NCBI GenBank assembly: GCA_025451845.1
Contig: JANWJS010000017.1
Span: 62,001 to 126,000, forward strand
Length of the DNA stretch: 64,000 nucleotides
Source: Steroidobacteraceae bacterium
GTDB lineage: Bacteria; Pseudomonadota; Gammaproteobacteria; Steroidobacterales; Steroidobacteraceae
Reading direction: 5' to 3'
Shown here: positions 1 through 64,000 of the stretch, piece after piece
How positions within the stretch are numbered: position 1 is the first letter of the stretch
How the letters are laid out: each line of letters begins with the position of its first letter
Made by a program: the position numbers and the translations under genes
Notes under the pieces: model-generated
Databases searched by the model: none
Seen by the model: the letters and a program-made list of their open reading frames with translations, nothing else
Told to the model about the DNA's origin: nothing

Positions 1-1
1 T

Positions 2-613
2 TACATGCGCTGGAGCGGCTACCAGGCGCCCATTTTCGACGATTCCATCTGTCCGACGACTTTCAACGCCAACTTCGGCACCGCCCGCATCTACGGCGCG
101 GAGACCAACGTGGCCTATCGGGTCATCGAGGGCCTGACTCTGCAGGCCACGGCCAACTACAACGATTCGCGGCTCATCAGCGTGCAGCCGGATTTCTCCG
201 GCGTGCTCACCCAGATGATCGTCCCGAACGAGACGCTGCCGTTCGTCCCCTATTTCAGCTACAGCGCGAACGTGCGTTACGAGAAATCACTCGGGGCGAC
301 GCTGAGCGGCTTCCTCGAGTACGACATCTCGCACAAGGGCGACAGGTGGAGCGACCTGCGCGCGCTCGCCAATCCCGCGCTCGGCAGCAAGGCGGGCTCG
401 GCGCGCGTGCTGGAGCCCGAATACAACATCTCGGATGTGCGCTTCGGCGTCGAGGGTCAGGACGGTGCCTGGACACTGGAGGGCTATGTCACCAACCTGT
501 GGGATACCAACGCGATCGTCCTGGTCAATACGGGCAACTACGATCGCCGCGAGACGACGAACGAGCCGCGCGTGATCGGACTGCACGTCAGCTACAACTT
601 CAAGGGGAAATGA
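2..613 (+). CDS. TonB-dependent receptor, C-terminal part (gene starts before the window)
   Basis: The reading frame is open from the first bases of the window to a TGA at 611-613, so only about 203 C-terminal residues are present. They look like the last strands of an outer-membrane beta-barrel: alternating aromatic and hydrophobic stretches such as TLQATANYND and FGVEGQDGAWTLEGYVTNLW, then RVIGLHVSYNF close to the end, as in TonB-dependent receptors. The plug and TonB box lie outside the window, so the substrate is unknown. A TPR-sulfotransferase follows, convergent, the same kind of neighbour as the complete receptor at 25151-27907. The ATG at position 5 is internal, not a start. Confidence 0.85.
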   Translation, partial: YMRWSGYQAPIFDDSICPTTFNANFGTARIYGAETNVAYRVIEGLTLQATANYNDSRLISVQPDFSGVLTQMIVPNETLPFVPYFSYSANVRYEKSLGATLSGFLEYDISHKGDRWSDLRALANPALGSKAGSARVLEPEYNISDVRFGVEGQDGAWTLEGYVTNLWDTNAIVLVNTGNYDRRETTNEPRVIGLHVSYNFKGK

Positions 614-628
614 TGGAAACGGCGATCC

Positions 629-735
629 AGGCACAAGGAAGTGCCCGGCCGGCGCAGGTGGCCGAGTCTCGGGCAAAAACCACGCTTTTTGCCCGAGACG
701 GCGCTGGGCCGGGCAGGCTGCCCGGATCCAGCGCT
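629..735 (-). repeat. Structured dispersed repeat A, copy 1
   Basis: About 106 bp, read on the minus strand, starting directly at the stop codon of the sulfotransferase gene. It matches the repeats at 21804-21909 and 47691-47796. Its core is a near-perfect hairpin: arms GTCTCGGGCAAAAA and TTTTTGCCCGAGAC around a six-base loop. Outer pairing GCGCTGG/CCAGCGC and a GGCAC/GTGCC pair flank it. The position between convergent genes suggests a transcription terminator or REP-like element. No transposase is linked. Confidence 0.75.
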
Positions 736-2725
736 ATTGCGAGAAGCGCGCGAGGCAATCGCCGAGGGCGGCTCTGAGCGGCTCGAGCTCGCCGGCGAAG
801 TGTTTCCAGTAGCCCACTCCGGAGGCGTAGAGGGGCTGGCGCACCTGCTCGCTGCTCGCCGTGCGCACGGGGCGGCGATTCTCGTGGAAGTTGAGGGTTG
901 CAGCCTCGAACGGCAGTCCGCAAAAATCGAGAAGATGCCGGACGGTATCCTGCGGATCGCGGATCAGCTGCTCGTATTGCAGGTGCATCACCCTGCCGGG
1001 CAGCACCGTGTCCCAGTGGTCCATCAGGCAGAGATAGCAGCGGTAATAGCGCCCGAGATCCTCCAGGTCGTAGCTGAAGGACTGACCCTGGGCGAAGTAC
1101 TGCTTGTAGTTGCTGAGGCAGGCATCCATGGGGTGCCGGCGGACATCGACGATGGCGGCGTTCGGCAATATGGCGTGAATCAGGCCGACGTGGCTGAAGT
1201 TGTTGGGCATCTTGTCGATGAAGCGGGGCCGGCCCGCGCGTACGGCGCGGGTGTCCTCGATGTAGCGCCGCCCGAGCTCTTCGAGCTCGGCTGCCGAGAG
1301 GGCACGCACGGTTTCCGGGTAGCCGTCCCGGTCGGCGCCGCGATGGTCGAGCTCGCGCACCTGCGCCGGGATGTTGTGCAGCTCCATCGTGCCCTCGACC
1401 TGGGAATGACTGGCGAGGATCTGCTCGACGAGCGTCGAGCCGGATCGGGGCAGTCCCACGATGAAGATGGGCGCGGAATCCGGATGACCGCCCGGTGTTC
1501 GCGCCCGGAAGAATTCGGGGTCATAGCAGGCGGCGATGCGCCGGGATTTGTCCTCGAAGGTGGCGATCGAGAAGGGGGAGGTCCGCTTGCGCAGCGTATT
1601 GCCGGCGGCATAGTGGCTGAACGCTGCGCAGTAGCTGCCGCGCTGCTCCAGGGCACGCGCGATCGCAAAATGCAGCTGCGCCGGGTCGGTGCTGGCCGCC
1701 GGCGATGCCAGCAGATCCTGCATGGCCGCGAGCTCCGCATCGCTGAAGCGATAGTTCTTGAGATCCGCGAGGCTCCAGTACGCTTCCGCGTATTGCGGGT
1801 CCAGCCGCAGGCACTCCCGATAGGCGTCCTCACACTGCGCCCGCCGGCCCAGCGTCTTGTTGATGTGCCCGATGGCGAGTCGGAATGCCGCCTGCAAGGG
1901 ATCGAGGCGAGAGGCTTGCTCGTAGGCCGACAGCGCCTCTTGCTGACGCAACAGCCGAACGCATACCGACCCCAATGCCGCCCAGTTCTGCGGGTTCTCC
2001 GGCTCGAGCTGCAGAAGCTCCCGGAACGTCTGTTCCGCCTCGCTCAAGCGCTCCGCCGCCAGCAGGGTGTGACCCCACGCGCGCCCGACGAGGGGGTGGT
2101 GGGCGGAATGCTTGCGGGCATGGCACAGCAGTCGCTCGGCATCCTTTGTATTCCCAGACCTGATGGCCACGGCGGCGAGGCCGGCGAGCGCGGCCAGGTG
2201 ACTCGCGTCGCTCTTCAGGACGTCGCGGAAGATCCCTTCGGAGGAACGATAGTCGCGGCCGGCGAGTGCGGCCGTCGCCTGCTCGATACGCTGGCGCTGC
2301 GGATCGAGCAGGCGCGCCTGCTCGAAGGCGAAGCGCGCATCCCCGAGCCTTCCCAGACCTACGAGGACATCGCCATAGGCGAGCCAGGCCGCCTCCAGCG
2401 ACGGCCTTTCCTGCAGTACCTGTCGCAGCTGCGCGCGCGCTGCCTCGAGCCGTCCATCCTGACGATACGCCCGTGCGAGGTCGACACGCGCGTGCGCGAA
2501 TCCGGGCGCATCGGCGACGACACGCTCGAGGATCTCCAGGGCGGGAGCCAGTTTCCCCTGCGACAGCAGCGCCACCCCGAGCAGATGCAGACTGTTGATT
2601 TCCCCCGGGCTGGCAAGTTGGATCTCGCGCAGCTGACGTTCCGCGGTTGCGAAGCGCCCGATCCGCACGGCTTCGAGCGCCCGCCCATATGCGGTGCGCA
2701 GATCCGCTTTACTCTGCTGCGACAC
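734..2725 (-). CDS. TPR-repeat sulfotransferase
   Basis: 663 residues from a GTG start at 2725, chosen because TPR-like sequence begins right after it (VSQQSKADLRTAYGRAL) and the upstream part of the frame is arginine-rich and not protein-like. The N-terminal ~400 residues are tandem tetratricopeptide repeats (for example LHLLGVALLSQGKLAPALEI). The C-terminal ~250 residues are a sulfotransferase of the PF13469 type: a 5'-phosphosulfate loop PIFIVGLPRSGSTLVEQ, then FIDKMPNNFSHVGLIH and the 3'-phosphate region DVRRHPMDACLSNYKQ. It probably moves sulfate from PAPS to an unknown acceptor. It is homologous to the genes at 27950 and 63499. No signal peptide is seen. Confidence 0.88.
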   Translation of the reverse strand: MSQQSKADLRTAYGRALEAVRIGRFATAERQLREIQLASPGEINSLHLLGVALLSQGKLAPALEILERVVADAPGFAHARVDLARAYRQDGRLEAARAQLRQVLQERPSLEAAWLAYGDVLVGLGRLGDARFAFEQARLLDPQRQRIEQATAALAGRDYRSSEGIFRDVLKSDASHLAALAGLAAVAIRSGNTKDAERLLCHARKHSAHHPLVGRAWGHTLLAAERLSEAEQTFRELLQLEPENPQNWAALGSVCVRLLRQQEALSAYEQASRLDPLQAAFRLAIGHINKTLGRRAQCEDAYRECLRLDPQYAEAYWSLADLKNYRFSDAELAAMQDLLASPAASTDPAQLHFAIARALEQRGSYCAAFSHYAAGNTLRKRTSPFSIATFEDKSRRIAACYDPEFFRARTPGGHPDSAPIFIVGLPRSGSTLVEQILASHSQVEGTMELHNIPAQVRELDHRGADRDGYPETVRALSAAELEELGRRYIEDTRAVRAGRPRFIDKMPNNFSHVGLIHAILPNAAIVDVRRHPMDACLSNYKQYFAQGQSFSYDLEDLGRYYRCYLCLMDHWDTVLPGRVMHLQYEQLIRDPQDTVRHLLDFCGLPFEAATLNFHENRRPVRTASSEQVRQPLYASGVGYWKHFAGELEPLRAALGDCLARFSQ

Positions 2726-2775
2726 GAGATCATTGTAGTTGCCTCGGCGGTGGCTTGCTACGAGCCTGTGACTCC

Positions 2776-4242
2776 GTGAGATACGCTCATCTGACAGCCG
2801 CACTGCTCGCAACTTCGGCCGCGGCCCTCTGCGGGCTTTGCACCGCACACGCCGGGAACCCGAATCCATTCGCGTCCGGCGGCGCTCTGCGCTGCACCGC
2901 CGACCCGAAAGCCGCCACGACCGTTCCCGGCTGGACCATTGTCTCGGGCAGTCCGGCGCTACGCTGCGGCGGCGCATTGCCGGCGATCTGGCCCTCGCGA
3001 TTGACGCCGCGGGTCGCCATCGCCAGCGGCCCGTACGGGCCGAGCGTTCTCGAGCGACTGCTGCCGCTCCAGGCCGTGGCTTCCCCAGAGCGGCGCTTCA
3101 CCCTCTCCGCAGTGTTCGGCGCTTTCGGCCGGGGGTCACAGCGCGCAGTTCTCGTGGGGAAGTTCCGCGGCGCGTCCGGTCAGCAGCTGGGCACGGCGGT
3201 CGTGCTGCGGGGGCCGCCGGCTCTCACCCGCAAGCTCCCCGTGCGCTTCGAGCCGCACGGCCTTGTCGGGCATATCCCGTCGGGCGCGGTCGAGATGGAG
3301 CTGCGCCTCGAGTTGGGTGGCAGGACCGCAGTGGCGAGGAGTTATATTGCCGCGATACGGCTCGAGACCGCTCCGCCCATGGGGTTCCCGGCGCCGGCTC
3401 CGCCGCCGGCGCGGGTGCCGCGTTTCGATCATGTGTTCCTGATCATGATGGAGAACACCGACTACGGCCAGGTCGTCGGCGACACGAAGAATGCGCCTTT
3501 CATCAATTCCCTGGCGGCTCGCGGCACATTGCTGGCGAATTACCAGGCTGTCTATCACCCGAGCGATCAGAACTATCTCGCCATCGCGGGCGGGGACACG
3601 TTCGTGCGCGGTGGCGTGTATTTCCCGAAGATCCACCTCGCGGCGCAGAACCTCGGCGATCTGCTGGAGGCCGCCGGCGAGAGCTGGAAGGCGTATCTCG
3701 AGGGGATGGGAACGCCGTGCAATGTAAGCACCCGATACGACAAGAATTTCGAGCCCGACGATGCGCCGTTCATCAATTTCAGCGACATTCAGGGCAGTCC
3801 GGGACGCTGCCGGGCGCATCTGGTCGATTTGAGTGAATGGTCCAGCGACCTGAAGGGCGCCGCGACCACCCCCGCTTTCGCGTGGCTCGCGGCCGACGAT
3901 TATGATGACGGTGAGATACCCGGCAACGGTTCGCCCAAGAGCCTGCGGGTGCAGGATACGTGGTTGCAACGGACGCTGGATCCGCTTTTTACCTCACCGG
4001 CGTGGCGCGAGCAGAGAAGCCTGCTCATCCTCACCTGGGACGAGTCCAACACGACCGTGAACAATCACATTGCGACGATCGTGGTCGGTTCGCGCGGGAC
4101 GGTCAAACCCGCGTACATCAGCCACAGGCGCTACGACAACTACAGCACGGCGCGCACCATCGAGGCGGCCCTTGGACTGCCGAGCATGACGAGCAATGAT
4201 GCCTACGCGCCGGCGCTGGACGACGCGTTCGTCCACAAGTGA
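2776..4242 (+). CDS. Secreted phosphoesterase / acid phosphatase-like protein
   Basis: 488 residues from a GTG at 2776, which puts a good signal peptide at the N-terminus (VRYAHLTAALLATSAAALCG, then a small-residue site near AHAG). It lies 50 bp from the divergent sulfotransferase start. After a poorly conserved ~200-residue N-terminal region comes a PF04185 phosphoesterase domain (AcpA / phospholipase C superfamily): FDHVFLIMMENTDYGQVVG, NAPFINSLAARG, SDQNYLAIAGGD and, near the end, LTWDESNTTVNNHIATIVVG. These segments carry the expected metal and nucleophile positions. Export to the periplasm or beyond is inferred. The natural substrate is unknown; a phosphomonoester such as phosphocholine would fit the neighbourhood but is not shown. 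Confidence 0.8.
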   Translation: MRYAHLTAALLATSAAALCGLCTAHAGNPNPFASGGALRCTADPKAATTVPGWTIVSGSPALRCGGALPAIWPSRLTPRVAIASGPYGPSVLERLLPLQAVASPERRFTLSAVFGAFGRGSQRAVLVGKFRGASGQQLGTAVVLRGPPALTRKLPVRFEPHGLVGHIPSGAVEMELRLELGGRTAVARSYIAAIRLETAPPMGFPAPAPPPARVPRFDHVFLIMMENTDYGQVVGDTKNAPFINSLAARGTLLANYQAVYHPSDQNYLAIAGGDTFVRGGVYFPKIHLAAQNLGDLLEAAGESWKAYLEGMGTPCNVSTRYDKNFEPDDAPFINFSDIQGSPGRCRAHLVDLSEWSSDLKGAATTPAFAWLAADDYDDGEIPGNGSPKSLRVQDTWLQRTLDPLFTSPAWREQRSLLILTWDESNTTVNNHIATIVVGSRGTVKPAYISHRRYDNYSTARTIEAALGLPSMTSNDAYAPALDDAFVHK

Positions 4243-4277
4243 TGCGGGGCCGCCTCGCGACGGGCGGGCGATGCGGC

Positions 4278-5231
4278 CTATTTCAGCACGACGGTCGTGC
4301 TGCCGTTGCGAAACACGCGCCGCTCGGCATGCCACTTGATAGCACGATTGAGCACGAGGGCCTCGAGCTCGCTGCCGACGACCGTCAGGTCGTCGGGCGA
4401 CTGGGTGTGATCGACCCGCGAGACCTCCTGCTCGATGATCGGCCCTTCATCGAGATCGGTCGTGACGTAGTGCGCCGTGGCGCCGATCAGCTTCACTCCC
4501 CGCGTGTGCGCCTGATGGTACGGTTTGGCGCCCTTGAAGCCGGGCAGGAAAGAATGATGGATGTTGATGGCGCGGCCCTCGAAGTACCGGCACGCCTCCG
4601 GCGTGAGGACCTGCATGTAGCGCGCCAGCACGAGAATCTCGGCTTCCACGCGCTCGAACAACTCCATGAGTCGCCGCTCCTGCTCCGGCTTGCGCCCGTC
4701 GATGATCGGCAGGTAGTGATAGGGCACCCCGTGCCACTCGGCGAGGCTGCGCATGTCCTGGTGGTTCGACACCACGGCCACCACCTCGATGGGCAGCGTG
4801 CGGGTGCTCCAACGGTGCAGGATGCTATTGAGGCAATGGCCCTGGCGTGAGACGACGATCAGGGCGCGGCAGCGGCGCACTTCATTGAAGCGCCACTCCA
4901 TTTGGAACCGTTTGCCGACGGCCTCCGTGAACTTGCGATCGAGCTCCTGCACCGGCGGCATGCCCTGACCGTTATCGTGGAAGACCGTGCGCATGAACGA
5001 CGTCCCGGTGTATGGGTCGTCATAATGCTGAGCCTCGGCAATCGTCGCATGGTGTGCGGCCAGGAACCCTGCGATTCCGGCTACGATTCCCGTCGTGTCC
5101 GGGCATCGGGTGGTGAGGATGTAAAGGGGCGGAGCGCTGGAGCTGCGCTGCACCGCGGGAGCGGTCTCTGCGGCCGGTCCCTCTCCTTTGCGGACAGGGG
5201 GGGCCGTCGATTCTTCGAGAGCAGTGGGCAT
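4278..5231 (-). CDS. purU: Formyltetrahydrofolate deformylase
   Basis: 317 residues from an ATG at 5231. An N-terminal ACT domain (about residues 35-115, PPLYILTTRCPDTTGIVAG) precedes a formyltransferase-fold hydrolase domain with RALIVVSRQGHCLNSIL, NIHHSFLPGFKGAKPY (Asn223, His225) and TTDLDEGPII (Asp261), the Asn-His-Asp triad of the family. It hydrolyses 10-formyl-THF to formate and THF. In this window it can be the non-energy-conserving exit for methyl carbon, next to the ATP-yielding fhs. It is divergent from the MttB/folD/fhs operon over a 241-bp gap. The first ~30 residues are a low-complexity extension not usual in PurU. Confidence 0.93.
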   Translation of the reverse strand: MPTALEESTAPPVRKGEGPAAETAPAVQRSSSAPPLYILTTRCPDTTGIVAGIAGFLAAHHATIAEAQHYDDPYTGTSFMRTVFHDNGQGMPPVQELDRKFTEAVGKRFQMEWRFNEVRRCRALIVVSRQGHCLNSILHRWSTRTLPIEVVAVVSNHQDMRSLAEWHGVPYHYLPIIDGRKPEQERRLMELFERVEAEILVLARYMQVLTPEACRYFEGRAINIHHSFLPGFKGAKPYHQAHTRGVKLIGATAHYVTTDLDEGPIIEQEVSRVDHTQSPDDLTVVGSELEALVLNRAIKWHAERRVFRNGSTTVVLK

Positions 5232-5472
5232 ATGTGCTCGGTCGTCAGCGCACGCGGCGCGGCGATGAGGGTCCTCTGGCCTTTGCAAGCATGGTACCGG
5301 CGGATGGCAGCCGGGGAGGGTGCATTTTCGACCTGGGCGTGTCCGAACGCGACCGGCGCGCGCCCGGACGCATCTCGGCAAGTAGATGGCGCAATTCGAT
5401 TAGCCGCTCGCCAAGCCGGCGCCCATACTTTGCGCAGCGCCGCCACGGCACACCCTATGACGCGGAGTCCCC
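5232..5472. promoter_or_regulatory. Divergent intergenic region, purU / MttB-folD-fhs operon
   Basis: 241 bp between two divergently transcribed units, so it must hold promoters for both. I could not pick a convincing sigma70 pair, operator or riboswitch. Confidence 0.4.
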
Positions 5473-7041
5473 ATGGACGAGCAGCCAGCCCAGACCCTTC
5501 GCTCTCGCCGTCCTAGCGGCCGGGAAGCGAAACGCGCCGCGCGCACGGCGCGCAGCCACTCTTCCGTCCCTTACATCACGCGCAACCTCCCGTATTACGA
5601 GGTGCTCGGCGCGGAAGGTCTCGAGCTGCTCGAGCACAATGCCGATACGATCCTAGAGGAGATCGGCATCGACTTCCGGGACGATCCCGAGACGCTGCAG
5701 ATCCTGCGTGATGCCGGCGCTGAAGTAAAAGGCGAGCGCGCTCGTTTTCCCCGCGGCATGTGCCGCACCCTGGTGAGGCGCTCGGCGCCCAGGGAGTTCG
5801 TGCAGCATGCGCGCAACCCTGCGCGCAGCGTCGTCATCGGCGGGGGCCGCACCGTCTTCGCGCCCGCTTACGGATCCCCTTTCATCCGCAGCCTCGACGA
5901 AGGCAGGCGCTACGCGCGCATCGAGGACTTCCGCAACTTCGTCAAGCTCACGTACTCGGCGACCTCCCTGCATCACTCGGGCGGGACGATCTGCGAGCCG
6001 GTAGACCTGCCGGTCAACAAGCGGCATTTCGACATGGTCTACAGCCACATGAAGTACAGCGACAAGCCGTACATGGGCTCGGTGACCCTGGCGGAGCGGG
6101 CGGCCGACACCGTCGAGATGACCCGGATCCTGTTCGGAGACCAGTACCTGGATCCGGCGACAGGGAAGCCGAAAACCTGTGTCATGAGCCTGATCAACGC
6201 CAACTCCCCGATGACGTGGGATGCGACGATGCTCGGTGCGTTGAAGACTTATGCGCGCGCGAACCAGGCGACGATCCTCACTCCGTTCATTCTCGCGGGG
6301 GCCATGTCGCCGGTCACGGTCGCGGGCACGGTCGCGCAGACCCTTGCCGAGGCGCTTGCCGGCATGACCGTCGCCCAGCTCGTCAATCCCGGCGCGCCCG
6401 TGGTGCTGGGCAGCTTTGCCTCCTCGCTCTCGATGCAATCCGGAGCGCCTACGTTCGGGACTCCCGAGCCTGCCCTGGTCCTCTACGTGATGGCGGCGCT
6501 CGCGCGCCGGCTGGGCGTGCCGTTCCGCTCCGGTGGGGCGCTGTGCGCCGCGAAGATCCCGGACGCGCAAGCCGCCTTCGAGTCGGCCAACACGCTGATG
6601 CCAACCTGCCTCGCGGGAGTCAACTTCGTGCTGCACACCGCCGGCTGGCTCGAAGGCGGACTCGCCATGGGTTACGAGAAGTTCATCATGGACGCCGACC
6701 AGGCGGGCATGGCGCATACCCTGCTGCAGGGCGTCGACCTGAGCGACAACGGCCAGGCGATGGATGCGATCCGCGAGGTCGGCCCGGGCAAGCATTTCCT
6801 CGGCTGCGCCCACACGCAGGCCAATTTCGAGACTGCGTTCTACCGCTCGCCGCTGGCCGACAACAACAGCTTCGAGCAGTGGCAGGCAGAGGGCGAGACG
6901 GACATGGCGCAGCGCGCCAATTCGCTGTGGAAGAAGCAGCTCGCGGAGTACGAGGCGCCGCCGCTCGATCCCGCGACCGACGAGGCGCTGCTCGACTACA
7001 TGGCCCGGCGCAAGGCCTCCTTCCCGGATTCGAACATCTAG
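5473..7041 (+). CDS. MttB-family (non-pyrrolysine) methylamine:corrinoid methyltransferase, paralog 1
   Basis: 522 residues, TIM-barrel trimethylamine methyltransferase family (PF06253). Recognisable parts are LEEIGIDFRDDPETLQILRDAG, ARIEDFRNFVKL, ILAGAMSPVTVAGTVAQTLAE, SGAPTFGTPEPALV, KIPDAQAAFESANTL and HTAGWLEGGLAMGYEKF. The frame runs without any in-frame amber codon to its TAG end, so this is a non-pyrrolysine member like MtgB (glycine betaine), MtpB (proline betaine) or MtcB (carnitine). It should transfer a methyl group from a quaternary amine to the Co(I) corrinoid protein. It is the first gene of an operon with folD four bases downstream. The first ~30 residues are basic and variable. 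Which amine it uses cannot be read from the sequence. Confidence 0.88.
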   Translation: MDEQPAQTLRSRRPSGREAKRAARTARSHSSVPYITRNLPYYEVLGAEGLELLEHNADTILEEIGIDFRDDPETLQILRDAGAEVKGERARFPRGMCRTLVRRSAPREFVQHARNPARSVVIGGGRTVFAPAYGSPFIRSLDEGRRYARIEDFRNFVKLTYSATSLHHSGGTICEPVDLPVNKRHFDMVYSHMKYSDKPYMGSVTLAERAADTVEMTRILFGDQYLDPATGKPKTCVMSLINANSPMTWDATMLGALKTYARANQATILTPFILAGAMSPVTVAGTVAQTLAEALAGMTVAQLVNPGAPVVLGSFASSLSMQSGAPTFGTPEPALVLYVMAALARRLGVPFRSGGALCAAKIPDAQAAFESANTLMPTCLAGVNFVLHTAGWLEGGLAMGYEKFIMDADQAGMAHTLLQGVDLSDNGQAMDAIREVGPGKHFLGCAHTQANFETAFYRSPLADNNSFEQWQAEGETDMAQRANSLWKKQLAEYEAPPLDPATDEALLDYMARRKASFPDSNI

Positions 7042-7045
7042 CCTC

Positions 7046-7918
7046 GTGAGCGCTGCGGCGATCCTCCTCGACGGCAAGACCGTTGCCGGCAAAGTGCGCG
7101 GTGAGGTCGCGGCGCGCGCCGCGGAGCTCACCGGCAGGTTGGGCCGCCAGCCCGGGCTCGCCGTGGTGCAGGTGGGAGAGGATCCCGCCTCCAGCATCTA
7201 TGTGCGCAACAAGCGCAAAGCCGCCGCCGAGGCCGGTATCGCCTCTTTCGCCTATGACCTGCCGGCGGTCACGATTGACTCGGACCTGTTCGCGCTCGTC
7301 GAGCGGCTCAACCGCGACGAGCGGGTGGACGGCATTCTGGTGCAGTTCCCGCTGCCCAAAAGGCTCGATGCGACCCGTGTCATGGATGCGATCGACCCGA
7401 GCAAGGACGTCGACGGCTTTCACGCGGTCAACACGGGCCTGCTGGCGCAGAAGCGCCCGGCTTTGCGCGCCTGCACGCCGCATGGCGTCATTCGCCTTGC
7501 CGCGGAGTACGGCATCGCACTGCGGGGCCTGCGGGCGACCGTGGTCGGAGCCTCCAACATCGTCGGGCGCCCGATGGCACTCGAGCTGCTGCTGGCGGGA
7601 GCGACCGTGACGGTCTGCCACACCGGCACCCGCGACGTGGAGGCAGAGGTAGCGCGCGCGGAACTGGTCGTCGCGGCAGTGGGCAAGCCGCACTTCATCC
7701 CTGGCGACTGGATCAGACCCGGCGCTGCGGTTTTCGACGTAGGTATCAATCGCGACGCCAACGGCAGGATGGTGGGCGACGTCGAATATGACCGAGCCGT
7801 CGTGCGCGCGGGCTGGATCACTCCCGTGCCGGGCGGCCTGGGTCCCATGACGATCGCGATGCTGCTGTCGAACACGGTAGAAGCGGCGTCCCGAAGATTG
7901 GAGGCGCGGCGCGGGTGA
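7046..7918 (+). CDS. folD: Methylene-THF dehydrogenase / methenyl-THF cyclohydrolase
   Basis: 290 residues from a GTG at 7046, four bases after the MttB stop; this gives the usual FolD length and N-terminus (AAILLDGKTVAGKVRGEV). Signatures: VQVGEDPASSIYVRNK with Tyr52 and Lys56 of the active site, DGILVQFPLP, DPSKDVDGFH, the NADP-binding VVGASNIVGRPMALELLL, and PVPGGLGPMTIAMLL. It oxidises 5,10-methylene-THF to 10-formyl-THF. In this operon it continues the oxidation of methyl groups made available by MttB and MetF. It overlaps the next gene by four bases (GTGA), implying translational coupling. Confidence 0.96.
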   Translation: MSAAAILLDGKTVAGKVRGEVAARAAELTGRLGRQPGLAVVQVGEDPASSIYVRNKRKAAAEAGIASFAYDLPAVTIDSDLFALVERLNRDERVDGILVQFPLPKRLDATRVMDAIDPSKDVDGFHAVNTGLLAQKRPALRACTPHGVIRLAAEYGIALRGLRATVVGASNIVGRPMALELLLAGATVTVCHTGTRDVEAEVARAELVVAAVGKPHFIPGDWIRPGAAVFDVGINRDANGRMVGDVEYDRAVVRAGWITPVPGGLGPMTIAMLLSNTVEAASRRLEARRG

Positions 7919-9945
7919 GCGGGGAGGTCTGGATCGGACTCGATACGGGCGGCACCTACACGGATGCGGTGGCGTTGGACGGCGGGCGTCACGTCATCGC
8001 TAGCGCCAAGGCACTCACCACACACTGGGATCTGTCGGTGGGGCTCGGAGGAGCGCTGCGCTCCGTTCTGCAGGCCCTGCCTGGGGGCGCCCGCCAGCGC
8101 ATCTCTCTCGTTTCCGTTTCGACGACGCTGGCGACCAACGCGGTCGTCGAGAACCGCTTCAGTCCGATCTGCGCGATCCTCGTGGGCTTCAATGACCGTA
8201 TGGCTGCAGAGACGGGCATCGAGAAGCAGCTGGGCGGCATTGTCGTGCGCGTGCCCGGGGGACATGACCCGACCGGTGTGGAAGAGCAGCCGCTCGATGA
8301 GGCGGCGATCGAGGCGGCGGTACGGGATTTCGGGCCGCGGGTCGAGGCGTTCGCCGTCGCGGCACAGTTCTCAGTGCGCAATGCGGAGCATGAGCTGCGC
8401 GTGCGCGAGCGCATTCGGGCGCTGTGCGGCAAACCGGTGACCTGCAGTCACGAGCTGAGCGCGCAGTTGAATGCTCCCAAGCGGGCGCTGACTGCGGCGC
8501 TCAATGCGCGCCTGGTGCCGCACATTCGGCATTTGATCGACGCGGTGAGCCGGACGCTCGAGCGCGAGGCGGTGGGTGCTCCGTTGATGGTCGTGAAGGG
8601 TGATGGAACCCTGATGCGGGCGAGCGTCGCCATCGACTATCCGATCGAGACGGTGCTCTCGGGGCCTGCGGCAAGCGTCGTAGGGGCGGCCTTCCTCACT
8701 GGTCTCGAGAATTTTGCGGTCGCCGACATGGGCGGGACGACCACCGACGTAGCGATCATCATCGACGGGCGTCCGGTGGTGCGTGCCGATGGCGCTGTGA
8801 TCGGCGGCTGGCGGACGATGGTCCAAGCCATCGACGTTCACACCAGCGGTCTCGGCGGGGACAGCGAGGTACATTTCGATCGGGAAGGCCACCTCAAAGT
8901 GGGCCCGCGCCGAGTGCTTCCGCTGAGCTTACTCGCGCATCAATTCCCCGAGGTGTTGGCGCAGCTCACGCAGCTCGCCACGGCCGAGCGTCTGCCGTTG
9001 TTTGCCGGGCAGTTCGGCCACCGCAATCCCGGCCGCGAGGCGGGCCCTGATCTCGATCGGTTGGAGCTGCGGGTCTGGGAGGCGCTGGATACGACCCCGC
9101 GACGGCTCGACCAGGTCGCGCACACCCAGCAGGGCGTCGAGGCGCTGCGCCGGCTGGTGGACCGCGGGCTGGCAACTCTCGCCGGATTCACGCCGAGCGA
9201 TGCGCTGCACGTGCTCGGCCGCCAGAGCGGCTGGAGGCTGGATGCGGCCCGGTGCGGTGCCGCCATCCTCGCCACCGAGGAGCGTAACGTGACCGCGCGC
9301 AAGGGCAAGGAGAGCCCCGAGGCGCTGTCCGGCCGTGTCTACGAGCTCGTACTGCGTCAGGCGGCGCGCGTGGTGTTGGAGAGCGCGCTGGCGCAAGACC
9401 CCGGAGTCGAGCCCCACAATGGACGTTGGGGACCGCTGGGCATCCTGATCGATCGTGCGGTGGCGGGCCGCCCGGTCTCGCGACTCCTCGACGCGCAGCC
9501 GCGCCTGGCGACTGCGCTGGTGGCGATCGGTGCTCCCGCCGCGGCGTTCTATCCCGAGGTCGCGCGCCGCCTGGGCGCGCAGCTGGTCGTTCCCGAGCAT
9601 GCAGCCGTGTGCAATGCGGTGGGCGCGGTCGTCGGCGTGGTGTCTGAGACGGTCGATATCCTGGTGAATCAGCCCCAGTGGAAGCTCTTTCGGGTGCACG
9701 ACCCGGCCGGTATCCGCGATTTTGCCGAGCCGCAAGAGGCGATCGCGGCGGCGCAGGATGTCGCGCGTGAGCTGGCGCTTGCGGCTGCGCGGCGCGCCGG
9801 CGCAGCCGACCCGCACGTGGAGACGATCGTCACCGAGCGTCGCGCTTCGTCCAGTTCCGGCGATGCCTATCTTGCCGAGGCTACCGTCCGTGCCCGCGCG
9901 ACGGGCCGGCCGGCGACGGGCGCTCCCGCGCCCGAAGCGCTCTGA
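7915..9945 (+). CDS. Hydantoinase/oxoprolinase-family protein (HyuA-like)
   Basis: 676 residues from a GTG overlapping the folD stop. It has the ASKHA ATPase fold of the hydantoinase A / 5-oxoprolinase family: [16 protein letters not shown] (residues 6-21, phosphate-1 loop), [13 protein letters not shown] (about 70-82), [10 protein letters not shown] (249-258) and [13 protein letters not shown] (270-282, phosphate-2 loop). HyuA-type proteins normally act with a HyuB partner in ATP-dependent amide-ring opening; no hyuB is present here. Its place between folD and fhs suggests a role in one-carbon or methylamine metabolism, but this is inference. One ~40-residue region near 340-400 looks poorly conserved. 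I do not assign a reaction. Confidence 0.8.
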
Positions 9946-10027
9946 AGGGAATCCAGGCTGCGGGTTGCGCGCCGGCCACCGCGGCCAGCAAACTCAGGCT
10001 CTCGCCTCCCGCTGCTGGAGCTCCACG

Positions 10028-11935
<1,908 letters not shown>

Positions 11936-11942
11936 GCCGTCT

Positions 11943-12620
11943 CTACGGCTCCTTCCCCGGGGCGGTTTCCACGGCCGTCCGGGCGCGCTCGATCAGCCCC
12001 TCCGCCATGCGCAGCGCTTCTGCACATCGCTCCGTCTCGGTTGCGACCCGCCCGCGCAGCGAAGCCGCTTCCGGCGCCAGTTGCCGGGCGTTGGACTGCG
12101 CGCACAGCAGGAAGCCACGCATGGCGCCGGCAAGGAGACTCGCGGTGACGCCTAGATCGGCGGCCAGCGCGGGGGACGTGAAGGCGGCTACCTCGCGGCA
12201 CAGGTGCAAGCCCGCTGCGGCCTGCTGCGCGGCCGCGAGCGGCAGATCAATTGCGCGGCGGACAGCGGAATCGATGCCTTGCTGGCGCGTCTGACGCTGC
12301 GCCTCGGTCGAGCGGGCCAGTCGTCTGGCGGCCAGGTACGCCTCGAATGCTGCGATGTCCTCGCCTGCCAGTTGCATCATGTGTTGGGATGCCGCCTGGG
12401 CCGCGGCAGCGAGAGGCTCGAGCCGGGCGGCGTGACCGGGGAGCGTGTTGTGTCGGCCGCTCACGGCGAGCACCTTCGCGATGAGGCCCAGGGCGAAGCC
12501 GGCCGAGACCGCGGCGACGGCGACGCCTGCGGGCATGGGATGTTGGCCCGCCGCCTCACGGCGGAAATGATCGAGCGTTACTTGTGCGAGGTCGCCGCCC
12601 GGAGTCATGCCGGCCAGCAT
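11943..12620 (-). CDS. fchA: Methenyl-THF cyclohydrolase / cyclodeaminase-family protein
   Basis: 225 residues; an ATG four codons later (12608) is an equally good start. All-alpha cyclodeaminase fold (PF04961) shared by FchA and the C-terminal domain of formiminotransferase-cyclodeaminase: LDHFRREAAGQHPMPAG, AVSAGFALGLIAKVL, then helices with LAGEDIAAFEAYLAARRL and REVAAFTSPALAADLGV. FchA would hydrolyse methenyl-THF to 10-formyl-THF, duplicating one half of FolD. The glycine-rich loop, typically PVPGGGS, is here HPMPAGVA, so activity is uncertain. It lies 36 bp after the corrinoid activator gene, apparently as the last gene of the minus-strand operon. Confidence 0.78.
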   Translation of the reverse strand: MLAGMTPGGDLAQVTLDHFRREAAGQHPMPAGVAVAAVSAGFALGLIAKVLAVSGRHNTLPGHAARLEPLAAAAQAASQHMMQLAGEDIAAFEAYLAARRLARSTEAQRQTRQQGIDSAVRRAIDLPLAAAQQAAAGLHLCREVAAFTSPALAADLGVTASLLAGAMRGFLLCAQSNARQLAPEAASLRGRVATETERCAEALRMAEGLIERARTAVETAPGKEP

Positions 12621-12656
12621 GGCGCAGTCGGCAAAAAAATGCGAGCCGAATGCCGC

Positions 12657-14687
12657 CTAAGGCTCTTTCGCAGGCGTCGGCGCAGGCCGGCGCCGCGCGC
12701 CGCGCGCGCCCGTGCGGGGAGTCGGCGCTTTCGGCTCCGGCAAAGCGACCGCGCTGCGAAGGTGCGCATATCGCGCCGTCGAGTGCGGAATGCCCATGGC
12801 CTCGACGAAGTGGCTCTGGAACCGCGGCTCGATGGCGGTCTCAACCTTCTCCACCCTGTGCACCAGCGTCTCGATCGTCTTACGCGACTCGAAGTCGAGC
12901 AGGGCGATACGCGCTCCAGTCCCCGCGGCATTGCCCGCCGCCGACACCTGCGACAGCTCGCAGTCGGGAATCATGCCGAGCACCATCGCGTACTTGACGT
13001 CGATGTGGGATCCAAACGCGCCCGCCAGTCGGATGCGATCGACCTGGTCGGTGCCGAAGCGGTCCATCAACAGGCGGATGCCGGCATAGAGAGCCGCCTT
13101 GGCGAGTTGGATGGCACGTACGTCGTTCTGAGTCACCGCGAGTGTTTGCGCACCCTGGTGGACGACATAACCGAACGTGCGGCCCTGGGGCACGACCCGC
13201 GGGCTGCGCGCGGTGAGCTCGCCATCGACCACGCCGTCCCGACTGATGATGCCCGTCAGGAACATCTCGGCGATGACTTCGATGATGCCCGAGCCGCAGA
13301 TCCCCGTGACGCCGGTTGCCTGCACGGACTCCTCGAATCCCGGCTGGTCCGACCACAGATCGGAGCCGATGACCTTGAATTTCGCCTCGAGCGTCGCCGG
13401 ATCGATGCGCACGCGCTCGATTGCCCCGGGGGCGGCGCGCTGGCCGCAGCTGATCTGCGCGCCCTCGAATGCCGGACCCGTCGGGCTCGAGCAGGCGAGC
13501 AGGCGCTCGCGGTTGCCCAACACGATCTCGGCGTTGGTGCCGACATCGACCAACAGCGTCACCGCCTCGGCAAGGTCGGGTCGCTCGGCCAGGACCATTC
13601 CCGCCGTGTCCGCCCCGACGTGGCCGGCTACACAGGGCAATGCATACGCCCGCGCTCCGCGGTGCAAGTGCAGGCCGATCTCCGTGGCCCAAAACTCCAA
13701 GGCCTCGTCGGTCGCGAGCGCGAAAGGCGCGCCCCCGAGCTCCACCGGGTCGATGCCGAGCAGCAGATGATGCATGATCGGGTTACCGACCAGCGTCACC
13801 TCGAGAATGTTGTCGGTGTGCGCTTTCGCCTGGCGCGCAACGTCGGCGGCAAGCCGATTCAGCGCTTCGCGCACCGCTGCGGTCATCTGCTGCGCCCCCC
13901 CCGGATGCATCATGGAATAGGAGACGCGGCTCATCAGATCCTCGCCGAAGCGGATCTGCGGGTTCATGACGCCGCTCGAGCCGAGCACCTCGCCGGACTC
14001 GAGATTGCAGAGGTGGGCGGCGATGGTGGTGGAGCCGATGTCTACCGCCAGACCGAGTGCGAGCTCGTGAAAGCCCGGCCAGACGCCGATGATCCGCTCG
14101 CCGGCGTGTACGGCGACCGTCACTTTCCAGCCTCCCTTGCGCAGCGCCGGCTGCAGCCGCTGCAGCATGTGCAGGTCGCAGCTGAGGCCGGTCAGCTGCC
14201 ACTCGCGCTGCAGGGCTTCCTGCAGCCGCTGCAGGTCGCCCGCCGGATCGTGCATGTCGGGCTCGCGCACTTCGACATAGTGCAGGCGTGCCACCGGATC
14301 CAGCGTGATGGCTCGCGCCTCGGCCGCCTTGCGGATGACCTGCCGGTGCACCTGGCTGGTGGGCGGCACGTCCACCACCAGGTCGCCCTGGATGCGGGCC
14401 TGACAGGAGAGGCGGTGGCCGGCCGGCAGAGGCCGGCGGCCGGCTGGATTTTCCTCGGCCGCGCCGGGTGCCGACAGGTTTCCCGCCCGGGAGACCACGC
14501 CGTGCTTGGGGAACTCGCCTTCCATGACCAGTACCTCACAGCGCCCGCAGATGGCGCGGCCGCCGCATACGGAGTCAAGATCCACGCCCAGCGAGCGCGC
14601 GGCTTGCAGGAGCGGTGTACCGAGCGGGAAGCGTCCGCGCTTTCCCGAAGGCGTGAAGACGACGAGCGCGTCCGGTTCAGGTGACAC
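12657..14687 (-). CDS. Corrinoid activation protein: [2Fe-2S] ferredoxin plus ASKHA domain (RACo-like)
   Basis: 676 residues from a GTG at 14687, overlapping the previous gene by 11 bases. N-terminal [2Fe-2S] ferredoxin domain with Cys41, Cys47, Cys50 (CGGRAICGRC) and Cys95 (RLSCQ); a linker of ~100 residues; then a DUF4445 ASKHA ATPase with LAVDIGSTTIAAHL (from about 213), NPQIRFGEDLMSRVSY, LLVDVGTNAEIVLGN, TGICGSGIIEVIAEMF and RLAGAFGSHID. RACo, the relative from Carboxydothermus, uses ATP to drive low-potential reduction of Co(II) corrinoid back to Co(I). Here it should reactivate the corrinoid protein encoded at 18050. The C-terminal ~40 residues are a basic, proline-rich tail. Confidence 0.9.
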   Translation of the reverse strand: MSPEPDALVVFTPSGKRGRFPLGTPLLQAARSLGVDLDSVCGGRAICGRCEVLVMEGEFPKHGVVSRAGNLSAPGAAEENPAGRRPLPAGHRLSCQARIQGDLVVDVPPTSQVHRQVIRKAAEARAITLDPVARLHYVEVREPDMHDPAGDLQRLQEALQREWQLTGLSCDLHMLQRLQPALRKGGWKVTVAVHAGERIIGVWPGFHELALGLAVDIGSTTIAAHLCNLESGEVLGSSGVMNPQIRFGEDLMSRVSYSMMHPGGAQQMTAAVREALNRLAADVARQAKAHTDNILEVTLVGNPIMHHLLLGIDPVELGGAPFALATDEALEFWATEIGLHLHRGARAYALPCVAGHVGADTAGMVLAERPDLAEAVTLLVDVGTNAEIVLGNRERLLACSSPTGPAFEGAQISCGQRAAPGAIERVRIDPATLEAKFKVIGSDLWSDQPGFEESVQATGVTGICGSGIIEVIAEMFLTGIISRDGVVDGELTARSPRVVPQGRTFGYVVHQGAQTLAVTQNDVRAIQLAKAALYAGIRLLMDRFGTDQVDRIRLAGAFGSHIDVKYAMVLGMIPDCELSQVSAAGNAAGTGARIALLDFESRKTIETLVHRVEKVETAIEPRFQSHFVEAMGIPHSTARYAHLRSAVALPEPKAPTPRTGARGARRRPAPTPAKEP

Positions 14688-15612
14688 GGCGACGATGGCC
14701 TCCCTCGCGCCGGCCGCGCGCAGCGCCCTCGGCAGGCGCGGCTCCGGCTGCCCCCTGCGCCGCTGGGGGCGCATCGCGGAACCTGCGGATCCAACGCATG
14801 CAGTCCGGATCGTGCCCCATCATGACGTCCGCCCCCATGACGGCCCGTACGATCTCGGTATGCAGCGGATTCATGATCGCGGACGTCATGCCGGCGCCCA
14901 TCGCCGAGATGAGGAATGCCGCGGTGATGCCCTCGCGCGCCGGCAGCCCGAAGCTGATGTTGGAGGCGCCGCAGGTCGTATTCACCTTCAATTCGGTCCG
15001 CAGGCGCCGCAGCAGATGCATCACCTGTACGCACGCCTTGTTGATGGCACCGATCGGCATCACCAGCGGATCGACCACCACATCGGAAACCGGGATGCCG
15101 TGGTCGGCCGCGCGCTGCACGATCTTCTTCGCCACCTCGAAGCGCACATCCGGGTCCTCGGAGATCCCGGTCTCGTCATTGGAGATCGCCACCACCGCCG
15201 CGCCGTACTTCTTCACCAGCGGCAGCACTGCCTCCAGACGCTCTTCCTCGCCGGTGACCGAATTGACGAGCGGCTTGCCCTTGTAGACAGCGAGGCCTGC
15301 TGCCAGAGCGGCAACGATGGAGGAGTCGATGGAGAGCGGCACGTCCGTCACCGACTGCACGAGCTGCACCGCCTTCGCCAGTATCGCGGGCTCATCGGCG
15401 AGCGGGATGCCGGCATTGACATCGAGCATGTGTGCGCCGGCAGCCACCTGCGCGCGCGCGTCGGCCTCGACCCGGGTGAAGTCGCCGCTGCCCATTTCTG
15501 CGGCCAGAATCTTGCGCCCGGTCGGATTGATGCGCTCGCCGATCATGACGAACGGGCGGTCGAAGCCGATCACGATTTCGCGGGTTGCAGAGCTGATCAC
15601 GGTATCGGTCAT
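14677..15612 (-). CDS. Methyltetrahydrofolate:corrinoid methyltransferase (pterin-binding domain)
   Basis: 311 residues. A pterin-binding TIM barrel (PF00809) like AcsE/MtgA and the MetH folate domain: FVMIGERINPTGRK (21-34), HMLDVNAGIP (61-70), DVPLSIDSSIVAAL, GKPLVNSVTGEEERL, VVVDPLVMPIG and NTTCGASNISFGLP. It moves the methyl group between the corrinoid protein and THF, forming 5-methyl-THF in the catabolic direction. It starts in an ATGA overlap with metF and its end overlaps the activator gene. The last ~35 residues are an alanine/arginine-rich tail. No separate cobalamin domain; that is the protein encoded at 18050. Confidence 0.92.
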   Translation of the reverse strand: MTDTVISSATREIVIGFDRPFVMIGERINPTGRKILAAEMGSGDFTRVEADARAQVAAGAHMLDVNAGIPLADEPAILAKAVQLVQSVTDVPLSIDSSIVAALAAGLAVYKGKPLVNSVTGEEERLEAVLPLVKKYGAAVVAISNDETGISEDPDVRFEVAKKIVQRAADHGIPVSDVVVDPLVMPIGAINKACVQVMHLLRRLRTELKVNTTCGASNISFGLPAREGITAAFLISAMGAGMTSAIMNPLHTEIVRAVMGADVMMGHDPDCMRWIRRFRDAPPAAQGAAGAAPAEGAARGRREGGHRRRVT

Positions 15613-16628
15613 GAAGCGAGCCTGTTGGGGTTGCGTTGTGGGTCGCGGCCGGGATACCAGGGGACGCGGCCGCCGAGTGCGCCGGAGCGCTCGACGATTT
15701 CAGGGACGCTGTCTTCCTGGCGGTACGCCATGACGTGCACGCCGCTCACGCCAGGCACGGATCGGATCTCCTGGATGAGCTCTATGCAGAGACTACGTCC
15801 TTCGCGCGCCTGATCGGCGGCACCCGCCAGGCGTGCCACGATGGCATCCGGGATGTGCAGGCCGGGGACGTGCGTGCGCATCCACTCCCCCGTCTTGGCG
15901 GAGCGCAGCGGGCCCACGCCGACCAGGATGAAAATCTTCTCGAGCAGGCCGAGGTCCTCGATGCGGCGCATGAACGCCCTGAGCAGCGGTACGTCGTAGC
16001 AGTATTGCGTCTGAATGAACTGCGCGCCGGCGGCGATCTTCTTTACGAGGCGCTGCGGGCGCCACTCGAGCGGCAGAGCGAAGGGATTCTCGGCGGCGCC
16101 GAGCAGCACTCGCGGCGAATAGGTCAGCTTCCGTCCGCTCAGGAAGCGGTGCTCGTCGCGCATCATCCGCGCAGTCTCGAGCAGTGTCATCGAATCGAGG
16201 TCGAACACCGGCAGCGCCTGCGGGTGATCGCCCGCCTGCACGCCGTCCCCAGTCAGACACAGAATGTTGCACACTCCCATCGCGGCGGCGCCCAGAATGT
16301 CGCCCTGGATTGCGATGCGATTCTTGTCGCGGCAGGAGATCTGCATCACCGGGGCGTAGCCCACTCTCGTCAGCAGAGCGCAGACGGCGACGCTCGACAT
16401 GTGGCAGTTGGCGCCGCTGCCGTCAGTGGCATTGATGGCATCGACATAACCGTCGAAGATGCGCGCGCGCTGGTAGACCTCCTCCGGGTCGGCGGAGTCG
16501 GGCGGTGCCATTTCCGTGGTCACCGCGAACTGCCCGGCGCGCAACACGCGCTCCAGACGGCCGGGAGAGGTATGACCCGGCAGGATCGGCAGCGGATACC
16601 CCGGTACCGGCTCGTCTTCGAAGATCAA
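15609..16628 (-). CDS. metF: 5,10-methylenetetrahydrofolate reductase
   Basis: 339 residues from a TTG at 16628 that overlaps the metV stop (TTGA); the longer frame upstream is out of character. FAD-dependent MTHFR barrel (PF02219): LRAGQFAVTTEMAPPDSADP, DGYVDAINATDGSGANCHMS, MQISCRDKNRIAIQGDILGA, NILCLTGDGVQAGDHP, GAQFIQTQYCYDVPLLRAF and ILVGVGPLRSAKTGEWM. With the adjacent MetV protein it resembles the two-part MetFV of acetogens. Here it would oxidise methyl-THF to methylene-THF; the electron acceptor is unknown. The TTG start is inferred from the spacing and the conserved N-terminus. Confidence 0.92.
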   Translation of the reverse strand: MIFEDEPVPGYPLPILPGHTSPGRLERVLRAGQFAVTTEMAPPDSADPEEVYQRARIFDGYVDAINATDGSGANCHMSSVAVCALLTRVGYAPVMQISCRDKNRIAIQGDILGAAAMGVCNILCLTGDGVQAGDHPQALPVFDLDSMTLLETARMMRDEHRFLSGRKLTYSPRVLLGAAENPFALPLEWRPQRLVKKIAAGAQFIQTQYCYDVPLLRAFMRRIEDLGLLEKIFILVGVGPLRSAKTGEWMRTHVPGLHIPDAIVARLAGAADQAREGRSLCIELIQEIRSVPGVSGVHVMAYRQEDSVPEIVERSGALGGRVPWYPGRDPQRNPNRLAS

Positions 16629-17083
16629 GTGACGTCTCCGGCGCGCTCGCGCGCCACGCGCAACCAGGAGGATTTGCCGCTCAGCCGGTGATCCACCGGA
16701 TGCTGTACGCGGCTGAGTGCCTCGGGGCCCCCGGGAATGCGCACGCTGCCGGCCGCGGCCAGATACCACACACATCTCATGTCGGGCCGGACCTCGCAGT
16801 TGCCGTTGGCGCGTACGCCGCCGCAGGGCCCGTTGCGCAGGCTCTTCGGACAGTTCATCGGGCAGGACATGCCCGTTGAGCTGAGGATGCATTGCCCGCA
16901 CATGCGGCAATCGAACAGCAGCCCCTTGACGGAGCGCTCGACCGCCGCCACGGGACGCTCGAGACGCTGGTAGCCGATTCGCTTGAAGAGAGGGTGCAGC
17001 GCGGTCAGGGCGCGCTCAAACCCGCGGTAGAAGCTGTTGAGACCCCGCGCATGACGTACCGACCACAGGCGTACGCTGTACAT
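16625..17083 (-). CDS. metV: MetV-like cysteine-rich partner of MTHFR
   Basis: 152 residues with eight cysteines at 59, 62, 65, 74, 78, 87, 96 and 104 (FDCRMCGQCILSS, SCPMNCPKSLRNGPCGG, GNCEVRP), the signature of the 'MTHFR C-terminal' family PF12225, called MetV in acetogens. In MetFV it is a metal- or cluster-binding subunit thought to pass electrons to or from MetF. The gene directly precedes metF in a TTGA overlap and starts in an ATGA overlap with the gene before it, so the two products are probably made together. Exact electron partner unknown. Confidence 0.88.
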   Translation of the reverse strand: MYSVRLWSVRHARGLNSFYRGFERALTALHPLFKRIGYQRLERPVAAVERSVKGLLFDCRMCGQCILSSTGMSCPMNCPKSLRNGPCGGVRANGNCEVRPDMRCVWYLAAAGSVRIPGGPEALSRVQHPVDHRLSGKSSWLRVARERAGDVT

Positions 17084-17424
17084 CAGACACCGGCTGGTTC
17101 CGACCCAGCGCCGTCGGACGCCGCATCCGGATCGAGGCCGTTGGATTTCACCATGCGCTCGAGGTACTCGTCGGTATAACGCGCTTCGATGCGCGCGGCT
17201 TCCGCGGCGACCTCCGCCGCGACGTCCTCACTGCATGGCCGGGGAGGGCTGCGCTTCCAGTCTGCCAGGTAGGCGTTCGAGGTCCCGCGGCCGGCGCGCA
17301 TGGCCGCGCGGTCCACCGCCTCCTGGAATCGCGCCGAGAGCAGGGCTTTCGTGGTCTCGCGCCCCTTGCGGCCGATCACCTGCGCCGGGATGTCGCGCCA
17401 GGAGATGATGATCAGGTTGGCCAT
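17083..17424 (-). CDS. Small 'virulence factor' family protein of the corrinoid operon
   Basis: 113 residues, starting NLIIISWRDIPAQVIGRKGR and continuing with ARFQEAVDRAAMRAG and YLADWKRSP. I match it to the PF13769 'virulence factor' family, whose name says nothing useful about function. It has a compact N-terminal beta strand, a conserved ITWRDIPAQV-like segment and a charged alpha-helical C-terminus; no signal peptide or membrane segment. It overlaps DUF1638 upstream by 13 bases and metV downstream by one ATGA, so it belongs to the corrinoid methyl-transfer unit. Its role is unknown; a chaperone or regulator of corrinoid loading is one guess. Confidence 0.75.
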   Translation of the reverse strand: MANLIIISWRDIPAQVIGRKGRETTKALLSARFQEAVDRAAMRAGRGTSNAYLADWKRSPPRPCSEDVAAEVAAEAARIEARYTDEYLERMVKSNGLDPDAASDGAGSEPAGV

Positions 17425-18053
17425 GCCGGTGTGCCTTCGCCTGCCGCCGTGGCCGCGGTCGCGAGCGCGTTCAGTCGCGTGCCGAGCTCGCCGAAACCCG
17501 TGTCGCGATGCTCGAAGGCGAGCCCCAGCCGCAGTGCGATCTGCCGCGCCTGCTCGAGCAGAGCCGCGGAGCGGGTCTGGGCGAGGTAGACCACCTTGCG
17601 GTAGTTGCGGAAATACTCCTGCGCGAGCTCGGGGTGGCGATCGATGCCGAGCCCGCGCACCACCAGCCGCTCGAAGTGGCGCGTGAGGAAATCCGTCAGG
17701 TAGAAGGTTCCCGGCTCGGTGTCCGCCATTTCAGCGAAAGCGCGCGCGCCGGCGAAAAACTCATAACAGTGGGCGCCCGGCAAGCGCTCCACGCCTTCTT
17801 CCCGCAGTACCGCATCCAACCGTCCGCCAGTGCCGCAATCGCCGTAGGCGACGAAGATGCTGCGGTACTCACCGCGGTGGGCGCGGATTTTCTCCTGCAC
17901 TGCCGGGGCGATGCGCTCGGGGCGATTGTGCAGCTCGGGCGGCAGGCAGCAGACATCGATGGCCGTCCAGCCGTTCGCCCGGCGCAGCGCGGCGATCTCG
18001 TGCGCGAGCGCTCCGCAGGCGATGATCAGCGTGCCCAAGGGTGTGGGCCTCAA
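17412..18053 (-). CDS. DUF1638 protein of the corrinoid operon
   Basis: 213 residues from a TTG at 18053 overlapping the corrinoid-protein stop (TTGA). DUF1638 family: LIIACGALAHEIAAL, CCLPPELHNRPERIAPAV, FVAYGDCGTGGRLDAVL, HCYEFFAGARAFAEM and FYLTDFLTRHFERLV. Conserved Cys and Gly residues (ACGAL, YGDCGTGG, HCYEFFAG) suggest a metal or cofactor site. No function is established to my knowledge. Family members tend to sit beside MttB-type methyltransferases and corrinoid proteins, and this operon follows that pattern, so a role in corrinoid or methylamine chemistry is likely but unproved. Confidence 0.85.
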   Translation of the reverse strand: MRPTPLGTLIIACGALAHEIAALRRANGWTAIDVCCLPPELHNRPERIAPAVQEKIRAHRGEYRSIFVAYGDCGTGGRLDAVLREEGVERLPGAHCYEFFAGARAFAEMADTEPGTFYLTDFLTRHFERLVVRGLGIDRHPELAQEYFRNYRKVVYLAQTRSAALLEQARQIALRLGLAFEHRDTGFGELGTRLNALATAATAAGEGTPAWPT

Positions 18054-18748
18054 GCAGCGCGCATGGACCGGCGGCGGGTGATCAGGCTCTTCGCCGTCTC
18101 GACCGCGATCGCCGCGTCGCGGCAGTAGGCATCGGCGCCGACGGCCTTGCCGAACTCCTCGTTGAGCGGCGCGCCACCCACCAGCACAATGTACTTGTCG
18201 CGCAGGTTCTCCTCGCGCAGCTTGTCGATTACGACCTTCATGTAGGGCATGGTGGTCGTGAGCAGCGCCGACATGCCGAGGATGTCCGGCTTGTGTTTCT
18301 CGAGCGCCTCGAGGTACTTCTCGACGGAGTTGTTGATGCCGAGGTCGATGACCTCGAAACCCGCGCCCTCGAGCATCATCGATACCAGGTTCTTGCCGAT
18401 ATCGTGGATGTCGCCCTTGACCGTGCCGATGACGACCTTGCCGATCGGCTCGGCGCCGGTCTCCGCGAGCAAGGGGCGCAGGATCGCCATTCCCGCTTTC
18501 ATCGAGTTGGCGGCGAGCAGCACTTCGGGAACGAACAGGATGCCGTCGCGGAAGTCGATGCCGACGATTCTCATCCCCTCGACGAGCGCATCGTTCAGCA
18601 CCTTGTCGGCGCTCCAGCCGCGCTCGAGGAGGATGTTGGTCGCCTCCACGACCTCGTCGCGCAACCCGTTGTAAAGGTCATCGTGAACCTGCTCGGTGAG
18701 CTCCTGGTCGTTCAAGTCGCGCAGGTTGAACTCGGACTGCTCTGGCAT
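18050..18748 (-). CDS. Corrinoid (B12-binding) methyl-carrier protein
   Basis: 232 residues. An N-terminal helical cap domain (about 15-95, with VPEVLLAANSMKAG) and a Rossmann-like B12-binding domain carrying GDIHDIGKN with Asp113, His115 and Gly118, the DxHxxG motif whose histidine binds cobalt from below. GMSALLTTTM and VLVGGAPLNEEFG follow as in MtgC, MttC and MetH. It accepts methyl groups from the MttB enzymes and hands them to the pterin methyltransferase at 14677. First gene of an eight-gene operon. It is the only free corrinoid protein in the window, so three MttB paralogs may share it. Confidence 0.96.
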   Translation of the reverse strand: MPEQSEFNLRDLNDQELTEQVHDDLYNGLRDEVVEATNILLERGWSADKVLNDALVEGMRIVGIDFRDGILFVPEVLLAANSMKAGMAILRPLLAETGAEPIGKVVIGTVKGDIHDIGKNLVSMMLEGAGFEVIDLGINNSVEKYLEALEKHKPDILGMSALLTTTMPYMKVVIDKLREENLRDKYIVLVGGAPLNEEFGKAVGADAYCRDAAIAVETAKSLITRRRSMRAA

Positions 18749-18993
18749 GCTCGGTCCTCGGATCCGGGGCGTAGGCCCGCTAGAAAAATGGTAGCCGAGG
18801 GGTGGCGCCCGCTGGGGTGATTATGCGACGTGCGCATGTCCCCAGGCGACAGTGAGGACACTTAACGTGCCCTCGCTCCGGCGAGCGCCCGCGCACGGAT
18901 GTGCGGGCCGGGGCGCTCACCCCATGGACGGTTAGTGGCACTGCTCAGCCCATGCGCAATGGTGACGCATTATGCCAATACGAGATAACGAGT
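18749..18993 (-). promoter_or_regulatory. Upstream region of the corrinoid operon
   Basis: 245 bp between the end of the MFS gene and the corrinoid gene start, both on the minus strand. It should hold the operon promoter. I looked for a cobalamin riboswitch B12 box and did not find a convincing one. The notable structure is the hairpin at 18883-18918. Confidence 0.4.
18883..18918. other. G+C-rich hairpin (terminator or leader structure)
   Basis: Inverted repeat with outer arms GAGCGCCC/GGGCGCTC and inner arms GCGCAC/GTGCG around a GGAT loop, with a small internal bulge. It has no T-run. It could end the MFS transcript or be part of the corrinoid operon leader. Confidence 0.4.
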
Positions 18994-20181
18994 CTAAGCG
19001 ATGCTCTTGCGCTGCCCGAACGGCTGCTTTTGCTCCCGGGGCGGCGGCCGGCGGCGCATCTTGCGCCAGAGGTCGTACACGCTGAGCAGGCCCGTGAGTG
19101 CGGCCAGGCTGCCGAAGTAGGCCGGCGGCCCGAAACGCGCGATCAAGGCGCCCACCAGAATCGGGCTCAGCGCGGCGCCGATGCCGTTCAGTCTGAGCAG
19201 CGCTCCGCTCGCGGCCACCATCTGCGCGGGCCCGAGATGGTCGTTGACGTGAGACACACCGAGCGAGTAAAGCGTGAAGGCGAGTCCGCTGAACACCGCG
19301 GCGAGCGCCAGGACGAGCCCGTGCGGCAGGTCACGGAAAGCTGCGGGCACCGCGGCGCTCAACGTCGCCAGGATGCAGATCCCGGCGATCACGGTGCGAC
19401 GGTCGATGCGGTCGGAGAGGCGCCCGACCGGCAACTGCATGACGACGGCGGCAAGCACGCTGATGCCCATGAAGGTGGCCACCCCAGAGGTATCGAGGCC
19501 GCTCAGCCTGGCGTACACCGGGCCCATCGAATACACGTTCGATGTCACCATTCCCGAGATCGTCACGGCCACCACACCGAGCGGCGAGTCGCGGTAGAGA
19601 TCGCGATACCGGACCTTCTGCGGCAAGGCGATCTCGGGCGCCTGTTGGGCGGCGATCACGATGGGCACGATGGCGAGCGAGATGAGAATTGCCACCAGCA
19701 TGAACGGCGCCGTGGTGCGCGGATCGGTCGGGATCAGGAGGAACTGCGAGCTGCCGAGCCCGATGTAGAGCACCGCCATGTAGACGGCCAGGAGAACGCC
19801 GCGCGTTTCGCGGCTGGAGCGGTCGTTCAGCCAGCTTTCGGCCACGACATAGATCGCGGCGAAGGCGAGGCCGGAGAGTCCGCGCAACAGGGCCCACGGC
19901 AGTGCCGAGATGAACAGGCCCTGCGCCAGGATCGAGACGGAAGCGAGCGCCGCCATCGCGGCGAAGACCCGGATGTGGCCCACCCGGCGCACCAGGCGCG
20001 GGGCGAGCGCGGTGCCGAACATGTAGCCGAGGTAGTAGCACGACATCACCGCGCCGGTGAGCGGCGCGGGAAATCCCTCGAGCGTCGCGCGCAGGCTGAT
20101 CTCCGTGCTCTGCAGTCCGGCGCCGAGCATCAGAATGCCCATGCCGAGGAGCAGTTGCCAGGTTGCTGCGATGGCGCCCAT
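18994..20181 (-). CDS. MFS transporter (YcaD-like)
   Basis: 395 residues, about 12 predicted membrane helices, MFS_1 fold. The first half has SCYYLGYMFGTALAPRLVRR and ALLRGLSGLAFAAIYVVAES, typical of the YcaD/TCR subgroup; the second half has GRLSDRIDRRTVIAG, the MFS loop motif. Substrate unknown. It lies between the corrinoid operon and the second MttB gene and is divergent from the latter over 91 bp, so carriage of a methylated amine or a product is a fair guess only. The protein ends in a basic tail. Confidence 0.85.
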   Translation of the reverse strand: MGAIAATWQLLLGMGILMLGAGLQSTEISLRATLEGFPAPLTGAVMSCYYLGYMFGTALAPRLVRRVGHIRVFAAMAALASVSILAQGLFISALPWALLRGLSGLAFAAIYVVAESWLNDRSSRETRGVLLAVYMAVLYIGLGSSQFLLIPTDPRTTAPFMLVAILISLAIVPIVIAAQQAPEIALPQKVRYRDLYRDSPLGVVAVTISGMVTSNVYSMGPVYARLSGLDTSGVATFMGISVLAAVVMQLPVGRLSDRIDRRTVIAGICILATLSAAVPAAFRDLPHGLVLALAAVFSGLAFTLYSLGVSHVNDHLGPAQMVAASGALLRLNGIGAALSPILVGALIARFGPPAYFGSLAALTGLLSVYDLWRKMRRRPPPREQKQPFGQRKSIA

Positions 20182-20272
20182 TGTTAGGAGATTCTACCCG
20201 GAATGCGTCGGCGCGATCAGCGTATGAGTTTTTGCGATCGGCGTCGCGCGTGCGGTTGGCTATAGTGCGAGC

Positions 20273-21802
20273 ATGCGGCAAAACCGACGCCATTCCGGTC
20301 AGGGAACCCGGCCTCCCGGCCACGCTCGCGCGACGGCGTACCGGCGCTTGCGCAATCCCTTCACCCCGCAAAGCGCATTTTCCGACGACGCCGTGGCGTC
20401 GATGCACGAAAACGCGTTGCAGGTTCTCGAGACGCTCGGCATCAAGGTATTGCTGCCTGAAGCGCGAGCCCTTTACGCGCGGGCAGGAGCTTGGGTCGAC
20501 GACGCCACGGAGATCGTGAGGCTCGGCCGGGACATCATCGCGGCGACTCTCGCGGGCTGTCCGCGCTCGTTCGAAGGGTTTGGCGGCGACCCGGGGCGCG
20601 GAGTCGAATTCTCCGCCGGCTCGCTGGTCTTCATCGGCGGCTCGAGCTGCCCGAACGTGAGCGACCTGGAGCGGGGGCGCCGTCCAGGCTCGCTCGCCGA
20701 CTTTGTCGAGCTCATCAAGATGAGCCAGCACTTCGACGTGCTGCACGTGTTGGGCAACCATACGGAGCCGCAGGACGTGCCCGTGCACTTGCGGCACTAC
20801 GCCATGATGCGCGCGCAGCTGACGCTCTCAGACAAAATGCCGATCGTGATGGCACGCGGCACGGCTCAGGTCGAGGACAGCTTCGCGATGATCCGCATCG
20901 CGCGGGGGCAGTCCGAGGAGGACTTCCGCAAGCACGCATCGACCTACACCGTGATCAACAGTAACTCGCCGCGCGTGCTCGACAGGTCGATGGCGCAGGG
21001 CATCATCGATTTCGCGCGATACGGCCAACCGGTGATCATGACGCCGTTCTGCCTCGCTGGCGCGATGGCGCCGATCACCATCGGCGGCGCTCTGACGCTG
21101 CAACATGCGGAGGCGCTGGCCGGCATCGCGCTCGCGCAGCTCGCACACCCCGGTGCGCCGCTTCTCTACGGCAGCTTTTTATCCAACGTCGACATGAAAT
21201 CGGGGTCGCCGGCTTTCGGCACGCCCACGCACCTGCAGGCCACTCTTGGGGCGGGGCAGTTGGCGCGCCTCATCGGGCTGCCCTGGCGCGCTGGCGCCGG
21301 CACCGCTGCCAATGTGGTGGATGCGCAGTCGGCGCTCGAGACGCAGTTCTCCCTCTGGGCCAGTGTGCTCGCGGGCGCAACGGTGTGCTTGCATGCCGCC
21401 GGCTGGATGGAGGGCGGACTGACCCATTCCTACGAGAAATGCATGACGGATGTAGAGCTGCTGCAGATGCTGGCCGAGCTCTGCACGCCGCCGGAGGCGG
21501 ACGAGGATGCCTTGGGGTTTGCCGCCATTGCGGAGGTCCCGCCCGGCGGGCATTTTTTCGCGGCGGCGCACACCATGGCGCGTTACCGCACCGCCTTCCA
21601 TGAGCCCATGATCGCGGACTGGTCGAATTTCGGCACCTGGACCGAGCGCGGCTCGCTCACGGCCACCGACCGCGCGCACGCCAAGTGGAAGCAGGTTCTG
21701 GCGGAATTCGCAGCCCCGCCGGCCGCGGCGGCTTGCGCGGAGGCGCTGGATGAGCTCATTGCGCGGCGCACCGCAGAAGGCGGTGCGCCGCCTGTTGGTT
21801 GA
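20273..21802 (+). CDS. MttB-family (non-pyrrolysine) methyltransferase, paralog 2
   Basis: 509 residues; PF06253 family with LETLGIKVLLPEARALYARAG, EIVRLGRDIIAATL, TYTVINSNSPRVLDRSM, CLAGAMAPITIGGALTLQ, VDMKSGSPAFGTPTHLQ, NVVDAQSALETQFSLW and HAAGWMEGGLTHSYEK. No in-frame amber codon. It is more like paralog 3 (29950) than paralog 1 in these motifs. A monocistronic gene divergent from an MFS carrier, followed by repeat A. Expected to methylate the corrinoid protein at 18050 from an unidentified quaternary amine. The first ~25 residues are basic and variable. Confidence 0.87.
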   Translation: MRQNRRHSGQGTRPPGHARATAYRRLRNPFTPQSAFSDDAVASMHENALQVLETLGIKVLLPEARALYARAGAWVDDATEIVRLGRDIIAATLAGCPRSFEGFGGDPGRGVEFSAGSLVFIGGSSCPNVSDLERGRRPGSLADFVELIKMSQHFDVLHVLGNHTEPQDVPVHLRHYAMMRAQLTLSDKMPIVMARGTAQVEDSFAMIRIARGQSEEDFRKHASTYTVINSNSPRVLDRSMAQGIIDFARYGQPVIMTPFCLAGAMAPITIGGALTLQHAEALAGIALAQLAHPGAPLLYGSFLSNVDMKSGSPAFGTPTHLQATLGAGQLARLIGLPWRAGAGTAANVVDAQSALETQFSLWASVLAGATVCLHAAGWMEGGLTHSYEKCMTDVELLQMLAELCTPPEADEDALGFAAIAEVPPGGHFFAAAHTMARYRTAFHEPMIADWSNFGTWTERGSLTATDRAHAKWKQVLAEFAAPPAAAACAEALDELIARRTAEGGAPPVG

Positions 21803-21803
21803 T

Positions 21804-21909
21804 GCGCTGGATCGGGGCTTCCTGCCCCGCCCAGCGCGGCCGGGGGCAAAAGCGCGGTTTTTGCCCCCGGCCTCCGCCACCTGCGGCGGCGGGGCACATC
21901 CCGGTGCCT
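21804..21909 (+). repeat. Structured dispersed repeat A, copy 2
   Basis: Same element as 629-735 and 47691-47796, beginning two bases after the TGA of the MttB gene and reaching the stop of the convergent MFS gene. The central hairpin here has arms GCCGGGGGCAAAA and TTTTTGCCCCCGGC. Compared with the other copies both arms have changed together (TCTC/GAGA becomes CCGG/CCGG-type), so the pairing is kept. This supports a functional structure, possibly a bidirectional terminator. Confidence 0.75.
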
Positions 21910-23242
21910 AGTTGGATTCGGCCAGGCGGCGCGCATCGTCGAGTACGTGCCGGGCCGACAGGAAGTAGTGCCATGCCGCCCAGAAACCCGTGGGCACCAG
22001 ACACAGCATGGCGAGCCGCAGCGATTCCGCGTCGGCGATGTGCTGCGGCGCAAACCAGTCGCTGAGCCAGCCGACCACTTGCGGGGCGATGATGAGATTG
22101 CCGAGGTTGGCCGTGAAGAGCACGGTGGCGCAGTACACCGCCCGCATCCCGGGCCGGGCCAGGTTGTTCAGGATGCCGAAGCCGGGGCCGATGTAGACGT
22201 AGATTGATGGAATATAGAGCCAGAACAACACCCGGGTGAGCGCGAGGGAATGGGTTGAATAGATCACGGCCGTGACCAGTGTGGCCAGCGCGACGTTCAG
22301 GCCGAGGAGGCGCAGGATGCGTTGTTCACTCGAGAGCCACGGCCGGGACAGCAGCCAGGTGCTCGCGATCATCGCGAGGCTGCCGCCGATGAGGTGGACG
22401 GGGCCCAGCATGGCGCCCGCCTGATCGACGTTGAGCCCGTAGCTGCGCATCAGGAAGGTGGGCGTCCACCACATGAGGCCCCAGCCCCACAGCGCGACCA
22501 CGGAGCTGCCGATGATCAGATGCACCGCCGACGGCTGGCGCAGCATGACGCGCATCGTCTCGAGGAACGGCGGGCGGGCATCGCGATTCCTGCCGCAGTC
22601 GAGGCAGCCACGAGCGGGCTCGCGGATCGTGAGGAGCACGAGAGCGCCTACCAGGATTCCGGGTATCCCGAGCGCCAGGAACATGGTGCGCCAGCCGAAC
22701 CGGTAGGCGATGGCCCCCGCCACCTGCGAGCCGAGCCACGCGCCGATCGGTGCGCCGAGTGAGAATATCTGCAGGGCCATTGGCCGGCGCGCCGGAGGGA
22801 AGTAATCCGACAGCATCGAGTTGGCTCCGGGCGTGCCGCCCGCCTCGCCGACTCCGACTCCTACGCGCGCGAGGAGGAGCTGCCAGTAATTGCGCGCCAG
22901 TCCGGTCGCGACCGTGAGCGCCGACCAGGCGATGAGACATGCGCCGATGATGGCTCGGCGGCTCTTGCGGTCGATCAGCCAGGAGAGCGGAAAGCCGAAC
23001 AAGACGTAGAAGATCGCGAGCGACACCCCCGTGAGGAAGGCGATGTTGGCGTCGGAGAGATGCAGCTCTTTGCGGATGGGCTCGAGGACGGTCGAGATCG
23101 AATAGCGGTCGCAAATGCTCAGCGTGTACACCACGCACATCGTGATCGCGACATACCAACGTTCCGCGAGCGAGCTATCGGGCGCGGCGCGGCGCTCGTC
23201 AGTTGCGGCTTCAGGATGGATGTCGGCGCGCGTCTCGCTCAT
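21908..23242 (-). CDS. MFS transporter (Spinster-like)
   Basis: 444 residues from ATG 23242, which overlaps the GMC gene stop (ATGA). About 12 membrane helices; CDRYSISTVLEPIRKELHLS, GFPLSWLIDRKSRRAI (MFS loop motif) and GVGVGEAGGTPGANSMLSDY mark the Spns-like / ACS-related group common in proteobacteria. Transcribed with the upstream GMC oxidoreductase, so it probably imports that enzyme's substrate or exports its product. The substrate is unknown. Confidence 0.87.
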   Translation of the reverse strand: MSETRADIHPEAATDERRAAPDSSLAERWYVAITMCVVYTLSICDRYSISTVLEPIRKELHLSDANIAFLTGVSLAIFYVLFGFPLSWLIDRKSRRAIIGACLIAWSALTVATGLARNYWQLLLARVGVGVGEAGGTPGANSMLSDYFPPARRPMALQIFSLGAPIGAWLGSQVAGAIAYRFGWRTMFLALGIPGILVGALVLLTIREPARGCLDCGRNRDARPPFLETMRVMLRQPSAVHLIIGSSVVALWGWGLMWWTPTFLMRSYGLNVDQAGAMLGPVHLIGGSLAMIASTWLLSRPWLSSEQRILRLLGLNVALATLVTAVIYSTHSLALTRVLFWLYIPSIYVYIGPGFGILNNLARPGMRAVYCATVLFTANLGNLIIAPQVVGWLSDWFAPQHIADAESLRLAMLCLVPTGFWAAWHYFLSARHVLDDARRLAESN

Positions 23243-24861
23243 TTGCCGGCATCCTCGAGAATGAGAGCGGCGGCCTTCTCGGCGACCATCAGTGTCGGTG
23301 CATTGATGTTGCCGGACGTGACCGCGGGAAAGATGGAGGCATCTATCACGCGCAGGTGGGCCACGCCATGCACGCGCAAACGGGGATCCACTACGGAGCG
23401 CGTGGCATCCGGACCCATCGCGCAGGTGCCGCACGGGTGGAATACCGAACCCGCGCGGCGGCGGAAGTCCTCGAGTACTTGCGCGTCGGAGCGGACGCGC
23501 TCGCCCGGCAGCCGCTCCGATTCGATCACGGCGGCGAGCGGCTTCGCCGCGGACAGCCGGCGCAGCATTCGCGCGCCCTCGTAAACGTCCGCGACGTCTT
23601 CCGGAGTCGACAGGCTGTTGGGCGCGATCGCGGGGCTGGCGAGCGGATCGGCGCTGCGCACGTGCACACTGCCGCGGCTGGTCGGCCGGCAGGTGTTGAA
23701 CGACATGAGAAAGCCGGGGAAGGGGTCGGGATTGAGCAGCCGGCGGCTGGTTCCGCTCGTCGTGGTGCTGTAGCTCGCCGGATTGAAGTAGATGTGCAGG
23801 TTGGGGCGGGCGAGCTGCGGGCGGCTGCGCACGAAGGCGCCGGCCTGGTTGACGCTCATGGAGAGCGGACCGTCGCGGCGCAGGGCGTAGCGCAGGGCGG
23901 CGCGCGCCTTGCCGAGAAAGGGCGCGAGCTCGTCATTGAGGGTGGGTACCCTGGAGCGGTAGAAATAGGATACACAAACGTGATCCTGCAGCCCGCGCCC
24001 GACGGCGGGGAGACCTGCGACCGGCGGGATCCCGAGCCGCTGCAGCAGGTCGGGATCGCCCATGCCGGAGAGCTCGAGAAGCTGCGGCGAGCCGATCGCG
24101 CCGGCCGACAGGAGCACCTCGCGGCGTGCGGTCGCGGTCAGCCGCGACCCGCCCCGGAAGTACTCCACGCCAGTGGCCCTCGCCCCGGCGCAGAGCACGC
24201 GGGCCGCGCGCGCCCCGGTCGCCAGCTCGAGGTTGGGCCGGCGACGCACCGGCCGCAGGTAAGCGCTTGCGCTCGAGACGCGCACTCCGTTGCGGATCGT
24301 CACCTGCCAGAAGCCCGCGCCTTCGGTTTCGGCACCGTTGAAATCACGAGTCAAAGCGATACCGGCCTCGGCGCAGGCTGCGAGAAAGGTCCTGCAAAGC
24401 GGGTGGGCGGTGGCGGACGGGTCATGAACGTGTACCGGCCCGCCGGCGCCGTGATGTTCCGAGGCGCCCCACGCATGATCTTCGAGCTTGCGGAAATACG
24501 GCAACACATCCTGCCAGCCCCAGCCCGGATTGCCGGCGCCGCGCCAGTCCTCGTAATCCGACGGTTGCCCGCGCACGAACAGCATGGCGTTGATCGAGCT
24601 CGACCCCCCTAACACCTTGCCGCGCGGCCAGAAAGCCGTGCGGTTTTCCAGCGCAGGCTCGGGCTCCGTCTGGTACATCCAGTTGTAACGCGGGTCGGTG
24701 AACGTGCGCGCATAGCCTACCGGCACGCGGATCCAAGGACTCGCGTCGCTGCCGCCGGCCTCGAGGAGCAGCACGCGGTGCCGTCCGCTCTCGGTGAGGC
24801 GGTTGGCCAGCACGCAACCGGCGGAGCCGGCCCCGACGATGATGTAGTCGAATTCCCCCAT
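23239..24861 (-). CDS. GMC-family FAD oxidoreductase (choline dehydrogenase-like)
   Basis: 540 residues from ATG 24861, which places FDYIIVGAGSAGCVLANRL right at the N-terminus. GMC signatures: RGKVLGGSSSINAMLFVRG, LSAGAIGSPQLLELSGMG and the C-terminal VFHPCGTCAMG with the catalytic histidine, then HLRVIDASIFPAVTSGNINA. It oxidises an alcohol using FAD. It is clearly related to the betA-like gene at 61732 but more distant from true BetA (VFHP in place of SAYHPS), so the substrate may not be choline. Coupled to an MFS carrier and divergent from a TonB receptor. Confidence 0.9.
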   Translation of the reverse strand: MGEFDYIIVGAGSAGCVLANRLTESGRHRVLLLEAGGSDASPWIRVPVGYARTFTDPRYNWMYQTEPEPALENRTAFWPRGKVLGGSSSINAMLFVRGQPSDYEDWRGAGNPGWGWQDVLPYFRKLEDHAWGASEHHGAGGPVHVHDPSATAHPLCRTFLAACAEAGIALTRDFNGAETEGAGFWQVTIRNGVRVSSASAYLRPVRRRPNLELATGARAARVLCAGARATGVEYFRGGSRLTATARREVLLSAGAIGSPQLLELSGMGDPDLLQRLGIPPVAGLPAVGRGLQDHVCVSYFYRSRVPTLNDELAPFLGKARAALRYALRRDGPLSMSVNQAGAFVRSRPQLARPNLHIYFNPASYSTTTSGTSRRLLNPDPFPGFLMSFNTCRPTSRGSVHVRSADPLASPAIAPNSLSTPEDVADVYEGARMLRRLSAAKPLAAVIESERLPGERVRSDAQVLEDFRRRAGSVFHPCGTCAMGPDATRSVVDPRLRVHGVAHLRVIDASIFPAVTSGNINAPTLMVAEKAAALILEDAGK

Positions 24862-25150
24862 CGATCGTGGCAGCATAGCTCGCATCGAGGTGGAGCGGAC
24901 CCGGGGGCGGCATGCCTTTTTCCGATGGGTCCATAGAAATTCTCGGCTTTCACGCCGTGGGGTCCTATGGAAGCCTGGATCGGGCTGATCAGCGGGGTGT
25001 CGTAAATCCGCAATCCGCGCGTCGCGAACTCACAAGCCGTGGCGCCACGTTTACGGGAGCATCATCCGCGAGAGCCGGGGCGAGGGGGCGTCCGATGGGC
25101 TGGTCTACCGCAGGGAAGACAACAAGTTCGTAACCCGCCGAGGTCATCGA
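24862..25150. promoter_or_regulatory. Divergent intergenic region, GMC/MFS operon and TonB receptor
   Basis: 289 bp that must hold promoters for both directions. No convincing operator or RNA structure was seen. A short near-repeat GGGTCCATAG / GGGTCCTATGG lies at about 24926-24970. Confidence 0.4.
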
Positions 25151-27907
25151 ATGAAACCGAATCACAAGCTGTCGCGCACGATCGCCGCCATCCTGAGCGC
25201 CTCGGCCGCACATGCCATATTGGCCGCCGATGCGAGCCCCACCACCGCAGCCAGTGCGGCAGCGGCGCCCGCAACGGCTGACGCCGCAACGGCGACGGCC
25301 GACACGGCGGCCACGAGCGGCAGCCTGCAGACGGTGATCGTCACCGCGCAGCGCCGCGAGCAGAACATCCAGGACGTGCCGATCACGATCCAGGCCATGA
25401 CCGGCAAGACGTTGCAGAGCCTGAACGTGCAGACGTTCGCGGACTACGTGAAGTACCTGCCGAACGTCAGCACGGGCTCTCAGGGGCCTGGCATGGGCAC
25501 TCTGTTCATGCGCGGACTCTCTACCGGGGTGCTCGGGACCCAGGGGCAGGGCTCGGTCGGGATCTTTCCGAACGTCGCCGTCTACCTCGACGACCAGTCG
25601 GAGCTGCTGCCGGGCCGCGACCTCGATCTCTACGCGGTGGACCTCGAGCGCATCGAGGTGCTCGAGGGGCCGCAAGGAACACTGTTCGGGGCCGGCGCCC
25701 AGGCGGGCGTGGTGCGCTTCATCACGAACAAGCCGAAGCTCAATACGTTCGAGGCCGACGTCACCGCCGGCTACGGCGTCACCTCCGGCGGCGATCCGAG
25801 CACCCACATCAATGCGACATTCAACTTCCCGCTGATCGAGAACAAACTGGCGGCGCGCGTGGTGGTGTTCAACGATCGGCGCGGCGGATTCATCGACAAT
25901 CAGCCGGCGACCTTTGCCCGCGGCAGTGAGGACCTCGGGATCGCCGACGGCATAGGTGGCGTTGTGCCCACCAACAGCGCGGTGATCAACAACTATCAGA
26001 TCGCCGCCAACAACATCAATCCGCTCACCTACAACGGCATCCGCGGGGAGGTCCTGTTCAAGCTCAACGACGACTGGAGCGTGTTGCTGAGCCAGATGTA
26101 CCAGAACATGGATGCGGAGGGCGTGTTCTACGAGATGCCCCACGGCAGCGAGGGTGCGGGATTGACCAATCCCGGCGGTGTGCCGATCGGCGGGCAGCCG
26201 TTGCCGGCATACTCCGTGAACGTGTTCAATCCGTCCTATGACAAGGACAAGTTCGAGAATACGGCGCTGACGGTCACTGGCAAGGTCGGGCCGCTGAGCC
26301 TCGTCTACTCGGGCGCCTACCTCGACCGGCACATCGATCAGGTCCTCGATTACACCAACTACGCGCGCGGCCGATACGGCTATTACTATCAGTGCGCCGG
26401 CTACTCCTCGAAGAATCCCGCGGCCGGGACGTGCTATTCGCCGAGCTCGGTCTGGAAGGATACGGAGCACGATACGCACGTCAGCCAGGAGCTGCGCCTG
26501 AGCACGCCGCAGGACTGGCGCCTGCGCGGGCTGGTCGGCCTCTTCTACGAGGACTACAAGATCTACGATGACACGCAGTGGATGTACCGCAGCGTGCCGA
26601 CCTGCTCGCCCACCGGACTGCAGAGCGGCTGCTTCCTGCCGATTCAGCCCTGGCCGGATGATCCGACGAACAATCCGGGGCTACAGCCTCAGGACGGCTT
26701 CTTCGACGATTTCGCCCGCACCTTCATCCAGCACGCGGCATATACGTCCATATCGTTCGATGTCGTGCCGGATAAGCTGACGATCACGGGCGGTGTACGG
26801 TATTTCCACATGTACAACTCGGAGCTTGGCGGCGACGTCGGCAGTTTCTTCTGCAAGATCTTCAGTCCGAGTGCGCTCACGAATTATCCCATCGTGAACG
26901 GACGTTATGCGCCCTGCGGGACCAACGGGCTTCCGGGTCCAAAATCGCCTTACGGCACGGACTTCGCCCAGCAGAATCCGCATAACCTGACGGAGTCCGG
27001 AATGCGGGGGCGCGGAGACCTCGAGTACCACGTCACTCCTGACATCCTGGTCTACTACACGTACTCGCAGGGATTCAGGCCTGGTGGCTTCAATCGCGGC
27101 AGCTCCAATCACCTGCCTGATGCGGGCGGCAACGACCAGTACGCCACGCCGAAGACCTACCTGTCCGACAATCTCACCAATAACGAGATCGGCTGGAAGA
27201 CGATGTGGTTCGACCACCGGCTGGAGCTCAACGGGGCGATCTACCAGGAGAACTGGAGCAATGCGCAGGTCAGCTTCTTCTGTCCGCAGTGCGGTCTCGG
27301 CAACCTGACATACAACACCAACGGACCGAATTACCAGGTGAAGGGGGTCGAGCTGCAGATCGCCGCCAACGTGTGGCGCGGGCTCTCGGTGAACGGCGCG
27401 GCCGCCTGGAACAGCGGCGAACTCAAGAATTCGCCGGCGCTGATCGACAACATTCCGCTGTTGAGCAACGGCCAGAAGAATCCGAAGCTCGGACAGCCCA
27501 TCTCGAGCTTCTACGTGAATGGTGCCGCACAACCGGTGCAGAACGTCTACGGGCTCCAGGGCAGCCCCCTTGCCAACTCCCCGCCGTTCGAGGGGAACCT
27601 GCGCGTGCGGTATGACTGGGCGTGGGGCACTTACCTGCCGTACGCGCAGCTGGGGATGCAGCACCAGTCGCACTCACTGTCGGCCTCCGGCAACGTCGAG
27701 GCGTACGACCAGCCGGAATGGACCACCTACGACCTGTCTGCCGGGGTGGCGAAGGATAATTGGACGGTGTCGCTCATCGGCACGAACATCACCAACGTGA
27801 ACAAGAGCCTGTTCACCACCAGCCGGCAGTTCATCCTGACCGAGACGCCCATGCGTCCGCGAACGATCGAGCTCACGTTCGGCTACGCCTTCTCCGAGCA
27901 CCACTGA
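25151..27907 (+). CDS. TonB-dependent receptor
   Basis: 918 residues. Signal peptide (MKPNHKLSRTIAAILSASAA, cleavage near AILAADA), an alanine/threonine-rich spacer, then the TonB box and plug start (LQTVIVTAQRREQNIQDVPI) and plug landmarks IEVLEGPQGTLFGAGAQAG. A large barrel follows, ending TIELTFGYAFSEHH. In the barrel, YYTYSQGFRPGGFNRGSS is the usual late motif of the family. It imports an unknown large or scarce substrate across the outer membrane. The mid-barrel has several cysteines (about 415-430 and 475-495), uncommon for these proteins. A TPR-sulfotransferase follows 42 bp downstream on the same strand. Confidence 0.93.
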   Translation: MKPNHKLSRTIAAILSASAAHAILAADASPTTAASAAAAPATADAATATADTAATSGSLQTVIVTAQRREQNIQDVPITIQAMTGKTLQSLNVQTFADYVKYLPNVSTGSQGPGMGTLFMRGLSTGVLGTQGQGSVGIFPNVAVYLDDQSELLPGRDLDLYAVDLERIEVLEGPQGTLFGAGAQAGVVRFITNKPKLNTFEADVTAGYGVTSGGDPSTHINATFNFPLIENKLAARVVVFNDRRGGFIDNQPATFARGSEDLGIADGIGGVVPTNSAVINNYQIAANNINPLTYNGIRGEVLFKLNDDWSVLLSQMYQNMDAEGVFYEMPHGSEGAGLTNPGGVPIGGQPLPAYSVNVFNPSYDKDKFENTALTVTGKVGPLSLVYSGAYLDRHIDQVLDYTNYARGRYGYYYQCAGYSSKNPAAGTCYSPSSVWKDTEHDTHVSQELRLSTPQDWRLRGLVGLFYEDYKIYDDTQWMYRSVPTCSPTGLQSGCFLPIQPWPDDPTNNPGLQPQDGFFDDFARTFIQHAAYTSISFDVVPDKLTITGGVRYFHMYNSELGGDVGSFFCKIFSPSALTNYPIVNGRYAPCGTNGLPGPKSPYGTDFAQQNPHNLTESGMRGRGDLEYHVTPDILVYYTYSQGFRPGGFNRGSSNHLPDAGGNDQYATPKTYLSDNLTNNEIGWKTMWFDHRLELNGAIYQENWSNAQVSFFCPQCGLGNLTYNTNGPNYQVKGVELQIAANVWRGLSVNGAAAWNSGELKNSPALIDNIPLLSNGQKNPKLGQPISSFYVNGAAQPVQNVYGLQGSPLANSPPFEGNLRVRYDWAWGTYLPYAQLGMQHQSHSLSASGNVEAYDQPEWTTYDLSAGVAKDNWTVSLIGTNITNVNKSLFTTSRQFILTETPMRPRTIELTFGYAFSEHH

Positions 27908-27949
27908 CCGCGGGACGGTTCGGGGCGGGACTGCGGTAGAATCCTCCCC

Positions 27950-29953
27950 ATGCAAACCGACAGCGCCGCTTCGCCGCGCCCTGGAACCGGGCCGGCGGGC
28001 GTGCGCGAATTCCTCGACCGCCGGCAATTCGCGGAGGCGGCACGGGCCGCCGAGGTGTCCCTGGCGGAGTCGCCGGAGGATCGCGACCTGCTCTACATGC
28101 TCGCGGTTGCGCAGCGGTATCTGGGCAGGATTCCCGCGGCACTGGCGACTCTCGAGCGGCTCGAGGAGCGGCATCCGGATTACCCCCGGATGCATCAGGA
28201 AAGAGGTTACTGCCACGTCGCGCAGCGCTCGCCGGCACCGGCGATAGCCGCCTTCGAGCGTGCGCTGGTCCTCAATCCAGCGCTGCCCGGCAGTTGGAAG
28301 ACCCTGCAGACGCTGTACACGATGGCGGGGCGCAAAGCAGATGCCGACAACGCCGCTGCTCATGTCGCCAAGCTCGCGACTCTCCCCACCGCGATCGTCA
28401 CGGCGCGCAGCATGTTTGCCGACGGGGAGATCGAGGCTGCCGAAGCCCTCGTGCGCCGTTATCTGCTCGAGCATGGCGATCACATCGAAGGGATGCGCCT
28501 CCTGGCGCAGATCGGCATGAAGCTCGATGTGCTCGATGACGCGGAGTTGCTGCTCGAGGCGGTGCTCGAGCGGGCGCCGGACTATCGGCCGGCGCGCTAC
28601 GACTACGCGCAAGTGCTGCTGCAACGGCACAAGCACCGCCAAGCTCGGGAACAGATCCGGGTGCTGCAGCAGGCGGAGCCCGAGGAGCGTGCCTATCGCA
28701 TCACCCAGGCGACTCTGGCGACCGAGCTCGGCGAGTGCGAGCAGGCGCTGCAGGAGTATCGGCGGCTGCTGACGGAGACGCCCGATCATGCCGAGCTGCA
28801 CCTGTCCATGGCCCACACCCTGAAGACCCTTGGCCGGCAGCAGGAGGCCGTCGAGGCTTACCGGCGCGCTGCGCACCTCCGGCCGGGTTACGGCGATGCG
28901 TACTGGAGTCTCGCCAACCTCAAGACCTACCGCTTCACCGACGGGGAGCTGGCAGCCATGCGGGCCGCCGAGGCTGCGCACCGCACCGCGCTCGCGGATC
29001 GCTTCCACCTGTGCTTCGCGCTCGGCAAAGCCCTCGAGGACCGGGGCGAGTACGCGGAATCGTTCTCGTACTACGAGCGCGGCAACGCGCTCAAGAAAAG
29101 CGAATGCCGCTACCGTCCCGAGTTCATCGAGCGCAACACCCGGCTGCAGATCGAAGCCTGTACCCCGGAGCTCTTCGCCGCGCGCCTGGGCTGGGGGAGC
29201 CTGAGCGAGGCGCCGATCTTCGTCGTGGGTCTGCCGCGGGCCGGCTCGACGCTGATCGAGCAGATTCTGGCGTCGCATTCCCGCGTGGAAGGGACCATGG
29301 AGCTGTCCGACATCCCCCGTCTCGCGCAGAGCCTGCAGGGACGCGAGGGCAGCGGGGAGCGGCCGCGCTATCCGGGCGTGCTCGCCGAGCTGGCGGCGGC
29401 GGATTTCAGGCGCTTCGGCGAGCGCTATCTCGCCGATACGCAGCTCTATCGCGCCGGCAAGCCGCGCTTCATCGACAAGATGCCGAACAACTTCCGGCAC
29501 ATCGGACTGATGCATCTCATCCTGCCCCAAGCGAAGATCATCGACGCGCGCCGCTCGGCGATGGCCTGCTGCTTCAGCAACTTCAAGCAACTGTTCGCCT
29601 CGGGGCAGCAGTTCACTTACTCTTTAGAGGACATCGCCCGCTATTACCGGACGTACGTCGAGCTCATGGGGCATTGGGAGCGCGTACTGCCGGGAAAGGT
29701 GCTGCGCGTGCAGCACGAGGAGCTGGTCGCCGACTTCGAGCCACAGGTGCGCCGGATCCTGGATTTCTGCGGGCTCGACTTCGAGCCCGCGTGCCTCGAG
29801 TTCCACAAGACCGCGCGCCGCGTGCACACGGCGAGCTCCGAGCAGGTGCGCCGGCCCATCAACACCGAGGGTCTCGAGCAATGGCGGCATTTCGAGCCCT
29901 GGCTCGGGCCGCTCGCGCAAGCGCTCGGGGAGCTCGCGGAGGAGCGATCATGA
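27950..29953 (+). CDS. TPR-repeat sulfotransferase
   Basis: 667 residues. N-terminal ~390 residues: TPR repeats (LYMLAVAQRYLGRIPAALA, LHLSMAHTLKTLGRQQEAVE). C-terminal sulfotransferase domain: PIFVVGLPRAGSTLIEQ (PAPS 5'-phosphosulfate loop), RFIDKMPNNFRHIGLMH, DARRSAMACCFSNFKQLF and HTASSEQVRRPI. Homologous along its length to the genes at 734 and 63499. It follows the TonB receptor and overlaps the next MttB gene by ATGA, so it is co-transcribed with both. The acceptor of the sulfate group is unknown; no export signal is present. Confidence 0.9.
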   Translation: MQTDSAASPRPGTGPAGVREFLDRRQFAEAARAAEVSLAESPEDRDLLYMLAVAQRYLGRIPAALATLERLEERHPDYPRMHQERGYCHVAQRSPAPAIAAFERALVLNPALPGSWKTLQTLYTMAGRKADADNAAAHVAKLATLPTAIVTARSMFADGEIEAAEALVRRYLLEHGDHIEGMRLLAQIGMKLDVLDDAELLLEAVLERAPDYRPARYDYAQVLLQRHKHRQAREQIRVLQQAEPEERAYRITQATLATELGECEQALQEYRRLLTETPDHAELHLSMAHTLKTLGRQQEAVEAYRRAAHLRPGYGDAYWSLANLKTYRFTDGELAAMRAAEAAHRTALADRFHLCFALGKALEDRGEYAESFSYYERGNALKKSECRYRPEFIERNTRLQIEACTPELFAARLGWGSLSEAPIFVVGLPRAGSTLIEQILASHSRVEGTMELSDIPRLAQSLQGREGSGERPRYPGVLAELAAADFRRFGERYLADTQLYRAGKPRFIDKMPNNFRHIGLMHLILPQAKIIDARRSAMACCFSNFKQLFASGQQFTYSLEDIARYYRTYVELMGHWERVLPGKVLRVQHEELVADFEPQVRRILDFCGLDFEPACLEFHKTARRVHTASSEQVRRPINTEGLEQWRHFEPWLGPLAQALGELAEERS

Positions 29954-31488
29954 CCGAGCCCACAGCAGGGTCGACGCGCCGCCGCGAGCGCGGCCGCGGC
30001 GCGCGCTCCACTGGCCCCTCGCTCGGGCCCATTGGGCGCCTCAACAACCGCTGGCCGCCGCTCGAGATCCTGACGGGCGAGCAAGTGGAGCGCATCGTGC
30101 TCGCCGCCTTCAGGGTGCTGGAGGAAGCGGGCCTCGAGATCCGCGGTACCGCGGCGCGCGCAGTCTATCGTCACGCCGGCGCACTGGTGGACGAGGGCAC
30201 CCAGATGGTCCGCCTCGGGCGCGACATCGTCGAGGCACATCTGAAGCTCGCGCCGGCCAGCTTCGTGCTCCACGCTCGCAATGCGCAGCGGCACCTGCAC
30301 GTCGGCGGTGACGTGGTCAATTTCGGCCCCGTGACCGGCGCGCCGCACATCAACGATCGCGAGCATGGCCGGCGTTACGGCGACATCGAATCCTTCCGTA
30401 ACATCCTGCGGCTCATCCACTCCCTCGGCGTGCTGCACTGGCAGGGCGGGATCGTGGTGGAGCCGGTCGATCTGCCGGTCGCCGTACGGCATCTTGCCAT
30501 TTACCAGGCGCACATCGAGTACTCCGACATCGTCTGGGCCGCACGCGGCATCGGCGGGGTGCAAGCGCAGGATGCGATCGCGATGTCGGCCATCGAGCAC
30601 GGGTGCACGGTCGAAGAGCTCGCCTCGCGACCGACGCTCATGACGGTGACCAACGTCAATTCGCCGCGCCGGGTCGACGAGGAAATCCTCGACAACATCA
30701 TGACCATGGCGCAGGCCGGGCAATGTGTGGTCATCACCCCGTTCACGCTCATGGGCGCCATGGCACCGGTGACGCTTGCCGGCGCGCTGGTGCAGCAGAC
30801 TGCAGAGGCGCTCGCGATCGTCACGCTCTGTCAGATGCTGCGGCCGGGCGCGCCATGCGTTCTCGGAGGATTCACTTCCAACGTCGACATGCGGACGGGC
30901 TCTCCCGCCTTCGGAACACCAGAGTACGTGCGCGCGGTCATCGCTGCTGCCCAGATCGGGCGGCGCCTCAAGCTTCCCGTGCGCACCAGTGCCGTGAATG
31001 CCTCACCGGTCGTCGACGCCCAGTCGACTTACGAGACCGCGTTCTCGCTGCAGGCCGCGATCCTCAGTCACAGCCACCTCGTGAATCATGCGGCGGGCTG
31101 GCTCGAAGGCGGCCTGTCGGCTTCGCTCGAGAAGATCATCGTCGACGCCGAGCTGTTGCGCAACTGGGCCGAGATGCTGAAGCCCGTGAGCTTCGATGAC
31201 GACGATCTCGCCGTGGAGGCCATCAAGTCCGTGGCGGCGGGCGGGCATTTCTTCGGCGAGCCCCACACGCTGGCGCGCTACCAGACGGCGTTCTATCGCC
31301 CGCTGCTTTCCGACTGGTCCAATTTCGAGAGCTGGAAGGAGGCGGGGTCACGCGATGCGACGCAGCGCGCAACCGGAATCTGGCAGAAGCTCCTCGCCGA
31401 GTACGTGCCGCCGCCGCTCGATCCGGCCGTCAAGGAAGCGATCGCTGACTACGTGGCGCGCCGAACGCACGAGCTGAGCGCCACATGA
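29950..31488 (+). CDS. MttB-family (non-pyrrolysine) methyltransferase, paralog 3
   Basis: 512 residues from ATG 29950 inside the sulfotransferase stop. PF06253 motifs: FRVLEEAGLEIRGTAARAVY, MVRLGRDIVEAHLKLAP, TLMTVTNVNSPRRVDEEIL, LMGAMAPVTLAGALVQQTAE, NVDMRTGSPAFGTPEYVR, PVVDAQSTYETAFSLQ and NHAAGWLEGGLSASLEKI. No in-frame amber. The first ~30 residues are basic. It ends a possible receptor-sulfotransferase-MttB transcription unit, which would tie import of a substrate to its demethylation. Substrate not assignable. Confidence 0.88.
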   Translation: MTEPTAGSTRRRERGRGARSTGPSLGPIGRLNNRWPPLEILTGEQVERIVLAAFRVLEEAGLEIRGTAARAVYRHAGALVDEGTQMVRLGRDIVEAHLKLAPASFVLHARNAQRHLHVGGDVVNFGPVTGAPHINDREHGRRYGDIESFRNILRLIHSLGVLHWQGGIVVEPVDLPVAVRHLAIYQAHIEYSDIVWAARGIGGVQAQDAIAMSAIEHGCTVEELASRPTLMTVTNVNSPRRVDEEILDNIMTMAQAGQCVVITPFTLMGAMAPVTLAGALVQQTAEALAIVTLCQMLRPGAPCVLGGFTSNVDMRTGSPAFGTPEYVRAVIAAAQIGRRLKLPVRTSAVNASPVVDAQSTYETAFSLQAAILSHSHLVNHAAGWLEGGLSASLEKIIVDAELLRNWAEMLKPVSFDDDDLAVEAIKSVAAGGHFFGEPHTLARYQTAFYRPLLSDWSNFESWKEAGSRDATQRATGIWQKLLAEYVPPPLDPAVKEAIADYVARRTHELSAT

Positions 31489-31506
31489 ACTGCGCCATCG
31501 CTCAGC

Positions 31507-31619
31507 GGGGACTTGGTTCGAAAGGCATTTCCCGGGGCGTGAAAAACAGGATGTTTTTCCCGCAGCCTACACGGATGTATTTACGGCGGCCCGGGAAATG
31601 CCTTTCGAAGCGAGTCCCC
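31507..31619. repeat. Long inverted-repeat element B (REP/MITE-like)
   Basis: A 113-bp palindromic unit. The 30-base arms at 31507-31536 and 31590-31619 (beginning GGGGACTTGGTTCGAAAGG and ending CGAAGCGAGTCCCC) pair with two mismatches. A second hairpin, GAAAAAC/GTTTTTC, sits inside. It fills the space between an MttB gene and a PhnD-like gene. The GGGGAC termini resemble REP elements mobilised by Y1 (RAYT) transposases; none is encoded here. It could also act as a terminator. Only one copy was noticed in the window. Confidence 0.75.
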
Positions 31620-31649
31620 GGAGACTGAACTGCCAGAGCTCGCGAAATA

Positions 31650-32465
31650 ATGAGCTCCTGGATCGCGAACGCGCGCATGTACTCGGTGACTGCGGAGGTT
31701 GAGTCGCTCTGGCGTGAGCTCCTCACGCGGGTGGCCGAGGACGCCGGCATCGCGCTCCAGTACCTGCAGTACCCCGCTCCGCAGCCGCTCGAGACTCTCT
31801 GGTCGCGGCCCGACTTGGGCGCGGTGCTCATGTGCGGTTATCCCATCGCCCTGCAGCTCGCTCCGGTGCAGCCGATCGCGGCGCCGATCCCGCGAGCGCC
31901 GTGGGCCGCGGGCCGTGCGGTCTATCGGACGGACCTCATCGTTCGGGAGGACGCCCCGTACCAGCGTTTGGAAGATACGTTCGGCGGGCGTGCTGGCTGG
32001 ACAGTTGCGCATTCGCACTCCGGCTTCAATGCATTGCGCCACCATCTGCTCGCGTACCGCACGCCGCTGCGCGCGAAGCTGTATCGGGAGATGGTCGGCA
32101 ACCTCGTAACCGCACGTAACGTGCTCGATGCAGTGCGCGAGCGGCGCATCGACGTCGGGCCGCTGGATGCCTACTGGCATATGTTGATCGCGCGGCACGC
32201 ACCGCAGCTCTGCGAGGGCGTGCGCGTGCTGTCGGAAACCGCGCTCGCTCCCATGCCGGCCTTCGTAGCGGCTGCCGACGTGCCGGCGGCCGAGGTGACA
32301 CGGCTTCGCGCCGCGTTCACGAGCGCCGTGACGAAATCCTGGTTCGCGGAGTTGGCCGATCCCCTGATGCTCGAGGGATTCGCGCCAGCGACTCGGGCGC
32401 TGTTCGATCCGGCGCTGCGATGGGACCGGGAGGCGAGGGCGGCGGACTACCCGCGGCCCGCCTAG
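31650..32465 (+). CDS. PhnD-like substrate-binding protein without signal peptide
   Basis: 271 residues. The order of elements resembles PhnD/SsuA-type periplasmic binding proteins (PF12974): MYSVTAEVESLWRELLTRVA, DLGAVLMCGYPIAL, RTDLIVREDAPYQRLEDTFG, RAGWTVAHSHSGFNALRHHL, VTARNVLDAVRERRIDVGPL and LAPMPAFVAAADVP. Unlike its relatives it begins straight with the fold and has no export signal, and no permease or ATPase is adjacent. It may be a cytoplasmic ligand-binding protein or lack a leader through mis-start; no better upstream start is visible because repeat B lies there. Substrate unknown; a methylated amine or phosphonate is possible. Confidence 0.7.
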   Translation: MSSWIANARMYSVTAEVESLWRELLTRVAEDAGIALQYLQYPAPQPLETLWSRPDLGAVLMCGYPIALQLAPVQPIAAPIPRAPWAAGRAVYRTDLIVREDAPYQRLEDTFGGRAGWTVAHSHSGFNALRHHLLAYRTPLRAKLYREMVGNLVTARNVLDAVRERRIDVGPLDAYWHMLIARHAPQLCEGVRVLSETALAPMPAFVAAADVPAAEVTRLRAAFTSAVTKSWFAELADPLMLEGFAPATRALFDPALRWDREARAADYPRPA

Positions 32466-32472
32466 CTCGGCC

Positions 32473-33435
32473 TCAAGCGCTCGCCGCCGGCGCGCGTCCG
32501 GTCGGATGCAGCAACACATCGTGACGGCGAAACAGGTACCGCCGCGCGACTTCGAAGTACGTGCGATAGACGAGCCCGCCGTTCTCGCTGATCAGGCGCT
32601 CCCGCTCCTCGCGGTGGCGGGCGGGCAGATCGTACCAGGGAATGGCCGGCGATTCGTGGTGCAGCGAGTGCAGATTGTTGAAGAGGAACAGCGGTCCCAG
32701 GATCCACGACCTCTCGACGATGGCGACGCGCTCGCGCACGCCCGGCCGCGCGCGATGCTCGGCAAACGATCGGATCAACTGAATGGCATTCGCTGGTATC
32801 ACCATGCCGACGAAGTAGAGCCAGAGGGGGATGCCGCAGACGACCTTCACCCAGAGAACGACCGGGATGCACCAGAGGAGATGCTCCACCCAGGCGGTAC
32901 GGATTCCCGGCTCCCCGCGCCAGGCGTTGCGCAGGTCCCAGCGCAGGTACATTCCGATCCGCAGGAAGGACCCGACGAAGAGGCGTCCGGCGAGGGTCTG
33001 CTCGATGCGCAGCGCGAGACGCATCAGCGGACTCAATTCTCCCCAGTGCTCGGATGTCCAGTAGTACGACTCCGGATCATCGATGGGGTCAGTCAGCCGC
33101 GCGTCGCAGTGATGCTTGTGATGCAGGTCGCGGTAGCGCTGATAGGGAATCCACAAGCCAAGCGGCACGATGGCGAGCAGCCGGTTGAGCGGCTTCCAGC
33201 GCGTGGGATGTCCGTGGACGATTTCGTGCTGCAGGGAGCTGTGCAGGGTGATGAGCAGCGTCGCGAGCGGCGCAACGATCCAGAGCGGCCAGTGAGCGAA
33301 TCGTGAGGTGACGATGAGCCACCCGCCATAAGCGGTGATGAGAAGCGCAACGGTGGGGAGCTCGACGGCGGGCCGCGCGCGGCCGGCGCCTGATGTCACG
33401 ATCGGAGTGGATGCTGCGCTTGGGATCGGTAACAT
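32473..33435 (-). CDS. Membrane fatty acid desaturase
   Basis: 320 residues from ATG 33435 (a TTG four codons earlier is weaker). It has the three histidine boxes of the membrane di-iron desaturase/hydroxylase family: HEIVHGH (about 70-76), HHKHH (about 105-109) and HSLHHE near 255, with four or more hydrophobic segments between. It would introduce a double bond or hydroxyl into a lipid chain in the inner membrane using O2, which suggests an aerobic organism. No link to methylamine metabolism is evident; it sits convergent with the PhnD-like gene and upstream of the ABC importer's last gene. Confidence 0.9.
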   Translation of the reverse strand: MLPIPSAASTPIVTSGAGRARPAVELPTVALLITAYGGWLIVTSRFAHWPLWIVAPLATLLITLHSSLQHEIVHGHPTRWKPLNRLLAIVPLGLWIPYQRYRDLHHKHHCDARLTDPIDDPESYYWTSEHWGELSPLMRLALRIEQTLAGRLFVGSFLRIGMYLRWDLRNAWRGEPGIRTAWVEHLLWCIPVVLWVKVVCGIPLWLYFVGMVIPANAIQLIRSFAEHRARPGVRERVAIVERSWILGPLFLFNNLHSLHHESPAIPWYDLPARHREERERLISENGGLVYRTYFEVARRYLFRRHDVLLHPTGRAPAASA

Positions 33436-33561
33436 CGAAACCTGCAACTGTTCCTGCCATCATAACACCGGCGCGAGCGCGGCGATCGGACCGAATTGTT
33501 AAGTAAGTCGCGAGTTTTCAACCTGACGTCGCGTGGCGACAGCGCGCGGGCCTTCCATAGG

Positions 33562-34302
33562 TCAGTCGATGCGTGCGTTGCGGCAGAGCCGCCGCTCGAG
33601 GGCCGCGACGGCGTCATAGAGGAGGACGGCCATCAGCCCCGTGGCGAGCCCCCCCTGCAGGACGAATGCCGTGTTATTGGAGAGCAGCCCGGCGATGATG
33701 ACTTCGCCGAGGCCTTTGGCCGCGACCGTCGAGCCCAGGGTCGCGGTGCCGATATTGATGACCAGAGACAGTCGAATTCCTTCCAATATCAATGGCATAG
33801 CCAGAGGAAGCTCGACTGAGACTAGCTTCTGGCGGGCGCTCATCCCCATGCCGCTGGCGGCGTCCAGAACCGTGGCCGGACAGGTTCGCAAGCCGACGAC
33901 CGTATTCTCGAAGATCGGCAGCAATCCGTAGAGAAAAAGCGCGATCAGCGTCGGCTTTTCGCCGAACCCCACCAGTGGCACGGCCAACGCCAGCACGGCA
34001 ACCGGGGGAAACGTCTGTCCGAAGCTCACGACCGCGCGTGACAGCGGCAGAAACTCCTGGCCACCGGCGCGGGTGACCAGGATGCCGAGCGCGACAGCAA
34101 TCACGATGCTGCCCAGGCAGGCCGCGAGCACGGTCGCCAGGTGCGAGAGCGCGAGCATCCAGAGATTGCCCTGATCGTAGATCGGCGGCGCGCCCCCCGC
34201 GGCGAGGGGCGCGAAGAGCGGCGCAAACCGCTGTGGAACGAGCAGAAACGCGAGCAGGAGGCCGAGGGCCGCCAGCCGCAGGAGGGTCGCGGGGCGGGGC
34301 AT
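33562..34302 (-). CDS. yehW: Osmoprotectant ABC transporter permease (YehW-like)
   Basis: 246 residues from ATG 34302, sharing one base with the ATPase stop. Binding-protein-dependent permease (PF00528), about six helices, with LVTRAGGQEFLPLSRAVVSF, LIALFLYGLLPIFENTVVGL, the EAA-like loop ASGMGMSARQKLVSVELPLA and NIGTATLGSTVAAKGLGEVI. Size and position match E. coli YehW, the last gene of the yehZYXW (osmF) operon. It forms the membrane channel with the permease at 35249. Confidence 0.87.
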   Translation of the reverse strand: MPRPATLLRLAALGLLLAFLLVPQRFAPLFAPLAAGGAPPIYDQGNLWMLALSHLATVLAACLGSIVIAVALGILVTRAGGQEFLPLSRAVVSFGQTFPPVAVLALAVPLVGFGEKPTLIALFLYGLLPIFENTVVGLRTCPATVLDAASGMGMSARQKLVSVELPLAMPLILEGIRLSLVINIGTATLGSTVAAKGLGEVIIAGLLSNNTAFVLQGGLATGLMAVLLYDAVAALERRLCRNARID

Positions 34303-35252
34303 CAGGCCGGCCGCGCGCGCGCCAGAATGGCGGCTACCGTGAGCCGCCCCAGTGGCGCTCCGTTGGCATCGGCGACAGTGGCGCACTCACTGCCGCGCCA
34401 GAGAAGCTCCGAGAGCACCTCGCGCAGCGATGCCGATGTTGGAACCACGATCGCATCCGCCCCGCTCTCCCCCGCAGTCAAGGGCAGCGCCGCCTCCCCG
34501 GCAGTGGTGAGTGAGAGCAGCCGCATCGCGCGCTCGGCACTGCCGGTCATGCGCGCAACGAGTGGATTGGCCGGGCGTGTCACCAACACCTCGGGCCGAT
34601 CGTATTGGAGGAGCCGCCCCTCGCTCATGACGGCGACGCGATCGCCCAGCCGGAATGCCTCGTCGATGTCGTGTGTGACGAGCACGATCGTCGTGCCGAA
34701 CTTGCGTTGGATGTCGAGCAGATCGTCCTGGGCCTTCTCGCGGATGATGGGATCGAGCGCGCCGAACGGCTCGTCCATCAGCAGCACGGCCGGCTCCGCG
34801 GCGAGCGCCCGCGCCACGCCGACCCGCTGCTGCTGGCCGCCTGACAGCTGGTGAGGATATTTACCCGAGTAGACGGCAGGATCCAACTGCAGCGCTTCGA
34901 GGAGCTGCGCGGTGCGCGCGCGGATACGATCCTCTTCCCAGGCGAGAAGGCGCGGCACGGTGCCGATGTTTTCCGCGACTGTCCGGTGCGGGAAGAGGCC
35001 GTGCCCCTGGATCACGTACCCGATGCGGCGCCGCAGTTGGTATCCAGGCTCGCTCCCGGTATCGCGACCGTCGAGGAGAACACGGCCGCCGGTCGGTTCT
35101 ATCAGCCGGTTGATCATCCTGAGCAGCGTCGATTTGCCTGACCCCGAGGTGCCGACGATCACCGCAATGGAATTGCGCTCGATGACCATCGACACCGCAT
35201 CGACCGCCATGGTCTCGCCGTAGCGCTTGGTCAGGTTCTCGATGACTATCAT
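34302..35252 (-). CDS. yehX: Osmoprotectant ABC transporter ATPase (YehX-like)
   Basis: 316 residues. Walker A GTSGSGKST (34-42), Q-loop VIQGHGLFPHRTVAENI, signature LSGGQQQRVGVARAL, Walker B VLLMDEPFGALD and the H-loop VTHDIDEAF. A C-terminal ~60-residue segment (ATVADANGAPLGRLTVAAIL) looks like a single CBS half, as in quaternary-amine importers. It powers uptake by the flanking permeases. It overlaps the upstream permease by four bases. Length fits YehX (~308). Confidence 0.92.
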   Translation of the reverse strand: MIVIENLTKRYGETMAVDAVSMVIERNSIAVIVGTSGSGKSTLLRMINRLIEPTGGRVLLDGRDTGSEPGYQLRRRIGYVIQGHGLFPHRTVAENIGTVPRLLAWEEDRIRARTAQLLEALQLDPAVYSGKYPHQLSGGQQQRVGVARALAAEPAVLLMDEPFGALDPIIREKAQDDLLDIQRKFGTTIVLVTHDIDEAFRLGDRVAVMSEGRLLQYDRPEVLVTRPANPLVARMTGSAERAMRLLSLTTAGEAALPLTAGESGADAIVVPTSASLREVLSELLWRGSECATVADANGAPLGRLTVAAILARARPA

Positions 35253-36454
35253 TGGGGTACTCGATCCAGGCGCTCGACCAGCGCATCGAGCAACACAGCG
35301 GCCGAGAATGCGAGCACGACCGTGGGAATGGCCCCGAGGAGCACCAGATCGGTGGCTGCCTGTCCGATCCCGCCGAAGACGAACGTGCCGAATCCGCCGC
35401 CGCCGATGAGCGCAGCGACCGTGACGAGCCCGATGTTCTGCACGAGGACGATGCGGATGCCCGTGAGAACGACCGGCAGTGCGAGAACGAGCTCAACACT
35501 CATCAGCGTCTGCCGCCGGGTCATTCCCATGCCGAGAGCCGCTTCGACCGTCGCCGGCGAGACGCGCTTGAGACCCGCGACGGTGTTGGCGACGATGGGC
35601 AGAAGTGAGTACAGGAAAAGCGCCAGGGCAGCCGGCGCCGCACCGATACCCCGAATGCCGACCGCTGCCGCAAGTGGAACGTGGGCGGCAAGCGCTCCGA
35701 GGGGAGCCATGAGAATGCCGAACAGCGCGATCGAAGGTATCGTCTGGATGATGTTGAGTGCGCTCAGGACACCTGGCTGCAGGCGCGGCACACGGTGACA
35801 GAAAATCCCGAGCGGCAGCGAGACGATGACTGCGGCGCCGAGCGAGCCCAGCGAGAGCAGGATGTGCTGCCGCGCTGCCACTGCGAAAGCTGCGGCGTTC
35901 ACCGCGTATTCGCGCATCACCGAGACGTTGTCGAAGGTGCCCTGCGCCAGCGTCAATCCCACCGCACCGAGAAAGGCGGCGAGCAGCAATACACGGGTTC
36001 CGGGTCCGGGGCGCATGCGAGTGATCGCATCGGCTGCGAGGAGGCCGAGGGCTGCGAGCAGGAGCCAGAACCCTGCGCCGGCGGCGACCCGCACGATCAG
36101 GTTGTGAGCGGGCGTCAACGCGTTCGCGGCGGCGGCGAGAGCCGTTCCGGTTACCACGATGCCGGCCAGAGCCGCGGCGAGTCGCAGCGGCGCATTCACC
36201 GCGAAAAGCACCACTGCCGCCACCGCTGCGAGCGTTGCCCAACAGCCGCAAGTTGCCCACACCGGCAGCACCTGCGCCAGGCCGCGAGGGTCGCCGGGTA
36301 GGATGCGGTTCGCCTTGAAGGTGACGAACGGCAGCAGGAAGAGTCCGGCGGCGCCGAGAAGTGTGAGCAGGGCCCCCAGGCGATCCACGCGGGGGAGCGC
36401 GGCACTTTGCTGCGCGGAAGCCGGGCGGGGCAGCGAGAAGCCGGGAGTGCTCAC
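35249..36454 (-). CDS. yehY: Osmoprotectant ABC transporter permease with N-terminal extension (YehY-like)
   Basis: 401 residues from a GTG at 36454 overlapping the binding-protein stop. The C-terminal ~210 residues are a PF00528 permease (LSLGSLGAAVIVSLPLGIF, LFLYSLLPIVANTVAGL, EAALGMGMTRRQTLMSVELV, NIGLVTVAALIGGGGFGTFV). The N-terminal ~180 residues add several extra hydrophobic helices, as in E. coli YehY (~385 residues). This extension, more than anything else, identifies the system as YehZYXW-like and not OpuA/ProU. Confidence 0.9.
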   Translation of the reverse strand: MSTPGFSLPRPASAQQSAALPRVDRLGALLTLLGAAGLFLLPFVTFKANRILPGDPRGLAQVLPVWATCGCWATLAAVAAVVLFAVNAPLRLAAALAGIVVTGTALAAAANALTPAHNLIVRVAAGAGFWLLLAALGLLAADAITRMRPGPGTRVLLLAAFLGAVGLTLAQGTFDNVSVMREYAVNAAAFAVAARQHILLSLGSLGAAVIVSLPLGIFCHRVPRLQPGVLSALNIIQTIPSIALFGILMAPLGALAAHVPLAAAVGIRGIGAAPAALALFLYSLLPIVANTVAGLKRVSPATVEAALGMGMTRRQTLMSVELVLALPVVLTGIRIVLVQNIGLVTVAALIGGGGFGTFVFGGIGQAATDLVLLGAIPTVVLAFSAAVLLDALVERLDRVPQ

Positions 36455-37383
36455 GGGGGGAGCTCCTGGTGCGCGAGCCCCTTCTCATCGAGATAGGCCT
36501 TCGCCACCGCTTCGATCGCTTCGCCGTCGACCTGTACTCGCTCATTGAGATGCTGCAGCGTCTCCCGGTCGAGACTCTCCATGAGCGGCTTCACGAGCGC
36601 GGAGATCCGGGGATACGCGCGCAGCACGGCTTCCCGGATCAGAGGGACGGGAGCGTAGATCGGTTGGTCGTGCTTGTCGTCCTCGAGAACGACGAGGTTT
36701 GCCGCGGCAATCCCCCCGTCCGTGGCATAGACCATTGCTGTGTTGGTATCGTCCGTACGCGCAGCAGCCGCGGTGATCATGGCGGTCGTTTCCCCGCCGG
36801 CGAGCACGATCAGCTGCCCGGAGGTCAGCTTGAACCCATAGGTGTCCTCGAGCGAGCGCAGGGTGCCGGCGTTGGCGAACTCGGCCGAGCAGGCGAGCAC
36901 GACCTGTCCGCCCGCCGCTACCCACCGCGCGAAGTCGCTCAGGGTACGCAGATGATGGGTGCTCGCCACGTCCCGGCGCACGGCAAGCGCCCAGGCGTTG
37001 CTCGCCGGGGCGGGGGTCAGCCACACGATCCGGTTCTTCGCGTAATCGAGGCGCGCGCCGAGGGCATAGCCCTTCCTGAAGTCCTTCCATGCGGGATTGG
37101 CCGGCATATTGAAAAAGATGCCGCCATTGCCGGTGTATTCGACATAGAGGTCGACTTCCCCGTCCAGAAGCGCGCGGCGCACGACGGGCGTGGCGCCGAT
37201 CTTGAGGCGATCCACAGTCGGAATCGCGGCGGCGGTCAGGACCAGGCGGATCATCTCGCCGATCATCGCCGACTCGCTCGAGAGCTTCGAGGATACGACG
37301 ACCGGGGAGCCGGCCCGGCAGGGCGCGGAGGCAATGAGCGTGAGTGTCGCTGCGATGCAGAGCGCTTTGAAGAATCGCGCCAC
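36451..37383 (-). CDS. osmF: Quaternary-amine (glycine betaine-type) binding protein, OsmF/YehZ-like
   Basis: 310 residues from a GTG at 37383. Signal peptide MARFFKALCIAATLTLIASA with cleavage near CRAGS. The mature part is an OpuAC-fold protein (PF04069): VVVSSKLSSESAMIGEMIRL, LLDGEVDLYVEYTGNGGIFF, NAWALAVRRDVASTHHLRTL, FKLTSGQLIVLAGGETTAMI, NTAMVYATDGGIAAANLVVL and IYAPVPLIREAVLRAYP. Periplasmic. First gene of the four-gene importer, divergent from an FAD-GcvT dehydrogenase over 71 bp, so the imported ligand may be that enzyme's substrate or its precursor. Confidence 0.92.
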   Translation of the reverse strand: MARFFKALCIAATLTLIASAPCRAGSPVVVSSKLSSESAMIGEMIRLVLTAAAIPTVDRLKIGATPVVRRALLDGEVDLYVEYTGNGGIFFNMPANPAWKDFRKGYALGARLDYAKNRIVWLTPAPASNAWALAVRRDVASTHHLRTLSDFARWVAAGGQVVLACSAEFANAGTLRSLEDTYGFKLTSGQLIVLAGGETTAMITAAAARTDDTNTAMVYATDGGIAAANLVVLEDDKHDQPIYAPVPLIREAVLRAYPRISALVKPLMESLDRETLQHLNERVQVDGEAIEAVAKAYLDEKGLAHQELPP

Positions 37384-37454
37384 GTGTGGTCTCTACCCCT
37401 ATTGGGCACACGTTGTCCGGTGGTGCGGTGCGAGTCAAGCGTTATCATCGGGGG
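37384..37454. promoter_or_regulatory. Divergent promoter region, osmF importer / FAD-GcvT dehydrogenase
   Basis: 71 bp between divergent starts, so the two promoters must overlap or lie back to back. I see no clear -35/-10 pair with proper spacing. Confidence 0.4.
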
Positions 37455-39869
37455 ATGAAGAATTCCGCGCGAGCCGTCGTCATCGGGGGTGGGGTCGTCG
37501 GGGCCAGCGTGCTCTACCACCTCGCCAAGATCGGCTGGCGGGATGTTCTGCTCCTCGAGAAGAGCGAGCTCACGGCGGGCTCGACTTGGCATGCGGCAGG
37601 CGGCATGCACACCTTCAATGGCGAGGCGAACATCTCGAAGCTGCAGAAATACACGATCGATCTCTACCGCGAGATCGAAGCGCTGTCGGGGCAGTCGTGC
37701 GGACTGCATCCGAACGGCGGTCTCATGCTGGCCACAACACCCGGAGAGCTCGACAGCCTGAAGCTCATTTGCTCGCGCGCCCGCTATCTCGGCATGGAGA
37801 CCGAGATGATCTCGCTCGAGGAGGCGAAGCGGCTGAACCCGCTCATCGATACGAGCTTCTTCACCGGCGCGCTCTGGCGCGCGGACGGCGGACATTGCGA
37901 CCCGTCCGGCACCACGCACGCCTACGTCAAGGCGGCGCGCCATCTCGGTGCATCGGTGGAGCGTTTCACGCGCGTAGTCGCGCTCGCGCCACGCCGCGAC
38001 GGCACGTGGGACGTAGTCACTGACAAAGGCGCGGTGTGGGCCGAGCACGTGGTGAACTGCGCGGGATTGTGGGCGCGCGAGGTCGGACACCTTGCGGGCA
38101 TCGAGCTGCCCGTGCTCGCCATGGAGCACCATTACCTCATCACCGAGGACCTCCCGGAGCTGCAGGGGCGCGAGCGCGAGATCGTCAATACGACCGACTA
38201 CGCGGGCGAAATCTACATGCGGCAAGAGCGCGCGGGGGCCCTGATCGGCACCTACGAGCCGCACGGCGTGGTCTGGTCGCCGGTCCGGACGCCCGAGGAC
38301 TTCTCCATGCAGCTTCTGCCCGAGGACTTCGAGCGCCTGGCGCCGTACTTCGAGGTCGGCTTCCAACACTTTCCCGCGCTCGGCCGCGTTGGGATCAAGA
38401 AAGCGATCAACGGCCCGTTCACCTTTGCGCCTGATGGCAATCCGCTCGTCGGGCCGGTTCGCGGCCTGAGAAACTTCTGGGTCGCCTGTGCCGTCATGGC
38501 GGGTTTCAGCCAGGGCGGAGGCATCGGGCTGGTGCTCTCACGCTGGATGGCCGAAGGCGATCCGGGTCAGGACATCCTCTCGATGGATGTGGCGCGTTTC
38601 GGCGCGTTCGCGACGCCCCGATACACCTCCATCAAGGTGCCGGAGAATTACTCGCGACGGTTCCGGCTCGCTTATCCCAACGAGGAGCTCCCGGCGGCGC
38701 GCCCCGTGCGTCGCTCTCCTGTCTACGATCGGTTGCGTGCCGCGGGCGCCGTGATGGGCGCGAATTTCGGCTTGGAGCATGCGCTTTGGTTCGCTCCCCC
38801 GGGCGGGACGCCTGCCGAGACGCCGACCTATCGGCGCTCAGAGGCATTTCCCTGCGTGGGGGAGGAATGCCGCGCGGTGCGTAGTGCGGTCGGTGTGTAC
38901 GAGACCACCAACTATGGCAAGTACGAGGTGACGGGGCGGGGCGCGCGGGACTGGCTCGACCGGGTCTTCGCTTCGCGAATTCCACCGCCCGGACGGATGC
39001 GGCTCGCGCCGATGCTCAATCCGGCGGGCCGGATCGTGGGGGATTTGACGATTGCCTGTGTTGCGGACGACCACTATCTGATTTTCGGGTCCGGCTTTGC
39101 GGAGGAATTCCACCTCCGTTGGTTCTGGCAGTCCGATATCCCCGCCGATGTATTCGTGCGCTCGGCGGCCTCGAGCCTGATGGGGTTCTCCATTGCGGGC
39201 CCGAGGTCGCGGGAGCTTCTGCAGCGCCTCGTGCGCCGCGATCTTTCCAACGAGGCGTTCAGGCTCTTTCAGGTGACCGCAACGGCCGTGGGCTTCGCGC
39301 CGGCAATTCTCATGCGCTCCGGATTCACCGGCGAGCTCGGCTACGAAGTCTGGACCCCGCCCGATTACCTGGCCGCTCTCTACGATGACCTGCTCGAGGC
39401 GGGCAGGGACCTGGGCCTCGTGCATTTTGGCGGGCGCGCGCTGTCCTCGCTCAGGCTGGAGAAGGGATACGGATCATTCAACAAGGATTTTCGGCCGGAC
39501 TACACCCCTGGGGAGACCGGCCTCGACCGCTACGTCGCTTTCGACAAACCTGACTTCACCGGCCGCGCCGCCGCTCTCGCCGAGCGCGCCGCCGGCCCGA
39601 AACGCCGCTTCGTGATCCTCGAGCTGTCCGGCGCCGACACGGAGGCGATCGGCTACGAGTCGATCCTCAAGGACGGCGCGGCGGTCGGCTACGTGACTTC
39701 CGCGGCCTTCGGGCACTGCATCGGCAAGAGCCTCGCGGCCGGCTACGTGCCAGCCGCGCTCGCACGCGAGGGAGAGCCGTTCCAGATCGAGGTCTTCGGT
39801 GAGACCCGCGCCGCGGCCGTCCGCCTGCAGCCGCTCTACGATCCGGAAGGGCTGCGGCTCAGAGGTTAG
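37455..39869 (+). CDS. FAD-dependent dimethylglycine/sarcosine dehydrogenase-like enzyme (FAD-GcvT), paralog 1
   Basis: 804 residues from ATG 37455. N-terminal DAO-type FAD domain: RAVVIGGGVVGASVLYHLAK and AGSTWHAAGG with His46 at the position that carries the covalent flavin in dimethylglycine dehydrogenase; FAPDGNPLVGPVRGLRNFWV. From about residue 450 a GcvT aminomethyltransferase domain: YETTNYGKYEVTGRGARDWL, SGFTGELGYEVWTP, LRLEKGYGSFNKDFRPDYTP. It should demethylate a secondary or tertiary N-methyl amine and give methylene-THF. Closely related to the gene at 44095. Its stop overlaps that of the convergent phosphoesterase gene. Confidence 0.92.
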   Translation: MKNSARAVVIGGGVVGASVLYHLAKIGWRDVLLLEKSELTAGSTWHAAGGMHTFNGEANISKLQKYTIDLYREIEALSGQSCGLHPNGGLMLATTPGELDSLKLICSRARYLGMETEMISLEEAKRLNPLIDTSFFTGALWRADGGHCDPSGTTHAYVKAARHLGASVERFTRVVALAPRRDGTWDVVTDKGAVWAEHVVNCAGLWAREVGHLAGIELPVLAMEHHYLITEDLPELQGREREIVNTTDYAGEIYMRQERAGALIGTYEPHGVVWSPVRTPEDFSMQLLPEDFERLAPYFEVGFQHFPALGRVGIKKAINGPFTFAPDGNPLVGPVRGLRNFWVACAVMAGFSQGGGIGLVLSRWMAEGDPGQDILSMDVARFGAFATPRYTSIKVPENYSRRFRLAYPNEELPAARPVRRSPVYDRLRAAGAVMGANFGLEHALWFAPPGGTPAETPTYRRSEAFPCVGEECRAVRSAVGVYETTNYGKYEVTGRGARDWLDRVFASRIPPPGRMRLAPMLNPAGRIVGDLTIACVADDHYLIFGSGFAEEFHLRWFWQSDIPADVFVRSAASSLMGFSIAGPRSRELLQRLVRRDLSNEAFRLFQVTATAVGFAPAILMRSGFTGELGYEVWTPPDYLAALYDDLLEAGRDLGLVHFGGRALSSLRLEKGYGSFNKDFRPDYTPGETGLDRYVAFDKPDFTGRAAALAERAAGPKRRFVILELSGADTEAIGYESILKDGAAVGYVTSAAFGHCIGKSLAAGYVPAALAREGEPFQIEVFGETRAAAVRLQPLYDPEGLRLRG

Positions 39870-41767
39870 TGGAACTCGAACATGTCCATGAGATCGCCGA
39901 TCGCCGGAGCATTGCGCGGCACGTAGGGGTTGGCGCGCGAGGCGAGCGGGTTCGGCAGATTGTCACGGCTGCGGGATGAGATCCGCTCGCGGATCTTCCA
40001 ATTCGCCTCGACGAACTTGTCGAACGAGACGTGATCGCCGTACGTATGCACGACACGACCGCCGCGCGAGTAGCGAGAGACCACGATCAGGGGGATACGC
40101 GTGCCGTCGCCGAAGAAGTCGATCGGCTGCACGTAGCCCTCATCATAGAGACCCCCGCCCTCATCGAAGATGATCATGATCGCGGTGTCCTGCCACAGTC
40201 CCGGCTTCGCCTGCACCGTCTGCACGATCCGGCGGACGAAGCCCTCGAGCAGATCAACCTTGGAAGAGGCCGGATGGCCGTCGAGAAGATCGTCGGGCTT
40301 GACGATGGCGACATCGGGTAGCGACTCGCGCCGGATGTCGGCATAGAGATCCCGCAGGCCCACATTGTTCCGGCGCAGCACCGGGTCGGTCATGATCTGC
40401 TCGGAATAGAGGAACGGGTCGCAGATGTTGCAGTAGGCGCCCGGGTCGGGGCGCTCGCGCCCGCCGTCCCAGCCCTGGCCGTAATACTTCCAGGTCACGC
40501 GATGGCGGGTGAGGAGCAGCCCGAGATTGTCCTCGCGCGTGGGCGGTAGGGTGAACTGCGTCGGCCCCAGGGGGGCCGGCTTGCCGGTTCCCAGGTAACC
40601 GGGATTGTAGTTGTTGACGAGGTAGTAGGCGCCGGGCTTGCAGTCCCCGTTGCGGAACACCCGATAGGGAAGCGAGGCGAAGTACTTGTCGACCGGCGCG
40701 ACGCCGGGCTGGCTCGGATCGGCGCACTCGACGTAGGATCCACCGCCCCCTGTCTTCGCATCGCCATATCCGTCCTGCCGGTACCAGTTGTTGGTGCCGG
40801 GTGCGGGATCGGGATTCTCAATCTGGCCGGCCGGCGGCTTGGCCGGATGGCCGGCGGCGTCCTCGTAGTAAATGAGCGTGCCGAAGCCGAGCATGATGTG
40901 ATTGGCGCCGGTGCCGCCGAGGACGGCCTGATGGAAGTTGTCGCTCACCGTGTATTCCCGAGCAAGCTGCGCGAAATACGGGGCATTGCCGCGCGCCATG
41001 TTGAGGAACTGCATGGCGGTCGGACCTTCGTGCGTCGTCTGATCGGTGAAGTCGGCGGGCCGCGGCGCGCCGTTGCTGCCCGCGCCCTCCGTCATCTCGA
41101 CCCACGCGAAGAGGTCCGCGCGGCACCCGCTCGGATTTTCCGGCGTGGCGGCGGCGATCGAGCAGTCGAGCTCCTGGCGCATTTGAAAGAGCCGATGCAC
41201 CGGGCTCGAGGCATATGCGTCGTACGGCAGGTAACGGCTGAGGTCTATCGGAGCGTTCGTGAACTGCAGAGGGAAGCGGGTGTCGACGCCGCCGGTCGGC
41301 AGGCCGGTGCCGCCGGTCGTGAGCTCGCGATAATCGCTCGCGAGCAGACCGCTCTCGCTGCGCTGCGCCTGCTCGAGGCTGGCGAAAGGCGGCTTGGGCA
41401 AGGCATCGCCAGTATTCATCGACGGCAGCTCATCATAGGGCGCCGTCCGCTTCGGATCGGGCGAATACGCGTCCGTGTCCACGGCCTGCCATTGGCGGGC
41501 CAGCGCAACGTTCGGGCCGGGCGTTCCGTCGGCTTTGACGATACCCCGCGAGAGGAGGTTCCACACCTTCTGGCCGCGGCGCGGCTGGTAGGTCGCGAAC
41601 AGATGATCGAATGTGCGATTCTCCCCGATGATCAGGATCACGTGTTTGATCGGGGTCAGCGTGCGGCGTGGGGAAGCGAGGGCTGCTGGCGGCAGCGCGA
41701 GTCCCAATGTGAGCAGCCCCGCGCCGATCAGCTGCGCGGATCCAGTGAGGCGGCAAAGGCTCGGCAC
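39866..41767 (-). CDS. Secreted phosphoesterase, phospholipase C family (PF04185)
   Basis: 633 residues. Signal peptide (hydrophobic stretch AQLIGAGLLTLGLALPPAAL, cleavage near ALAS). PF04185 domain begins IKHVILIIGENRTFDHLFAT, with ENRTFDH the active-site strand of phospholipase C / AcpA enzymes; later GTGANHIMLGFGTLIYYED, RVTWKYYGQGWDGG, LPDVAIVKPDDLLDGHPAS and TAIMIIFDEGGGLYDEGYV, ending HVSFDKFVEANW. Exported hydrolase of a phosphodiester or monoester. A choline-phospholipid substrate would feed the choline route here, but it lacks the twin-arginine leader and C-terminal domains of Pseudomonas PlcH, so this is only a possibility. Confidence 0.85.
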   Translation of the reverse strand: MPSLCRLTGSAQLIGAGLLTLGLALPPAALASPRRTLTPIKHVILIIGENRTFDHLFATYQPRRGQKVWNLLSRGIVKADGTPGPNVALARQWQAVDTDAYSPDPKRTAPYDELPSMNTGDALPKPPFASLEQAQRSESGLLASDYRELTTGGTGLPTGGVDTRFPLQFTNAPIDLSRYLPYDAYASSPVHRLFQMRQELDCSIAAATPENPSGCRADLFAWVEMTEGAGSNGAPRPADFTDQTTHEGPTAMQFLNMARGNAPYFAQLAREYTVSDNFHQAVLGGTGANHIMLGFGTLIYYEDAAGHPAKPPAGQIENPDPAPGTNNWYRQDGYGDAKTGGGGSYVECADPSQPGVAPVDKYFASLPYRVFRNGDCKPGAYYLVNNYNPGYLGTGKPAPLGPTQFTLPPTREDNLGLLLTRHRVTWKYYGQGWDGGRERPDPGAYCNICDPFLYSEQIMTDPVLRRNNVGLRDLYADIRRESLPDVAIVKPDDLLDGHPASSKVDLLEGFVRRIVQTVQAKPGLWQDTAIMIIFDEGGGLYDEGYVQPIDFFGDGTRIPLIVVSRYSRGGRVVHTYGDHVSFDKFVEANWKIRERISSRSRDNLPNPLASRANPYVPRNAPAIGDLMDMFEFH

Positions 41768-41812
41768 GTCAGTGCTCCTCGTTCAATCAGCGGGCTTCGC
41801 TGTCCCGCCAGT

Positions 41813-42964
41813 CTACTCGATTGACGTGGCCGCGAGCGCCCGCTCCTCGAGCGCATAGCCCATGCCGGGAGCATCGCTCAGAGTGAGCCAACCCTCCGTA
41901 TCGGCAGCGAGCGGCTCCGTCATCATGAAGTCGCGCCGCGCGAGCGTCCACTCTGGAGGATCGTATGCGTACTCGAGGAACGGCGCATCGGCCAATCCGG
42001 CGACCAGGTGCGCATTGGCCGTGAGGCCCATACCGTTGGTCCAGGTATGCGGCGTGAAAACGAGCTGATGCTCGTGCGCCATCGCCGCAATACGTCGCAG
42101 CCCCGTGATGCCCCCGACGAGAGCCGCATCCGGCTGCAGAACATCGACGCAGCCCGTAGTGATCAGGTCACGCAGCTCGTGCAGCTGGCGCGTCATCTCG
42201 CCAGCCGCGATCCTGACTTCGGTCGCCTCCCGCAGCGCCTTCATGCCGGCGTGGTCGCCGCGATGCAAAGGCTCCTCCATCCAGAATACATGGAGGCGCT
42301 CGAGCTCTCGCGCCACCGTCAGCGCATCCTTCAGGCTCCAGGGCGCCTGTGTGTCCCACGGCATGCGCCAGCCCTGGTTGCAATCGACCATCAGCTCGAG
42401 GCGCTCGCCGACGCGCTGGCGCACTGCCTCGAGCGCGCGGATGTCGTGCCGCCAGTCTCCCCGTTGAAAGCGGACCTTCATGGCGCGAAAGCCCTGCGCG
42501 ACATAACGCTCCGCCTGCTCGGCGAGTGCCGCCGGCTCGCGCCGCGTGCCCGAGGAGGCGTAGGCGCGTACCCGGTTCGACAGGCCGCCGAGGAGGCGCC
42601 AGCACGGCTGGCCGGTGATCTTGCCGGCGAGGTCCCAAAGGGCGAGATCGAGCGGCCAGCAGCGCCCGTAGTGAAAATCGATATGCGAGAGGACGCGGGA
42701 GTGCCGCTCGACGGCGAGCGCGTCCTGCCCGACGAACAGAGGCTCGTGGCCGTTGAAGCCGACCATCAGGTCACCGGAGCCGTAGCCTTCGAGTCCCGTG
42801 TCGGTGCTGACGCGCACGATCGTGGCATCGAAATGCACCCGCGGCCGCGTGTCCCAGCTCGCATGGAACGGTGGCGCGAGCGGCAGCCTATGATGGGTGA
42901 TGCGGATCGAGGCGATCCTGTGCTCCGAGGAACGGGGCACAGGCTGCTGGGGCAACGCGTTCAT
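41813..42964 (-). CDS. Enolase-superfamily enzyme (mandelate racemase/muconate lactonizing type), 1
   Basis: 383 residues from ATG 42964 (a GTG eight codons upstream is possible). Capping domain then barrel. Visible catalytic set: KVR at 163-165, metal ligands Asp194 (VDCNQGW), Glu230/231 (FWMEEPL) and Glu256 (AAGEM), plus Asp279 (LQPDA) and His306 (FTPHTWTN), which form a mandelate-racemase-type His-Asp pair. It would abstract a proton next to a carboxylate: a racemase, epimerase or sugar-acid dehydratase. Betaine epimerases belong to this superfamily, but the motifs do not decide. Divergent from a LysR regulator, which may control it. Confidence 0.87.
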   Translation of the reverse strand: MNALPQQPVPRSSEHRIASIRITHHRLPLAPPFHASWDTRPRVHFDATIVRVSTDTGLEGYGSGDLMVGFNGHEPLFVGQDALAVERHSRVLSHIDFHYGRCWPLDLALWDLAGKITGQPCWRLLGGLSNRVRAYASSGTRREPAALAEQAERYVAQGFRAMKVRFQRGDWRHDIRALEAVRQRVGERLELMVDCNQGWRMPWDTQAPWSLKDALTVARELERLHVFWMEEPLHRGDHAGMKALREATEVRIAAGEMTRQLHELRDLITTGCVDVLQPDAALVGGITGLRRIAAMAHEHQLVFTPHTWTNGMGLTANAHLVAGLADAPFLEYAYDPPEWTLARRDFMMTEPLAADTEGWLTLSDAPGMGYALEERALAATSIE

Positions 42965-43105
42965 GGGGCTATGGATAGGCTTCCACACTCGCCGCGGCCC
43001 TCCAAGCCGAGAATTTGGCTACGGGCATCGAAAAAAGGCATCGAAACGGGATGCGCTGCCGTGCCCGCAGGCGGCTAGTATGTTCGGGCCGCCCGGGAGG
43101 CACAG
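42965..43105. promoter_or_regulatory. Divergent region, enolase-superfamily gene / LysR regulator
   Basis: 141 bp between divergent starts. LysR regulators usually bind such regions at a T-N11-A site; I did not find one that stands out. Confidence 0.35.
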
Positions 43106-44098
43106 ATGGGTAAGAAGACGATCGATCGACGTTGGCTGCCGCTGAACGCGCTGCGTGCATTCGAGGGAGTGGCCAAGCACGGCAGCTTTACGGCTGCCGC
43201 ACACGCACTGCTCATCTCTCAGAGCGCTCTGTCGCGGCACGTCATCTCGCTGGAGCGCCTGATCGGAGTGCAGCTCTTCGAGCGGCGTCCGCACGCGCTG
43301 ACGCTCACCAAGGCTGGCCAACATCTGTTGCCAGCCGTGGCCAAGTCCTTCGATCGCCTCGAATATGCGATCGATGACATCCGCAATGAAAGTGCTTGCG
43401 CCCAGCGTACCCTGCGGGTACGCATGCCGCCGAGCTTCGCGGTGCAGCTCGCGGTGCCCATCCTCCGGGACTTTCGCCGGGCGAGCACGGAAGTCGACAT
43501 CGACCTCATCAGCCCCGCCGCGGCGGGTCCGCCGCTCGGGGATGTCGATGTGGCGGTGGTCTACTCGCGGCCCATGGTGACCGATCTGGTCGCGGATCTT
43601 CTCTGGCCGGTCCGGCTCAGCATCCTTTGTCACCCGCAGATTGCCGCACAGCACGCCGGCAAGAGTCTCGCCGCCTTCATCGAGGCAAACGAGCTCGTGC
43701 ACGTGCGCATCGATGAGCTGCCGCGGCACGAGGCCTGGGGGCAATTCGTGCGCCATGCCGGGCTCGGCTCGATCAATGTCGAGCGCGGACTGGTTTTCGA
43801 CACCGCTCTGCTCGCCGGGCAATACGCATTGAGCGGGCAGGGTGTTGCCTTGGTGGATACCAACTTGTTCGCGGAAGAGCTCCGCACGGGGCGCCTGGTG
43901 AAGCCCTTCGACACGACGGTCGACAACGGTTACGGCTACTACCTTCTCACGCATCCGGAGGGCCTTGCGGACACGGCGATAGCACTCTTCCGCTCCTGGC
44001 TGATCGAGCGCTTCGGGGCGAGCGCAACGGCGGCGACTGCGCCGGTGCAGCTGGCGGTATCCAACGATTGGGAGAAGGCGGAGCGTCAGGGCTCATGA
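43106..44098 (+). CDS. LysR-family transcriptional regulator (GcvA-like)
   Basis: 330 residues. N-terminal winged helix-turn-helix: LPLNALRAFEGVAKHGSFTA, AAHALLISQSALSRHVISLE, LFERRPHALTLTKAGQHLLP. A C-terminal effector domain follows, with VDVAVVYSRPMVTDLVADLL and ALSGQGVALVDTNLFAEEL, as in GcvA and AmpR-like regulators. It overlaps the next gene, an FAD-GcvT enzyme, by ATGA, so it is co-transcribed with it and with the second enolase-superfamily gene. It probably senses a substrate of this unit. The effector is unknown. Confidence 0.93.
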   Translation: MGKKTIDRRWLPLNALRAFEGVAKHGSFTAAAHALLISQSALSRHVISLERLIGVQLFERRPHALTLTKAGQHLLPAVAKSFDRLEYAIDDIRNESACAQRTLRVRMPPSFAVQLAVPILRDFRRASTEVDIDLISPAAAGPPLGDVDVAVVYSRPMVTDLVADLLWPVRLSILCHPQIAAQHAGKSLAAFIEANELVHVRIDELPRHEAWGQFVRHAGLGSINVERGLVFDTALLAGQYALSGQGVALVDTNLFAEELRTGRLVKPFDTTVDNGYGYYLLTHPEGLADTAIALFRSWLIERFGASATAATAPVQLAVSNDWEKAERQGS

Positions 44099-46506
44099 AA
44101 AGCACTGCGCGGGTGGTCGTGGTGGGCGGAGGCGTCGTGGGTGCCAGCGTGCTGTATCACCTGACCAAAGCCGGCTGGGCAGACGTGATGCTGATCGAGC
44201 GGGATGAGCTGACCTGCGGGTCGACCTGGCATGCGGCGGGGGGGATGCACACCGTCAACGGGGATCCCAACGTCGCGCGTCTGCAGCAGTACACCATCAA
44301 TCTTTACGGCGAGATCGAGCGGATTTCCGGCCAGTCCTGCGGCGTGCATCTCACCGGGGGCCTCATGTTGGCGGGCACGCGAGAGCGGCTCGACTGGCTG
44401 AAGATGGCGCAGGCACGCGGTCGTTATCTCGGCATGGAGCTCGAGATGCTCACGGTCGCAGAGGCGGCGCGCCGCTTCCCGCTTCTCGACGAGCAGCATT
44501 TCGTCGGAGCGATGTTCGACCCCGCCGAGGGTCACGTCGATCCCTACGGCGTGACGCATGCCTATGCCAAATCCGCGCAAATCGCGGGCGCCGAGGTGGT
44601 CCGCCACACTCGTGTGGTGGACTTGAAGCCGCGATCGGACGGTACGTGGGATGTCATCACGGACCACGGGAACGTACATGCGGAGCATGTCGTTAACGCA
44701 GGCGGGCTCTGGGCCCGGGAAGTAGGGAGGATGGTGGGGATCGAGCTGCCCATCCTCGCGATGGAGCATCAATATCTCATCACCGAGGAACTGCCACAGA
44801 TCGCGGGCCTGCCCGAGCAGCTGCACTGCATCGATTTCGAGGGCGAGCTCTACCTGCGCGAGGAGCGCGGCGGGATGCTGCTCGGGACATACGAACGCGC
44901 TGGCGTACCTTGGTCGCCGGCCACAACACCGTGGGATTTCTCCCAGAGTTTGCTGCCCAATGATCTCGATCGGATCGCACCGAGCCTCCAGGTGGCCTTC
45001 GAGCACTTCCCCGCCCTGGGAGAGGTCGGCGTACGCAAGGTCGTCAACGGGCCGTTCACGTTCGCGCCGGACGGTAATCCGCTCGTGGGGCCCATCAAGG
45101 GCCTGCGCAATTTTTGGGTGGCCTGCGGCGTCATGGCCGGGTTCAGCCAGGGCGGCGGCGTGGGCCTGGCGCTCTCCCAATGGATGGTGAACGCAGATCC
45201 GGGCTCCGATATCTGGGCGATGGATGTCGCGCGCTACGGCGACTGGGCGACGCTGGCTTACACCAACGCCAAGGTGCGCGAGAACTACTCGCGGCGTTTC
45301 AGGATCCGCTTCCCGAACGAGGAGCTGCCTGCGGCGCGGCCGTTACGCACGACCCCCCTCTACGATCGGCTGCGCGAGGCGCATGCTGTCTTCGGCGAGT
45401 ACTGTGGGCTCGAGCATGCGCTCTGGTTTGCGCCCTCCGAGGTGCAAGCCAGGGAAGATGTCACCTTTCATCGATCCAACGCACACACCCATGTGGCCGA
45501 GGAGTGCCGGGCCGTACAGGAGCGGGTCGGCCTGCTCGAGACAGCCAACTACGGCAAGATCGAGGTTTCCGGCCGCGCGGCCGAGGAGTGGCTATCGCGG
45601 ATGATGGCGAATCGCGTGCCTCCGGTGGGACGCATCGCGCTGACGCCGATGCTCAACGACCGCGGCAAGCTGATCGGCGACTTCACGATGTGCCGGCTGG
45701 CTGCCGATCGCGTGTTGCTCATCGGAACGCTGGCGGCGGAAACATCCTACCTTCGTTGGTTCGAGCGCCACTTACCGCCGTCAGGAGTGCACGTGCGGCC
45801 CTGCGCCATGGAGCACGTTGGCCTCTCAGTGGCCGGACCGGCCTCCCGCGAGCTGCTGCAGAGCCTGGTGCACGATGACCTTGCCAACACCGCGTTCCCC
45901 TTCTTGACCTTCCGCCGCCTCAACGTCGGCATGATCCCCGCGTGGGTGGGCAGGATCTCCTTCACCGGCGAGCTGGGATATGAGATCTGGGTATCGCCCG
46001 ATTATCAGCGCGCGCTCTACGAGGTCCTGGTCGAGGCGGGAGCCGAGCTGGGCCTGAAGCCCTTCGGAGCGCGTGCGCTCAACGCCATGCGGATCGAGAA
46101 GGGTTTTGGCAACTGGGCACGGGAGTTCCGCCCGATCTATGGACCCTACGAGGCGGGTCTCGGACGATTCGTCGCTCTCGAGAAGGGCGACTTCATCGGA
46201 CGGCCAGCGGCAGCGAACGAGCGCTCGCGTGGCGCCGAGATGCGTCTCGTCTCGTTTTCCGTCCAGGCAGCCGATGCCGACGCGATCGGTGATGAGCCCA
46301 TCTGGCACGAGGGCCGGGTGGTCGGTTGGGTCACTTCGGGCGCATACGGCCATCGGGTCGGGCGCTCGCTCGCCCTCGGTTATGTTCCAGCGTCGGTTGC
46401 CGCAGCAAGCGAAGGGTTCGAGATCGAGATCATCGGCGAGCGGCGTGCGGCTGAGCGGCTCTCGGTTTGCGCGTACGATCCCGGCGGCGTGCGGATGCGC
46501 TCATGA
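44095..46506 (+). CDS. FAD-dependent dimethylglycine/sarcosine dehydrogenase-like enzyme (FAD-GcvT), paralog 2
   Basis: 803 residues from ATG 44095. The same layout as the gene at 37455: RVVVVGGGVVGASVLYHLTK, CGSTWHAAGG (His46, flavin-linking position), FAPDGNPLVGPIKGLRNFWV, then GcvT with ETANYGKIEVSGRAAEEWL, RISFTGELGYEIWVSP and MRIEKGFGNWAREFRPIYGP. Near-equal length and extensive identity show the two are paralogs from a duplication. Its partners here are a LysR regulator and an enolase-superfamily enzyme, both coupled by ATGA overlaps, so its substrate may differ from that of paralog 1. Confidence 0.92.
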   Translation: MKSTARVVVVGGGVVGASVLYHLTKAGWADVMLIERDELTCGSTWHAAGGMHTVNGDPNVARLQQYTINLYGEIERISGQSCGVHLTGGLMLAGTRERLDWLKMAQARGRYLGMELEMLTVAEAARRFPLLDEQHFVGAMFDPAEGHVDPYGVTHAYAKSAQIAGAEVVRHTRVVDLKPRSDGTWDVITDHGNVHAEHVVNAGGLWAREVGRMVGIELPILAMEHQYLITEELPQIAGLPEQLHCIDFEGELYLREERGGMLLGTYERAGVPWSPATTPWDFSQSLLPNDLDRIAPSLQVAFEHFPALGEVGVRKVVNGPFTFAPDGNPLVGPIKGLRNFWVACGVMAGFSQGGGVGLALSQWMVNADPGSDIWAMDVARYGDWATLAYTNAKVRENYSRRFRIRFPNEELPAARPLRTTPLYDRLREAHAVFGEYCGLEHALWFAPSEVQAREDVTFHRSNAHTHVAEECRAVQERVGLLETANYGKIEVSGRAAEEWLSRMMANRVPPVGRIALTPMLNDRGKLIGDFTMCRLAADRVLLIGTLAAETSYLRWFERHLPPSGVHVRPCAMEHVGLSVAGPASRELLQSLVHDDLANTAFPFLTFRRLNVGMIPAWVGRISFTGELGYEIWVSPDYQRALYEVLVEAGAELGLKPFGARALNAMRIEKGFGNWAREFRPIYGPYEAGLGRFVALEKGDFIGRPAAANERSRGAEMRLVSFSVQAADADAIGDEPIWHEGRVVGWVTSGAYGHRVGRSLALGYVPASVAAASEGFEIEIIGERRAAERLSVCAYDPGGVRMRS

Positions 46507-47690
46507 AGCTGCAGGAAATCCGGACCTTCGTCGTCGGCAATCCGCCGCCACACAACGGCGGGCGGTACTTCATATTCGCCAAGCTGACTACTGCCAATGG
46601 CATCACCGGCATCGGCGAGGCGTACGGTGTTCCCTTCGAGCCGCATCACGTCGCCCGGCTGATCGAGGACGTGTTCGGCCGCTACGTGGAAGGCGAAGAC
46701 CCGCACGACATCGAGAGGATCTGGCGGCGCGTCTACTCCTCCGGTTACTCGCAGCATCCTGATCTCACACTCATGGGCGTGCTCAGCGCGCTCGAGATGG
46801 CTTGCTGGGACATCATCGGCAAGGCGGCCGGGCAGCCGGTATACAAGCTCCTGGGCGGCCGTGTGCAGGAGCGGCTGCGCACCTATACCTACATTTATGC
46901 CAGGCCCGGGGATCGTACGGACGTCTATCAGGATCCGGATCTGGCGGCAGAGCGGGCGGCCGAATATCTCGCGCAGGGATTCACGGCGTTGAAGTTTGAT
47001 CCACTCGGGCCTTATTCGGCCTTCGATGGCCGGCAACCGTCTCTCGCCGCGCTCGATCGCTGCGAGCGGTTCATGAAGCAGCTGCGTGCGGCAGTGGGCT
47101 CCAAGGCCGATCTTCTCTTCGGCACCCACGGGCAGATGACTGCGGCCGGAGCCATCCGCCTGGCCGGTCGCATCGAGCCGTACGATCCGCTCTGGTTCGA
47201 GGAGCCCGTGCCGCCGGATGCGCCCGAGGAAATGGGCAAAGTCGCGCGCGCGACGCGCGTGCCGATCGCGGCCGGAGAGCGGCTCGCCACCAAGTACGAT
47301 TTCGCGCGGCTGCTTCAGGCCGGCGGCGCGGCTATCCTGCAGCCGAACCTCGGTCGGGTGGGCGGAATCCTCGAAGCCAAGAAGATCGCGGCGCTCGCCG
47401 AGGTGCAACACGCGCAAATCGCCCCGCACCTGTACTGCGGCCCGGTGGTGGGCGCGGCCAACATCCAGCTCGCCGCGTGCAGCCCCAATTTCCTCATCCT
47501 CGAGGGCATCGAGCGCTGGCAGGGCCTGCACGCGAAGCTGCTGCGCAAGCCGATTCGCTGGGAGGAGGGTTACGTCATCCCGCCGACGGAGCCGGGCCTT
47601 GGGGTCGAGCTCGATGAGGCCGTTGCCCTGGCGAATCCGTACTCGGGCGCGGCGCTGCACCTGGAGATGGCGGGCGGGCCTGTATTATAG
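46503..47690 (+). CDS. Enolase-superfamily enzyme (mandelate racemase/muconate lactonizing type), 2
   Basis: 395 residues from ATG 46503 overlapping the upstream stop. Capping domain (FIFAKLTTANGITGIGEAYG) and barrel with KFD at 164-166, FEEPV (Glu233/234) and AAGERL (Glu259), QPNLGRVGGI and IAPHLYCGPVV (His in place of the usual catalytic position). Where the first metal ligand, normally Asp, should be, it has FGTHGQ (206-211), so metal binding may differ from the classical members. It is more like sugar-acid dehydratases or cycloisomerases than like the enzyme at 41813. Reaction unknown; operon with an FAD-GcvT enzyme. Confidence 0.85.
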   Translation: MKLQEIRTFVVGNPPPHNGGRYFIFAKLTTANGITGIGEAYGVPFEPHHVARLIEDVFGRYVEGEDPHDIERIWRRVYSSGYSQHPDLTLMGVLSALEMACWDIIGKAAGQPVYKLLGGRVQERLRTYTYIYARPGDRTDVYQDPDLAAERAAEYLAQGFTALKFDPLGPYSAFDGRQPSLAALDRCERFMKQLRAAVGSKADLLFGTHGQMTAAGAIRLAGRIEPYDPLWFEEPVPPDAPEEMGKVARATRVPIAAGERLATKYDFARLLQAGGAAILQPNLGRVGGILEAKKIAALAEVQHAQIAPHLYCGPVVGAANIQLAACSPNFLILEGIERWQGLHAKLLRKPIRWEEGYVIPPTEPGLGVELDEAVALANPYSGAALHLEMAGGPVL

Positions 47691-47796
47691 GCGCTGGATC
47701 CGGGCTCCTGCCCGGCCCAGCGCCGTCTCGGTCAAAAAGCGTGGTTTTTGCCCGAGACTCGGCCCCCTGCGGCGGCCGGGCACGTCCCTGTGCCTG
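47691..47796 (+). repeat. Structured dispersed repeat A, copy 3
   Basis: About 106 bp immediately after the TAG of the enolase-superfamily gene, nearly identical in order to the reverse complement of 629-735 and homologous to 21804-21909. Hairpins: outer GCGCTGG/CCAGCGC; central GTCTCGGTCAAAAA/TTTTTGCCCGAGAC with one mismatch; and a third from GGGCAC/GTGCC. Probably a terminator-like or REP element. Confidence 0.75.
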
Positions 47797-47830
47797 AGTC
47801 GCTTTGTCTAGACTGTCGCCGACGGCAACT

Positions 47831-49198
47831 ATGATGAAACGCATACTCGAGCCTGCGCGCTCGGTGGACGTCGTCCACGAGACCGACGTGCTGGTGGTGG
47901 GCAGCGGCCCGGGGGGCCTGGCGGCAGCGCTCGGCGCGGCTCGCGCCGGCGCCCGCACGACCTTGCTCGAACGCCAGGGCTGCTTCGGCGGCAACATTAC
48001 TCAGGTCGGCGTGGAAGGGTTCGCCTGGTATCGCCACGAGCGAACCGTCGACTGCGAGGGAATCGGCATCGAGCTCGAACAGCGCGCCGCAGCGATGGGG
48101 GCGGCAACACCGGAGCCGCAGTCCCTGAGCCATGCGCTCGATGCGGAGATGTTCAAGTACGTCGCGGACGTCCTCGTCAAAGAGGCCGGTATTACCCCAT
48201 TCCTGCACCGCCTGTGCGTCGCGCCGGTCCTGGAGGGCGGCTCGATCCGCGGCGTGATCACGGAGAGCAAGTCGGGCCGCGAAGCCTTCCTTGCGCGGCG
48301 CGTGATCGATGCAACTGGCGATGCCGACGTGGCGGCGCGTGCGGGGGCACCCGTACACAAGGCTCCACGCGAGCAGCTCATGGGCGCTTCGGTCTTGTTC
48401 TCCATGGCGGGTGTCAACAAGGCGCGCTTTCTCGAGCAAGTGCGCTGCGACCCGCAGACCTATCGCGACTGGGCCGGCAACGGCGAATGGGACATCGAGA
48501 CGACGGGCAAGGAGGACGACCTGTTCTCGCCGTTCCTGCGCAAGCCCTTCCAGCGAGCCGTTGCGGCGGGAATCATCCCGGCGAGCCTGAATACCATCGC
48601 CGGAACGTGGGGAAGCGTCAGCGACCAGGGCGATCTCACCTATTTGAACCTCATTCAGCTCCCCAACGTCGACGGCACGGATGCCAACGACCTGACGGCC
48701 GCGGAGATCGAGGGCCGCCGGCAGGCGATTTACGCGATCGAGGCGTTGCGGCGCTTCATGCCGGGGTGCGAGCGGGCGAAGCTGCGCAACTTCGGCATGA
48801 CGCTCGGAGTGCGGGACACACGCAAGATCGATGCGCTATACAACCTGACCGCGGCGGACGTACGCGAGCAGGGCCGCTTCGAAGACGCGATCGGCATCTT
48901 TCCGGAATTCATCGACGGGTACGGACTGCTCATCCTGCCGACCACCGGGCGTTACTTCCACGTCCCGTATCGGGCGCTGGTTCCGCGGGGAGTGGGCAAC
49001 CTGCTCGTCGCCGGCCGCTCGATTGGCGGCGACCGCATCTCGCATGCCGCGGTACGTAACATGATGTGCTGCGCGGTGAGTGGACAGGGCGCCGGCGTCG
49101 CGGCCGCGATCTCGCTGCGCACCGGAGAGTCGTTCGACGGGCTGGACGTGCGCGCCGTGCAGCAGGAGCTCGTGCGCCAGGCAGCTCGAATCCAATGA
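47831..49198 (+). CDS. FAD-dependent oxidoreductase (PF12831 type)
   Basis: 455 residues from ATG 47831 (the next codon is also ATG). FAD-binding Rossmann motif TDVLVVGSGPGGLAAALGAA, then LLERQGCFGGNITQVGVEGF, the conserved FGGN turn of the FAD_oxidored family; ARRVIDATGDADVAARAGAP; MTLGVRDTRKIDALYNLT; and NLLVAGRSIGGDRISHAAVR at the C-terminus. Cytoplasmic flavoprotein of unknown substrate. It is followed by an MFS carrier and a third FAD-GcvT enzyme on the same strand, so it may act on a related methylated compound. Confidence 0.85.
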   Translation: MMKRILEPARSVDVVHETDVLVVGSGPGGLAAALGAARAGARTTLLERQGCFGGNITQVGVEGFAWYRHERTVDCEGIGIELEQRAAAMGAATPEPQSLSHALDAEMFKYVADVLVKEAGITPFLHRLCVAPVLEGGSIRGVITESKSGREAFLARRVIDATGDADVAARAGAPVHKAPREQLMGASVLFSMAGVNKARFLEQVRCDPQTYRDWAGNGEWDIETTGKEDDLFSPFLRKPFQRAVAAGIIPASLNTIAGTWGSVSDQGDLTYLNLIQLPNVDGTDANDLTAAEIEGRRQAIYAIEALRRFMPGCERAKLRNFGMTLGVRDTRKIDALYNLTAADVREQGRFEDAIGIFPEFIDGYGLLILPTTGRYFHVPYRALVPRGVGNLLVAGRSIGGDRISHAAVRNMMCCAVSGQGAGVAAAISLRTGESFDGLDVRAVQQELVRQAARIQ

Positions 49199-49325
49199 GC
49201 TGCCTGGAGCAATGGCTCGCCGCGATCCCTGCCGCCCTGACGGCGTCCGGGGCTGCTCCCGGGAGATTTGTCATGACGACACGCGGCTGGTGTCGGCCCC
49301 CGCGCGTGCGGGGACGGGGCCCAGG

Positions 49326-50690
49326 ATGGGTCGGGCATTGAGCGGCGGCGCGAGATCCGCAGTCGGGTCCCGGGCTGCCCCATCGGGCGCGGGGCGCTGG
49401 TGGGTGCTGGCGCTGCTCAGCCTGGCGATCGCCGGCAGCTACTACGAATACGACGCCATCGCACCGATCGCCGGCTTCCTGCGCACCGAGCGGGGCTTCA
49501 CGCAGGCGCAGATCGGGATGCTGAACGCGGTGTTCAGCATCCCCAACATCTTTCTCGCCTTGCTCGGCGGCGTGCTGATCGATCGCTACGGACCGGCTCG
49601 CGTTGCGAGCTGGACGGGGGCACTGTGCCTCGCGGGCGCGGCGCTGACGGCGATCGGCTCGCCGTATGCGCTGATGGTGACGGGGCGGCTGATCTTCGGT
49701 GTCGCCGAGGAGGCGCTGTTCATCGCGCTGCTCGCGGGACTGGCGCAGTGGTTCTCGAGCGGCGGCACGGCGCTCGCGATGGCGCTGTTCTTCAGCTTCG
49801 CTCGCATCGGCTCCTACGCTGCGGATACATCGCCAGGCTGGGCGCACGCGCTCTACGCGCACGGATGGCGGCTGCCGCTGTGGCTGGCCGCCGCGGCCAC
49901 GGCTGCGAGCTTTGCGGCGGCGCTGGTCTATCGGGCCTTCGATGGCCCGGCGCGTGCATCCGGAAGGCTGCCGGCGGTATCGGCTGTGGAGCGGATCAGC
50001 TGGTCCGACCTCGTGAGCTTCGATCTTTCCTACTGGTACATCCTCGCGCTCAACATCCTGTTCGCGGCCGTGTTCTTTCCCTTCCGCAGCACCTTTGCGA
50101 TCGAATATTTCCAGGATGCGAAGGGTTTGACGCTGCAGCAGGCGGGGCTCGCCAACAGCTGGGTGTTCTTCGCAGCCATCTTCGCGACGCCCCTATTTGG
50201 GTTCCTGGCCGACAGGTTCGGAAGGCGCTCGCTCATGATGATGATCGCGACGCTGTTGATGCCGCTCGTGTTTCTCGTTCTTGGCACCACGGATTGGAGC
50301 CTGTGGATCTCAACGGCACTGATGGGCATCAGTTTCTCCGTTGTGCCGGCGGTCATCTGGCCCTCGACGGCCATGCTAGTCGAGCCGCGACGGCTGGGAA
50401 CCGCCCTGGGGCTGGTCAATCTGCTGCAGAATCTTCTTCTGGCGGTGAGCAATCTCACGGCTGGTTGGCTCGCCGACCGCGCACACGCCGGGCCGGCCCA
50501 TCCATCCGGCTACGATGCCATGCTGTGGTATTTCGGCCTGGTGAGTCTCGTTGCGCTCATCGCGGTCGTGCTGCTCTGGCGGCGGGAGTCCGGACCCCAG
50601 GGGCACGGCCTCGAGGGAGTGGACGCATCTCGGCAAGCCGATGACGCAAATCGAGCAGGCGCAGTAGGGGCCGGCGGGCCATACTCATGA
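49326..50690 (+). CDS. MFS transporter
   Basis: 454 residues from ATG 49326. About 12 membrane helices; GVLIDRYGPARVASWTGALC and GFLADRFGRRSLMMMIATLL are the two MFS loop motifs, and YYEYDAIAPIAGFLRTERGF marks helix 1. Substrate unknown. It lies between a flavin oxidoreductase and an FAD-GcvT gene, whose ATG follows its stop by one base, so it is likely the uptake carrier for their substrate. The last ~35 residues are a hydrophilic tail. The 127-bp gap upstream shows nothing notable. Confidence 0.87.
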   Translation: MGRALSGGARSAVGSRAAPSGAGRWWVLALLSLAIAGSYYEYDAIAPIAGFLRTERGFTQAQIGMLNAVFSIPNIFLALLGGVLIDRYGPARVASWTGALCLAGAALTAIGSPYALMVTGRLIFGVAEEALFIALLAGLAQWFSSGGTALAMALFFSFARIGSYAADTSPGWAHALYAHGWRLPLWLAAAATAASFAAALVYRAFDGPARASGRLPAVSAVERISWSDLVSFDLSYWYILALNILFAAVFFPFRSTFAIEYFQDAKGLTLQQAGLANSWVFFAAIFATPLFGFLADRFGRRSLMMMIATLLMPLVFLVLGTTDWSLWISTALMGISFSVVPAVIWPSTAMLVEPRRLGTALGLVNLLQNLLLAVSNLTAGWLADRAHAGPAHPSGYDAMLWYFGLVSLVALIAVVLLWRRESGPQGHGLEGVDASRQADDANRAGAVGAGGPYS

Positions 50691-50691
50691 A

Positions 50692-53277
50692 ATGAGCAGT
50701 CAGAGCACGGGCGAGAGGAGGCTGCCGCAGGAGGCGGCCGCAGTGATCATCGGCCAGGGCGGGATCGTCGGCGCCGCGATGGCTCATCACCTGATCGAGC
50801 GCGGCTGGAAAGATCTCGTCGGCATCGACAAGTCCGCCGTTCCGACCGACATCGGCTCCACCGCGCATGCCTCGGACTTCTGCTACATGACGAGTCACGA
50901 CAGGATGTCGGTGTTCACCACCGTCTACAGCCGCGAGTTCTACGAGAGCCTCGGGCACTATAGCCGGGTCGGCGGCCTCGAGGTTGCCCGGGTCGGGGAT
51001 GACGAGCGCATGGCGGAACTGAAGCGCAAAGTCGGATCGGCGAAGGCGTTCGGCACGCGGGCAGAGCTGATCCCGGCGGCCCGTGCGAAGGAGCTTTTCC
51101 CCCTGCTGGAAGAGGCGGCGATCCAGGGCGCGCTGTGGGATCCCGATGCCGGCCTGGTGGTTCCCCGCTCCCAACGGGTCGCGGGCGTGCTGCTCGAGCG
51201 TGCGGTTGCGAGCGGCCATCTGCAGACCTTTGCCAACACGCCGGCGATATCGGTAGATATTCAGGACGGGCGCGTGCGCGGCGTGGAGACCCGCAAGGGC
51301 TACATCAAGACGCCCATCGTGATCTTCACTTGCGGCATCTGGGGCCCGCTCCTCGCTGCGCGCATGGGCTCGCCGCTGCCGCTCATGCCCTTTGAGCATC
51401 CACTGCTCTTCTTCGGGCCTTTCAACGAATTCGCCGGCACCGGCAAGGAGATCGGCTACCCCTTGCTGCGCGACCAGGGTAACTCGTCCTACATGCGCGA
51501 CACGGGCGATCCCAAGACCACCGAGGGCGGACAGCTCGAATGGGGCTATTACGAGCAGAGCGAGCCCCGCCTGGTCCATTCGCGCGACATTGCCGAGCCC
51601 GGCGAGGCGTCTCTATCGCCCTCCATGCGGGATATGGATATCGAGCAGGTGATGCAGGGCTATGAGCGCGCCACGGAGCTGGTGCCGCTGCTCGGGGAGT
51701 TGGGATGGGATGCCAAGCGCTCATTCAACGGGCTCATGTCCATCACCGCGGACGGCTCACCGCTCGTCGGCCAGTCTCCGGAAGTGGGTGGACTGTGGTT
51801 CGCCGAGGCCGTGTGGGTCAAGGATGCTCCGGGCGTCGCCAAGGTGCTGGCCGACTGGATGACCCAGGGGCGCTCGCAATGGGATACCGCCAGCATTGAC
51901 ATTGCCCGCTTTTACGCAGTGCAGAAGACACCGGCCTACGTCTTTGGCCGGTGCTTCGAGACCGCGAAAAAGGTCTATAACCCGGCCGTGCATCCCCGCG
52001 AGCCGTATCTCACGGGGCGGGACCTGCGCCGCGGCCCGTTCTGGCCGCGGGAGAAGGAGCTCGGCGGCCACTTCATGGAGGCGGCGGGCTGGGAGCGCGC
52101 TCACGGGTATCGGGCTAACGAGCCTCTGCTGCAGAAGTACGGCGAGCGCGTGCCGCAGCGCCGCAACGAGTGGGATGCGCGCCACTTCTGGCCCGTCTCC
52201 AATGCCGAGCAGCTGGCAATGAGCGACAGCGTCGGGATGGTCAATCTGTCGCATTTCGCCATCTACGATGTCTCGGGCGCCGATACGGAAGCGTTCCTCG
52301 AGTATCTCTCGGTCGCGAAGGTAGGCGGCGGCACGGCGTTGGGACAGGGCGTATATACGCATTTCCTCGACGAGGCGGGCGGAGTGCATTCGGATCTGAC
52401 GATCATCCGATTGAGCGCTTCTGAATATCGCGTCGTCTGTGGGGGCAGCACCGGACCTCGCGATCTCATGTGGATGCGGTTGATCCGCGAGTCGCGCGGA
52501 TTCAAGGTGCAGATCGCTGACCGCACGGAAGACCTGGTCACACTCGGCCTCTGGGGCCCCGATTCGCGGCGCACGTTGCAGGCCCTGGCCGACGAGCCGG
52601 AGGCGCTGACGCACGAGCGCTTTCCGTTCGCGGCAGCACGGTCGATACGGGTGCGCGGACTGCCGGTCTGGGCGTTTCGCATTTCCTACGTAGGCGAGCA
52701 GGGATGGGAGCTCTACCTGTCGCCGAGTTACGGCCTCGGCCTGTGGGATCTGCTCTACGAGCAGGGCGTGGTCCCCGTTGGCATCGAGACTTACGCCAAC
52801 ACGCGGCGGATGGAGAAGAGCCTGCGGCTGCAGAACGCGGATCTGCTCACGGAGTACAACCTGTACGAGGCTGGCCTGGCGCGCGCCAAGGTCAAGGCTG
52901 ACGGCTTTCACGGCAAGGCGGCCTACGTGGCCCAGCGCGAGCGCGCGCGTCAGGCCGCATACCTGTGTACGCTCACGATGGAAAGGAACACCGATGCGAG
53001 CGGCGTGGCCCGTTATCCGGTGGGTCAATGGCCGATCCTCGATCCCGAGAGCCGCGAGGTGCTGATCGACGAGCTCGGACGGCGTTCGTCGACGACCAGC
53101 ATTGCTTATGGTCCGTCAGTCGGGAAGAACATCGCGCTCGCCTATCTGCCGGAGCGTTATGCGCATGAGGGACGTGAGCTCGTCATGGAATATTTCGGCG
53201 AGCACTACCCGGTGCGCGTGGCCGGGGTGGGGCAACGGGCGCTGTACGATCCGGGCAACGAGCGTCCGAAGTCCTGA
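50692..53277 (+). CDS. FAD-GcvT dehydrogenase of a divergent subfamily, paralog 3
   Basis: 861 residues. FAD domain AAVIIGQGGIVGAAMAHHLI with an extra residue in the glycine motif, and IGSTAHASDFCYMTS where GST-x-HA keeps His59 at the likely flavin-linking place. The C-terminal part is GcvT-like: MVNLSHFAIYDVSGADTEAF, GVHSDLTIIRLSASEYRVVC, FRISYVGEQGWELYLSPSYG. It is distinct from the paralogs at 37455 and 44095 throughout. Probably an N-demethylating dehydrogenase with THF as acceptor; substrate unknown. Preceded by MFS and FAD oxidoreductase genes. Confidence 0.88.
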   Translation: MSSQSTGERRLPQEAAAVIIGQGGIVGAAMAHHLIERGWKDLVGIDKSAVPTDIGSTAHASDFCYMTSHDRMSVFTTVYSREFYESLGHYSRVGGLEVARVGDDERMAELKRKVGSAKAFGTRAELIPAARAKELFPLLEEAAIQGALWDPDAGLVVPRSQRVAGVLLERAVASGHLQTFANTPAISVDIQDGRVRGVETRKGYIKTPIVIFTCGIWGPLLAARMGSPLPLMPFEHPLLFFGPFNEFAGTGKEIGYPLLRDQGNSSYMRDTGDPKTTEGGQLEWGYYEQSEPRLVHSRDIAEPGEASLSPSMRDMDIEQVMQGYERATELVPLLGELGWDAKRSFNGLMSITADGSPLVGQSPEVGGLWFAEAVWVKDAPGVAKVLADWMTQGRSQWDTASIDIARFYAVQKTPAYVFGRCFETAKKVYNPAVHPREPYLTGRDLRRGPFWPREKELGGHFMEAAGWERAHGYRANEPLLQKYGERVPQRRNEWDARHFWPVSNAEQLAMSDSVGMVNLSHFAIYDVSGADTEAFLEYLSVAKVGGGTALGQGVYTHFLDEAGGVHSDLTIIRLSASEYRVVCGGSTGPRDLMWMRLIRESRGFKVQIADRTEDLVTLGLWGPDSRRTLQALADEPEALTHERFPFAAARSIRVRGLPVWAFRISYVGEQGWELYLSPSYGLGLWDLLYEQGVVPVGIETYANTRRMEKSLRLQNADLLTEYNLYEAGLARAKVKADGFHGKAAYVAQRERARQAAYLCTLTMERNTDASGVARYPVGQWPILDPESREVLIDELGRRSSTTSIAYGPSVGKNIALAYLPERYAHEGRELVMEYFGEHYPVRVAGVGQRALYDPGNERPKS

Positions 53278-53301
53278 ATGGACGCACTCGGTGCGGCTCG
53301 G

Positions 53302-53320
53302 CATGGGTTTCAACCCACGG
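53302..53320. other. Short palindrome between convergent genes
   Basis: TGGGTT/AACCCA arms with a very short loop, downstream of the FAD-GcvT gene and facing the FMN reductase gene. It may help terminate transcription; no T-run follows. Confidence 0.25.
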
Positions 53321-53366
53321 CTTTCGCGAATTATGCGCGCCCGAAGACCGGCCATGACATCCTCCG

Positions 53367-53957
53367 TCAGTACGGCGGTGCTCGTCTTGCGCGTTGAGTC
53401 TTCGCCGCTTCAGCCCACCACGCCAAGTCGTCGGCGAGCCGCGCGAATGCTCGATCGAGTGCCGCTCCGGGTTCACCGATCGGCTCGCCCGCCTCGTCCA
53501 GGGTCTGGCCGATCGGGCCGACCGCGAGCGTACTCGAAATGACGGCCATTCCCATTTCGGACAGTGTGTTGTGCCAGGCATAGCTCGACCGGGTGCCCGC
53601 CAGCCGGCCCGCCGAATAGCTCGCAATCGCCGCAGGGCGCCAGAACCACTCTTCGAGAAAGTGGTCTGTCAGGTTCTTGAGCCCAGGCTGCACGCCCCAG
53701 TTGTACTCGCCGACCACAAACAGGAAAGCATCCGCCTCGCGGATCTCTGCGCCCAGTCTCTGCATCGTCACGGGCGCAGTGCCGGAAGCGTATTCCTTCA
53801 GCATGCGATCCAGCATCGGCAGACCGATTGCCTTGGCGTCGATCAGCGCAGCGTCCTCGCCGCGGTCGCGAAGCTTGCGCACGGCGAAGTCCGCCAGCCG
53901 GATGCCCTTGCGATCGGCCCGATAGGAGCCGTAGAAGACGAGAATTCGATTGCCCAC
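53367..53957 (-). CDS. NADPH-dependent FMN reductase-family flavoprotein
   Basis: 196 residues from a GTG at 53957 (a TTG four codons upstream is an alternative). Flavodoxin-like fold of PF03358: RILVFYGSYRADRKGIRLAD (phosphate-binding loop), ADAFLFVVGEYNWGVQPGLK (the EYN-G-P-LKN signature) and HNTLSEMGMAVISSTLAVGP. It probably reduces FMN or a quinone/azo-type acceptor with NAD(P)H. It lies between an FAD-GcvT gene (convergent) and soxG (same strand, 89 bp). A role in supplying reduced flavin here is speculative. Confidence 0.87.
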   Translation of the reverse strand: MGNRILVFYGSYRADRKGIRLADFAVRKLRDRGEDAALIDAKAIGLPMLDRMLKEYASGTAPVTMQRLGAEIREADAFLFVVGEYNWGVQPGLKNLTDHFLEEWFWRPAAIASYSAGRLAGTRSSYAWHNTLSEMGMAVISSTLAVGPIGQTLDEAGEPIGEPGAALDRAFARLADDLAWWAEAAKTQRARRAPPY

Positions 53958-54046
53958 GAGCAGTGCCAAGCTGAAGCACGCGTCGCTGAGGCGGCCAGCA
54001 CTCGGCGAGGCGCTGCGGAGTCGTCATTTTAGCCGACTGGACTCGG

Positions 54047-54595
54047 TCAGGACATCGCCTCGCACGCGGCCAGTGCCAGGATCTTCGTCACATACGGGGC
54101 GAAGGAGCGCGCCGTTTCGACGCGGAAAGTCTCGGCGCCGGTGCGCCAGAGCACGATCTGGGCCTTCGCGAACACCGTGCGGGTGCACATGTCGACGGGG
54201 AAAGCCGCCGAATCGAGATCGAGGGGACAGCCGGTGTTGAGAATCGTGGCGGCGCGAGCGCCGCGCAGCTCGAATGCGCCCTGCGCGTGACTGATCTCTA
54301 CCAGGGAGTGCGGCATCCCGGCCAGGGCGCGTTGCAGCAGGCTCTCCGTTTCCCCGGCCGCATCGGCAGTACCTAACAGCAGCCGCTCGTCGGGTCCCAG
54401 CCAGAGGGCCGCCCGCCCATCGTTGCGCACTGCCCGGCAGGGTGAATCGCTGCGCGGCAGCCCTAGGGCACCCACCGCGGCAACCAACGCCTGCGGGCCG
54501 CCGCGCAGCACGAACCTCGAAGCGGGGGGCAACTGCCGCAGGACAGGGCTCGTCGCCACAACCTGCTGCTGCCGCGCCGTCGACAGATCAGCCAT
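54047..54595 (-). CDS. soxG: Sarcosine oxidase gamma subunit
   Basis: 182 residues from ATG 54595, overlapping soxA by eight bases. GcvT-like small subunit: LVEISHAQGAFELRGARAAT, LNTGCPLDLDSAAFPVDMCT and FAKAQIVLWRTGAETFRVET, as in SoxG of heterotetrameric sarcosine oxidases. It completes the alpha-beta-gamma-delta enzyme with the three genes upstream. Order here is soxB-soxD-soxA-soxG, the standard one. Confidence 0.9.
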   Translation of the reverse strand: MADLSTARQQQVVATSPVLRQLPPASRFVLRGGPQALVAAVGALGLPRSDSPCRAVRNDGRAALWLGPDERLLLGTADAAGETESLLQRALAGMPHSLVEISHAQGAFELRGARAATILNTGCPLDLDSAAFPVDMCTRTVFAKAQIVLWRTGAETFRVETARSFAPYVTKILALAACEAMS

Positions 54596-57500
54596 TGAGG
54601 CGACTCCCTTGCGGGTCGTAGAAGATAGGCGAAGCCACCTGCACGGGGATATCACCGTCCGGCATGGCGACGTACAGCGTCTCTCCCATGCGAGCGCGAC
54701 CTGCGCGCAGCAGTGCGAGCGCGATGGATCGGCCGAGACTCGCGCTGTAATACGAGGAGGTCACGTGGCCGATGGCGGCCTCCGGCGCGGCGCGTTGCGG
54801 GGTCGACACGATCTGTGCGCCTTCCTCGAGCACGCATTGCGGCTCTCGAGTCAACAGTCCAACGAGCTGCTTCCGGTAGGGCGAGGCAAAAGCAGGGCGC
54901 TGCAGTGCGCGCTTGCCGAGGAAGTCGGGTTTGCTCTTGCCGACGGCCCACGACAGCCCCGCATCGTCGGCTGTCACGGTGCCATCCGTGTCCTGGCCGA
55001 CGATGATGTAGCCTTTCTCGGCTCTCAGCACGTGCATCGTCTCCGTGCCATACGGGGCGATTTCGTGCTTCTGCCCGGAATCGTAGATCGCCTGCCAGAC
55101 CGCCGGGCCGAAATCCGCGGGCACGTTGACCTCGAATCCGAGCTCACCGGTGAAGCTGACGCGCATGAGAAGCATGGGGACGCCGCAGATTCGTGCGCGC
55201 GCGACGCTCATGTGCGGCATGGCCGCAGCCGAGATGTCGATGCCTTCCAGCAGCGGCTCCAACACACGTCGGGCGCTCGGGCCCTGCACGGCGATCACGG
55301 CCCACTGCTCTGTGGTCGAAGTAAGCCATACGTCCAGATCAGGCCACTCCGTTTGCCGGTAGTCCTCCATCAGCGCGAGGACGCCAGCGGCGCCGCCGGT
55401 AGTCGTCGTGACGTGAAAGCGGTCTTCAGCCGTGCGGGCCACGACACCGTCGTCGTAGATGAATCCGTCGTCCCGCAGCAGAATGCCATAGCGGCAGCGG
55501 CCGACGGCGAGGCTCGTCCAGGCGTTGACGTACATCCTATTCATGAATGTAGCGGCGTCCTTTCCCACCACCTCGATTTTGCCGAGCGTGGAGCCGTCGA
55601 AGAGCCCGCAATGCCCGCGGGCCGCGAGGCACTCACGCGCCACGGCGGCGTGCATGTCTTCCCCCTGCCGGGGGAAGTAGCGGGCGCGCTTCCACAGGCC
55701 GACGTTCTCGAACACGGCCCCGTGGCGAGCGGCCCAGTCGTGCATCGGTGTGGTACGTACCGGGTCGAACAGCTCCCCGCGCGCGAAGCCGGCGAAGCTG
55801 CCGAAGCTTATGGGGGTGTAGGGCGGCCGGAAGGTCGTGAGCCCGACCTGCGGCATGGCCTTGTCGAGCTCCGCCGCGACGATCGCGAGCGCGTTGATAT
55901 TGGATGTTTTGCCCTGATCGGTCGCCATCCCGGTGGTGGTGTAGCGCTTGACGTGCTCGATCGAGCGGAAACCTTCGCGCGCCGCCAGGGCGAGATCTCG
56001 CGATGTGACATCGTTCTGCCAGTCGACGAAGGCCTTGCCCGTACGGATGCCGCGCGGCAGGGGGAGCGCGCCCAAAATGCCCACCGCAGAGGTCTCGGGC
56101 GGCGGCATCTGCGCAATGGCGGCGGCGACCGTGATCCCGGCGCTCTGTGCGGCGGCGAGCCCGGCACGCGTGCCGTCCTGCACCGCGGCGGCGAGCGAGA
56201 ATACTCCCCGGCACGCGCCCGCCGAGCGGACTGGCTCGGCGGCCTGTGCGGGCAGGAACGCGCCCAAACTCTCATCCCAAGCCAATTTGCCGCGGGACTG
56301 CGAGAAGAGGTGAACGCTCGGTGTCAGCCCGCCTGACATCAGGACCAGATCGCAGCCCATGCGTCGCGCCGGACCAGCCGGGACGCCGGATGCATCCAAC
56401 CTCTGGATGCGAACTGCACTGACGCGGAGCCGGCCGGATGTACCGATCACGGTGCTCCGTGTCTCGATGGGCAAGCCCGCGCGCCGTGCTGCTTCGGGCA
56501 GCACGCCGTCGGCGGAGCCGGAGCGCACGTCAACGATGGCCTTTACCGATATTCCGGCGCGATGCAGGTCGAGAGCAGCCTGGTACGCCGCATCGCATGC
56601 CGTGACCAGGACCGCCCGTGAGCCCGCGAGCACGCCGTACCGATTGAGATAGGTCCGGGCCGCCGCGGCGAGCAGAATTCCCGGCCGGTCGTTGCCCGGG
56701 AATACGAGCGGGCGCTCGATGGCGCCGGTCGCGAGCACGACTTCCTTGGCCCGTACCTGCCATTGTCGCTCCCGCGGCTGGCCGCTGTCAGGCCGCGCCA
56801 GATGGTCGCTCAGGCGCTGATTGAGTCCGAGCAGATTGTGTGGGAAGTAACCGAAGGCGGTCGTGCGCGTCAGCAACGTGACTCTCGGATGCGCGGCAAG
56901 CGTCCGTACCGTGTTCGCCATCCAGCGGTCAGCTGGCTCTCCCTCGATCACGGCCTCGGAATGGACAGTGGCCTCGGACAGGAGCGAGCCGCCGAGCTCC
57001 GGCTGTTCATCACACAGGATGACACGCGCGCCGCTTGCAGCCGCGGCGGCCGCAGCCGCGAGTCCCGCCGGGCCCGCTCCGACCACCAGCACATCACAGT
57101 GCGCGAACCGACTGGAATAGGTGTCGGGATCCGCCTCCTCGGGGGCGCGCCCGAGACCCGCCGCGGCGCGGATCTTCGGCTCATACAGGCGTTGCCAGGC
57201 GTTGCGCGGCCACATGAAAGTCTTGTAGTAGAACCCCGCCGGAATGAAAGGCGATAGCAGACCGCTCACCGCGCCGAGATCGAGCTCGAGGCTCGGCCAT
57301 CGATTCTGACTCTGTGCCTCGAGGCCCTGGTAGAGCTCGACTTGTGTCGCGCGCAAGTTCGGTGTCACGCGCGCGCCGTCCCGGCGTACCGTGACGAGTG
57401 CGTTCGGCTCCTCTGCGCCGGCGGCGAGGATGCCGCGCGGCCGGTGATACTTGAACGAGCGTCCCAGCAGGTGCACGCCGTTCGCGAGCAGTGCCGAGGC

Positions 57501-57608
57501 CAGCGTGTCGCCGGCGAAGCCGGTGTAGTCGTGCTCGTCGAATCTGAAATGGAGGGGGCGCCCGCGGTCGATGCGGCCGCCGCTCGCCGCGCGGAACGTG
57601 GCGCTCAT
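54588..57608 (-). CDS. soxA: Sarcosine oxidase alpha subunit
   Basis: 1006 residues, the usual size. N-terminal ferredoxin-like region (FRFDEHDYTGFAGDTLASAL), NAD-binding flavoprotein domain (CDVLVVGAGPAGLAAAAAAA, about 171-190), ATGAIERPLVFPGNDRPGIL, RAGLAAAQSAGI, and from about 620 a GcvT domain (MYVNAWTSLAVGRCRYGILL, VSFTGELGFEVNVPADFGPA, RAEKGYIIVGQDTDGTVTAD) that transfers the methylene to THF. The tetrameric enzyme oxidises sarcosine to glycine, H2O2 and methylene-THF. It starts in an ATGA overlap with soxD. Confidence 0.96.
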   Translation of the reverse strand: MSATFRAASGGRIDRGRPLHFRFDEHDYTGFAGDTLASALLANGVHLLGRSFKYHRPRGILAAGAEEPNALVTVRRDGARVTPNLRATQVELYQGLEAQSQNRWPSLELDLGAVSGLLSPFIPAGFYYKTFMWPRNAWQRLYEPKIRAAAGLGRAPEEADPDTYSSRFAHCDVLVVGAGPAGLAAAAAAAASGARVILCDEQPELGGSLLSEATVHSEAVIEGEPADRWMANTVRTLAAHPRVTLLTRTTAFGYFPHNLLGLNQRLSDHLARPDSGQPRERQWQVRAKEVVLATGAIERPLVFPGNDRPGILLAAAARTYLNRYGVLAGSRAVLVTACDAAYQAALDLHRAGISVKAIVDVRSGSADGVLPEAARRAGLPIETRSTVIGTSGRLRVSAVRIQRLDASGVPAGPARRMGCDLVLMSGGLTPSVHLFSQSRGKLAWDESLGAFLPAQAAEPVRSAGACRGVFSLAAAVQDGTRAGLAAAQSAGITVAAAIAQMPPPETSAVGILGALPLPRGIRTGKAFVDWQNDVTSRDLALAAREGFRSIEHVKRYTTTGMATDQGKTSNINALAIVAAELDKAMPQVGLTTFRPPYTPISFGSFAGFARGELFDPVRTTPMHDWAARHGAVFENVGLWKRARYFPRQGEDMHAAVARECLAARGHCGLFDGSTLGKIEVVGKDAATFMNRMYVNAWTSLAVGRCRYGILLRDDGFIYDDGVVARTAEDRFHVTTTTGGAAGVLALMEDYRQTEWPDLDVWLTSTTEQWAVIAVQGPSARRVLEPLLEGIDISAAAMPHMSVARARICGVPMLLMRVSFTGELGFEVNVPADFGPAVWQAIYDSGQKHEIAPYGTETMHVLRAEKGYIIVGQDTDGTVTADDAGLSWAVGKSKPDFLGKRALQRPAFASPYRKQLVGLLTREPQCVLEEGAQIVSTPQRAAPEAAIGHVTSSYYSASLGRSIALALLRAGRARMGETLYVAMPDGDIPVQVASPIFYDPQGSRLNG

Positions 57609-57904
57609 GTGCGGGGCCTCGCCACTCGCTCGAGCGCTGGCGCCGCCTCACCCACGCGATAGGTCGCCAGGAAGTGATCGTTGGTCGTGTCGCGCAGGGC
57701 GTTGAAGAATTGCCCGCAGCCGTGGGTGTGCCGCCAACGCTCGGCGTGGACTCCCCTGCTGTTGTCGCGCCAGTAGAGGAAATCGGCCCACTGCTCGTCG
57801 CTGCACTCGGCGGGGTTGCGCGGCCGCGCGACATGAGCCTGACCGCCGTAGACGAACTCGAGCTCGGGTCGCGCGCCGCAATAAGGACAGTCAATCAGCA
57901 ACAT
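57605..57904 (-). CDS. soxD: Sarcosine oxidase delta subunit
   Basis: 99 residues with a zinc site: Cys6, Cys9 (IDCPYCG) and His59, Cys63 (RWRHTHGCGQFF), the ligand set known for SoxD. Also ADFLYWRDNSRGVHAERW and FNALRDTTNDHFLATYRV, typical of the family. It is 15 bases after soxB and overlaps soxA by four. Confidence 0.95.
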   Translation of the reverse strand: MLLIDCPYCGARPELEFVYGGQAHVARPRNPAECSDEQWADFLYWRDNSRGVHAERWRHTHGCGQFFNALRDTTNDHFLATYRVGEAAPALERVARPRT

Positions 57905-57919
57905 GACGTAGCCGGCCTT

Positions 57920-59170
57920 TCAATGCGCGACGGCCGCGGCCGCCGCCTCGTCGATGAGGCGCCCATCGCGGAAGCGCTCGATCGTGAACGGGGCGTTGAT
58001 GGCATGCGGCCTATCGTGGGCGATCGTCCAGGCAAAGAGGTGCGCCGATCCGGGCGTCGCCTTGAATCCACCCGTCCCCCATCCGCAGTTGACGTACAGG
58101 CCGGGCACGGGTGTCTTGGCGATAATCGGCGAGCGGTCGGGGCTCACATCGACGATTCCACCCCAGCTCCTCAGCATCCGCATCCGGCGGAACATGGGGA
58201 AGAGCTCGCAGATGGCCTCGAGAGCATGGCTGGTGACATGGAGACCGCCGCGCTGTGTGTATGACGTATACGCGTCGGTACCCGCTCCAATCACCAGCTC
58301 CCCCTTGTCGGACTGGCTGATGTAGGCGTGGATCGTGTTCGACATCACGACACAGGGAAAGATGGGCTTGACGGGCTCGGAGACCAACGCCTGCAGGGGA
58401 TAGCTCTCCAGCGGCAGCCGGACGCCAGCCATCTTCAGAATGACGCTCGAGTGGCCCGCCGCGCAAACGCCGACCTTGCGCGCCTGGATGAGGCCACGGG
58501 CCGTCTCGAGGGCCTGCACGGCACCGTTCGCGTCGCGGCGGATGCCGGTGACTTCGCAATTCTCGATGATGTCGACGCCGAGCGCGTCGGCGGCCCGCGC
58601 ATACCCCCACGCCACCGCGTCATGCCGCGCCGTTCCGCCGCGGCTCTGGAAAGCCGCGCCCAGGACCGGGTAACGGATATCGTCGGTGCGCAGCAACGGG
58701 CAAACGGCCCGCGCCTCCTCGCATGTCAGCCATTGGTTGTCGACACGGTTGGCGCGGTTGGCGTGCACGTGCCGCTTGAAGACCTGCACGTCGTGCACGG
58801 TGTGCGCGAGCATCATGACGCCGCGCTGCGAGAACATGACGTTGTAATTGAGGTCCTGCGAGAGGCCCTCCCACATCTTCAGTGCGTGGTCGTAGAGAGC
58901 GGCGCTCTCGTCACGCAGATAGTTCGAGCGGATGATGGTGGTGTTGCGGCCGGTGTTGCCGCCGCCGATCCAGCCCTTCTCGAGGACGGCCACATTCCTG
59001 AGATTGTGCTCCTTGGCGAGGTAGTAGGCGGCGCCCAGCCCGTGTCCGCCGCCGCCGACAATGATGGCGTCGTAGGCGGCCTTCGGCTCCGGTTTACGCC
59101 ACTGCGGCTGCCAGTCGCGGTGACCGGACAGGCCTCGCCTGAGGAGCGAGAAGCCGGAGAAGCGCTGCAT
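57920..59170 (-). CDS. soxB: Sarcosine oxidase beta subunit
   Basis: 416 residues. DAO-type FAD domain [20 protein letters not shown] (33-52), [20 protein letters not shown], and [18 protein letters not shown] where His183 corresponds to the histidine that holds the covalent FMN in this enzyme; also [20 protein letters not shown] near the end. It carries the sarcosine oxidation site. First gene of soxBDAG, divergent from the BetI-BetB gene, whose BetI-like boxes lie in the shared region; joint control by betaine-aldehyde/choline status is possible. Confidence 0.96.
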
Positions 59171-59500
59171 CGTCTGATCCGTGGGCAGAGGGTTGTGGGA
59201 TTCGCCGCCAAATCATGCCGGGCACCGGCGGGTGTTACGAGCATGTGAGCGTCCGCTTCTTGAACGAATGCGACACGGCGCGCGCGACTCATCGCAACCG
59301 CCGGTCGCATCGTGCCCGCGGGACTTGACGGCGCGCCGCCGCCACTTCATGATTCGGCTGTCTTGAATGCTTGTTCAAGAGATTGGGTACCGCAGCGCAC
59401 GGTAACGGCAAGTTACTGAATCAACAGAAAAGATGGCTCGAGAAGCACGGCCTCACCCGCCTCAGCTGCACCCCCTGCGAGCGTCTCTCGGAGCACTGAA
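59171..59500. promoter_or_regulatory. Divergent control region, soxBDAG / betIB-betA
   Basis: 330 bp without a credible gene. It holds the BetI-like palindrome at 59361-59380; a second box begins at 59501. An extra half-site-like TTGAACGAA lies near 59260. No further structure was recognised. Confidence 0.55.
59361..59380. promoter_or_regulatory. Putative BetI operator 1
   Basis: Palindrome TCTTGAA-N6-TTCAAGA. Its core TTGAATGCTTGTTCAA matches the BetI operator as I recall it (TTGATTGGACGTTCAA) at 12 of 16 bases, including both TTGA/TCAA ends. It lies 120 bp before the BetI-BetB start in the region shared with soxB. Confidence 0.55.
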
Positions 59501-59516
59501 TTGAACAGACAATCAG
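59501..59516. promoter_or_regulatory. Putative BetI operator 2, overlapping the TTG start
   Basis: TTGAACAGACAATCAG matches the reverse complement of the BetI operator (TTGAACGTCCAATCAA) at 12 of 16 bases. It covers the proposed TTG start codon of the BetI-BetB gene. Such a site could block elongation or, if the true start lies downstream, sit in the leader. Confidence 0.45.
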
Positions 59517-61615
59517 GCTCTCGCCGCAACGATTCGTCCGACGGCGCCGGGGCTCGCGATGTGCCCGAGGAGGCACGGCGCCAACAGCTCATCGAAGTCA
59601 CGATCGACAGCCTCGCCGACGTCGGCTACGTGGGCAGCACGCTGGCGCAGATCGCGCAGCGCGCGGGTGTCTCCCCCGGACTGGTCGCACACTATTTCGG
59701 TGACAAGGACGGTTTGCTCGAAGCGACTTTTCGCACTCTGGCGCGCGGCATCGGCGAGCGCATGCGGGAGCGGCTGAGACGCGCCCACACGCCGCGCGGG
59801 CGCGTGCAGGCAGTGATCGATACCAACCTCGCGCCGGAGGAATTCGATCAGCGCACCGGCACGGCGTGGCTCGCGTTCTGGGGTCAGGTCCTGCACGTCA
59901 AGGGCCTGAAGCGCGTGCAGGCAGTGTACCAACGCCGCATGCTGTCGAATCTGCGCCACGCATTGAAGAAGCTGGTGCCGGCTGATCAGGCGGGCAGCCT
60001 CGCCGCGATGATTGCAGCCATGATCGATGGCGTCTGGCTGCGCGCGGCGCTCTCGCGGTGGCAGGAAGCTGACAGCGAGAGTGCCCGTGCCCTGCTCACG
60101 GCTTTCGTCGACAGCCGGTTGCAGAAATCAGCTCGAGCCGACGAGGAGCCGGCGCCGGCCAGGCCGCCGCGGGCGGGCGCGACGTCCGCACGGCCGGGGC
60201 GCCCGGGACCGAGATCCTTCAAGACCCTGAACCCTGCGACCGGCGAGGTGTTGGCCGAGATCACGATAGATGGTCCTGCCGAGGTCGCAGCGGCCGTCTC
60301 CCGGGCGGCGGCGGCGCAGAAGGAGTGGGCGAGCCTGCCGGGCGTCGGACGCGGCCGCATCCTGCGGCGTGCCGCCGACATTCTGCGCGCCCGCAACGCC
60401 GAGCTGGCCGAGCTCGAGACGCGCGATACCGGCAAACCGATCCAGGAAACCAGCGCGGTCGATGTGCTCTCGGGCGCCGACTGTCTCGAATACTATGCGG
60501 GGCTCGCCGCGAGCATCGCGGGCGAGCACCTCGACCTCGGACCGCAGGCGTTCGGCTACACGCGGCGCGAGCCGCTCGGCGTCGTCGCGGGCATTGGTGC
60601 CTGGAACTACCCGCTGCAGATCGCCTGTTGGAAGTCGGCACCGGCGCTCGCCTGCGGCAACGCGATGATCTTCAAGCCCGCCGAGCTGACTCCCCTGACG
60701 GCCATGAAGCTGCGCGAGGTATTCACTGAGGCGGGCCTGCCGGAAGGAGTGTTTCAGGTCGTGCAGGGCATGGCGGATACCGGTCGTCTGCTCACCGCGC
60801 ATCCCGAGATCCGCAAGGTCTCGCTCACCGGCGAGGTCGGGACGGGCAAGGCGGTCATGGCGGATTCGGCCGCCTCGCTGAAGCAGGTGACGCTCGAGCT
60901 CGGGGGCAAGTCGCCGCTCATCGTCTTCGACGATGCGGTCCTCGAGAACGCCGTCGGCGGCGCGCTGCTCGGCAACTTCTACTCCGCCGGCGAGGTCTGC
61001 TCGAACGGTACGCGCGTGTTCGTGCATCGCACCCTCAAGACGGCTTTTCTCGAGCGGCTCGCGGCGCGGGTGAGCGCCATGCGCATCGGCGATCCGCTGG
61101 ACCCGGCGACGCAGGTGGGCGCGCTGATCTCGGAAGACCACATGGGCAAGGTACTGGCCTATATCGCTCGCGGCAAGGCCGAGGGCGCACGGCTGGTCAC
61201 CGGCGGTCATCGCATCACCAGCGGTGACCTCGCGAACGGGTTCTTCGTCGCGCCGACCGTCTTCGACGAATGCCACGACGACATGGCTATCGTCCGGGAG
61301 GAGATTTTCGGGCCCGTGATGTCGGTGCTGGAGTTTGAGGACGAGGCGGAGGTGATCGCCCGCGCCAATGCGACCGAGTTTGGCCTGGCCGCCGGCGTCT
61401 TCACCAATGATCTGACGCGGGCCCACCGCGTCATCGCGCGGCTGCAGGCCGGAACCTGTTGGATCAATCATTACAATGTCACGCCGATCGAGCTGCCGTT
61501 CGGGGGTGTGAAGCGCTCCGGGCTGGGGCGCGAGAACGGCCGGGCGGCGATCGAGCACTACACCCAACTCAAGAGCGTCTACGTCGCCATGGGCGATGTC
61601 GAAGCGCCGTACTGA
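59501..61615 (+). CDS. betIB: BetI-BetB fusion: TetR regulator joined to betaine aldehyde dehydrogenase
   Basis: One uninterrupted 704-residue frame. Residues ~23-205 are a BetI-like TetR protein: helix-turn-helix at about 46-68 ([32 protein letters not shown]) and a BetI-type core ([20 protein letters not shown]). Residues ~208-239 are a Pro/Arg/Ala linker. From ~240 to the end is an aldehyde dehydrogenase with [21 protein letters not shown] (Asn369), TLELGGKSP (Glu466) and EVCSNGTR (catalytic Cys500). The enzyme part lacks the first ~20 residues of free BetB, arguing against two separate products. It should oxidise betaine aldehyde to glycine betaine and could repress its own operon. The TTG start is inferred; betA follows. 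Confidence 0.9.
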
Positions 61616-61625
61616 TTTATGGAAA

Positions 61626-61648
61626 AAAGTCGCCTGCGGCGCTCTTTC
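61626..61648 (+). other. Short hairpin motif after the betIB stop
   Basis: AAAGTCGCCTGCGGCGCTC followed by TTTC, 10 bases after the stop; GCCTGCGGC can fold. A near-identical motif follows betA at 63400-63420. A second hairpin GGCCGCGAA/TTCGCGGCC is at about 61668-61697. Possibly an attenuator or mRNA-stabilising structure between the two genes. Confidence 0.4.
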
Positions 61649-61731
61649 GGAGAGTGCCTCCGTTGCCGGCCGCGAAGGGCGCGACTTTCGCGGCCCACGC
61701 TGCACGACACAGGTCCGAAAGGCCTTCAGCC

Positions 61732-63393
61732 ATGAGCTCAGAGGCTTTTGACTATGTGATCGTCGGGGCAGGCTCCGCGGGCTGCGTGCTCGCGGACCGG
61801 CTGACCGAGAGCGGCGAGCATTCCGTGCTGCTGCTGGAATACGGCGGCTCCGATCGGTCGGTCTACATCCAGATGCCCGCGGCGCTGTCGATTCCGATGA
61901 ACCTGCCGCGCTACAACTGGTTCTTCCAGACGGAGCCCGAGCCGGGTCTTGGTGGACGCAGCCTACATACGCCGCGCGGCAAGGTGCTGGGCGGATCCTC
62001 CTCCATCAACGGGCTGGTCTATGTCAGGGGCAATCCGCTCGACTTCGAGCGCTGGGCGTCGGAAGGCGCGGGCGGGTGGGGCTATCGGGATGTATTGCCC
62101 TATTTCAAGCGCACGGAGCGGCGCAACGGAGGAGGGGACACCTACCGCGGCGGCGCAGGCAAAGTCGACACCCGCTACGGTCCGCTCGACAATCCGCTGA
62201 ACAAAGTCTGGCTCGAGGCCGGGCAGCAGGCGGGTTATCCCTTCACCCACGACATGAACGGCTTCCAGCAGGAAGGCTTTGGCCGCATGGACATGACGGT
62301 GGGCAGCGGTCGGCGCGCAAGCGCTGCCAACGCGTATCTTCGCCCGGCCATGCGCCGGCGGAACCTCGCCGTACGCACTCATTCGCTTGCGACTCGTGTG
62401 CTCTTCGAGGGGCGCCGCGCGGTCGGGGTCGCGTATCGCCGTGGGAACGTAGAGCACATTGCGCGAGCGCGCCGCGAAGTAATCGTGAGCGCAGGCCCCA
62501 TTCAGTCGCCCAAGCTGCTGAAGCTCTCGGGCGTCGGGCCGGTGCCGGAGCTCTCGCGATACGGCATTCCGATCGTCCACGCTCTGCCGGGCGTCGGGGA
62601 GAACCTGCAGGACCATCTGGAGTTCTATTTCCAGATGGCGTCGACGCAACCGGTCACGCTCTACTCACAGACGACCCTCTTTCGCAAGGCGCTCATCGGC
62701 ATGCGCTGGCTGCTCACGAAGGACGGCCTCGGAGCGAGCAATCACTTCGAGACGGGCGGCTTCATCCGCAGCCGCGCCGGCGTCCGCTATCCCAACATTC
62801 AATATCACTTTCTGCCCATGGCGGTGAGCTATGACGGCTCCTCACTGGCACGGGAGCACGGCTTCCAGGCCCATGTCGGACCCATGCGCTCGCAGAGCAA
62901 AGGCTGGGTACGGCTGGCCTCCGCGGACCCGATCGAGAAGCCCAAGGTGTTCTTCAATTACCTGTCGCGGCCGGAAGACCGGGAGGAAATGCGCGCCTGC
63001 GTGCGTCTCACGCGCGAAATCTTCGCGCAGCCGGCGTTCGCGCCCTACCGTGGGCGCGAGATTCAGCCGGGCGCGGCCGTACAGAGCGAGGAGCAGATCG
63101 ACGAATTCATTCGCCAACACGTCGAGAGCGCCTATCACCCCTCGTGCTCGTGCAGGATGGGGAGCCCGGACGATCCGATGACCGTGGTCGACCCTGAGGC
63201 GCGAGTCATTGGATTGGAGGGATTGCGGGTGGTCGACTCCTCGATCATGCCTTCGATCACGACCGGGAATCTCAACGCTCCCACCCTCATGCTGGCGGAG
63301 AAGGCGGCCGACCACATCCGCGGTCAATCTCCGCTGCCGCCCGAAAACGCGCCCTTCTACGTCGCGCCGAACTGGGAAACCTCGCAGCGTTGA
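61732..63393 (+). CDS. betA: Choline dehydrogenase
   Basis: 553 residues from ATG 61732. GMC oxidoreductase: FDYVIVGAGSAGCVLADRLT, RGKVLGGSSSINGLVYVRGN, VSAGPIQSPKLLKLSGVGPV and SAYHPSCSCRMG with the catalytic His469, then GLRVVDSSIMPSITTGNLNA; the SAYHPSC motif is that of true BetA. It oxidises choline to betaine aldehyde at the inner membrane, delivering electrons to the respiratory chain. Together with the upstream fusion it forms a betIB-betA operon. Its neighbourhood and the motif make choline the most likely substrate. Confidence 0.93.
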   Translation: MSSEAFDYVIVGAGSAGCVLADRLTESGEHSVLLLEYGGSDRSVYIQMPAALSIPMNLPRYNWFFQTEPEPGLGGRSLHTPRGKVLGGSSSINGLVYVRGNPLDFERWASEGAGGWGYRDVLPYFKRTERRNGGGDTYRGGAGKVDTRYGPLDNPLNKVWLEAGQQAGYPFTHDMNGFQQEGFGRMDMTVGSGRRASAANAYLRPAMRRRNLAVRTHSLATRVLFEGRRAVGVAYRRGNVEHIARARREVIVSAGPIQSPKLLKLSGVGPVPELSRYGIPIVHALPGVGENLQDHLEFYFQMASTQPVTLYSQTTLFRKALIGMRWLLTKDGLGASNHFETGGFIRSRAGVRYPNIQYHFLPMAVSYDGSSLAREHGFQAHVGPMRSQSKGWVRLASADPIEKPKVFFNYLSRPEDREEMRACVRLTREIFAQPAFAPYRGREIQPGAAVQSEEQIDEFIRQHVESAYHPSCSCRMGSPDDPMTVVDPEARVIGLEGLRVVDSSIMPSITTGNLNAPTLMLAEKAADHIRGQSPLPPENAPFYVAPNWETSQR

Positions 63394-63399
63394 TGGGCT

Positions 63400-63420
63400 A
63401 AAGCCGCCTGCGGCGCTTTC
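63400..63420 (+). other. Short hairpin motif after betA
   Basis: AAAGCCGCCTGCGGCGCTTT, a GCCGC/GCGGC hairpin flanked by AAA/TTT, seven bases after the betA stop; similar to 61626-61648. Likely contributes to termination between betA and the convergent sulfotransferase. Confidence 0.4.
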
Positions 63421-63498
63421 GTGGCCAACCTGTGACAGGTATTCATCCCGCGGCCCGGCGGGGCGCCTGGGCCGCTCAATGGCCTGCTTTCGAACGAG

Positions 63499-64000
63499 CT
63501 ACTCTCGATAACTTTCAACCGCGTCGCCCAGCGCCTCGCGCAGCGGCCCGAGCCACGGCTCGTAGTGGCGCCACTGCTCGAGGCCATCGCGATAGATCGG
63601 TCGCCGCACCTGCTCCGAGCTCGGAGTTCTCACGCTGCGCGCGGTCTGGTGGAAGGCGAGGCAGGCGGGCTCGAGTCCGAGTCCGCAATAATCCAGCAGC
63701 CGGCGGACGCTGCCCTCCAGGTCGCCCACCACATCCTCGTAGTGAACGCGCAGCACCCGTCCGGGAAGCACCTCATCCCAGTGACGCATGAGCTCGAGGT
63801 AGGTGCGGTAGTACCGCGCGATGTCCTCGAGTCCATACGTGAACATCTGCCCCTGCGCAAAGAGCTGCTTGAAGTTGCTGAAGCAGCAGGCCAGAGGCTC
63901 GCGCCGCGCGTCGATGATCCTGGCATTGGGCAGGATGAGGTGAATGAGCCCGATGTGCCGGAAGTTGTTCGGCATCTTGTCGATGAAACGAGGCCGGCCG
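63499..64000 (-). CDS. TPR-sulfotransferase, C-terminal part (gene continues past the window)
   Basis: About 167 C-terminal residues; the frame stays open to the end of the window. It contains RFIDKMPNNFRHIGLIHLIL, DARREPLACCFSNFKQLFAQ and TPSSEQVRRPIYRDGLEQW, very like the gene at 27950 and also like that at 734. The P-loop and TPR part lie outside the window. Convergent with betA. Confidence 0.88.
   Translation of the reverse strand, partial: GRPRFIDKMPNNFRHIGLIHLILPNARIIDARREPLACCFSNFKQLFAQGQMFTYGLEDIARYYRTYLELMRHWDEVLPGRVLRVHYEDVVGDLEGSVRRLLDYCGLGLEPACLAFHQTARSVRTPSSEQVRRPIYRDGLEQWRHYEPWLGPLREALGDAVESYRE

Follow-up and report, generated by a model that had tools for sequence, protein, structure and literature searches.

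A single-chain BetI-BetB fusion in Steroidobacteraceae with BetI-like operator sites at its promoter and start codon

Few metabolic enzymes are, to our knowledge, fused to their own repressor, the textbook case being PutA. In this trifunctional protein, an autogenous repressor and an aldehyde-oxidising dehydrogenase domain reside in one chain that also carries a ribbon-helix-helix domain and a proline dehydrogenase and undergoes membrane switching, and PutA, like BetI, is a single-target regulator in E. coli (PMC5293562, PMC8249747). A repressor is also joined to an enzyme in ArsRM of Brevundimonas sp. M20, which combines an ArsR-family regulator with an arsenite methyltransferase and reportedly shows enzyme activity as well as binding to a palindrome in the promoter of its own gene (PMC10190100). 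Furthermore, in the fusions of the CR.NsoJS138I type, the neighbouring genes for a regulator (the C protein) and a restriction endonuclease are joined, only the full-length protein was detected and both activities were reported to be retained (PMC3850674). By these reports, proteins that unite an enzyme with its regulator are a known kind. The betIBA operon holds the domains of interest here in the order betI-betB-betA behind a BetI-type promoter operator, with BetI and BetB made as two polypeptides (PMC7876524, PMC12442346).

Here, we describe a gene that encodes BetI and BetB as one polypeptide, located in a window of 64,000 nucleotides (the whole stretch of DNA that was analysed) from a Steroidobacteraceae genome (Table 1). 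In contrast to PutA, the protein combines only a TetR/BetI part with a betaine aldehyde dehydrogenase (BADH), and the DNA-binding parts of the two proteins come from different families (PMC5293562, PMC8249747); Pfam detected TetR_N, TetR_C_6 and Aldedh only, with no ribbon-helix-helix or proline dehydrogenase domain, which places the fusion outside the PutA family. ArsRM differs in pathway and fold (PMC10190100), and the C protein is an activator-repressor that serves a restriction system instead of metabolism (PMC3850674). The preliminary description of this DNA knew of no described BetI-BetB fusion. This holds for the matches listed in the open-licence PubMed Central literature, among which we found none (in the passage concerned of PMC7824335, 'fused' is applied to methyltransferases and an osmolyte, not to BetI), but RefSeq already holds the protein as 'betB'. 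The fusion looks like an undescribed enzyme regulating its own gene, and what is new, as judged from sequence, is the putative control DNA, with one operator-like site (O1) behind a conserved promoter and a second (O2) over the start codon.

Table 1. Features of the BetI-BetB locus (positions in the window)
Feature	Position	Strand	Description
Sarcosine-oxidase-beta-like FAD oxidoreductase	57920..59170	-	PF01266; divergent, shares control region with the fusion
Promoter	59325..59353	+	-35 TTGACG 59325-59330, 17-nt spacer, -10 CATGAT 59348-59353
O1, BetI-like operator	59363..59378	.	TTGAATGCTTGTTCAA; 59361-59380 if 7-bp arms are counted; lies 9 nt past the -10 box
Ribosome binding site	59490..59493	+	GGAG, 7 nt before TTG start; read in sequence
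O2, BetI-like site	59501..59516	.	TTGAACAGACAATCAG; overlaps TTG start, codons 1-6; 9/12 positions match
BetI-BetB fusion gene	59501..61615	+	TTG start, TGA stop, 704 codons/aa, one open frame
BetI half	59588..60121	+	residues 30-207; TetR_N helix-turn-helix and BetI-type C-terminal domain (PF00440, PF13977)
Linker	60122..60211	+	residues 208-237; Pro/Arg/Ala-rich; length and sequence variable; predicted disordered
BetB half	60212..61579	+	residues 238-693; betaine aldehyde dehydrogenase; PF00171; Asn369, Glu466, Cys500
betA-like choline dehydrogenase (GMC oxidoreductase)	61732..63393	+	next gene downstream; ATG start read from sequence

At the gene level, an enzyme and a DNA-binding domain are encoded in one chain, composed of TetR_N (residues 30-75), TetR_C_6 of the BetI type (98-207) and Aldedh (238-693). 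Residues 22-208 scored 209.1 bits against the BetI equivalog TIGR03384 (cut-off 201.3) and 201.8 bits against NF001978 (cut-off 118). The BetB half passed both BADH equivalogs, NF009725 (787.3 bits; cut-off 593) and TIGR01804 (678.8; 668.6), although its N-terminus is incomplete, with the profile alignments beginning at position 22 of 488 and position 14 of 467, respectively. The preliminary description is borne out on these points: BetI and BetB share a single frame of 704 codons, with both halves above equivalog cut-offs; the Pro/Arg/Ala linker, placed by it at about residues 208-239, was found at about 208-237; the BetB part lacks its usual first residues; and Asn369, Glu466 and Cys500, which we take to be the catalytic residues of the BetB half, are all in place. 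The solved structures closest in sequence to the BetB half are BADHs, with 3r31 ranking first, and the fusion is the sole BetI-BetB locus found in its own genome, where the next aldehyde dehydrogenase is 42% identical. An AlphaFold2 model, based on 53 fused proteins out of 66 sequences listed, has a mean pLDDT of 80.4, with nine helices in the first part and a mixed helix-strand fold in the second; pLDDT falls below 50 at linker residues 216-234 and likewise at 341-356 and 651-692. The best 50 of 1292 Foldseek matches to this model were all BADHs or other aldehyde dehydrogenases, with no regulator-enzyme chain among them.

The preliminary description had also held that BetB could not easily be made alone. 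No internal BetB start is common to the 23 members examined. A GTG within 'GEV', directly after the NPATG motif (NPATG+6), is present in 14 of the 23, and inspection by eye makes its use for BetB unlikely: it has no correctly spaced ribosome site and would truncate the domain. To this extent the claim stands, but the short start is not peculiar to fusions, given that the separate BetB proteins of three family loci (L074, L079 and L089) likewise start within about 12 residues of NPATG; several fusions outside the family retain the usual BetB N-terminal residues. An intact single chain is the expected product, rather than two polypeptides.

The promoter is the only promoter-like match in positions 59171-59560 (mean 0.0 in 50 shuffles). 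When the requirement was relaxed to matches at 4 of 6 and 3 of 6 positions, applied without a shuffle control, 65 of 67 loci had a -35/-10 pair in the 60 nt preceding O1, usually TTGACC/G with CATGAT or CATCAT. O1 probably covers the transcription start, and its position is the same in most fused relatives. The site is expected 0.01 times in the window. Its consensus, TTGAAYNNNNRTTYAA, occurs at one place in the 4,398,083 bases of the genome, which is O1 itself, and the looser pattern TTGAAN6TTCAA occurs at two, O1 and one on contig C36; a wider regulon of O1-like sites was rejected on these counts. We read O1 as a BetI-type operator by resemblance, because similar sites are carried by separate betI genes, which elsewhere have TTGATTGAACGTTCAA-like sites, and by R. 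pomeroyi, in which footprinting reportedly defined the BetI1 box ATTGACG*CGTCAAT (PMC12442346). Both this box and the BetI2 flank AAACTTGAAC resemble O1 and O2; however, BetI2 of R. pomeroyi has two overlapping boxes, whereas the two sites of the fusion are 138 bp apart, one of them over the start codon (PMC7876524, PMC12442346). Between O1 and O2, at window positions of about 59395-59440, some members of the genus have a leader with TGTCAAG, which resembles a -35 box on the opposite strand, and with a conserved stretch around CTGA.

At the start codon, GGAG or a similar form precedes the start in most relatives, and in many of them the reverse complement of O2, TTGATTGNYTGTTCAA, resembles the Acidocella site TTGATTGGTTGTTCAA. 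An in-frame xTGAA candidate lies at the start in 68 of 91 non-redundant loci (that of L173 is spurious); the 23 loci without it comprise 20 that are outside the family or split, plus L027, L066 and L070, the last counted as a miss because the position used was wrong. Codon 1 of the candidates is TTG in 57, CTG in 10 and GTG in one, which is spurious. Every one of the 61 loci with Ser at codon 5 encodes it by TCA, compared with 76 of 1974 Ser codons (3.9%) elsewhere in the open reading frames, the candidates having been chosen by an operator score that leans towards TCA at this codon. Because the Ser loci use no other Ser codon there, we read codon 5 as reflecting a constraint at the DNA level. 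All 10 loci with an O2 starting in CTG, in which a CTG start codon would be implied, also have CTGAA in O1; L100 and L103 have CTGAA in O1 only, so that O1 and O2 do not always change together. In genus g297 (L044-L047, L051-L053, L055 and L063), both operators start with CTGAA instead of TTGAA, and seven of these nine loci have GLIAHYF or GLIGHYF in place of GLVAHYF in the recognition helix (L047 and L055 are unchanged), a possible case of protein-operator co-evolution.

Operator-like DNA accompanies the DNA-binding half, as far as can be judged among related loci, whose counts overstate independence, and with a score derived partly from loci later tested with it. Within 330 nt upstream, the best site matches at least 10 of 12 positions in 50 of 56 fused loci, 3 of 16 BetB-only loci (two of the 16 being outgroups of the class) and none of three loci with an FdsD-BetB fusion; L018, L019 and L044 entered this scoring with wrongly placed starts. 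Against dinucleotide shuffles, p was <=0.02 in 49/56 fused and 3/16 BetB-only loci. The three BetB-only loci with a site are an identical pair, in which it lies at -19, and L084, whose site at -174 is perhaps a relic; over 700 nt upstream a few weaker sites appear in BetB-only loci. At a threshold of 9/12, at least one site is found in all 77 fused loci (79 less two with <300 nt upstream), in 14 of 15 loci with a separate betI and in 7% of mononucleotide-shuffled upstream regions; at least two sites are found in 56 of the 77 fused loci vs 3 of the 15 split ones. The two split members of the family, L074 and L077, have one site each, an O1 scoring 11 upstream of betI, and fused loci outside the family have one site in 12 of 19 cases and two in seven. 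The PutA-like layout suggested in the preliminary description is supported at the gene level.

We consider that the fusion, formed from betI and betB of an ancestral betIBA operon, probably encodes a PutA-like choline enzyme that represses its own gene from within a single chain. This reading draws on the two equivalog halves, purifying selection, the free linker, the betA gene downstream and the BetI-like operators at promoter and start. In the proposed circuit, the BetI half would bind O1, with O2 as an auxiliary site, and prevent the fusion gene and betA from being transcribed. The BetI half would be loosened by choline or a related ligand, as taken from the BetI family; BetA would then form betaine aldehyde, which the BetB half would oxidise and so remove. 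With a strict 1:1 ratio of repressor to enzyme, each burst of enzyme would also restore repression once choline is gone. The same ratio would bring the repressor to enzyme-like amounts, so that the circuit would need either weak DNA binding once induced or regulation by ligands of the enzyme itself. The choline induction step is not to be assumed, because choline reportedly improves the formation of DNA complexes by BetI of E. coli (cited in PMC12442346). DNA binding may also be coupled to catalysis, though this is only a guess. Against the self-repressing reading, the BetI half has been lost repeatedly in the family and is thus dispensable, O2 is an imperfect palindrome (9/12 in the window) and most of the genomes are metagenome assemblies.

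In a passive version of this explanation, BetI would merely be tethered, the halves would act as if alone, choline would exert control through the BetI half only, and joining would only fix the 1:1 stoichiometry. We place this version a little below an even chance: the linker is long, variable and predicted to be disordered, both halves match ordinary families, the split loci L074 and L077 keep O1 and operators of this type also accompany ordinary betI genes, but the join persists across genera and beyond the class, and two or more operator-like sites are more frequent among fused loci than among split ones.

BADH is a tetramer, and in a trigger enzyme with looping, two BetI dimers on this tetramer would hold O1 and O2 until substrate or cofactor opens the loop. 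Although the presence of two sites 138 bp apart in the window and their enrichment in fused loci over split ones, including the single sites of the two split family members, fit such an arrangement, we regard it as rather unlikely, given that 12 of 19 fused loci outside the family have only one site and that the spacings give helical phasing no support. Of 65 O1-O2 spacings, 55 fall in 137-142, 147-152 or 158-162 bp; for a 10.5-bp helical period, p is about 0.16 on distinct spacing values, and periods of 11-12 fit the full set of values equally well or better, so that phasing is not claimed. More doubtful is the arrangement in which four BetI heads on a dehydrogenase tetramer bridge the promoter operator and the start-codon operator and betaine aldehyde or NAD opens the loop. 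If true, the pathway's own flux would switch the gene via a loop bridged by a metabolic dehydrogenase tetramer.

If the preferred, self-repressing reading holds, BetI-BetB would add to the few such enzymes another case, comprising an aldehyde dehydrogenase, a sensor domain of a known family and a compact control region. Furthermore, natural relatives that are fused, re-split or BetB-only, together with a homologue in a vinegar isolate, make the effect of joining a repressor to an enzyme directly testable.

Both halves are, as estimated from the coding sequences, under purifying selection, and the linker is free to vary. In nine pairs, some of which share a member, dN/dS was 0.03-0.15 for the BetI half, 0.03-0.12 for the BetB half and 0.21-0.66 for the linker, the latter from stretches of 28-40 codons. 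In 20-residue windows across 23 full-length members, conservation was 45-53% at residues 201-240 and 51% at 1-20, and 68-99% in the other windows up to residue 704. Thus, both halves seem to be kept functional. A vestigial BetI half, which would make the protein just a BADH carrying an appendage at its N-terminus, is very improbable: the repeated loss of this half in the family would suit such a reading, but its dN/dS is about as low as that of the enzyme, the recognition helix is nearly invariant among fused loci, and the operators are retained with the BetI half and mostly missing without it.

Uninterrupted homologues of the fusion, defined as stop-free matches from residue 22 or earlier through residue 704, are present in 56 of 217 genomes of the family, representing 8 of 25 genera, own genome included. 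At 1e-130, 90 of the 217 genomes have a match; beyond the 56, some more of these are cut by contig ends and one (G044) carries an internal TGA. A first search of relatives gave matches at 1e-120 in 34 of 99. The BetI half has 118 relatives in genome_contigs, partly the same as those in the G genomes, and among the best 80 of the 118, 71 are fused, five run off the contig, two are masked and two are split. Record titles include three Steroidobacteraceae, many Gammaproteobacteria and others from Caulobacterales/Caulobacteraceae, Acetobacteraceae and Sphingomonadaceae; the domains were verified in four genome_contigs loci, and the fusion also occurs in Acidocella aquatica NBRC 112502. A fused gene titled Arthrobacter sp. 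TPD3018 (L174) groups with a Sphingomonadaceae record, and its organism label is doubtful. In a class sample of 369 genomes, six matched at 1e-190, with a fusion only in the own genome, and in a phylum sample of 398 genomes, which reaches another class, 17 matched at 1e-200, five of them full-length and stop-free (own included), one being the one-contig genome G882.

Among 189 plasmid records with a match, the best two belong to Komagataeibacter saccharivorans, and on the closed plasmid of strain CV1 the fusion is a single RefSeq CDS of 676 aa (WP_254058047.1) with all three Pfam domains. Its RefSeq name (NZ_CP023037.1:96699-98729) is plain betB, and the RefSeq start falls inside TetR_N, with the profile match beginning at position 6 and the open frame reaching further upstream. 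This one annotated record examined points to a blind spot in naming, with the regulator hidden. The third plasmid match, from Indioceanicola profundi, was rejected as a fusion, its frame stopping before BetB. An assembly error or frameshift merging two genes, for which one could cite the draft state of the own genome (58 contigs) and which the preliminary description had named among its possible refutations, is ruled out for practical purposes by the same stop-free fusion with diverged linkers in 56 of 217 family genomes, in the one-contig genome and on the closed plasmid.

In the BetB tree of the family, with 85 rows (57 fused, 16 BetB-only, 5 split, 3 FdsD and 4 cut), fused and unfused states change 11 times, with seven changes forced by well-supported branches. 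With an unfused outgroup, this tree is most simply explained by one gain and about ten losses, several gains being conceivable. In a wider quick tree, also of 85 rows and thinned from 118, a branch with SH-aLRT 97 delimits one side that comprises every one of the 51 fused rows, together with 18 of 21 BetB-only rows (L031, L033, L034 and L081, classed as BetB-only, are cut by contig ends) and one of 13 split rows; both trees exclude L030, which has a stop inside, and L032, which equals L093. A single origin of the fusion with repeated loss of the repressor half is thus favoured. Horizontal transfer of the fusion is likely, because rows of other classes sit both near the base of the fused side and among the family's own rows. 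In L074 and L077, from one genus and nested deep among fused loci, betI and betB are separate genes about 30 nt apart with a short BetB start, probably a fission of the fused gene. Elsewhere, betI and betB are ordinary neighbours (in a search that favoured same-frame pairs), and the fusion could have arisen by loss of one stop codon between them.

The betA-like gene contains PF00732 and PF05199 (Pfam on 61738-63393). Among fused loci that offer at least 400 nt of downstream sequence, all 76 of 76 have a same-strand betA match within the next 1200 nt, and a betA match also follows in 20/23 BetB-only and 13/15 split loci. On the other side, sarcosine-oxidase-like genes occupy window positions 54588-59170 (- strand), divergent from the fusion, and O1 lies in the shared control region. 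Steps from choline to glycine may thus be clustered at the window locus. The divergent gene was seen in 3 of 76 fused loci, a lower bound considering that many loci have little upstream sequence, and is not claimed as a conserved partner.

Additionally, we observed a second kind of BetB fusion. In L090 (positions 3383-5053), L091 and L092 (genomes G593, G595 and G591), BetB is joined to FdsD, the formate dehydrogenase delta subunit (PF11390, checked in L090), and putative formate dehydrogenase genes are nearby. The three loci form one clade (100/98) nested among the BetI-BetB fusions. Betaine breakdown yields one-carbon units, and a link of FdsD-BetB to formate oxidation may therefore be meaningful. 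Finally, genome G534 has two BetB-only copies, L083 and L085; the match of one of them, on contig C16, crosses two in-frame TGA codons, perhaps marking a decayed N-terminal part.
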